In this document: one piece after another, positions 1-32,499 of the stretch
Layout: every line of letters begins with the position of its first letter
How positions within the stretch are numbered: position 1 is the first letter of the stretch
IMG/VR virus record: IMGVR_UViG_3300031834_000022
Coordinates: 1-32,499 of that record
Direction: 5' to 3' (one strand)
DNA length: 32,499 nt
From: a virus
Notes under the pieces: generated by a model
Seen by the model: the letters and a program-made list of their open reading frames with translations, nothing else
Database searches by the model: none
What the model was told of the DNA's origin: nothing
Program-made: the position numbers and the translations under genes

Positions 1-141
1 GAAGTCGTCGGCAAATCCCAACGACTTCCTATCCTCCGCAAGATCGTCCGGTATACTCTCGTAAAAGGAGTCCACAACCTCGTAAGCCACGTCAGAAAGT
101 GACTTTCTCAGCAAGACCCGCTTAGCAGTATCAATGTCCAT
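1..141 (-). CDS. Hypothetical protein, N-terminal part only (runs off the left edge)
   Basis: The reverse strand has an open frame of 47 codons from an ATG at 139-141 to the window edge. It begins MDIDTAKRVLLRKSLSDVAY. A GAGGG Shine-Dalgarno-like stretch lies four bases before the ATG, and an in-frame TAA a short way upstream closes the frame, so this start is well placed. It follows the 213-aa gene by 25 bp on the same strand and is probably the next gene of the structural operon. The visible part is charged and helical-looking (DSFYESIPDDLAEDRK). No family is recognised and the C-terminus is missing. Confidence 0.6.
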   Translation of the reverse strand, partial: MDIDTAKRVLLRKSLSDVAYEVVDSFYESIPDDLAEDRKSLGFADDF

Positions 142-166
142 CGGACCCTCGATCTGTATTATTTAC

Positions 167-808
167 TTATTCTTCTCCAAGAAAATTCTTGAGAACTTCT
201 ACGGAGGCCTTGACCAAGTCAAAGTCGCCTTCGCTGGCTTCCTTGGCTGCTTCCTTCCTCTTCGGAAGGTTCTTCGGGTCCTTCATCCTATCACGGACGC
301 CCCAATGGGTGGCTTCGCGTCTCTTGGACTGTTCCTTCTGTTCGTCAGTCGAGGCGGCCTCGCCGGCTTCACGCTCTTCCTTCTTGAGAGGCTTGGTCTT
401 CTTCGCCATGATCTTTGCCATGTCGCCAGGATCAGGGGCATCACCAGAATCCACCTCGGCCTGAGTAGGAACCTGCGAAGGCTTGCCCTTCTCCAGGTAA
501 TCTTCAAGGACAGCAATGGCGGCCTTGACCAAGTCTAGGTCCGTTTCGTCCGTGGACTTGTTGCCGAAGTTGCTGTCGTCGCGGTCTTCGTCCTCGTCAG
601 GAGGAACAGAGGAGACGTGTTCGACGGCTTCCTTGTCCTTGCCCTTACCCTTTTTTGACTTCTGTAAGAACTCGAACTCGCCTGGGCCGGACTTCACCAG
701 CGTAATTTCCGCCTCTGGGTCCTGTGACTTCAATATTTGATCTTGAAGTTCTGGAGTGAGGCTTTTGATGACACTAATCATCGTAAACTGATCCTCGTAA
801 CGTAACAT
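167..808 (-). CDS. Charged hypothetical protein, probable virion or head-assembly accessory
   Basis: A 213-aa protein very rich in Lys, Glu and Asp, with long stretches that look disordered. A good Shine-Dalgarno (AAGGAGAG) sits just before the ATG. Two related helical segments are visible, DLVKAAIAVLEDYLEKG near residues 92-107 and DLVKASVEVLKNFLGEE at 197-213, so the protein contains an internal duplication. Residues 60-75 (EAVEHVSSVPPDEDED) resemble residues 18-33 of the scaffold-like protein encoded at 7539-8450, which links this gene to head assembly. It is last but one of the visible minus-strand structural genes and follows a homing endonuclease gene. No catalytic motif is seen, so function is not assigned beyond a guess at an internal head or assembly protein. 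Confidence 0.75.
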   Translation of the reverse strand: MLRYEDQFTMISVIKSLTPELQDQILKSQDPEAEITLVKSGPGEFEFLQKSKKGKGKDKEAVEHVSSVPPDEDEDRDDSNFGNKSTDETDLDLVKAAIAVLEDYLEKGKPSQVPTQAEVDSGDAPDPGDMAKIMAKKTKPLKKEEREAGEAASTDEQKEQSKRREATHWGVRDRMKDPKNLPKRKEAAKEASEGDFDLVKASVEVLKNFLGEE

Positions 809-824
809 TTTTCTCTCCTTTTAG

Positions 825-1316
825 TTAAATAGAAACATCATCATGTCTCTTTTTATCCCAATATTTTTTTCTAGATATGCTAATGTTTTGTATAGTCTTA
901 TTTGAATGATGTTTACCATAAAAATGATTATTTTCGCCTATTTTAGCCACACTCATTTTTAACTTTGTTTCTTCAGAACGACAACTACCAAAATTAGGAC
1001 TTTTTTCACCAGTTTTACCATACATCGGATTGTCTTCTGCTACGCCAAATCCATCTCCACCTCTTGTTATATTATAGCCAATAAGTGGATTTGTAGAATC
1101 ATAAAATTTTATCCAAAATACTTCTTTTAATTTTTGCTCTTCCTTGTTTTCTGCAACATCTATAGTTACTTTTTTAAAATTTTCTTTACCGTACTTAGAA
1201 AGAGCACACTTAAAGCTTTTACCGGAACCTAAATAGCCCTTTCTTTTGTTTGAACCACAGGCCTTGCCGATATATATCTTCCCATTAATCAAACAGGTTG
1301 TCTTATATACGATCAT
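825..1316 (-). CDS. GIY-YIG homing endonuclease (SegA-like, free-standing)
   Basis: A 163-aa protein with an N-terminal GIY-YIG nuclease fold: VYK at residues 3-5 and YIG at 15-17 in KIYIGKACGSN. The helix EEQKLKEVFWIKFYDS (59-74) probably supplies the catalytic Glu. The C-terminal half has NUMOD3-like DNA-binding repeats (NPMYGKTGEKSPNFG at 96-110, NNHFYGKHHS at 129-138). Such enzymes cut intron-less or endonuclease-less alleles and spread their own gene. The ATG overlaps the stop of the upstream gene as ATGA, so it is translationally coupled to a structural gene. The DNA is clearly more AT-rich than its neighbours, which fits a mobile origin. A truncated relative lies at 12012-12161. Confidence 0.9.
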   Translation of the reverse strand: MIVYKTTCLINGKIYIGKACGSNKRKGYLGSGKSFKCALSKYGKENFKKVTIDVAENKEEQKLKEVFWIKFYDSTNPLIGYNITRGGDGFGVAEDNPMYGKTGEKSPNFGSCRSEETKLKMSVAKIGENNHFYGKHHSNKTIQNISISRKKYWDKKRHDDVSI

Positions 1317-1942
1317 TTTTTTACCATATTTTTCTTCTTTTTGTGCTTTTTGCCCTCTTCTTTGATAAGATCCATGGGTTCACCACCCGGACCGGGAATA
1401 GCGACAGAAGTGCCAGCGCATTTCTTCATTGCCCTACTGTATAAATTACGCGTAGTTTTGAATAAATCTCCGCTATTTGTAGAATTTTGGACATTATCGC
1501 CCTTGTCTTGAACATTGTTAACCTTGTCTTTCGCTTCGCTCAATTTTTGCCTTATCCTGACGTACCTCTCGTAGTTCTTCATTACCTTCTTGTGGGACAG
1601 TTCTGGACCAAAAAGTCTCTCCGACCTCTGTTCCACCGTCTGCTTCTTGGCCTTGGTGAGCAAATTGTCCAACACCACCGACAACTTGAGAGGTTTCGGA
1701 GTAGTGGAACCGATGTCTACAGCGGGGTCGTCGTCGTTGAACTGCTGGTCGTTCTTCTGCTGTGTCGTGTCAAGTTTGGCCTGGTTCTTCACCCTCATTG
1801 TCGAAGCCGTTACGGTTCCATGTGTCAACCTAGGACCCATAGGAGACGAAGGTATCATCTTGCTCATATCTTCTGTATAAGCCTTTAACAGACCGTCTTT
1901 TGTTACCGGAAGAACGAGTCTTCCTCTCCAAGAATGAGTCAT
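1313..1942 (-). CDS. Hypothetical protein, likely structural
   Basis: A 209-aa protein beginning MTHSWRGRLVLPVTKDGL and ending in a very basic tail (GKKHKKKKNMVKK). The middle is polar, with a predicted helical stretch around YERYVRIRQKLSEAKDKV. The ATG directly abuts the TAA of the upstream gene, with only a weak AAG-rich ribosome site, so translation probably depends on coupling. Its TGA overlaps the ATG of the GIY-YIG endonuclease. The position among connector and head genes suggests a virion or assembly protein. No known family is recognised. Confidence 0.7.
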   Translation of the reverse strand: MTHSWRGRLVLPVTKDGLLKAYTEDMSKMIPSSPMGPRLTHGTVTASTMRVKNQAKLDTTQQKNDQQFNDDDPAVDIGSTTPKPLKLSVVLDNLLTKAKKQTVEQRSERLFGPELSHKKVMKNYERYVRIRQKLSEAKDKVNNVQDKGDNVQNSTNSGDLFKTTRNLYSRAMKKCAGTSVAIPGPGGEPMDLIKEEGKKHKKKKNMVKK

Positions 1943-2317
1943 TTACTTCAGTCTGTCGTACGTTGATTTTGACTTGTGAAGTTCCATTGTTTTTTCTAAA
2001 ACATCTATTCTGCTTGTGTTGACCCTCTGACGTTCTTCCATGACAGCAGCTTTTTCAGCCATCGACACGAAGTTGGGCCGTCCCGACTGAATCAGTTCTG
2101 CGACCGTCACCCTGCGGTCAAGATTGCCAAGTTGCGTCAGCATATAGAAGATCACGCCTAAAGCTGGAAAGATAGCAATCTGAGATATCTTGAAAATCGT
2201 GTCCCAAGGAATACCGTCCTTCGATTTACGAATAACGAGCGCTTCGTGGCCATCGGTGACTTCTTCTAGCGCAGATTTGATATATTCTCTTAACTCTTCT
2301 TTTGTAATGTCATTCAT
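1943..2317 (-). CDS. Small single-span membrane protein with C-terminal coiled coil
   Basis: The likely protein is 124 aa, starting MNDITKEELREYIKSALEEV. An open frame extends 25 codons further upstream into the preceding gene, but the ATG at 2315-2317 is preferred because an AGGGG ribosome site lies just before it and little overlap is then needed. A hydrophobic segment, IFKISQIAIFPALGVIFYML, fits one transmembrane helix. It is followed by a charged helical region (MAEKAAVMEERQRVNTSRIDVLEKTMELHK) likely to form a coiled coil. The size and topology would allow a holin- or spanin-like role, but no lysis enzyme is next to it, so this is only a possibility. Confidence 0.7.
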   Translation of the reverse strand: MNDITKEELREYIKSALEEVTDGHEALVIRKSKDGIPWDTIFKISQIAIFPALGVIFYMLTQLGNLDRRVTVAELIQSGRPNFVSMAEKAAVMEERQRVNTSRIDVLEKTMELHKSKSTYDRLK

Positions 2318-2328
2318 CGTAATTACCC

Positions 2329-3090
2329 CTAAAATAGATAAGAGTCTGGAATTTCGAGTTTCATGTGGACCACCCTCGGCAAATTTTCCCAAGTCTGTGT
2401 ATCCGTCAACTTGTTTCCGCCTGCGGTGAACCCTCTTATCTCGTGATTCGCGCTGATAATTATGTACGAAGGGTTAAAGCTGTAGTAAATGGAGAACGCC
2501 ATCCCGTCCGGAGGAAAGTGGTTACCGGTGACCCAGAAGAGTCTGCCGTCGGCATCGACGTCGACGTCCCTCTGGTCCGCATAAGCGTGAGTGCAGTCAT
2601 ACTGCTTCCCGTCGTTGTCGATGACCCTCATGAGTTCGACTATCCTGTAGGTGAACGAGTACTTCTCCATAGAAGTCAAATACTGTTTGACCTCCGACCT
2701 GAAAGTGACGGAGTCCTTGAAAACCACCCTGTCCCTTATGTTCACTTTGTCCGTCGGTAGCAGGTTGAGGGAAGCGTATATGTTCGCCATGATCCCCTGT
2801 TCAGGGACCCTGTAGGTGAGCGTCGCTTCCTCCCTCTGGAAGGAGTACGGGATCGCCTTGATCGCCCTATTAAAGACATAAGCCCATCCGGTGCCGTTGC
2901 ACAGGGTACAGGAGAGTTTCTGGAACTTGTGTTCGACCTGCTGCGTCTGCACCGTGCAGGGACAGATCATGGTGTTGTACCAGTCCCAGTTCGAACCGTA
3001 AGAGTTGATGAGCGAGATCACGGCCTCGGTGTTGTAATCTATCTTGCTAGGTTTGAAGTTTAGCCTTGCGGCCCCAGTTGAGACAGTCAT
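2329..3090 (-). CDS. Phage structural protein with a four-cysteine motif, candidate neck/head-completion protein
   Basis: A 253-aa protein. Near the N-terminus it has CPC at residues 43-45 and CTLCNGTGW at 61-69, a Cys-rich pair that could bind one zinc ion. The remainder looks beta-rich (YRVPEQGIMANIYASL, RVIDNDGKQYDCTHAYADQRDVDVD). The ATG overlaps the stop of the upstream gene by one base (TAATG), so the two are translationally coupled. Lying between a connector-like protein and smaller structural genes, it may be a neck, stopper or tail-completion protein. That role rests on position; no family is recognised with certainty. Confidence 0.7.
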   Translation of the reverse strand: MTVSTGAARLNFKPSKIDYNTEAVISLINSYGSNWDWYNTMICPCTVQTQQVEHKFQKLSCTLCNGTGWAYVFNRAIKAIPYSFQREEATLTYRVPEQGIMANIYASLNLLPTDKVNIRDRVVFKDSVTFRSEVKQYLTSMEKYSFTYRIVELMRVIDNDGKQYDCTHAYADQRDVDVDADGRLFWVTGNHFPPDGMAFSIYYSFNPSYIIISANHEIRGFTAGGNKLTDTQTWENLPRVVHMKLEIPDSYLF

Positions 3091-3842
3091 TAGGCCAGTG
3101 CCGCCATTCTGATTCCGTAGTAGAAGTCCTTCAGCATCTTGACTAAGTTCTGGTTCTCCCTCTCGTACTGTCTGGTCCTCGCCGAATAAGCGTGGTTTTC
3201 AGCGGACAGAGTAGTACTGACGGACTGTGATAGACCGTCGACACCGATGGAGTAACCAGCAAGAGCGGCCTGACCACCAAGGGCTATTTCGCCGAGGACC
3301 GCCAACACTCCTGAGGCGGCAAGGTTTCCTATCAGTTGCGCGAGCGCTCCTGGCAACTCGTCATCCGGTTCGAATCCAGAATCGTACTTGACAAGTATGA
3401 TCTGCGGAACGTAGGTCGTCGAAGAGAGGAGTGGCATGAACATTATCAGTTGGTTACCAATGGCTGCGGAAGTAAGTATACCGTAGTATGGAATGAGTTG
3501 TAACTGGGAATTCTTCTTCTTCAGCTGTATCCATTCCTGGGGGATGTCTATGGTGCTGGTTATGATGTTGAGCTGGAGGCTCTTGACCTTAATGGAAGGT
3601 CTCCTGTACATCTGTAGGAAACCGTAACCGGAAGTCCACTCCTCCAAGCGGTAGTCGTGGCGCTCCTGGTTGTCGACGTGTTTGTCTATGTCTATACCAA
3701 GCAGAATCTCTGCCTGGTTCTTGGCCGAGTTGATGTAGAAGTTGAGAACATCGTCAGTCAGAAAGTCGTTGTCGTAAGAGATCGGAATCCTGTACAGGTA
3801 GGCCTCTTTCAACCAGTCAGGTGTTAAGTCACTAAACAGCAT
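3090..3842 (-). CDS. Candidate head-tail connector (adaptor) protein
   Basis: A 250-aa protein. Its N-terminal half (LTDDVLNFYINSAKNQAEILLG, then a Tyr/Arg-rich strand region with FLQMYRRPSIKVKSL) recalls adaptor proteins that attach under the portal: an N-terminal helical pair followed by a short beta region. Residues 164-210 are Ala/Gly-rich and helical (LPGALAQLIGNLAASGVLAV). It ends with a helix, ENQNLVKMLKDFYYGIRMAA. The ATG is preceded by TGACAGATG with only a weak ribosome site; the upstream gene ends 8 bp away. The connector role is inferred from fold-like features and position next to capsid genes. Confidence 0.7.
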   Translation of the reverse strand: MLFSDLTPDWLKEAYLYRIPISYDNDFLTDDVLNFYINSAKNQAEILLGIDIDKHVDNQERHDYRLEEWTSGYGFLQMYRRPSIKVKSLQLNIITSTIDIPQEWIQLKKKNSQLQLIPYYGILTSAAIGNQLIMFMPLLSSTTYVPQIILVKYDSGFEPDDELPGALAQLIGNLAASGVLAVLGEIALGGQAALAGYSIGVDGLSQSVSTTLSAENHAYSARTRQYERENQNLVKMLKDFYYGIRMAALA

Positions 3843-3850
3843 CTGTCACC

Positions 3851-4231
3851 TCAGCCCTTGTAAGGTACGTAAGCTACGGTGCCAGTGGCTCCACCCTCAA
3901 AATTTATCACAAGTTCTTTCCCGGGCCTGTAATGACAGAACGGAGCCGAAGAGAAGAATTCCGACAGGTCGACCGGGCCGGCTGCTTGTGAATAAGTGAA
4001 GAGACTTTCTGTTATTACTCCGGCGTCTATGGTCCCAAACCCTATCTCAACGGACCTTCCTAAGGTCCTGAGCGCCGTGATTATGAACCTGGTACCGACA
4101 CCTTCCGGTTGTAAAACAACCTGCGAAGTTCCGGTCTTATAAAAATTCCTGAATCTTATGATCGATGCCGTGTTGTACGAAACGGTCGGAAGAGGCGAAA
4201 ATGTCATGTCTGAAGCGGTAGCAATCGTCAT
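3851..4231 (-). CDS. Small beta-rich structural protein, function unknown
   Basis: A 126-aa protein with alternating hydrophobic and polar strands (TRFIITALRTLGRSVEIGFG, KELVINFEGGATGTVAYVPY) that suggest a compact beta-sandwich, as in capsid decoration or head-closure proteins. A strong TAGGAGGGG ribosome site lies just before the ATG. A GATAAATAA box about 40 bp upstream is a candidate late promoter. It is the first gene of the connector group on this strand. No family is recognised. Confidence 0.7.
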   Translation of the reverse strand: MTIATASDMTFSPLPTVSYNTASIIRFRNFYKTGTSQVVLQPEGVGTRFIITALRTLGRSVEIGFGTIDAGVITESLFTYSQAAGPVDLSEFFSSAPFCHYRPGKELVINFEGGATGTVAYVPYKG

Positions 4232-4270
4232 GACCCCTCCTAACTAGAACGAACAAAAAGATCGTTTGTC

Positions 4271-4279
4271 TTATTTATC
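4271..4279 (-). promoter_or_regulatory. Candidate T4-type late promoter -10 box (GATAAATAA)
   Basis: The minus strand reads TGATAAATAAG about 40 bp before the ATG at 4231. It resembles the TATAAATA box recognised by gp55-type late sigma factors, and the window encodes such a sigma at 16692-17330. Similar boxes occur at 5985-5993 and 9525-9533. The motif is short and AT-rich, so chance is possible. Confidence 0.3.
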
Positions 4280-4291
4280 ATTGGGAAGCCC

Positions 4292-4567
4292 TCAGTCTTT
4301 CGATTCTGTCTTTGTCTTTTCTGCCTTTTTCTTGGTCGATCCTTTTACCGATTCGGGCGACGGAGGTCCTGGTGGTGGTGCAAGTTCGACGATGACCGGT
4401 GGGTTTTCTGCCACCGGTTCTTCGTCTTTCGGTCTTACGTCAAACACCACTTCCGACGGTGCTTTGACTTGTGCCTGTATGATCTTCGCGCTGGCGAACT
4501 GGTCGCCAACTACGTTGTTGTTTAGAACGGTCCCTCTGCCTGGAATGTAAATGTAATCGTTCGACAT
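4292..4567 (-). CDS. Small hypothetical protein with Pro-rich and Lys/Glu-rich tail
   Basis: A 91-aa protein. The first 45 residues look folded (YIYIPGRGTVLNNNVVGDQF). The rest is a Pro-rich linker (VIVELAPPPGPPSPESV) ending in a charged tail (KKKAEKTKTESKD), probably disordered. A clear AAGGAG ribosome site precedes the ATG. It sits between two fibre-like genes and the connector genes on the same strand, so a minor virion protein is plausible. No family is recognised. Confidence 0.65.
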   Translation of the reverse strand: MSNDYIYIPGRGTVLNNNVVGDQFASAKIIQAQVKAPSEVVFDVRPKDEEPVAENPPVIVELAPPPGPPSPESVKGSTKKKAEKTKTESKD

Positions 4568-4596
4568 ACTATTTTCTCCTTAACCATGACTTTTTT

Positions 4597-4941
4597 TTAG
4601 TACACTGTGTTGAATACGACATAATCGAAAGTTGCGGCCGTGTGCGCGTTGTCGGCATCATGGGTGACGGTGAAACTACCATTTATCACTTCTGACACAT
4701 AAATGCCTGCCGTAGCATTCGTACCACCAAGAACCATGAGAGCTGCCTGAGCACTGGTTGCCGTGAGCTGTACATGAGCTCCAGCAAGGATTCTCACGTC
4801 AGAAAGAGTGGTCGTCGCAGCGTCTTCTATTGTCAGCGTTCCTGTTATGAAGTGTACAAAATCGGAATCGTGTCCGTGTCCGACCCACTTCTGGATCGGA
4901 TGAGAGAGCACGCTTGCGGTTGGTGTAGTAGAGGATGTCAT
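4597..4941 (-). CDS. Small fibre/decoration protein sharing a C-terminal domain with the collagen-like protein
   Basis: A 114-aa protein. Residues 1-31 are a Thr/Ser- and His-rich leader (HGHDSDFVH). Residues 32-110 form one beta-rich domain that matches the last 70 residues of the collagen-like protein encoded just upstream: ITGTLTI versus VTGTFTA at the start, and GSFTVTHDADNAHTAATFDY versus VSFTVAHDTAAGTETFNY at the end. An AAGGAG ribosome site lies before the ATG. The two genes look like paralogues, one with and one without the repeat shaft. Probable location is the virion surface; the receptor or partner is unknown. Confidence 0.7.
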   Translation of the reverse strand: MTSSTTPTASVLSHPIQKWVGHGHDSDFVHFITGTLTIEDAATTTLSDVRILAGAHVQLTATSAQAALMVLGGTNATAGIYVSEVINGSFTVTHDADNAHTAATFDYVVFNTVY

Positions 4942-4956
4942 CTATGTATCTCCTTG

Positions 4957-5910
4957 TTAAACGAATATTACGTAGTTGAAGGTTTCGGTTCCGGCCGCTG
5001 TGTCGTGCGCGACCGTGAAACTTACCCCGTTGCTGATCGCCGAGATGTAAGCGTTAAGGCCTGCAGCCGCGGCAGAAGTCGGCGTCAAGAAGATCTTGTT
5101 ACCAGTCCCTGCGGAAGCAGTGGCAACTATGGAGGTCGCACCGCCAGTTGCTGTGAACGTGCCTGTCACCTTAGCACCTGCAAAACCGGAGTAACCGGAA
5201 CTGCCTGCTATGCCGGAGTAACCGGAAGCAGGAGAAACGCCGGAATAACCGGACGCGCTCGTCGCTCCAGAATAACCGGAAGTGCCAGCAATACCAGAAT
5301 AACCTGAAGCCAGCGTCACACCGCTGTACCCAGAGAGACCCAAGATTCCGGAGTAACCGGAACTGCCTGCGATACCGGAGTAACCTGATTCGCCAAGACT
5401 CTCTCCTGAGAAGCCAGAGTAACCGGAAGTTCCAACGATACCAGAATAACCGGAAGTTCCGACGATGCCAGAGTAACCTGATTTACCGGAATACCCAGAA
5501 ATTCCTACGATACCGGAGTAACCCGAGTCCCCAGAGAAACCAGAGTAACCGGATCTACCGACGATGCCAGAGTAACCTGACTTGCCGGAATATCCAGAAG
5601 TTCCAACGATGCCGGAGTAACCGGAACCGCCCACGATGCCGGAGTAACCGGAACCGCCTATGATGCCCGAGTAGCCAGAAGCACCCATTCCTGAGTAACC
5701 GCTGAAGCCGGAGTAACCGGAACCGCCGGTCGCACCGGCTCCACCCGACATTCCAGAATAACCGGAGAAACCTGACAGACCGGAAATTCCTTGCGTGCCT
5801 ATTCCAGGCGCACCGGAAGCTCCGCTAAAGTCCGAGATCTCCGACATGGTGTGCGAGTGGTTGTGAAAAGTGTTTTCGTACTTGAAGCCGGATGGCGTGT
5901 AGTCTGACAT
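4957..5910 (-). CDS. Collagen-like repeat fibre protein
   Basis: A 317-aa protein in three parts. Residues 1-29 are a polar N-terminus with a His-rich stretch (FHNHSHTMSE). Residues 30-247 are Gly-X-Y triplets with about 22 copies of SGYSG, often as GYSGIVG or GYSGIAG. Residues 248-317 are a beta-rich domain shared with the neighbouring 114-aa protein. The triplet pattern should form a collagen-like triple helix, but proline is almost absent and Ser/Tyr dominate. Breaks occur at GI, GM, GESL and three places where Gly is replaced (GVTLAS, GATSAS, GVSPAS). A GGAGG ribosome site precedes the ATG. It is probably a head or tail fibre whose C-terminal domain drives trimer formation or binding. Confidence 0.85.
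   Translation of the reverse strand: MSDYTPSGFKYENTFHNHSHTMSEISDFSGASGAPGIGTQGISGLSGFSGYSGMSGGAGATGGSGYSGFSGYSGMGASGYSGIIGGSGYSGIVGGSGYSGIVGTSGYSGKSGYSGIVGRSGYSGFSGDSGYSGIVGISGYSGKSGYSGIVGTSGYSGIVGTSGYSGFSGESLGESGYSGIAGSSGYSGILGLSGYSGVTLASGYSGIAGTSGYSGATSASGYSGVSPASGYSGIAGSSGYSGFAGAKVTGTFTATGGATSIVATASAGTGNKIFLTPTSAAAAGLNAYISAISNGVSFTVAHDTAAGTETFNYVIFV
5170..5823 (-). repeat. Tandem coding repeats (Gly-X-Y, SGYSG units)
   Basis: About 650 bp of degenerate short repeats, seen on the plus strand as many copies of CCGGAGTAACCGGAA-like units. They encode the collagen-like shaft. The units are 18 to 36 bases, multiples of three, so the frame is kept when unit number changes. Such repeats are prone to expansion and contraction by recombination. 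Confidence 0.85.
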
Positions 5911-5931
5911 ATCTTACCTCCGTTAGAGTTG

Positions 5932-5973
5932 AAAAAAAAGAGGGGACCACCAAGTTTGCCCAGCAGTCCCCTC
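5932..5973 (-). terminator. Intrinsic terminator after the major capsid gene
   Basis: The minus strand has GAGGGGAC, an 18-base loop, then GTCCCCTC, directly followed by eight T residues. This is a perfect 8-bp GC-rich stem with a U-tract, the classical factor-independent form. It lies between the capsid stop (6034) and the fibre gene start (5910). It would cut transcription of the downstream structural genes relative to capsid, allowing much more capsid message. Confidence 0.85.
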
Positions 5974-5984
5974 CGTTTCGCCTT

Positions 5985-5993
5985 TTATTTATC
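5985..5993 (-). promoter_or_regulatory. GATAAATAA box downstream of the capsid gene
   Basis: The minus strand reads TAGATAAATAAAAG here, similar to the boxes at 4271-4279 and 9525-9533. It lies before the terminator hairpin, so a transcript starting here would meet the terminator almost at once. That weakens the promoter reading. Confidence 0.2.
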
Positions 5994-6033
5994 TATACCT
6001 TTACGTTTTCTTCTCTGACCTGTTATTTACAGA

Positions 6034-7515
6034 TTAGAGCCTGATGTTTATCACTCTCGTCCACTTTTGTGGGACAAAGATAATTGGCATCCCGTAAAGC
6101 AAGATCATCCACTTGTAGGCCGGTGCGATGGTGGCAAGGTCCATCTTTACCAGCGGTGCAAGCTGCCTGAACGTCAGTACGTCCGAGGTGTTCTGTCCGA
6201 TGAACGCCGTGTAGGTGTTGGGAAGTCTCTTTCCGTCCCAGTCAAAGGTCTGACCGGCATTGGTAAGAGGAAGTCTCTGCACCCAGTAACAGGTGGCCGC
6301 TTCCGCAAGAACTTCTGAGGCCGCCGGTTCGCTGACGAACAGGTTAAGGTACTCCGCGTTGTCCGCAGCCGTCGCATCAGGACCGCTGAGGGTCATTCTG
6401 ATCGTCTGAGAGGCGCTGACGGTATACGCAGCGGAGGTGTTGGTAGCGGTCGCGAAAGGCTGTCCGCTGTTGATGGCAAGCGTCTCACCGTACTTGTTCT
6501 CCCAGGTGTACTGGACCCTGTACCAACCGGCTCCAGGAGCGGTCACTACGGTACCAGCGTTAGAAGCGGTGACGGTAAGCGCCTTTGCGGCGGCCATCGT
6601 GTCGCTCTTCAGGATCTTGGAGGCCGTAGGAGCAGTCCTTGTCTTCTGGAGGAAGTAGGTCGGCTTCAGGTTGACCTTTCCCGCCTGGGTCATCAGACTG
6701 TCCACGTTGATGTTGAGTTGGGTGTTGCCCTGAGGCGTAGGAAGGACGATACGCTGAGCGGCAGTGCCCGCGAACTCGTCGTTGATCTTCGCCAACAGTT
6801 GGTACGGAAGGTAGATGTCAGTTGGGAAACCGAACTGGTCGACTACTGTCTGAGCCAGAGAGTTTACGACGGTCGTGAAAGGCGTTGTGGCCAGGTTCAC
6901 GTTGCGCATGTCGTAGTTGTTTCCACCACCGGTACCGATTCCGGTCGCTCCACCGATCTGCTGATCGAGGCCCGCCCACTCCACGTATTCTGCGGCGTCA
7001 CGGCCCTTATCGTTGCCCCAGAAGAGGGCGTTTTCGATCTGGCGCAGCATCCACATGATGCCGTTGCTGTTCTCCTGAGCGATAACGTCAGGAACCATCG
7101 TACGAACGAGGGTCATAGGGTGGGAGACCGAACGGGTCGTTCCCACGTACTTGACCAGGGCTACCTTACGTAAGTAGTCCGACGTGGTTGAGTAAGGAAG
7201 TTCGCCTTCCGTCACAAACCCACCGGTCTGAGTTCCGTAAGAGGTCAGCTGGTTGTATTCCTCAACGGTGCTGTAAGCAGGCGTCTTAGGAATGTCTTTC
7301 CAGAAGTTGATGTGCTTGTCGGTGAAGGTGATGACCTTCAGCGAACTGTCAAGCGACTGCACCCTAAGTGCCGCGCCGCCGGTGGTACCGTCAATTGCGA
7401 TACCCGCGGTTGAGACTCCGCCTGCGAGACCAAGAGCCGCGGCACCTTCCAGCGCCTTGTTCAGCTCCTGAACGTCTTGGCCGGACCCAATCCCGAATCC
7501 GTTAAAATCTAACAT
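6034..7515 (-). CDS. Major capsid protein (HK97-fold type)
   Basis: A 493-aa protein. Residues 1-56 are an Ala/Gly-rich N-terminal arm. Residues 57-300 have the pattern of a large HK97-fold capsid protein (FWKDIPKTPAYSTVEEYNQL, LRQIENALFWGNDKG, FGFPTDIYLPYQLLAKI). Residues 310-430 are Ala/Thr-rich beta strands with YRVQYTWENKYGETLA, like an inserted Ig-like surface domain. The chain returns to the core with RQLAPLVKMDLA and ends MPIIFVPQKWTRVINIRL. Residues 33-55 (GVSTAGIAIDGTTGGAAL and onwards) are almost repeated in the prohead protease. A strong GGAGG ribosome site precedes the ATG. Order protease, scaffold, capsid is the usual head module order, which supports the call. Confidence 0.87.
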   Translation of the reverse strand: MLDFNGFGIGSGQDVQELNKALEGAAALGLAGGVSTAGIAIDGTTGGAALRVQSLDSSLKVITFTDKHINFWKDIPKTPAYSTVEEYNQLTSYGTQTGGFVTEGELPYSTTSDYLRKVALVKYVGTTRSVSHPMTLVRTMVPDVIAQENSNGIMWMLRQIENALFWGNDKGRDAAEYVEWAGLDQQIGGATGIGTGGGNNYDMRNVNLATTPFTTVVNSLAQTVVDQFGFPTDIYLPYQLLAKINDEFAGTAAQRIVLPTPQGNTQLNINVDSLMTQAGKVNLKPTYFLQKTRTAPTASKILKSDTMAAAKALTVTASNAGTVVTAPGAGWYRVQYTWENKYGETLAINSGQPFATATNTSAAYTVSASQTIRMTLSGPDATAADNAEYLNLFVSEPAASEVLAEAATCYWVQRLPLTNAGQTFDWDGKRLPNTYTAFIGQNTSDVLTFRQLAPLVKMDLATIAPAYKWMILLYGMPIIFVPQKWTRVINIRL

Positions 7516-7538
7516 TTTTGTCCTCCGTTAGAATTTGT

Positions 7539-8450
7539 TTAGAGACCTAGAGAAGTTCTAATGTTCTCAGGTATTACGTTAATGTCCCCAGATGTCTCAA
7601 ACTTGACCACCGTGTGAGGATCTACTCCTTGGCCCTTCATCGACATGTCCAAGAGAGCATCACAGATCTCAGACTTTGACATAGTAGACGTGCCTTCCAT
7701 ACTTTCATTCTTTATCATGTCGGACTTCTTAAGGACCGACTTGCGAACCGAAAGTGCCTTGGTGATGTTCGTGAGAACCTTTTCCACCAGAGCGACCTTG
7801 TCCGTGTACTCGTTGTGGGACTTTTCGATGTCCTCGACTCTTTCGAGCGTGGCTTCGATGGAAGCGGCAAGACCGGTTCCTATGATCTCGGACTGTGAGG
7901 CCTTGGCAAACGCGTCGGCGTACTTGTCTTCGATCAGAGCGATGACCTCTTCGACAACGCTCTTGGCGATCTCCGCCTTGAACTCGTCAATGTCTAGATA
8001 GATCGCGGCCGAAGGAGTTGAAGCTTTCTTCTCGTCCTCTTTCCCAGTCTTTCTTTCCTTCTTCTCTTCCTCTTCCGATTCGCCGGCTTCGTGTTGAGGA
8101 TTCTTGTCGTCTTCTTCGTCGTCGCCGCCCTTGGTCAGATCGGCATCTTCGATAGACTTTTCTCCACCCTCGTGCTTCTTGGTCTCAGGACGCGCCAAAG
8201 GAGCGTTTCCGCCACCTTCTTTGGTGTTGATGTAACCCTGATTTTCGCCTTCGTCAATGTCAACTTGGACCTTGCCAGGTTCAGGACGAGACAAAGGACC
8301 TAAATTCTTTTTGGCCCGAGTTCCAGAGTTAGCAGGATTCTTTTCCTTCTTCTCTTCGTCTTCCTTAGGCGGAGTACTCAGGGTGTGCTCGACAGCTTCC
8401 CCTGCTGACGCCTTATTGATGAGATCATCGATTCTTTTCAGTAATGACAT
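7539..8450 (-). CDS. Probable capsid scaffolding/assembly protein
   Basis: A 303-aa protein with a highly charged, low-complexity first half (runs of Glu, Lys and Asp between residues 25 and 140) and a helical second half. Residues around 145-230 (YLDIDEFKAEIAKSVVEEVI, ASIEATLERVEDIEKSHNEY) are likely coiled coil. The C-terminus (PHTVVKFETSGDINVIPENI) looks folded and could contact the capsid protein. Position between prohead protease and capsid gene, the acidic composition and coiled coil all fit a scaffold. Residues 18-33 (EAVEHTLSTPPKEDEE) resemble a segment of the 213-aa protein at 167-808. A GGAGGAAT ribosome site precedes the ATG. Confidence 0.75.
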   Translation of the reverse strand: MSLLKRIDDLINKASAGEAVEHTLSTPPKEDEEKKEKNPANSGTRAKKNLGPLSRPEPGKVQVDIDEGENQGYINTKEGGGNAPLARPETKKHEGGEKSIEDADLTKGGDDEEDDKNPQHEAGESEEEEKKERKTGKEDEKKASTPSAAIYLDIDEFKAEIAKSVVEEVIALIEDKYADAFAKASQSEIIGTGLAASIEATLERVEDIEKSHNEYTDKVALVEKVLTNITKALSVRKSVLKKSDMIKNESMEGTSTMSKSEICDALLDMSMKGQGVDPHTVVKFETSGDINVIPENIRTSLGL

Positions 8451-8503
8451 GTGATTCCTCCGTCTGTCGGTAAAGTAAATTAACGGAAAATGTAGTTTTT
8501 TCC

Positions 8504-9460
8504 TTAAAAAATATCGCTCTTTTCGAGTACTTGAAAGAAATTGTCCAGGCCGCCTGCTTTCGTTATGAGGTTGATGACCTCGTCGATAACGGCGTCATGA
8601 GCGCCAGGATTGACGGTCTTGATTATGTCGTGGAGTTCTTTCTTGGTCTCGAAAAGAAGAATAGATTTCTTTCTAAACTCATTTTCCATAGTTGGATCAG
8701 TCAGTTGAGTAGTTTCCGGAACGCCCTTGTTCTTCTTTTCTTTAGCACCTTCTAAGTCCTGTTTCCTGATAGCCGCTCCCCCGGTGGTTCCTTCGTTGGC
8801 TATTCCTGCAGTTGAGACTCCGGCCTGTAATCCGACAGAACCGACAGCTGCCATGACATCCTTGTTCATGTCATTGATGACGTATCTTAGAACATCATCA
8901 TAATTAGCAGGAACCATGGACTTGGTCAAAAAATCTATAGTTAGGGTGGCCTTGATGTTGACCGGGATGTGCGTGATGGCTACGTTAGTAATTCTTGCTT
9001 TTAGGATCTTGGACTTGTTGACCTCGGACCTCTCCGTGACCTTCCCTTCTATAGAGAAGCCCATGTTTCTCGGGTTCCCTACGTCGTGGAGTTCGCATAT
9101 GAGGTTCCAGACGTGGTTGGCCATCTCAGTCTTGAAGAGCATCCCCTTGACGAAGAGTCCCTTGGAATCTACGTGTGCTTCGGTCGGGCAACCAATTATG
9201 TGACTTGGGGAGTTGTTGTGCATCCAGTTGAACCAACCCTGGGACTTAAAATACGATATGTCCAGGCCTTCTTGGATGACTCTTTCTTTGTCTGTGTCTT
9301 CGTGTCCGGTAGAAGCCATACCCTTAATTATCCTCTGGGTGGCGTTCTTTAGGTCCACCTGTCTGGCCTTCAGGATTTCGGGATCGACTTTTTCTTCGGA
9401 GATGTGAAGGTCGTCGGAAAAGACGTTAAAGTCGTCTTTTATCTCGTCTTGTGTCGTCAT
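8504..9460 (-). CDS. Prohead maturation protease (U35/HK97-type), with C-terminal extension
   Basis: A 318-aa protein. The protease domain covers about residues 40-180. NWMHNN gives the candidate catalytic His81, GFSIEGKV gives Ser136, and ARITNVAITHIPVN near 155-168 matches the strand and Pro-Asn turn that close the domain in this family. The enzyme would cleave scaffold and capsid arms inside the prohead. The C-terminal part (residues 200-318) is not needed for catalysis; it contains residues 213-235, nearly identical to the capsid arm, and a helical end (ELHDIIKTVNPGAHDAVIDE). A GGAGAAG ribosome site precedes the ATG. It is the first gene of the minus-strand unit. Confidence 0.82.
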   Translation of the reverse strand: MTTQDEIKDDFNVFSDDLHISEEKVDPEILKARQVDLKNATQRIIKGMASTGHEDTDKERVIQEGLDISYFKSQGWFNWMHNNSPSHIIGCPTEAHVDSKGLFVKGMLFKTEMANHVWNLICELHDVGNPRNMGFSIEGKVTERSEVNKSKILKARITNVAITHIPVNIKATLTIDFLTKSMVPANYDDVLRYVINDMNKDVMAAVGSVGLQAGVSTAGIANEGTTGGAAIRKQDLEGAKEKKNKGVPETTQLTDPTMENEFRKKSILLFETKKELHDIIKTVNPGAHDAVIDEVINLITKAGGLDNFFQVLEKSDIF

Positions 9461-9524
9461 TAACTTCTCCAGGATGGATTGTTTCTAACGTTATACATTA
9501 GCTAAGGAAATCGTCCTTTCCCAC

Positions 9525-9533
9525 TAATTTATC
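9525..9533 (-). promoter_or_regulatory. Candidate late promoter box (GATAAATTA) for the head operon
   Basis: The minus strand reads TCGATAAATTAGT about 65 bp before the protease ATG. It differs by one base from the GATAAATAA boxes at 4271 and 5985. Head genes are normally late genes, and a gp55-like sigma is encoded in the window. The evidence is only motif likeness. Confidence 0.3.
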
Positions 9534-9562
9534 GATTGACGACGAGCCGAGAAATAAAAATT

Positions 9563-9575
9563 CACGAGGTTCGTG
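9563..9575. promoter_or_regulatory. Operator-like inverted repeat over a -35 box
   Basis: CACGA-GGT-TCGTG is a perfect 5-bp dyad with a 3-bp centre. Its right arm overlaps the TGTACA box proposed as the -35 of the rightward promoter. A bound repressor or activator here could control the divergent units. The arms are short, so chance cannot be excluded. Confidence 0.35.
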
Positions 9576-9602
9576 TACATACTTTTTAGGAAGCTGTATA
9601 TT
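9574..9602 (+). promoter_or_regulatory. Candidate promoter for the terminase-portal unit
   Basis: TGTACA, 17 bases, then TATATT, ending about 51 bp before the ATG at 9654. The 193-bp region 9461-9653 is the only divergent gap in the window and must hold starts for both directions. The same -35-like box with similar spacing recurs upstream of 13952 and 14671. A further TATAGT lies at 9605-9610. Confidence 0.45.
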
Positions 9603-9653
9603 CTTATAGTATTGAGAATAACACTTGGAATGCAAAACAAATAGAGGTACCAA

Positions 9654-10250
9654 ATGAACAGTGGCAATGATGGCTTAAGAGATATGCAGCGAGAGCTCAA
9701 TGATCTCAACAGACTAGTAAGGGCAAAAGACGGTATAGTTGAATCTAACCCCCAACTGTCCAGTATTGAGAAGATAAATAGCGGCCTCTCCATAGTAGAG
9801 ATAGATAATGAAGAGTTTTCGTCTTTGGTGGAAAAAGTCGCCACAATGCAGTTCGAAGGTAACAAGCGCCAAGACATCATGCTCTCCCTTGGTCTGTCCA
9901 GTAAAGAATTCAAAGAAATAATCCTCAGTGCAGAGTTCGAAGACATCAAACAGAAACTCGTGCAGGACAACAAGACCTACCTGATGGCCAAGATTTTAGG
10001 CAAGTTCGACGACGCCATCAACACCCTTTCAGATTTACTGGTAACCGCAGACGAAGACAAAGTCAGAATGCAATCCGCGGCTCTGCTGATAGAGAATGCC
10101 AAAGAATTACTGCAGGACGCCTTAAACGACAGGACCGCTTCCACCATATCACAGGTAGCCAAAGCTGCGGCTTCCGGTGGTGACGAGACCACGATAAGGT
10201 TGGCAGAATTTGTCATAGGAAAACGCAAGGAACGCGGCCTTGACAAGTAA
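9654..10250 (+). CDS. terS: Probable small terminase subunit
   Basis: A 198-aa protein directly before the large terminase and overlapping it by 11 bp. Residues 58-92 (VEKVATMQFEGNKRQDIMLSLGLSSKEFK) read as a helix-turn-helix, followed by a long helical region (FDDAINTLSDLLVTADEDKV, AALLIENAKELLQDAL) suited to ring formation. This order, HTH then oligomerisation helices, is typical of small terminases that recognise the packaging start and stimulate the motor. The end (GKRKERGLDK) is basic. An AGAGGT ribosome site precedes the ATG. The sequence itself is not diagnostic, so the call rests on context and general layout. Confidence 0.65.
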   Translation: MNSGNDGLRDMQRELNDLNRLVRAKDGIVESNPQLSSIEKINSGLSIVEIDNEEFSSLVEKVATMQFEGNKRQDIMLSLGLSSKEFKEIILSAEFEDIKQKLVQDNKTYLMAKILGKFDDAINTLSDLLVTADEDKVRMQSAALLIENAKELLQDALNDRTASTISQVAKAAASGGDETTIRLAEFVIGKRKERGLDK

Positions 10251-12012
10251 GACCGTCCCCGAATACACCCAAGAAAACATAGTCGGTCTGTGTCTGAACG
10301 ATTACAGGTTCTTTACTGAGACCTTCATCTCCATCAAGGACAAGAAGCGCCAGATCATACCGTTTCTGTTCAACGACATACAGGAACAGTTTTACGCGAC
10401 GTACCTGGACCTAAGAAAAAAGGGGATCAGGCAGCACATAATCCTGAAGCCAAGGCAGCTTGGTTTTACCACTATGATCTGTGCCCTGTTCTTGGCAGAA
10501 GCCATTTTGGTTCCCAACACCGTCGCGGTCATCATCGCTCACGACGCAGAGTCTACTGCCAGAATCTTCGAAATCACGAAACTCATGTACGACAATCTCC
10601 CCGACGAGATAAGACCGGTCAGCAAGTATTCGTCAAGGAGAGAAATCGTCTTCGAGACGATCAATTCGAAGATCTTCATCGGTACCGCCGGATCCACCGG
10701 GTTTGGTCGAGGAACTACCATCAACCTACTCCACTGTTCAGAATTTGCTTTCTGGGACAAACCAGAAGAGATCCTTCCGTCGCTCATTCAGACCGTCCCA
10801 ATGGAGAACGGTGTCATCATCTTCGAGACCACTGCGAACGGGTACAACCACTTCCACGACAGTTACATGGAAGCCGTCAGGACTTCGGAGATAGAGAGAA
10901 AGATAAATGACGTTCCTTATCCTCACTTCTACCGCTGGTTCGATCACGCCGAGTACAAGTTCGAAATAGGGAACGAAGAACAGGCCTACATACAGGAGAC
11001 TCTGACCGACGAAGAAAAAGATTTCATGGTCGTTCACGGTACTAACCTCCAACAGATGGCGTGGAGAAGGTCAAAACAACAGACCCTAAAGGAAAAGTTC
11101 CTCCAAGAGTACCCAGAAGACGACCAGTCCTGTTTCCTCTCGTCCGGAAAACCCTTCTTTGACAGGGACATGATAAAGTCAATCAGTCTCTGGATAGAAG
11201 CCAACAAGGTCGTCGAATGGCAGAAAGTGGAACAGGAGAAGATAAAGATCTACAAGACATTCGATCCGGATCCAAAGTTTAGACACATACTCTGTGTTGA
11301 TCCGGCGGAAGGAAACCCTACCGGTTCCTCGTCTGCTGCCTACATGTTAAGACTGCACAAGGACCCAGTAAGGATAGAGATGTGCGCCGAAATAAGCGAG
11401 AAGATACCTATGCCAAAGTTCTGGAGACTCCTGTACCACCTGGGTTCCCTCTACAGGTACCCACAGTTGGCCATCGAAAGGAACAACCACGGTCACCTTC
11501 TGTGTTACTGGGCCGTCAACGGGTTGTTACAGGACGGCACCAAAGTGCTTGACAAGTACCCTAATATATACCACGGAACAGACGGAAAACCGGGGTTCGT
11601 GACAAATTCTGCCACCAGGCCTCTCATTCTGGACAACCTGTCTGAAGTTCTTAGGAACAACATGTTGGTCGTGTACAGCAAGATATGGTTGGACCAGGCC
11701 CTAAGCTTTGTTTACTCTGAAAAGAACAAACCAGAAGCGGAAGCCGGCAAAAAGGACGACTCCATCATCGCGGTTGCCATTGGAACGTTCATCCTGATAA
11801 ACCAAAAGCAGGTCTCTAGCTTTAGATTCCTAAACGCTGACCAGTTCCCTGGAACTGGAGTGACATTACACCCGCAACCAGACAATAAAAAGACAATGTA
11901 TGACGACCGGCTCTCTGTATATAAGGAACAACAGGATACAAATAGAAACGAACACATAAGATTCCTGTTACCAGATACAGCAGAACTTATTGACTATAAA
12001 AAGTTTATCTAA
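10240..12012 (+). CDS. terL: Large terminase subunit (packaging ATPase and nuclease)
   Basis: A 590-aa protein, usual size for the family. The ATPase part has a variant Walker A, KPRQLGFTT (residues 70-78), Walker B with catalytic Glu in NLLHCSEFAFW (162-172) and the coupling motif ETTANG (196-201). The nuclease part has acidic candidates at D354 (CVDPAEG), E413 (IERNNHG) and D507 (KDDSIIAVAIG). It pumps DNA into the prohead through the portal and cuts concatemers. The start is TTG: the frame is closed by a TAG at 10216-10218 and TTG at 10240 is the only initiation-type codon after it, with AAGGAA upstream. It overlaps the small terminase gene by 11 bp, and its TAA overlaps the ATG of the endonuclease fossil. 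Confidence 0.93.
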   Translation: MTSKTVPEYTQENIVGLCLNDYRFFTETFISIKDKKRQIIPFLFNDIQEQFYATYLDLRKKGIRQHIILKPRQLGFTTMICALFLAEAILVPNTVAVIIAHDAESTARIFEITKLMYDNLPDEIRPVSKYSSRREIVFETINSKIFIGTAGSTGFGRGTTINLLHCSEFAFWDKPEEILPSLIQTVPMENGVIIFETTANGYNHFHDSYMEAVRTSEIERKINDVPYPHFYRWFDHAEYKFEIGNEEQAYIQETLTDEEKDFMVVHGTNLQQMAWRRSKQQTLKEKFLQEYPEDDQSCFLSSGKPFFDRDMIKSISLWIEANKVVEWQKVEQEKIKIYKTFDPDPKFRHILCVDPAEGNPTGSSSAAYMLRLHKDPVRIEMCAEISEKIPMPKFWRLLYHLGSLYRYPQLAIERNNHGHLLCYWAVNGLLQDGTKVLDKYPNIYHGTDGKPGFVTNSATRPLILDNLSEVLRNNMLVVYSKIWLDQALSFVYSEKNKPEAEAGKKDDSIIAVAIGTFILINQKQVSSFRFLNADQFPGTGVTLHPQPDNKKTMYDDRLSVYKEQQDTNRNEHIRFLLPDTAELIDYKKFI

Positions 12013-12161
12013 TGATTGTCTATAAAACAACTAATTTAGTCGACGGTAAGATATACGTCGGAAAAGCATGTGGAAATAATGCAAAATACAATTCTTATCT
12101 AGGTTCTGGAACTCATTTAAACAGAGCTATAGAAAAATACGGAAGAAATTTATTTAAATAA
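12012..12161 (+). pseudogene. Truncated GIY-YIG homing endonuclease remnant
   Basis: Forty-nine codons from an ATG that overlaps the terminase stop (TAATG) to a TAA. It begins MIVYKTTNLVDGKIYVGKAC and ends EKYGRNLFK. It matches the first 48 residues of the intact endonuclease at 825-1316 (MIVYKTTCLINGKIYIGKAC, YLGSG, KYGKENFK) almost without gaps. All of the protein after the first catalytic strands is missing: no acidic catalytic helix and no DNA-binding repeats. The reading frame ends just before the ribosome site of the portal gene. It is AT-rich like the intact copy. It could still be translated as a short peptide but cannot be an active nuclease. Confidence 0.85.
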
Positions 12162-12176
12162 AAATAGGAGTTCGTA

Positions 12177-13886
12177 ATGGCAAGAAAAAAGAACGCGACT
12201 TTAGCTGGTCCTCTTTTCGTAGAGAATGGTGGAACGGCGGACATATCTAAGTCTAAGCAAGTAGAACTGTCTGGCGGAAAGATAGTCGGAGCACAGGACC
12301 CCTCAGAACAGAAACCGGTATCCAAATTTTACGACCCGCTGTTCGTACTCGACTATTTGCAATTCAAGTCGAAGAACACGTCGTGGTCGCTGTCCTACCA
12401 ACTTCTTAGAAAGATCTCTTACAGGAACGGCGTAATAGCCTCCATCATAAATACCAGGGTGAACCAGGTCTCCCTGTTTTCCAGCCAGTACCTTACTCCA
12501 AATGACAGGATCGGTTACACGGTCTACCCAAAATCACAGAAGTTCGGTCACCTCTTAAGACAGGCCAATCCAAACCTTCCTCCTCAAACCATGACCGAAG
12601 AACAGGTTAAGAAGATGATGTACCTCATGGACTTCATCGAAAACTGCGGGGAGAGAGAAACACTGGGAAACGATCCTGAAAGAAGTAATTTCATGGAATT
12701 TCTCAAGAAGATAACGAGAGATAGCCTCACCTTCGACCAACTGTGTTTCGAAATCGTGAAAGATCCTAAGACTAACAAGCCTGCCGCGGTTTATGCCGTG
12801 GATTCAGGGACCATCAGGATCGCCGACCCGAAAACAAAAAGGGACAAGGGGATATACTTCGTCCAATACCTAGACGGTATCTTGTACACCGGTTACACCT
12901 ACGACGAGATGGCCTTCGCTCTCAGAAACCCGACCACGGACATTAGGACGAACGGTTACGGCGTATCTGAAATCGAGATGGCACTCAACTACATCGCCGC
13001 TCAAATCTACGGAGAAGAGTACAACAAGAGGTTTTTCACGCAGGGTTCAGCACCGAAGGGAATCCTGAACGTCAAGGGAACCTCCTTGCCGACCGAAGAA
13101 CTTGACGCGTTCCGCAGAGCCTGGCACTCGCAGATAGCCGGAGTGAACAACGCTTGGAAGACTCCAATCATCGCCTCTGAGGGTCTTGAATGGATCAACT
13201 TCAACCAGTCCAACAGAGAGATGGAGTTCGCAAGGTGGTTGGAATACCTTGTCAACGTCATCTGCGCCATATACCAGATTGACCCGGTCGAAATCAACTT
13301 CCCCAACAAGGGGGGTGTTTCCGGTGGTGCCGGCGGAAGGAGTCTAAGCGATTCCTCTGCTATCGAAAGAATCAAGTTCTCGAAGGACAAAGGGCTTGTT
13401 CCTTTCCTAAAGTTCATGGAAACTGTCATAAATAAATACATCATCAGTCCTCTTACCGACGGAGAATGGGAATTCAGTTTCTACGGTTACACGGACGTCA
13501 TCGACGCCCAGAAGATGAACATGGAAACCCAGGAAGTCGGTTATCTAAGGACCGTGAACGAGATGAGATCACAGTACGGTCTGAAGCCTCTTGAAGGTGG
13601 AGACATCATCCTCAATCCTACCTACGTACAGTACAAGATGCAGAAACAGCAACTTGACGTCGAACAGGGAAAACCTCCCGGTGATGACACCGGAGGAGAC
13701 ATGGTCGCAGGTGAGACCGCAACAGAAGAGGAAAGCGAAGACGAAATGTTCAACGCCGACGACGGGGAAGACTCTGTTGACGAATACGGCGGAGAAAGCG
13801 ATTTCAAGACTAGCATGGGTGGACCGACATTAGCGTCCGGTGGAATCGACACTTCGCGCGAACCGCCAACCACTATCGGCGGCTAA
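12177..13886 (+). CDS. Portal protein
   Basis: A 569-aa protein, of normal size for a phage portal. Features of the HK97/SPP1-type portal core are visible: an N-terminal helical part (SWSLSYQLLRKISYRNGVIASIINTRVNQV), the wing with FLKKITRDSLTFDQLCFEIV and YAVDSGTIRIAD, a stem region (GVSEIEMALNYIAAQIYGEEYNKRFFTQGSAPKG), and the IYQIDPVEINFP segment near residue 365 followed by a Gly-rich loop. The last 90 residues are acidic and disordered (EEESEDEMFNADDGEDSVDE). It forms the dodecameric DNA channel at one vertex. A TAGGAG ribosome site precedes the ATG. It follows the terminase genes, separated only by the endonuclease fossil. Confidence 0.88.
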   Translation: MARKKNATLAGPLFVENGGTADISKSKQVELSGGKIVGAQDPSEQKPVSKFYDPLFVLDYLQFKSKNTSWSLSYQLLRKISYRNGVIASIINTRVNQVSLFSSQYLTPNDRIGYTVYPKSQKFGHLLRQANPNLPPQTMTEEQVKKMMYLMDFIENCGERETLGNDPERSNFMEFLKKITRDSLTFDQLCFEIVKDPKTNKPAAVYAVDSGTIRIADPKTKRDKGIYFVQYLDGILYTGYTYDEMAFALRNPTTDIRTNGYGVSEIEMALNYIAAQIYGEEYNKRFFTQGSAPKGILNVKGTSLPTEELDAFRRAWHSQIAGVNNAWKTPIIASEGLEWINFNQSNREMEFARWLEYLVNVICAIYQIDPVEINFPNKGGVSGGAGGRSLSDSSAIERIKFSKDKGLVPFLKFMETVINKYIISPLTDGEWEFSFYGYTDVIDAQKMNMETQEVGYLRTVNEMRSQYGLKPLEGGDIILNPTYVQYKMQKQQLDVEQGKPPGDDTGGDMVAGETATEEESEDEMFNADDGEDSVDEYGGESDFKTSMGGPTLASGGIDTSREPPTTIGG

Positions 13887-13898
13887 CGAGTAACTACG

Positions 13899-13927
13899 TG
13901 TTCAAAAATACAAGAAGGTATTAGTAT
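13899..13927 (+). promoter_or_regulatory. Candidate promoter before the 217-aa gene
   Basis: TGTTCA, 17 bases, then TAGTAT; a second choice of -10 is TATAGT at 13925-13930. It lies in the 65-bp gap after portal. The -35-like box differs by one base from the TGTACA boxes at 9574 and 14615, and all three are preceded by G. Confidence 0.4.
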
Positions 13928-13951
13928 AGTACCAAATTGCAGGGGTAAAAG

Positions 13952-14605
13952 ATGGAAACAACCACAGAGAAAGTATCAACCACGAAGATCATGAGCGTGT
14001 TCTTTCCGATCAAACCGCTCTCACACAAGTTCAGTAACGGCTTCATAGCCAACCAGATAACGCAGTTCATTCCTAGACTAAAAGAGTTCTCTGAAAAAGT
14101 CATCGTCTACAGGATAGACAACGAACACTTCTACACATTCGACTGGGGAAAAGAGAAGTTCGGAGACACGTTCGAGGTCGTCACCAACAAGACCATCGTC
14201 CTCATGCTTTCCATAGACAAGACGAAGAACCTGGAACTCACCGGGTTGCTCGATCCAGAACTCACCAAGAACGTGAACATCATCCGAGCCCACAGGAAGA
14301 AGATAGACAAGGGAGAACAGAAGCCGTCTTACATATTTTACACCATCAATTCCACCAAGCTCCTGAACAACATGATTGAGAAACTCTCCGGTGTGGACGA
14401 ATCCGGAAGCACGTATTTCATACTTGGAGCCAACAGCGCCAAAAGAAAAGAGCTCGACGTAGAAAAGAGTCTTACCACTGAAAAATTGTGTATCATGAAC
14501 TACTTGTTTACCGTGGACTTCACAAAAAACGCAAGCGAGGAGAGCCTAAATGAATTCCTAAAGAAGAAGGTAGGGAGCAGCCTTAATAGCATAACAACAA
14601 AATAA
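13952..14605 (+). CDS. Hypothetical protein ahead of the replication genes
   Basis: A 217-aa protein with its own candidate promoter and an AGGGG ribosome site. It has mixed alpha/beta character (VIVYRIDNEHFYTFDWGKEKFG, NKTIVLMLSIDKTKNLEL, PSYIFYTINSTKLLNNMI). No metal-binding or nucleotide-binding motif is visible, and no membrane segment or signal peptide. Its position between the portal gene and the ssDNA-binding protein suggests an early or middle gene, perhaps of DNA metabolism or host takeover. Function not assigned. Confidence 0.7.
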   Translation: METTTEKVSTTKIMSVFFPIKPLSHKFSNGFIANQITQFIPRLKEFSEKVIVYRIDNEHFYTFDWGKEKFGDTFEVVTNKTIVLMLSIDKTKNLELTGLLDPELTKNVNIIRAHRKKIDKGEQKPSYIFYTINSTKLLNNMIEKLSGVDESGSTYFILGANSAKRKELDVEKSLTTEKLCIMNYLFTVDFTKNASEESLNEFLKKKVGSSLNSITTK

Positions 14606-14614
14606 GAAACTCTG

Positions 14615-14642
14615 TGTACAACCAATTAGCATGATGTATAAT
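14615..14642 (+). promoter_or_regulatory. Candidate promoter for the replication-recombination operon
   Basis: TGTACA, 16 bases, then a perfect TATAAT, about 29 bp before the ATG at 14671. This is the best sigma70-like match among the three related promoters. It would drive the ssDNA-binding protein, UvsX, sigma factor and the following chain of overlapping genes. Confidence 0.6.
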
Positions 14643-14670
14643 ATAAAAAGTAGCATAAAAAGGAGCCAGT

Positions 14671-15510
14671 ATGAAGATAAGAGCAAAAGAGACTTTTGAA
14701 AAAAAATTCACAGCAACAAAGAACACGGTCTCCACAAATGGATCGGTAGACTACCTCAAGTTCCTCAAGAACAACACTTATTCGTTCCTTATCGTCCCTA
14801 AAGTTGTTTCCATTGATTTGGAAAAGGACGAAGTCGAGATTGATTACCCGTTTGAGGAAGTCAACACTCACTTTGGTCTCTACGATCTTGCCAAAGCAAG
14901 AGGACTAAGAGCACAGAGGATCAACTGCAAAGGATGTGTGGTGGACAAGTGGTTATCCGAAACTAAGGTCCCCAAAGCGGTCTGGCGCGTCGCAGTTCCT
15001 ACCAAGTTTTTCAACGCTTACGTCATCCACGAGAAGAAAATCAAGATTGCCTCTTTCCAGGACTATCTCTACGTCATTCTGCTTGACAGGATCTCTAAGA
15101 TAATGGCAGAACTGAACATAAACCTGATTGACGTCTTTCGCTACAGGGTGAAAGTATACACAAACCCAGAAGGAAGATTTGACGTTGCCATGGAAGTAGA
15201 AAACCCAATCAACGCAGAATCTTCTGGTTATATGAACGTGTTGAACGTAGTTAATAAGAAGCCCCTTGACCTCTACATCGAACAGAACATCTGTGCTGAA
15301 CCGGAGTTCATGACTGAACTTCTCAAACATCTCAAGGACTACACCCAAGAAGTCATTGACATGGAAAAAGATGAGAAACGAAAAGAGAAAATGCAAGAGA
15401 ATACAGATTCCCTAAAGGCGGCAGTAGAAGGATTCAAAAAAGACGACGACCTGCCACCAAATGAACCAGTTACAGACAGTGTTATCAACAACGAGGAGGA
15501 CCCGTTCTGA
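14671..15510 (+). CDS. Probable single-stranded DNA-binding protein (gp32/SSB role)
   Basis: A 279-aa protein. The body is beta-rich with basic and aromatic residues (YLKFLKNNTYSFLIVPKVVS, KAVWRVAVPTKFFNAYVI, RYRVKVYTNPEGRFDVAMEV). The last 30 residues form an acidic, Pro-containing tail ending NNEEDPF, very like the C-terminal tip by which bacterial SSB proteins recruit partners (acidic run ending in Pro-Phe). It is the first gene of the recombination operon, before the UvsX-like recombinase, the same pairing seen in T4-type phages. It would coat ssDNA during replication and strand exchange. A strong AAGGAG ribosome site precedes the ATG. The OB fold itself was not proven by eye, so the call rests on the tail and context. 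Confidence 0.6.
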   Translation: MKIRAKETFEKKFTATKNTVSTNGSVDYLKFLKNNTYSFLIVPKVVSIDLEKDEVEIDYPFEEVNTHFGLYDLAKARGLRAQRINCKGCVVDKWLSETKVPKAVWRVAVPTKFFNAYVIHEKKIKIASFQDYLYVILLDRISKIMAELNINLIDVFRYRVKVYTNPEGRFDVAMEVENPINAESSGYMNVLNVVNKKPLDLYIEQNICAEPEFMTELLKHLKDYTQEVIDMEKDEKRKEKMQENTDSLKAAVEGFKKDDDLPPNEPVTDSVINNEEDPF

Positions 15511-15677
15511 TGCAAGAAAAATACGTAAGATTCGAGTATAAAGAACACCAGTCGGATATTCCAAAAACATTCTTCTTGAATCAGGAAACCGGAGACATTT
15601 ACGAATTCTTCAAGGACTATTCCAGCTCTTCTCCCAAATTCAACGCAAGAAAAGTAGTCAATCTGGAGGCAAAATGA
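15510..15677 (+). CDS. Small hypothetical protein (55 aa) between SSB-like and UvsX genes
   Basis: A short frame beginning MQEKYVRFEYKEHQSDIPKT. Its ATG overlaps the previous stop (TGATG) and its TGA overlaps the recombinase start (ATGA). A strong GAGGAGG ribosome site lies 10 bases before the ATG, and another GGAGG near its end serves the next gene. The gapless stop-start junctions on both sides make it very likely to be real. It contains QETGDIYEFFKDY and a basic end, with no known motif. It could be a small loader or adaptor of the recombination machinery, but this is only positional inference. Confidence 0.7.
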   Translation: MQEKYVRFEYKEHQSDIPKTFFLNQETGDIYEFFKDYSSSSPKFNARKVVNLEAK

Positions 15678-16684
15678 AGATTAAGGGTGGAAACATGGTG
15701 TCTGGAGGATCGGACACTGACAAGCTGAGGGCGATCATATACGGTACCCACGGAGACGAACAGAACGAGATAGAGTCCTTTGACGTAATACCTACCGGTA
15801 TACCTACTCTGGATAAGATCCTTGGTGGCGGGTTCATCCTTGGAGGAACCGTAGAGATTGCAGGACTTGAAGCGTCTGGCAAGTCAACTCTTGCTGCGAT
15901 GGTGACAGCACAGGCACAGAAAAAGGGATACCCGGTCATCTACCTTGACACAGAGGCCGCAATGTCCATAGCAAGACTAAAGAACATCGGAGTAAAAACC
16001 GAAGATCTCATCTACATGCAACCTAGGTGCCTGGAAGACGTGTACAACATGGTCAAGACTGTCGTCAAGTCCAAAATCGTCGACAAAGCGTTCACCGGAC
16101 CTGCTCTCATAGTGTGGGACAGTCTTGCGGCAACACCGGCTCTCAAAGAGGTAGAAAGCGAAGACTACGACAAAGAGATGGCCATCAGAGCCAGAGTGAA
16201 CTCAGCAGGACTGAGAAAACTCATCGTTCCTTTGTCCGAAGCCAAGGTGTGCTTTCTCATAGTGAACCAGTACAGAGAAAACGTTGGCCAGATGTTTGGT
16301 GACAAGTATCTCACCCCTGGTGGTCACGGTCCTAAGTACGCAGCAATCCAAAGACTCAAAATGGCCAACGCAGGAAATTACGACATAGATAAGGCGGCAG
16401 GAATAGTCGGAAAGAAGATCGACTTTAAGACCATCAAAAACAAGATACACCAACCGCTATTGGAATGTACTTCCATCTTCAACAACAATCTTGGAATGTT
16501 TGATCCAGTGCAGACTGCATTCGAGCATCTCAAGGAAAACAAGAGAATAAACTCTTCTGGTCCAACATGGATCCTCAACCTCAACGAGGACCTTGGAAAC
16601 CAGGAAGGGGTCATAAAATTTAAGAGAACAGAGTTCGGCCAGGTATACGAAGAAAACAAACAAAGAATTTACGAGGTTCTATAG
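15674..16684 (+). CDS. uvsX: RecA/UvsX-family recombinase
   Basis: A 336-aa protein. Walker A is GLEASGKS (residues 64-71), the catalytic Glu is in LDTEAAMS (E94), and Walker B is LIVWDS (145-150). A DNA-binding loop region follows (VNQYRENVGQMFGDKYLTPGG, about 207-228). The length is intermediate between bacterial RecA (about 350) and T4 UvsX (about 390). It forms a filament on ssDNA and promotes strand invasion, which in T4-type phages primes recombination-dependent replication. Neighbours fit: an SSB-like gene before, a gp55-like sigma and gp46/gp47 after. The ATG overlaps the previous stop and is served by a GGAGG within the upstream gene. Confidence 0.9.
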   Translation: MKIKGGNMVSGGSDTDKLRAIIYGTHGDEQNEIESFDVIPTGIPTLDKILGGGFILGGTVEIAGLEASGKSTLAAMVTAQAQKKGYPVIYLDTEAAMSIARLKNIGVKTEDLIYMQPRCLEDVYNMVKTVVKSKIVDKAFTGPALIVWDSLAATPALKEVESEDYDKEMAIRARVNSAGLRKLIVPLSEAKVCFLIVNQYRENVGQMFGDKYLTPGGHGPKYAAIQRLKMANAGNYDIDKAAGIVGKKIDFKTIKNKIHQPLLECTSIFNNNLGMFDPVQTAFEHLKENKRINSSGPTWILNLNEDLGNQEGVIKFKRTEFGQVYEENKQRIYEVL

Positions 16685-16691
16685 TGCGATC

Positions 16692-17330
16692 ATGTATTTC
16701 AAAAACGAAGAGGTCGAAGAGCGAGTCCTAGAGTACCAAAGGACTCGTGACATTAAAATCATTGAAGAACTTGAACCTATATTCAAGAACCTCATAAACG
16801 GCGTAATAAGTAGGTACAAACTCCTTAGGAGAAATTACATAAATGATGACCTTGCGCAAGAAGCGTGGGTCGGCATCATGGAAGCCATCCACAAATGGGA
16901 CAAGACAAAGGGAGACGCGTTCTCGTTCTTCACTGCCATATCTAAGAACAAGATATTCTGGTACTTAAAGAACCAGTACAAAGACACGTCAATAACCTCT
17001 GATGAACCAATCACCGTCAACGTGGACGACAATAACGCCAACTTCGACATATACATGGGAAGTCACCCAGAAAACGTAGAACACACGTATGCTGTCTTAG
17101 AATTTATAACCAAAATCAAAATGAGTGACCTAAAAATAAGAAGCACCGACGAGAACAAAAGAATACTTGAGTGCATCAAAAATAAGGTCATATGTAACGA
17201 AGGCAAGTCCATAGACAATATCGTGTATGCAGACCTCATAAGAGAGATTCAAAAAGAAACGAAGATACCGAAAAAGAACATAAGACATGTCTTGGAAAAG
17301 ATATACAAAACGTACACTGGGGGGAAGTGA
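16692..17330 (+). CDS. Late-transcription sigma factor, T4 gp55-like
   Basis: A 212-aa protein with a sigma70 region 2. The helix DDLAQEAWVGIMEAIHKWD (residues 52-70) corresponds to the core-binding part, and the FSFFTAISKNKIFWYLKNQYK helix (77-97) to promoter recognition and melting. No full region 4 with a helix-turn-helix is evident; the C-terminal part ends KKNIRHVLEKIYKTY. A small sigma with region 2 only is the hallmark of gp55, which recognises a TATAAATA box and depends on the sliding clamp. It would redirect host RNA polymerase to head and tail genes. The ribosome site is weak (a GAGG far upstream), so its level may be low. Confidence 0.85.
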   Translation: MYFKNEEVEERVLEYQRTRDIKIIEELEPIFKNLINGVISRYKLLRRNYINDDLAQEAWVGIMEAIHKWDKTKGDAFSFFTAISKNKIFWYLKNQYKDTSITSDEPITVNVDDNNANFDIYMGSHPENVEHTYAVLEFITKIKMSDLKIRSTDENKRILECIKNKVICNEGKSIDNIVYADLIREIQKETKIPKKNIRHVLEKIYKTYTGGK

Positions 17331-17332
17331 AA

Positions 17333-17596
17333 ATGACAGTTGAAGAGTACAGGGACAAGTACAACGACGCGTATCTCGTCAGCAAAGCAAAGAGCGGATG
17401 CAACAAGTGTCTTAGTACCGGCAGAAGAGGGTACAAGACCGTAGTGAAAGGTTCCGAAAGGGACAGAATCCCCATCGTGTGTCAGTGTGTCATCACAAAA
17501 GAGATCGCAGAAGAAAAGAAAAAGTCCGAACAAATAGTTTCGGTCACTGAAGAAAATGCTTTGCCAGCTTCATTTGCAACAATGGACGGTAAGTAA
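17333..17596 (+). CDS. Small four-cysteine (zinc-binding) protein
   Basis: An 87-aa protein beginning MTVEEYRDKYNDAYLVSKAK. CNKC (residues 23-26) and CQC (50-52) form a likely single zinc site, with a basic strand between them (STGRRGYKTVVKG). A GTG two codons upstream at 17327 could also start the frame, but it lies too close to the GGGGGG ribosome site; the ATG at 17333 is better spaced. It follows the sigma gene at once and overlaps the FEN nuclease by one base (TAATG). T4 has a small late co-activator, gp33, near gp55, but no likeness could be confirmed. Function unknown, DNA or protein binding likely. Confidence 0.7.
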   Translation: MTVEEYRDKYNDAYLVSKAKSGCNKCLSTGRRGYKTVVKGSERDRIPIVCQCVITKEIAEEKKKSEQIVSVTEENALPASFATMDGK

Positions 17597-18615
17597 TGAG
17601 TGACATCCTCATAATCGACGGCTCGAACTTCTTCGTAAGAGCCCTTTACGGAATGTCTTCGTCCGGTCCTCTCCAGAACTCCCAAGGACAGGAAACGACC
17701 GCCATATACAATTTTCTCATAGGTCTTAGGCTGAGAATCTCCGAAGAAAAACCAGAAGAGACGTACATCATCTTTGACTTCGGAAGGGACACCCGCAAGA
17801 AACAGCTGTACAAGAACTACAAGGCGAACAGAGACATAAACCTCTCCGACCTCAGCGGTTCAGACTACGACATAGCCGTGAACAAGAGCGAGTCCTTCAA
17901 GAGACAGAAGGCCGTCATAATAGACATCCTCAAGACGCTGCCGGTCAAACTCGTCCTCCTCCAACAGATAGAGGGAGACAGTCTTATGGCGTACGTAGCC
18001 AGACACTTCTCGGATAGAAACAAGACGGTGACCATAGTCTCCAACGACCGAGACTTCTACCAGCTGTTGTGCAAGCCAAACATCTGCATGTGGAATCCGC
18101 ACAAGAAGATAAAGATAACGCAGAAGAACCTTACTGAAGTTTCTAAAATCGACATACCTCCGCCTGCATGGAGAGTGTTCAAATCGATGATAGGAGATAA
18201 GGGTGACAACATCATAGGGTTACCAAACATAGGAAACAAGAGAGGACAGTTGATACTGGACCTCATAGTAGCTTCCGGTCACGAGTGCCCAACCACCATA
18301 GAACAGCTGTTTACCGTCTTTGACGAAGCCAAGGACCATCCAGAATACGAGAAACTCGTCAAGAAGTTTGGTAAGTACTTCACAGAAGAAAATAAGAAAC
18401 TCCTTGCCATGAACTACGAACTAGTGGACCTCCTTGACTGTACCTTCTCTCCACAAGCTCTGTCTGTCATATACAAGGCCATCGAAAGCAAGCCTTCGTA
18501 CAGTAAGATGGAGTTTGTGCAGCACCTGATAAGGGAAAACATAAACAGCCTGTTGGCATCAACCGACAGGTTCATAGACCCGTTCGTTAACATGCTTCCA
18601 AAGGAGACGGCCTAG
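17596..18615 (+). CDS. rnh: FEN-type 5'-3' nuclease (T4 RNase H-like)
   Basis: A 339-aa protein of the structure-specific 5' nuclease family. Acidic metal ligands are visible in order: D8 (IIDGSN), D61 (FDFGRDTRKK), E126 and D128 (IEGDSL), D151 and D153 (SNDRDFYQ), D201 and D204 (GDKGDNI). A helix-three-turn-helix follows (GLPNIGNKRG). RKKQLYKNYKANRD (residues 67-80) is the conserved basic arch. It removes RNA primers and 5' flaps from lagging-strand fragments. The length is close to T4 RNase H (305 aa). The ATG overlaps the previous stop by one base. Location next to gp47 and gp46 genes fits a T4-type replication cluster. Confidence 0.88.
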   Translation: MSDILIIDGSNFFVRALYGMSSSGPLQNSQGQETTAIYNFLIGLRLRISEEKPEETYIIFDFGRDTRKKQLYKNYKANRDINLSDLSGSDYDIAVNKSESFKRQKAVIIDILKTLPVKLVLLQQIEGDSLMAYVARHFSDRNKTVTIVSNDRDFYQLLCKPNICMWNPHKKIKITQKNLTEVSKIDIPPPAWRVFKSMIGDKGDNIIGLPNIGNKRGQLILDLIVASGHECPTTIEQLFTVFDEAKDHPEYEKLVKKFGKYFTEENKKLLAMNYELVDLLDCTFSPQALSVIYKAIESKPSYSKMEFVQHLIRENINSLLASTDRFIDPFVNMLPKETA

Positions 18616-19772
18616 TGTTTCTTCTTCTGTACTCCGATCTTCACTCCGCCAACATATACCCGTTCAACGTAAAAAGAAGTAAGTTTGTCATATCGGAATA
18701 TTCCAGAGTAGACGAACTGTATTCTACGCTTGCTTGGATAGCAACCGTCGTAAAAGAAAAGGGGATAGCGCTACCGATAAACCTTGGGGACACGTTTCAC
18801 CAGGCGTTGCGGTTCTACGTCGAAAGGTATAATACCACCATCAACGCCATCACGACCATAAACAAGTCGTCCACGAGCCAGATGGGGATAGTCATAGAAG
18901 GAAACCACGACAAGAGCGACAACATATCGGCCGTTGAGACTCTGGAGAACTATTCAAATACGACTCTTGTGAATAACAGCATAAAGATAAAATACATGAG
19001 CGAGATAAATTCCCATTTTGTGTTTGTCCCATACATAAGGGACCCTGAAAAACTCAAGGAAGTGTTTGGCAAATTATACGAAAAATTCAAGAAGAATAAG
19101 TCAAACAACGTCTACGTATTCTGCCACATAGACCTCAAAGAACACGTCCAGACATTACATGCGTCCAGTTTTCAAGTAAGCCAAACCAATTCGTACGACG
19201 ACCTGCATTTGGACATATACGCCGCCGTGTTTTCCGGTCATATCCACAACAAGATGAAGATAAGGGATAACTTTCGTTATGTTGGCTCGTGCCTTAACCA
19301 AAACTTCGGAGACAGACTGGAAAAGAAGGAGATAGCCATCCTGGAAATCACCTCCAGTGGGTACAACATTGAATTCATAAAGAACCCGTACTGTCCTCTG
19401 TTCGTCCAGTTGAACCTGGAAGACGAGGAGAAAACGAACAGAAAGATGGAAATCATAGAAGAAGAGCTAAAAAAGTATACTCACACCAACGTGTATGGTA
19501 GAATATTTGCTCTGAATAGCGACTCTGGCAGGAAGAAGGTGGAAGACTTCATGAACAAGTACTTCCACGTTTTCACCTCGTACGAAGTAAAGTGCCTTGA
19601 GGACGAGAACGAAATCACAGAATCTGACATGGAAACTGCGTCTGTTTCAGTCATAAACATAATTGACCTCATCATAGAACAGGGAGAAAAAGCTCTCAAC
19701 GAGTCCGGTGTAGACGTGGAACTGAAAGAAAAATACATAGACAGGTTGAAGACCCTTTGTCAATTAAACTAA
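18615..19772 (+). CDS. SbcD/Mre11-like nuclease subunit (T4 gp47 counterpart)
   Basis: A 385-aa metallophosphoesterase. Metal-binding motifs are all present: SDLH (residues 7-10), GDTFH (58-62), GNHD (96-99), CHIDLKEH (170-177) and FSGHIHNK (206-213). The partner of gp46, it processes double-strand ends for recombination. The start is GTG, overlapping the TAG of the nuclease gene as TAGTG, and an AAGGAGA ribosome site at the right distance supports it. It overlaps the gp46-like gene by 16 bp. About 45 residues longer than T4 gp47, mostly in the acidic C-terminal part (EDENEITESDMETASVSV). Confidence 0.92.
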   Translation: MFLLLYSDLHSANIYPFNVKRSKFVISEYSRVDELYSTLAWIATVVKEKGIALPINLGDTFHQALRFYVERYNTTINAITTINKSSTSQMGIVIEGNHDKSDNISAVETLENYSNTTLVNNSIKIKYMSEINSHFVFVPYIRDPEKLKEVFGKLYEKFKKNKSNNVYVFCHIDLKEHVQTLHASSFQVSQTNSYDDLHLDIYAAVFSGHIHNKMKIRDNFRYVGSCLNQNFGDRLEKKEIAILEITSSGYNIEFIKNPYCPLFVQLNLEDEEKTNRKMEIIEEELKKYTHTNVYGRIFALNSDSGRKKVEDFMNKYFHVFTSYEVKCLEDENEITESDMETASVSVINIIDLIIEQGEKALNESGVDVELKEKYIDRLKTLCQLN

Positions 19773-21514
19773 AAAAACTTGGAATAGAAAACCTAAACTC
19801 GTTCAAGGGCAAGCACGAAATAAACTTCTTAGAACACCAGGGAAACCTCGTGTTCGTAAAAGGAATTGACCTTCATGACATGTCCTCAAACGGCGCCGGC
19901 AAGTCCACCATCATAGAAGGAATAGTTCTTGCTTTCTTTGGAAAATCCATAAAAAAGGAACTCAACCTAGACGACCTAATCTGTATAGATGCGGAAAAGA
20001 AATTTTGGGAATTAAAACTGGAATTCTTCGAGTCTTCTGGTGGCAAGCTTTTGAACGAATACATCATAGTTAGACGCAGAAACCCTCCAAACACCATCGT
20101 CAACCTGTATATTAACGGAGAGGAAGTTTCGAAAGACCTTACTAACACGGAAACTCAGACAAAGATAGAAAACATCCTTGGAATAGACTACTTCATGTTC
20201 ATGAACAATAACGTCCTGAATCCAGAACTGTTTAAGTTCATTAAGTCTTCCAGCACACAGAAAATCGAGACTCTTGAGAAGGTCCTCAACCTAAACATAA
20301 TCTCCAAGATGTACAACATACTGACAAAATCTGAAAAAGACGACGAAGAGAACTACAAAGCAATAAACACAGAGTTTTACGCCCTTGAAAAGACCCTTGA
20401 GGGTCTCCTGAAACAAGAAGACGAGGTCAGAAAGAACGTAGAAGAACAGATAGAAGTTCTGTCCTCCAACATAGAGAAAAACAAAGTTATTTTAGAAACA
20501 AAACAGGTAGAGTTCTGTGACCTACAGAAAGTTTTGGTGGAAAAGCAAAAAGTCGTAAAGGAAACCACGGAAAGACTGAACCCTGTGATAGAACAACTTT
20601 CCGCACTTGAATTCGTCAAGAAGGAATGCATAAAATCCATAAAGTTCTACGAGAAGAACGAGAACTGCGAGACGTGTAAACAGCCGCTTCCAAACAGACA
20701 GGAAATCATAGATTCCAAGAAAATAGAAGGTAAGGCAGCAAAAGACGAAATAGCCAGACTGGAAGAACTCCAAAAAGAGATCAACTCAGTGAACGTCTGG
20801 AAGGAACAGGCAGACGTTGAGAAAACACTTGCTGGCTTAAAATCTGACATTAGAGACCTGAATTATAATATAGAACACGACAGCGGAACTGTTCTAAAAA
20901 TGAGATCTTTGACGTCCCAGGCCGAACAGATCAAAGACACAAAAAATAAAATCGAAGAGATACAAAACGAGCACTCGGAAGCCAAATTTAACCTGAAGGC
21001 GACAGCATTCTGGAGAGAACTGTTAACACCAAAATCGCCGCACAGGATGAAACTTGCCGGGGACCTGATTAAGGTCCTAAACATAAACATCAACAAATTC
21101 ATAGCCAACTTTTATACAAAAGACGTAAAATTTAATTTTGTCGTAAACGACAACAGTATTTCCGAACAATTAACCATAGCCGGGAAGAAGATCAAATACG
21201 ATCAGATGAGTTCTGGAGAGAAACAAAAGATCGATATCATCATCGTGCTTTCTCTTTTGGACATAGCAATGACGTTTTTTAAGAACAATCGATTGAAATT
21301 CTTGATCGTAGACGAAGCGACCGACCACCTTGACAACATTTGGGCAAGATACGTGATAGAGTTCATCAAACAATATGCTGTTCAGCTAAATTGTATGGTA
21401 CTATTGATAAGTCACCACTCTGTCGTAGAAGAACTGGACTACTTGTTTGACAACAAGATATTTGCTATCAAAGACGTCGATGGAAACTCGAGGATAAGTT
21501 ACACAGGTGAATGA
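19757..21514 (+). CDS. SbcC/Rad50-like ATPase subunit (T4 gp46 counterpart)
   Basis: A 585-aa SMC-type ATPase. Walker A is SSNGAGKST (residues 43-51), a long coiled coil runs about 190-410, a zinc hook CETC sits at 304-307 in the middle of it, the ABC signature MSSGEKQ begins at 484, and Walker B is FLIVDEATD with D519 and E520. With the gp47-like nuclease it forms the end-resection complex. The likely start is a TTG inside the previous gene; no ATG occurs before the Walker A motif, so a non-ATG start is required. The 16-bp overlap suggests coupled synthesis at matched levels. Length is close to T4 gp46 (560 aa). Confidence 0.92.
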   Translation: MSIKLKKLGIENLNSFKGKHEINFLEHQGNLVFVKGIDLHDMSSNGAGKSTIIEGIVLAFFGKSIKKELNLDDLICIDAEKKFWELKLEFFESSGGKLLNEYIIVRRRNPPNTIVNLYINGEEVSKDLTNTETQTKIENILGIDYFMFMNNNVLNPELFKFIKSSSTQKIETLEKVLNLNIISKMYNILTKSEKDDEENYKAINTEFYALEKTLEGLLKQEDEVRKNVEEQIEVLSSNIEKNKVILETKQVEFCDLQKVLVEKQKVVKETTERLNPVIEQLSALEFVKKECIKSIKFYEKNENCETCKQPLPNRQEIIDSKKIEGKAAKDEIARLEELQKEINSVNVWKEQADVEKTLAGLKSDIRDLNYNIEHDSGTVLKMRSLTSQAEQIKDTKNKIEEIQNEHSEAKFNLKATAFWRELLTPKSPHRMKLAGDLIKVLNININKFIANFYTKDVKFNFVVNDNSISEQLTIAGKKIKYDQMSSGEKQKIDIIIVLSLLDIAMTFFKNNRLKFLIVDEATDHLDNIWARYVIEFIKQYAVQLNCMVLLISHHSVVEELDYLFDNKIFAIKDVDGNSRISYTGE

Positions 21515-22526
21515 GATACAGTTCATAGACATCAAGGGCATTGCGAAGGAGATAGGTTACAAGTTCAAGTTGGACGAGTACCATTCCAACTTAGAGCGCG
21601 GCGAACTAAGCGTAAGATGTCCGTTCTGTAATGACAGGAAGTACCACCTTGGCCTCAGTTTCAACAAGAACGCCTACAACTGTTTCAAGTGTTCTACCAG
21701 CGGACCTCTGACTAGACTCCTAAAGAACTACGGTATCCCGTTCAGGTTCAAGAAGCCGTTCACGGATAACATCCTGGAAGAGAACCAGGTCGAAAAGCCG
21801 AAGGAACCGGAGATAGTGCTGCCGACCAACGTTGCAGGAATGACAGACCCGACAGTAAAAGAAAAATTCCACCTATACCTAGACATGAGAGGAATAGACT
21901 ACGACATCGCCAGGGCCATAATTCCGCTGTACCCAATAACCGACAGAAACAACAGGTACTTCGGTTACATAATATTCCCGGTGAACAAATGGTCGTTCTA
22001 CTGCAGGAAATTCCTTAAGTTAACTCCGTACAGTCCACCGCACATAATAAAGAAACTGGAAACAGGAATAGACAGACCGATGTACTTCTTCCACAACGCC
22101 GGGTTCGATAGACACACAATAGTGGTAGAATCAATGTTTAATCTACTAAAGGCGGCTCAGTTCGGTTACAGTGCCGTGTGTACGTTTGGAAAGGGTAACT
22201 GGAAGTCTACCCTAGAATTCTTAAAAAACGAGGGAAACGGTCGACCTATATGTCTAGCTTTTGACAAAGATGTTAAACTAGAATCTATTGATACCTACTG
22301 CAAAAAACTGGCAAAACATATTCCAGTAAGTCAGTTTGGCTTTATAGATCCAAGAGACATGGTGACAAACGACATAGCAGAGATGAAGAACAAAGAGGAA
22401 TTAAGAGATCTTTTGTTCAAGACAAAAAATCTTCAGTCCCTGTTCATAGAAATGATGAACATGGAAGAAATAACACAAATAGAAATAGGAGAGATAGATG
22501 AAGACATCGCAACAAGCAGGGATTGA
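21507..22526 (+). CDS. DNA primase (zinc finger plus Toprim domain)
   Basis: A 339-aa protein. The N-terminal zinc-binding domain has CPFC (residues 38-41) and CFKC (59-62) separated by KYHLGL, as in DnaG and T7/T4-type primases. The catalytic part has VVESMFNLLKAAQ (Toprim Glu) and ICLAFDKDVK (acidic pair). It makes RNA primers for the lagging strand. T4 gp61 is of like size. The start is GTG (GTGAATGAG) overlapping the gp46-like stop. No helicase domain is fused, so a separate replicative helicase is expected elsewhere. It overlaps the next gene by 29 bp. Confidence 0.85.
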   Translation: MNEIQFIDIKGIAKEIGYKFKLDEYHSNLERGELSVRCPFCNDRKYHLGLSFNKNAYNCFKCSTSGPLTRLLKNYGIPFRFKKPFTDNILEENQVEKPKEPEIVLPTNVAGMTDPTVKEKFHLYLDMRGIDYDIARAIIPLYPITDRNNRYFGYIIFPVNKWSFYCRKFLKLTPYSPPHIIKKLETGIDRPMYFFHNAGFDRHTIVVESMFNLLKAAQFGYSAVCTFGKGNWKSTLEFLKNEGNGRPICLAFDKDVKLESIDTYCKKLAKHIPVSQFGFIDPRDMVTNDIAEMKNKEELRDLLFKTKNLQSLFIEMMNMEEITQIEIGEIDEDIATSRD

Positions 22527-22836
22527 CGCGAAGGTTCTATACGACATAAACCAAAGGATAGACACTCTGACAAGAGCTCTAGGAATGGTCGACGGACAAG
22601 TAAAAGACGCCGTAAGAATGCTCGTCCAGGACGTTCAGAGAATCACCTTGCACCTGAATTTCGTCCTACAGATCGTCAGCGAAGGGAAAGAAAACGAAGA
22701 AATGAAGAAAAAGTTCGACGATTTCTCCGTAAAATACGTGGCCGATCAGAAGAAACAGATGGACGCGTTCATAACGGCCATGAAAGAAAAAGAAGAAGCA
22801 GAAGCCAAACAAGAAAAAGGACTGATAGTGACATGA
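22498..22836 (+). CDS. Coiled-coil hypothetical protein
   Basis: A 112-aa protein that is almost wholly helical. Heptad-like hydrophobic spacing runs through LYDINQRIDTLTRALGMVDG and VKDAVRMLVQDVQRITLHLN, with a Lys/Glu-rich end (KEKEEAEAKQEKG). A good AGGAG ribosome site lies inside the end of the primase gene. It overlaps the MazG-like gene by 4 bp (ATGA). Probably an oligomeric accessory protein; location between primase and nucleotide genes gives no firm role. Confidence 0.7.
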   Translation: MKTSQQAGIDAKVLYDINQRIDTLTRALGMVDGQVKDAVRMLVQDVQRITLHLNFVLQIVSEGKENEEMKKKFDDFSVKYVADQKKQMDAFITAMKEKEEAEAKQEKGLIVT

Positions 22837-23246
22837 TCAACCTAAGCGATGAAGAAAAAAAATCCATAACAGAACTATTGGAAAAAACAAACAAGGAAAT
22901 AGCAACCAATTATCTCCATGACGTCCAGGTGAGACTCAAGAAATGGCAAGAGAAAAACTTCAAACCGGAAGACACCTCTTACGAGTGGTGCTTTATCGGC
23001 GCCGTAGAGGAACTCGGCGAGATAGGACACATCCTTCTCAAGTCTAAACAGGGAATAAGAGAGTACCAGGACGGACTAACTCCTGAAGTTAAGGACAAGA
23101 TAGCCGACGGCGTGACAGACGCCATTGTGTTCTTACTCCAGATGAGTAGTCACCTTGGTGTAGAAGTAGCACCGTTCTTCTTCGAAGAAGTGGAACGGGT
23201 CATGGCTAGGGACTGGACAACCAAGAAAGAAAACGGAGTAAAATGA
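22833..23246 (+). CDS. MazG-like nucleotide pyrophosphohydrolase
   Basis: A 137-aa protein of the all-alpha NTP pyrophosphohydrolase type. The metal-binding motifs are AVEELGEIGH (E59, E60, E63) and KIADGVTDAIVFLL (D92, D96), spaced as in the MazG/dUTPase superfamily. Such enzymes hydrolyse (d)NTPs to monophosphates, or degrade alarmones, and are common in phages. It overlaps both neighbours by 4 bp and stands just before the ribonucleotide reductase, so a part in dNTP pool control is likely. The exact substrate cannot be told from sequence. Confidence 0.8.
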   Translation: MINLSDEEKKSITELLEKTNKEIATNYLHDVQVRLKKWQEKNFKPEDTSYEWCFIGAVEELGEIGHILLKSKQGIREYQDGLTPEVKDKIADGVTDAIVFLLQMSSHLGVEVAPFFFEEVERVMARDWTTKKENGVK

Positions 23247-25549
23247 TGACAGAACTTGACCTTTCTCGTGCTGAACGACTGTTTGATTTCAACAAGGAAA
23301 TCTTTCAGGAAAAATATGCAGTGAGGGATAACGAGATGAAACCCTCCGAAACGGAAGTCTCTCAGGCGTTCAAGAGGGTCTCCGGCGTTCTCGCAAAAAA
23401 GTTCGTGGAAAGCATCAAGGACAAAGAACTGTACGATTACACGGAAGAGTCCATAGAAGAGACGTTCTACAAGATGCTCTCCGAGAGGAGAGGAATGCTC
23501 GCCGGAAGACCCCTCCTGGCCATAGGGAACAAGGAAACCAACGTCACGGCACTCAACTGTTTCGTCCTGCCAGTCATAGATGACTCCATAGAAGGAATCT
23601 ACGAGACCATCAAGCAGGCGGCAAAAGTACAACAGGCCGGAGGTGGAGTAGGCTTTAACTTCAGCAAGATCAGGCCAAGAGGAGCGTTCGTGAAGGGAGT
23701 GAAGGCGGCGGCGTCCGGACCCATCTCGTTCATGAGGTCTTTTGACTCCATGGTAGCCACGATCGCGTCCGCTGGCAACAGAAGAGGAGCGGCCATAGCC
23801 ATCCTGGACGTGAACCACCCCGACATCATGGAATTCATCACGGCGAAGAAGAGCAACAAGGACCTGACCAACTTCAACATCTCCATAGGGGTCACGAAAG
23901 AGTTCATAGACGCCCTCAAAACCGACGGAGAGATAGAACTAAAACACGGCACGACCGTTTACGGAAAGATCAGAGCCAAAGAGATCTTCGAAAAATTCGT
24001 GGATAACACCTACGATTACAACGAACCTGGGATCTTGTTCAAGGACAGAGTGAACGAGTACAGCAACTCCTGGTACTTTCAAAAGATAGAAGCAACCAAC
24101 CCGTGCGGAGAAATAACCCTCCCTGATTACGGCTGTTGTGACCTTGGGATGGTCGTTCTGCCGACCTTCGTAAAGAGTCCATTTGTCAACAAAGAAGTCG
24201 ACATAGAAAGACTGAGACAGACGGTCCACGACATGGTGTGGATGCTCGACGCCGTGTTGGACGAGACGAATTATCCCCTGAAACAAACCGAGAAAGTCTC
24301 CATGCAAGACAGGAGAATAGGCGTAGGAGTCACCGGACTGGGTGACATGTTAGCCATGTTGAAGATCAAATACGATTCGGAAGAGGCCATAGGGTTTGTT
24401 GACGCGCTCATGCAGACAATAAGAAACTCCGCCTACGAAGCTTCCGTAGAACTTTCTCAGATGAAAGGACCGTTTCCAAAGTTTGACAAGGAAAAATTCT
24501 TACAGGGAAAATTCGTACAGACCCTTCCTGACGCCATAAAGAGAGGAATAGAAGAACATGGGATAAGAAACGTTGCCATGTTAACCTGTCAACCTGCAGG
24601 AACAATTTCATTACTTCTGAATAACGTGTCGTCTGGCATAGAACCAATATTCTCTTTAATCCAAAATAGAAGAATGAGGGATGAATTCGGTAACTTGACC
24701 AGAAAATCGGAACTCCGTAACTACGCCTTTAATATGTTCAAGTCCCTCGGTTTTGAAAAGATGTACGGAGAAAGACCGGACTTCTTTCAAACTACAAGAG
24801 ACGTATCCCTTGACGGTCACTTAAAAATGCAGAACAAGATACAACAGTACATAGACAACAGCATCTCAAAGACCATTAATTTCCCAGAAACAACAAGTAA
24901 GGAAAATTATCGTCATTTCATGAAAGAGGTCTTTACAGGAAATTACTACATAAAAGGAATGACTGTGTTCCGCGAAGGAACAATAGCTTCTATTCTAACG
25001 GACGTTGACGAAAGACCGAAAACCAAAGAGGCCCTCCACAAGATGAAGGCCTACAAGTACCAGATCTTCAGAAGGTCGAATAGGCCAAGCATCCACACGA
25101 TCATAACCTTCAAAGAGAACGAGATCAGAGAAATGTTCCTGAGCTGTAAGGACCTGGAGTACTTCAAACAGCTCCTTCCAATAGCTCGCTTATTGTCCAT
25201 GATGTTCACCAGGGAGAAGAACCTACAGAACATCCTAGAACTCTTGAAAGAACTAGAAGACATGAACTACATAGAAGAGAACTACTACGAAATGAGGGAC
25301 AACAAAGTATACAAACAGAAAGAAACGTTTATATATAATAACAGAGAGTACGATAACATTTTAGCAGCCGTAAAGGACTGTATATGGGACACCCTGACAG
25401 AACTTGGACTGATCAAAGTAAAAGAAGAAGTGGAACCGCACGGTGTAAAAACAGAAGTGTGTTCTAAATGTAATACATCCATGGTAAAGGAAGGAAAATG
25501 TTACGTCTGTCCTCACTGTGGAAATTCACTAGGAACATGTGCCCTATGA
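23243..25549 (+). CDS. nrdJ: Class II (adenosylcobalamin-dependent) ribonucleotide reductase
   Basis: A 768-aa protein of the NrdJ type. Signature segments are in order: ALNCFVLPV with C106, GGGVGFNFSKIRPRG (133-147), ASGPISFM (157-164), NFNISIG (210-216), and NPCGE (286-290) with the radical Cys288 and Glu290, followed by a redox Cys at 298 or 299. MLTCQPAGTISLLLNNVSSGIEP follows further on. The last 30 residues hold a zinc ribbon with C740, C743, C753, C756, C759 and a final C766, typical of B12-dependent reductases and of the thioredoxin-accessible tail. It reduces ribonucleotides using vitamin B12, with or without oxygen, and needs no small subunit. No nrdB or nrdD partner is present, which agrees with class II. 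Confidence 0.9.
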   Translation: MMTELDLSRAERLFDFNKEIFQEKYAVRDNEMKPSETEVSQAFKRVSGVLAKKFVESIKDKELYDYTEESIEETFYKMLSERRGMLAGRPLLAIGNKETNVTALNCFVLPVIDDSIEGIYETIKQAAKVQQAGGGVGFNFSKIRPRGAFVKGVKAAASGPISFMRSFDSMVATIASAGNRRGAAIAILDVNHPDIMEFITAKKSNKDLTNFNISIGVTKEFIDALKTDGEIELKHGTTVYGKIRAKEIFEKFVDNTYDYNEPGILFKDRVNEYSNSWYFQKIEATNPCGEITLPDYGCCDLGMVVLPTFVKSPFVNKEVDIERLRQTVHDMVWMLDAVLDETNYPLKQTEKVSMQDRRIGVGVTGLGDMLAMLKIKYDSEEAIGFVDALMQTIRNSAYEASVELSQMKGPFPKFDKEKFLQGKFVQTLPDAIKRGIEEHGIRNVAMLTCQPAGTISLLLNNVSSGIEPIFSLIQNRRMRDEFGNLTRKSELRNYAFNMFKSLGFEKMYGERPDFFQTTRDVSLDGHLKMQNKIQQYIDNSISKTINFPETTSKENYRHFMKEVFTGNYYIKGMTVFREGTIASILTDVDERPKTKEALHKMKAYKYQIFRRSNRPSIHTIITFKENEIREMFLSCKDLEYFKQLLPIARLLSMMFTREKNLQNILELLKELEDMNYIEENYYEMRDNKVYKQKETFIYNNREYDNILAAVKDCIWDTLTELGLIKVKEEVEPHGVKTEVCSKCNTSMVKEGKCYVCPHCGNSLGTCAL

Positions 25550-25567
25550 AAGTAAGGAAAGAACTTA

Positions 25568-26674
25568 ATGCCTAATGCGGACAAAATAAAGTCCCTGATT
25601 CCAATGAATGAAATTGAGCAGGGTGCTCAACAACAGATATACGACAACGCAAACATTCCGTTTGTGAAGACTATCGCTGTCATGCCTGACTGTCACCAGG
25701 GCTACGATTTGCCCATTGGCGCTGTGGCACTAGTAGAAGATCACATTTCTCCGTCATACGTTGGCTACGACATCGGTTGCGGGATGATTTGCTATGAAAT
25801 CCCACAGAGCGACATCAACGGATTCAATCAGGCTGATCGAGTTGAAGTGTTCAACTTGATCAAGGAGAAGATCCCTGTTGGGTTTACTGAACACGACAAT
25901 CCTTATCCTGAACAGTTTCGGTCTCAGTCTAACGATAAGGAGTTAACCGACAAGGTGAACGCGAAGACTGCTAAGCAGCATGGCACTCTCGGTGGCGGAA
26001 ATCACTTCATTGAAATTGGCTATAATGCCAAGGGAACTGTTTTCATCACTATTCACTCTGGGTCTCGACGTCCAGGGTGGGAGATCGCTCAGTGGTACAT
26101 GAATGAGGCGAAAAAGGATAATCAGCTTTACCACAAGTTCTTCGAGTTGTATTCTGATCTTGGTCGTGCCTATTTGGCGGACATGAACTTTGCTTTGAAG
26201 TTTGCGCTTGATAATCGTAAGAACATGCTGAAGGAGGTTGTAAAGATCATGGTTGGGCACAATGCTACACTGTTCAACTATATCAATGAAAATCACAATC
26301 ATGCTACCGTTCTTGATAATGGTGATGTGCTTCACCGCAAGGGCGCTACTCCTGCCCGGTTACATGAGCTCGGTGTAATCCCAGGCTCGATGCTTTCAGG
26401 CGTGTACATTACTGAAGGATTGGGCAATATGGAGTACCTCAACTCGGCTTCACACGGGGCTGGCCGTAAGATGTCCCGAGGTGCTGCTAAAAAGAACATT
26501 ACGTTAGATACGTTCAAAACACAGATGGATGGGATACTCGCCAATGTGAACGAAACGACTCTGGACGAGGCTCCCGATGCTTACAAGGATTTGGAGTATG
26601 TAATGAACGCACAGAAGGGCGTGGTTGTAAATGTCGTGGATTTTATCACGCCAATCATAAACGTGAAAGGATAA
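25568..26674 (+). CDS. rtcB: RtcB RNA ligase
   Basis: A 368-aa protein of the RtcB family, slightly shorter than E. coli RtcB (408 aa). Conserved segments are MPDCHQGYDLPIGAV (residues 39-53), GYDIGCGM with metal ligands D68 and C71 (66-73), GTLGGGNHF (139-147), HSGSR (163-167), LHRKGATPA (255-263) and SASHGAGRKMSR with the nucleotidylated His296. It joins 2',3'-cyclic-phosphate or 3'-phosphate RNA ends to 5'-OH ends using GTP and Mn2+, as in tRNA repair. All ten Arg codons are CGN, none AGA/AGG, unlike the neighbouring phage genes, and the flanks are tight (18 bp and 3 bp). This suggests recent acquisition. An AAGGAAAG ribosome site precedes the ATG. Confidence 0.93.
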   Translation: MPNADKIKSLIPMNEIEQGAQQQIYDNANIPFVKTIAVMPDCHQGYDLPIGAVALVEDHISPSYVGYDIGCGMICYEIPQSDINGFNQADRVEVFNLIKEKIPVGFTEHDNPYPEQFRSQSNDKELTDKVNAKTAKQHGTLGGGNHFIEIGYNAKGTVFITIHSGSRRPGWEIAQWYMNEAKKDNQLYHKFFELYSDLGRAYLADMNFALKFALDNRKNMLKEVVKIMVGHNATLFNYINENHNHATVLDNGDVLHRKGATPARLHELGVIPGSMLSGVYITEGLGNMEYLNSASHGAGRKMSRGAAKKNITLDTFKTQMDGILANVNETTLDEAPDAYKDLEYVMNAQKGVVVNVVDFITPIINVKG

Positions 26675-26677
26675 ATT

Positions 26678-27154
26678 ATGAGAAAAACAGTTGTTGCGCT
26701 CTTAGTTCTTTCAATCGTAGCATTTTCAGTCTGTATTTCACACGCTTGGTTTGTTGGCGATGATCCTGATCGTTTCTACAAGCAAAGTACTACCGAAGAC
26801 GGTAACATACTTTATCTCGACAAAGCGTCCGTTCGTCACTACAAAGATAACATAACTGAATATGTTGGCATTGTTGAACTCAATAGTTCTAGCGATTTAT
26901 TTAAAGAAGCTTGCAAAGTGGTTCCTAGCACTCACGCGCCTCTATATATTGCTACTGCGTTTCGAATCGATTGTACTAAGGCGATGTTTCAGGCAGGCAA
27001 AATGTTAGTATTAGGATTTGAAAAGACTGATCCAGAGTTTCAACTTAGAAGGCTTTGGGCTGTTGACACGGAGGAATATGGCGACTGGATGCCTCTTAAG
27101 GGCGGTGTCATAGAACCAGGTGCGAAAACAGTTCTCTGCGGACCATCATTCTAA
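26678..27154 (+). CDS. Exported protein of unknown function, Adhesin E-like (signal peptide)
   Basis: A 158-aa protein. The first 23 residues form a Sec signal peptide: MRK, a hydrophobic core (VVALLVLSIVAFSV) and the cleavage site SHA before Trp24. The mature part is small and beta-rich with two Cys pairs probable (C79, C99 and C154 visible) and the end CGPSF. YKQSTTEDGNILYLDKASV recalls the surface-adhesin E-type domain (strand, then tyrosine-Asp-x-x-Ser), but this is a weak likeness. It starts three bases after rtcB, with AAAGGAT upstream. Its mixed CGN and AGA Arg codons also differ from the replication genes. A cargo (moron) gene acting in the host envelope, for example in superinfection exclusion, is possible. 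Confidence 0.65.
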   Translation: MRKTVVALLVLSIVAFSVCISHAWFVGDDPDRFYKQSTTEDGNILYLDKASVRHYKDNITEYVGIVELNSSSDLFKEACKVVPSTHAPLYIATAFRIDCTKAMFQAGKMLVLGFEKTDPEFQLRRLWAVDTEEYGDWMPLKGGVIEPGAKTVLCGPSF

Positions 27155-27163
27155 GGAGACAAA

Positions 27164-27352
27164 ATGAAAATAATCTTTGAGTTCGACATTGAACCGGAGT
27201 TTGAAGACATGGTGGTGAACATAGCGGATGAAATAGAGACCATCGTGGACGAAATAGTAGTCTGCGGAGATTCGACAGTGGAGAACGAAAACCACGGACG
27301 ACAGATGTTAGGGGACTGCATCTCTAGTTGGAAATACGAAGTGGAGAGTTAA
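27164..27352 (+). CDS. Small acidic hypothetical protein
   Basis: A 62-aa protein with about one third acidic residues (FEFDIEPEFEDMVVNIADEI, IETIVDEIVV). A strong AAGGAGA ribosome site lies before the ATG. It ends one base before the GTG start of the dCMP deaminase, whose ribosome site (GGAGAG) lies in the last codons of this gene. The acidity could mean DNA mimicry or a protein-binding role, but nothing proves this. Confidence 0.65.
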   Translation: MKIIFEFDIEPEFEDMVVNIADEIETIVDEIVVCGDSTVENENHGRQMLGDCISSWKYEVES

Positions 27353-27353
27353 A

Positions 27354-27878
27354 GTGAAATACATAAACATGTTGATGCCCTTAAGTGGCCTGATCACTCC
27401 TAAGGACGTCACGACACACGATATTTATCTCAACCTGGCGTTCATGTTGGCGAAGAAATCCACTTGCAGAAGAGGGTACGCCGGGTGTGTTATAACCAGA
27501 AACGGCAGAATCATCGGCACAGGATACAACGGAAGTCCTCCAGGAGCCCTTGAATGCCTGGATTCAATAACGTGCAGACAAAAAGACTCGGTCATCAACG
27601 TAGTCGGAGAAGAACCCTATACGGTGCAGACGGATGGTTGTTTTGATTCCATTCATTCCGAAGCGAATGCCATCGGGTTCTGTGCAAAAAACGGAATAGC
27701 AACTGACGGTTGCGTTGTTTACATTACTAAGGAACCGTGCAAATCCTGCGCTCAACTACTAGTTTCGTCAGGGGTAAAAACAGTGTACTATGTAGAAGAA
27801 TACAGAAACCACGACGGTCTCGTATACCTAAAGTCAAACGGGATAGAGACCATTAAGGCGGAGGCATGCTCTCGATAA
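27354..27878 (+). CDS. Deoxycytidylate (dCMP) deaminase
   Basis: A 174-aa zinc deaminase. The active site is HSEAN (His101, Glu103) with PCKSC (Cys129, Cys132) as the other zinc ligands. TCRRGYAGCVITRNGRIIGT and GYNGSPPG are typical of the phage T4/ComEB dCMP deaminase family. It converts dCMP to dUMP for thymidylate synthesis. The start is GTG, five bases after GGAGAG; an ATG five codons later is less well spaced. It overlaps the kinase-like gene by 13 bp. The product dUMP needs a thymidylate synthase, not found in this window. Confidence 0.87.
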   Translation: MKYINMLMPLSGLITPKDVTTHDIYLNLAFMLAKKSTCRRGYAGCVITRNGRIIGTGYNGSPPGALECLDSITCRQKDSVINVVGEEPYTVQTDGCFDSIHSEANAIGFCAKNGIATDGCVVYITKEPCKSCAQLLVSSGVKTVYYVEEYRNHDGLVYLKSNGIETIKAEACSR

Positions 27879-28498
27879 TCGAAGGCGCGAACTACGTAGG
27901 CAAGACGACCACGCTAGACATCCTTAAGAAGAAGAAGTCCATCATCATGTTTTACCATCCGAGATTCAATGATGCGCAGCATTTCGCTTTCAATTATAAT
28001 GTGGCGGGCACCATCATATATCCTCATAATATTCACGTCCCTCGTGATGTTGTCTATCAGATCTCTCATATGACTTGTCTCAAGTACCTCATTTCAGTTA
28101 AAGATAAAAAAATTCTCCTAGACAGATGCTTCTTGTCAGAAATGGTGTATAATGAGCTATATGACAAACAAATTTATAACGAATTCGTCAGCGTCCTTAA
28201 GAATAATTTCGAGTACAAAATCTTTTTCTTAACCGTAAACACAGACGAAGCTTTAAAAAATAGAATCATAAAACGCTTAAAAGATGATGCAACAAAAACA
28301 TACGGTATAAGAAACTCAGGTGGTTTTATGCCAGAGCCTGAAACGATTGCAGAAAAGATGAAAGCACAAAGAACAATCGAAGGAAAATACCAAAGATTTA
28401 TAGATGAACTTGATCTAAATACTGTCTATATTGACACATCCAATAAGACTAAGAAGGAAGTAGCAGACATCATCTACAAAGAAACGTTTAAGAAGTAA
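27866..28498 (+). CDS. Deoxynucleoside monophosphate (thymidylate) kinase-like protein
   Basis: A 210-aa P-loop kinase. Walker A is GANYVGKT (residues 7-14). DRCFLSEMVY (86-95) matches the DR(Y/F)-x-x-S substrate-binding motif of thymidylate and related kinases. RIIKRLKDDATKTYG near 132-146 is a basic, lid-like stretch. It is likely to phosphorylate dTMP or another dNMP, next to dCMP deaminase and ribonucleotide reductase. Codon use is mixed and the middle part more AT-rich than the neighbours, which may point to separate origin. The ATG follows GGAGGC closely, so coupling with the upstream gene probably matters. Substrate is not certain. Confidence 0.72.
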   Translation: MLSIIEGANYVGKTTTLDILKKKKSIIMFYHPRFNDAQHFAFNYNVAGTIIYPHNIHVPRDVVYQISHMTCLKYLISVKDKKILLDRCFLSEMVYNELYDKQIYNEFVSVLKNNFEYKIFFLTVNTDEALKNRIIKRLKDDATKTYGIRNSGGFMPEPETIAEKMKAQRTIEGKYQRFIDELDLNTVYIDTSNKTKKEVADIIYKETFKK

Positions 28499-31400
28499 TG
28501 TCCTCAGAGTATCCCTTCATTTCGTTTCACAACCATAACGAATTTTCTATGCGTGACGGAATGGGTTCTGTCGACGAACATGTCCAATGGGCAGTCGAAC
28601 ATGACGTACCGGCATGTTCTTTGACAAACCATGGCAACATCAGCTGTTACTTCAGGCAGTACGAGGCGTGCAAGAAAGCCGGAATCAAACCGATATTTGG
28701 AGCGGAACTGTACATCATCCCTGACAGAAAACTGCTGATGCCGTGGATAGGTTCCGACGAAGACAACGCCGTTGAGATGAGAAAAAAATTCTCTTCACCA
28801 AGGAACCACATTCTCGTTCTGGCACAGACCTACCAGGGTCTCAAGAACATATTTAAGATCACGTCAGAAGCCTACATGAACTCGTTCTACAAGTTCCCGC
28901 TGATAGATTTTAACCTTCTTGCGGAAAATAAGGAAGGAATCATCGTTTCTACTGCATGTGCCGGAGGAGAACTTCCAAGGTTCCTTTCCTCAGGAGAAAA
29001 AGTAAGGGCGGACAGTTTTGTCAAGAAGTACAAGGAGACGTTTGGCGAGAACTTTTACATAGAACTTATGTCGATAAACTATGGCGTCCAGTTCGAATTG
29101 AATCCGAAACTCTACGACATAGCCAAAGAACACGGCGTTAAGACCATTCTCACCTCCGACGCTCATTACCTGTACCCAGAGGACCAAAAGTTACACGAAG
29201 CCATTCTCATGCTCCAGTCCAAGAAGACGTATACGAAAGAAGAAGACAAAGAAGAAGGAGAAGAGAGCGGAGAAATAGAGAACGAAGAGACCGAAGAGAA
29301 ATTCTGGGAGTTCTCTGTCAACGACCTATACCTGAAGACACGAGAAGACATAATGAACGCTTCTTACAACTCTGACTGTAAAGAAATCATGGAGGAATGC
29401 ATCAAGAACAACTACGAACTATTCCTTAGGATAGACAACATAGAACTGGACACCTCCATCAAGCTTCCCAAGCTCTTTGAGAACAGCGATAAGATATTGT
29501 ACCGGAAAGTTGCCGACGCCCTGGTAGCCAAAGGCCTCAGCAAAAACCCGGTGTACAAGCAGAGGTGCCGCCAAGAATACGACACTATCGTAAAACTTGG
29601 TTTTGTAGACTACATCCTCATATTGGAAGACTTATACTCTTGGGTGACAAAAACATACGGTAAGTACGCAGCCGGTCCAGGAAGAGGTTCATCCGCAGGA
29701 AGTCTAGTGAATTACCTATTGGGGATAACAGACATAGACCCAATCAAGTTCGAACTAATGTTTGAAAGGTTCATCGACGAAGGAAGAGGAGACCTTCCAG
29801 ACGTTGACATGGACTTCGAGCCAAAAGTAAAAGACGCCGTCAAGGAGTACCTGACCGAGAAATACGGAAGGTCAAAGGTTGCGTCCATCGGTACCTACCT
29901 CGTCTCAAAGGTAAAGACGGCCATCAAGGACTCCGCCAAGATGTACAACGTGGATTTTCAGGAGTCAAACTCGCTCACCGCCGGCCTTCCCCATTTCCTC
30001 AGAGGAGAAGAGGGAAGGAAGATGACCATAGACGACCTTTCTTACGAGGAACTGTGTACCATGTTCCCGAAAGTACAGGACTTCCTCGATAAGTACCCGG
30101 ATGTTAAGAGGCTGTTCAAGAGGATAAAGAACTCCCTAAAATCAACAGGAATGCACGCCGCCGGTCTCGTGGTGTCCTCGGTCGACCTGAGCGAATGGAT
30201 ACCGCTCGTGAGAGCGTCAAAGAACATAGTCACTGCCAACACGGAAGGCGGTGACTACCACGAACTGTCCGCACAAGGTTTCGTTAAATTTGACGTTCTT
30301 GGTCTAAACAACCTTCAGGTCGTGACCGATACCATGGACCTGATAAAGAAAAGACACGGTATTGACATAAACTGGGACGACGTGCCGTACGAAGCCCCTG
30401 AGGTCTACGAACTTGCCAAGAGAACGGACACTGCCGGAATCTTTCAGTTCGAGAGCAAACTTGCAAACCAAACCATGGCAATGATACAGCCTGACACATT
30501 TGACGACCTGTCGGCCATCAACGCCCTTATCCGCCCTGGTCCTCTTGAGATGGGAATGCACAGGGAGTTTGCCAAAAGAAAAAGAGACGGCAAATGGGAC
30601 ATCCACGACTCGTACAAACACATCCTGAGCAAAACGTACGGCGTTCTAACGTACCAGGAACAATTCATGAGGTGTTTCGTAGAACTTGGCGAATTTACCG
30701 CAATAGAAGTGAATAAAGTCAGAAAGGACCTGTCAAAGAAAGAAGCGTCTAAAAAATTCGAAGACATGAGAATAGACAGAGTCATGTCTTGGAAAGATAA
30801 GTTTGTAAACAACGCAATGAAGAGAATGCCTGAAGAAGAAGTCCTGAGACTGTGGGACCTCATATTCAGTTTCTCCAAGTACGCCTTCAACAAGGCACAC
30901 AGTGACGCCTACACAATCACTTCGTTTAGAGAATTCTGGATGAAAGCCCACTATGGATTAGAGTTCTACTGTTCTCTATTGAACAACACATCCAGATCGA
31001 AAGAAGACAAGTACGGTTCCTCTACTGTAGGAAAGTACATCTCACACATCATGACAAATCCGGTCTACTACTACGAAGAAGAAAGGTTCAAGACAAGAAG
31101 AGACGTGAAGGTTCTACAGGTCGACGTGAATAAGTCCAATACGAACTTTGAAATAGAAGACGACAACAACCTGCGTTTCGGACTGTCCCTCATAAAAGGA
31201 ATATCCGAAGAGGCCGCAAAGGCCATCATGGAACTCAGACCGTTCACCTCCATTGACGACCTGATAAGCTCAGAGAACAAATACGTCAAGAACAAGAGAG
31301 TCATCATGGCACTCATCCTTTCCGGAGCTCTTGACTCCATCTCTGAAGGAAAGAATAGGTCCGATATGTATAACTACTTCGTTAAAAAGAGAAAGTACAA

Positions 31401-31827
31401 AGACGAAGAGGTGACACTGGACCTCAACGCGATCATCAAGAACGAGTCCGAATTTGCCAATGTCAGTTTCACAGAGATCACCTTTTTCGCAATGCTGAAG
31501 AAGTCCATAAAGGAAAAGAAGAAAGACATCATACTTAACAACCTAGACGAACTCGAAGAAGAGCCACAGATACGCTCCTTATTTAGGATAAAAAGCATCC
31601 TCAAGAAAAAGACAGCTAAGGGGAAGGCGTACCACACGTTTGAAATATCTGACGGCGTAACGACCCTCCCAAGGGTGTACTTCTGGGAGAAATACGCCGA
31701 AGCATTCGAGGATAGTACAAAAGATGGCAGAACAGTGTATAATAACATCTATTACGGGACCATCTCGAAGAGCAACAACTTTGCTCAGGTAAAAAACATA
31801 AAGTTCGTCAAGGAAATCAAAGAATGA
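28498..31827 (+). CDS. dnaE: DNA polymerase III alpha subunit (DnaE-type, with PHP domain)
   Basis: An 1109-aa family C polymerase. The N-terminal PHP domain (about 1-240) keeps all candidate metal ligands: H11, H13, D20, H45, E70, H104, C154, D221 and H223. The palm has GPGRGSSAGSLVNYLLGI near residue 390, PDVDMDFE at 434-441 with catalytic D435 and D437, and KFDVLGL with D599. The fingers and helix-hairpin-helix follow, and the C-terminus (IRSLFRIKSILKKKTAKGKA) begins an OB-fold. Residues 245-270 form a Glu-rich insert. It is near the E. coli DnaE length (1160 aa). The ATG overlaps the previous stop. No separate epsilon-type exonuclease is present in the window. Confidence 0.93.
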   Translation: MSSEYPFISFHNHNEFSMRDGMGSVDEHVQWAVEHDVPACSLTNHGNISCYFRQYEACKKAGIKPIFGAELYIIPDRKLLMPWIGSDEDNAVEMRKKFSSPRNHILVLAQTYQGLKNIFKITSEAYMNSFYKFPLIDFNLLAENKEGIIVSTACAGGELPRFLSSGEKVRADSFVKKYKETFGENFYIELMSINYGVQFELNPKLYDIAKEHGVKTILTSDAHYLYPEDQKLHEAILMLQSKKTYTKEEDKEEGEESGEIENEETEEKFWEFSVNDLYLKTREDIMNASYNSDCKEIMEECIKNNYELFLRIDNIELDTSIKLPKLFENSDKILYRKVADALVAKGLSKNPVYKQRCRQEYDTIVKLGFVDYILILEDLYSWVTKTYGKYAAGPGRGSSAGSLVNYLLGITDIDPIKFELMFERFIDEGRGDLPDVDMDFEPKVKDAVKEYLTEKYGRSKVASIGTYLVSKVKTAIKDSAKMYNVDFQESNSLTAGLPHFLRGEEGRKMTIDDLSYEELCTMFPKVQDFLDKYPDVKRLFKRIKNSLKSTGMHAAGLVVSSVDLSEWIPLVRASKNIVTANTEGGDYHELSAQGFVKFDVLGLNNLQVVTDTMDLIKKRHGIDINWDDVPYEAPEVYELAKRTDTAGIFQFESKLANQTMAMIQPDTFDDLSAINALIRPGPLEMGMHREFAKRKRDGKWDIHDSYKHILSKTYGVLTYQEQFMRCFVELGEFTAIEVNKVRKDLSKKEASKKFEDMRIDRVMSWKDKFVNNAMKRMPEEEVLRLWDLIFSFSKYAFNKAHSDAYTITSFREFWMKAHYGLEFYCSLLNNTSRSKEDKYGSSTVGKYISHIMTNPVYYYEEERFKTRRDVKVLQVDVNKSNTNFEIEDDNNLRFGLSLIKGISEEAAKAIMELRPFTSIDDLISSENKYVKNKRVIMALILSGALDSISEGKNRSDMYNYFVKKRKYKDEEVTLDLNAIIKNESEFANVSFTEITFFAMLKKSIKEKKKDIILNNLDELEEEPQIRSLFRIKSILKKKTAKGKAYHTFEISDGVTTLPRVYFWEKYAEAFEDSTKDGRTVYNNIYYGTISKSNNFAQVKNIKFVKEIKE

Positions 31828-32171
31828 TAAACTGGGGATACAAAGAGAAACCCAAGCTAGTAATCGCAACCATTATGGAAATAGGAATATACGTTAGAGA
31901 TTTTGATAATGGAAACGAACTAATGCATTGGCATGGCAAGACGTATCACAAGTTGTTCAATCTAAAACCGGGTGACAAAATGACTCTTGACATGGTAAGA
32001 GGAAAGATGGAAGACAGCAAGAAATCTGCGGACGAAGAATGCATAGAGTATTGCAAACAAGTGGGCTGTGACTATTTAGGATGCGAATTCGTTGATTGCC
32101 GTGACGAATCAAAGAGGTTCGACACAATATATAAATTTATCGACTATATGGAACAAAAAACAAAATGCTGA
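31824..32171 (+). CDS. Small hypothetical protein downstream of the polymerase
   Basis: A 115-aa protein beginning MINWGYKEKPKLVIATIMEI. It overlaps the polymerase gene by 4 bp (ATGA), with AAGGAAA as ribosome site. The N-terminal half looks like a small beta fold (IGIYVRDFDNGNELMHWHGK); the C-terminal half has five Cys residues (EECIEYCKQVGCDYLGCEFVDC is the region, residues about 72-93), which could bind metal or form a redox site. Position after dnaE suggests a replication-related or regulatory role. No family is recognised. Confidence 0.65.
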   Translation: MINWGYKEKPKLVIATIMEIGIYVRDFDNGNELMHWHGKTYHKLFNLKPGDKMTLDMVRGKMEDSKKSADEECIEYCKQVGCDYLGCEFVDCRDESKRFDTIYKFIDYMEQKTKC

Positions 32172-32499
32172 TAAACATAATATGCGAGAAGCCCAAGGAA
32201 AAGAAGAACCTTGACAAGCTGGTGGAGATCTTCAAAGAAATAAAGAAGAAACACAGCGTCGAGATCAACCTCAAGATAGCCAACAACCTTGTGGCCGTCA
32301 ACAGTCTCAAGAACTACAGGGTACAGAACGACGAGATCCTATTTGTGTTCGGAGCCTCGCTGTACAAGAAGTTCCTTGTCGACATAAACGAGTTCTACAA
32401 AGAAGACAGGAAAGAGGTTCACAAGTTCTCTTACTTCATCAAGAGCAGCGGGATACACTACTTCATCGCCTTCATGCCACCGCTTGACTTCACAATGGC
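32165..32499 (+). CDS. Hypothetical protein, N-terminal part (runs off the right edge)
   Basis: An open frame of 111 codons from an ATG at 32165-32167 to the window end, with no stop. It overlaps the preceding gene by 7 bp. It begins MLINIICEKPKEKKNLDKLV and shows a Lys-rich helix, then alternating strands (YRVQNDEILFVFGASLYKKF, SSGIHYFIAFMPPLDFTMA). Codon use matches the replication genes. No recognisable motif lies in the visible part. Confidence 0.65.
   Translation, partial: MLINIICEKPKEKKNLDKLVEIFKEIKKKHSVEINLKIANNLVAVNSLKNYRVQNDEILFVFGASLYKKFLVDINEFYKEDRKEVHKFSYFIKSSGIHYFIAFMPPLDFTM

Follow-up and report, generated by a model that had tools for sequence, protein, structure and literature searches.

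A segment of the capsid N-terminal arm recurs in the maturation protease of many SPO1-like phages and may serve to dock the enzyme

The virus contig analysed here, 32.5 kb long and referred to as the window, has three head genes in the order protease, scaffold-like protein and major capsid protein; these and all other window features given below are encoded on the minus strand. The capsid gene (6034..7515) specifies a 493-aa protein with an SPO1-like HK97 fold (phrog_752, E=3e-76). Its match to SPO1 gp6.1 (PDB 9vel), by sequence (E=1e-88) as well as by predicted model (E=7e-41), places it among the SPO1-like (Herelleviridae-type) capsid proteins. The prohead maturation protease gene (8504..9460, 318 aa) was identified by phrog_1028 (E=2e-51) and by PF04586 Peptidase_S78, for which it scores 23.7 bits, above the curated cut-off of 21. 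Between the two lies the gene for a 303-aa protein (7539..8450) that we call scaffold-like on the basis of its position. Relatives were compared through their head genes only. Elsewhere in the window we noted a 317-aa protein consisting mostly of SGYSG repeats, with a collagen-like look (4957-5910), a 213-aa Lys/Glu-rich protein in which two stretches, DLVKAAIAVLEDYLEKG and DLVKASVEVLKNFLGEE, resemble each other (167-808), and, near the structural genes, a 163-aa ORF with a by-eye resemblance to a GIY-YIG-type homing endonuclease (825-1316).

The predicted model of the protease comprises a confident domain at residues 17-173 (8942..9412), a disordered stretch at 174-256, and four helices that form a C-terminal tail at 256-315 (8516..8695). 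The first of these is the catalytic domain, in which all 38 sequences compared have H81 and S136; given what is known of the fold, we take these two residues to be the putative catalytic His and Ser. Nearly all of the top 50 PDB fold matches to the model are herpesvirus proteases or T4 gp21, at low TM-scores and with E values of 0.0025-0.02 (none below 0.001), and a search by sequence for solved relatives of the protease found none.

Residues 33-55 of the capsid N-arm (7351..7419) and residues 214-236 of the protease (8753..8821), the latter referred to below as the mimic, are identical at 18 of 23 positions. This match, the position of the capsid copy, the likeness of the upstream residues and the similarity of the underlying DNA had all been reported in a preliminary description of the locus, and all were borne out on recalculation; only the protease copy, previously placed at 213-235 (8756-8824), had to be shifted by one residue, or 3 nt. 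At the DNA level 47 of 69 nt are identical, with third codon positions equal in 8 of 23 codons, and the protein alignment reaches further upstream (capsid 15-58, protease 195-239). Both copies fall in regions that are disordered in single-chain models, residues 24-66 of the lone capsid subunit and 174-256 of the protease. No other copy of the 23-residue segment exceeding 9/23 was found in the six frames of the window. Gly, Ala and Thr are abundant in the segment, as might be expected if chance or composition bias had produced the match. However, the Smith-Waterman score of the whole capsid against the whole protease is 108, whereas the highest among 1000 shuffles was 61, and the match recurs and co-varies across the family (see below). 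We regard a chance origin as refuted, its remaining probability being negligible, and it is almost certain that the shared segment is real and coupled between capsid and protease.

The capsid arm also carries a probable processing site. In the deposited mature capsid of Staphylococcus phage 812 (9row) the chain starts at S25 of 463, directly after K24, and residues 25 onward, including the equivalent of the segment, are retained. Retention of residues 1-60 in the mature capsid, which would have told against the earlier interpretation, is contradicted by this homologue, in which the first 24 residues are lost. For SPO1 gp6.1, the 445 residues recorded for chain B of 9vel would, provided that they have no gaps, correspond to A24-468. 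K24|S25 aligns to K20-A21 of the window capsid (7453..7458), a pair that is invariant in 42 capsids and sits 12 residues upstream of the segment. K20-A21 is therefore the predicted scissile bond, and residues 1-20 (7456..7515), aligned to the 1-24 absent from mature 812, are a predicted removed propeptide. The predicted self-cleavage (release) site of the protease is K180-S181 (8918..8923), where the catalytic domain ends; it shows no variation among 13 proteases, and among 38 its conservation is 90% or more. From conservation and alignment we infer that K20|A21 and K180|S181 are probably the cut sites in the phage of the window. Our search of the phage 812 neck paper for capsid cleavage data found none.

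A short motif of the same kind is strongly over-represented in the scaffolds. K[SA][LFM] occurs 164 times in 41 non-redundant scaffolds against 23 expected (about seven-fold), and K[SA]-hydrophobic motifs 225 times against 33 in the scaffold genes of all 57 relatives, often with 4-7 copies per protein in the SPO1 group. This excess predicts multi-site digestion. The capsid cores hold 4 copies of K[SA][LFM] where 12.6 were expected, the upstream ORFs, which probably encode the portal, hold 24 against 14 (within the shuffle range), and K[DE][LFM] shows no enrichment in scaffolds. At P3, a position outside the search pattern, Leu, Val or Ile is 4- to 5-fold over background in scaffolds, and P3 is hydrophobic in capsids too. 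We take [LVI]xK|[SA][LFM] to be the putative cleavage signature of the family. It was derived from sequence; its K|S-F core is matched by the mature 812 capsid, and it is fitted by K180-S181 of the protease and by K231-A232 of the window's scaffold-like protein (ITK|ALS, 7755..7760), a predicted cleavage site. The scaffold sites, too, would probably be cut.

The protease position that aligns with capsid K20|A21 is K200-D201 (8858..8863), which is predicted to be uncleavable in the window's clade given that K[DE][LFM] is unenriched. K-D-[LIV] stands at this position in 14 of the 15 listed sequences from the window clade and the soil clades, which are not all distinct, and these clades keep the mimic although the adjacent lysine precedes Asp. 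The best reading of the protease layout is an S78 catalytic domain (17-173), a predicted release site (K180|S181), the mimic (214-236) and the helical tail (256-315).

What, then, is the segment for? The preliminary description considered it a common cleavage or docking sequence, or else a duplicated delta/scaffold domain. As a cleavage sequence it fares badly, since the scissile bond predicted from the start of mature 812 and from the 42 capsids lies upstream of it. It could still be argued that both segments are the recognition sequence around a cut, read by one active site: in most clades K|[AS][LF] opens the shared stretch in both proteins, and the 812 capsid is cut at that lysine. The similarity, however, is too long. 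In a position table of 27 representative pairs with aligned lysines, for which a match at P1 was the selection criterion, own-pair identity stays close to background as far as P2, is full at P1 and remains high until about P31', and own identity exceeds cross identity at most positions out to the same point. An active site usually reads only about P4-P4'. Moreover, local alignment shows no long segment in scaffolds that have many of the short sites, nor in the window's own scaffold-like protein (score 24 against the capsid N-terminus; shuffle 95th percentile 37), and in the window's clade the protease segment has no fitting cut site. We consider this reading improbable, and the segment does not appear, from sequence comparison, to be a cleavage site. 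Nor does it resemble a delta/scaffold domain: in HK97 the delta domain is the N-terminal part that is removed, whereas the segment lies C-terminal of the predicted K20|A21, on the retained side of the cut, and the scaffold holds no copy.

Both segments are present in the nearest relatives of the window among viral contigs, and the pairing was found in SPO1, 812, Listeria and Pseudomonas phages and many uncultured relatives. Own-phage capsid/protease scores range from 104 to 140 in LysYB1 (140), EalM132 (123), LMTA-34 (119), 812 (114), SPO1 and Touem01 (both 111), Revolver (104) and Goe26, a range that includes the window's 108, and from 58 to 79 in Goe8, PHB04, 521B, LfeInf, 3-521 and AVP. Eighty further loci supplied many more pairs, a minority of them weak. 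The match is weak or absent in some relatives (L012, at 35-37, L095, L113, L117, L119 and L123), and Bacteroides phage SJC03 scored 28 with an uncertain protease gene assignment; because this assignment is a guess, the pair was excluded from the statistics. The middle of the segment is lineage-specific yet agrees within each phage, reading in capsid/protease GYATSPETQ/GYATTPETQ, GYGSDMNDLSGG/GYGSDMANLSGG, GVTDQAGGGAFRVESLE/GVTDQTGGSALRVESLE, FGSSNY/FGSSNY or GVSTAGIA/GVSTAGIA according to lineage. In locus L071 (3393-5636) the protease measures 748 aa, with an insertion of about 440 residues that separates the catalytic domain from the mimic and the helical tail; the mimic remains joined to the tail, 440 aa from the catalytic domain. 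Similar insertions occur in L072-L074 and L107. In Lactobacillus phage LfeInf (L037) the capsid gene precedes the protease gene, and a weaker shared segment is still present. Four loci (L077, L095, L117 and L123) encode long proteases of 446-569 aa with acidic, scaffold-like C-terminal parts, resembling protease-scaffold fusions, and have a weak or absent capsid-arm copy.

If an old duplication had been followed by independent evolution of the two copies, a capsid segment would be expected to resemble the protease of a distant phage as closely as its own. This is not what we observed. In tests that count clades which are not fully independent, own pairs of 29 phages scored 85 on average against 49 for other pairs (permutation p=5e-5), and own pairs of 32 phages with capsid-core identity below 70% scored 76.8 against 48.8 for mismatched pairs (p=5e-5). 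Scores across phages increase with relatedness (Mantel rho 0.34, p=2e-4; 32 phages), and own pairs are not higher than same-clade pairs, indicating that most of the coupling is visible at clade level. At close range, matching substitutions in both proteins were seen in L007 (IA to IVT) and L022 (GSSN to GSDN). The segments thus co-vary across homologues, which was the check that the preliminary description had itself put forward, and its proposal of a shared docking function becomes plausible on this ground.

Co-variation and codon usage also bear on whether the segment is a relic of a duplicated domain, or has been copied repeatedly between the genes by recombination. The long colinear similarity and the closeness of the genes would suit such an origin, but co-variation is not expected of a relic, and recent copying should be visible as shared codons. 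Across the 29 phages, codons at identical residues coincide in 227 of 585 cases against 243 expected. As this is no more than chance would give, the match is maintained by selection at the protein level and not by recent DNA copying. Recombination as a recent event was rejected on this negative codon test. The data leave room for old copying inside each lineage; taken as a whole, we hold a relic or recombinational origin to be very unlikely.

Duda, Oh and Hendrix reportedly mapped a capsid-targeting signal of the HK97 protease to its C-terminal fifth in 2013. In HK97 Prohead I the N-arm is flexible, and in Prohead II it stands where the scaffold was (PMC10275583); the authors of the work on D3 considered that a flexible arm might leave the cut site exposed (PMC12749128). 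Given this behaviour of the arm, and given that our segment lies at the start of the mature arm, we therefore propose docking by copy. In such a mechanism the mimic would occupy the procapsid site at which the capsid arm docks, whether on the inner shell or on scaffold, and would bring the enzyme in beside its substrate; a cut at K180|S181 would free the catalytic domain, which would then digest the scaffold and the capsid arms. That the mimic docks the protease where the capsid arm docks is in our judgement an even call. The wider proposition, that mimicry of the capsid N-arm provides SPO1-like phages with a co-evolving docking tag, separable from the short cleavage site, by which the maturation protease is loaded, positioned and made specific to the phage's own procapsid, is offered more tentatively, at somewhat under even chances.

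The coupling suggests that the enzyme and the shell protein share a docking partner during assembly, and any partner common to both would explain the co-variation, an exosite on the protease itself among them. A profile comparison of the scaffold with the protease C-terminal tail showed no relation. The main rival to docking has the mimic act on the protease itself, as a pseudosubstrate or as the ligand of an exosite; it would fold onto the catalytic domain and either hold it inactive or compete with the capsid arm, which would use the same exosite when it is cut. This would account for the co-variation and for the K-D beside the mimic in the window and soil clades, and the linker that follows the catalytic domain and holds the segment is indeed flexible. 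Against it, the L071 mimic is separated from its catalytic domain by 440 aa, and the single-chain model places no docked mimic on the catalytic domain, which may count weakly. The mimic and the arm are disordered in both single-chain models, so docking is not readable from the predictions. We see a pseudosubstrate or exosite role as possible though on the unlikely side, and the present data do not separate it from docking.

Several elements of the system are of known kinds, namely S78 proteases, the cutting of capsids at Lys and targeting signals at the C-terminus. In a partial search of the literature we found no prior report of sequence sharing between capsid and protease in SPO1-like phages, nor of a protease copy of the capsid arm whose changes track those of the capsid. 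How proteases enter procapsids, and how cutting is timed, is poorly known beyond HK97 and T4. An arm copy of about 30 residues that selection keeps matched to the capsid in many SPO1-like phages, the well-studied SPO1 and 812 among them, provides a short, swappable element for testing recruitment, and with the [LVI]xK|[SA][LFM] signature cut sites can be predicted throughout the group. Should the mimic prove to be a docking tag, it would also offer a route for loading cargo proteins into SPO1-like capsids.

Comparison with known systems shows which of these features are shared. HK97 gp4 is presumably an S78-type protease. Its gene lies next to that of the capsid protein, a placement similar to the window's, and it has K-S-V near the end of its catalytic part, like K180-S181 here; the HK97 scaffold is fused to the capsid protein, whereas that of the window is separate. 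HK97 gp4 and gp5 gave no shared segment (score 47, shuffles reaching 54), and neither did the T4 protease and capsid give a match above shuffles. The HK97 capsid is cut at K103|S104 (PMC10275583), which is Lys-directed like the predicted window site. Herpesvirus assemblin has a protease fold that our predicted model may resemble. In that system the protease is joined to the assembly region via a cuttable linker and there are release and maturation sites, which as far as is known are alike over a few residues only and are located in the scaffold, not in the capsid protein. The closest parallels are SPO1 and 812. SPO1 (gp3.2, gp3.3 and gp6.1) has gene order, capsid and protease homology and the mimic in common with the window; its mimic opens with a cleavable-looking K|SL where the aligned site of the window is K-D, and the window arm is about 12 residues longer. 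In 812, too, the arm segment is common to capsid and protease and the mature capsid starts after the equivalent lysine. Unlike in the window, a single K|S of the 812 protease is both the end of the domain and the start of the mimic, and the middle of its segment, ITPDTQ, is unrelated to the GVSTAGIA of the window.
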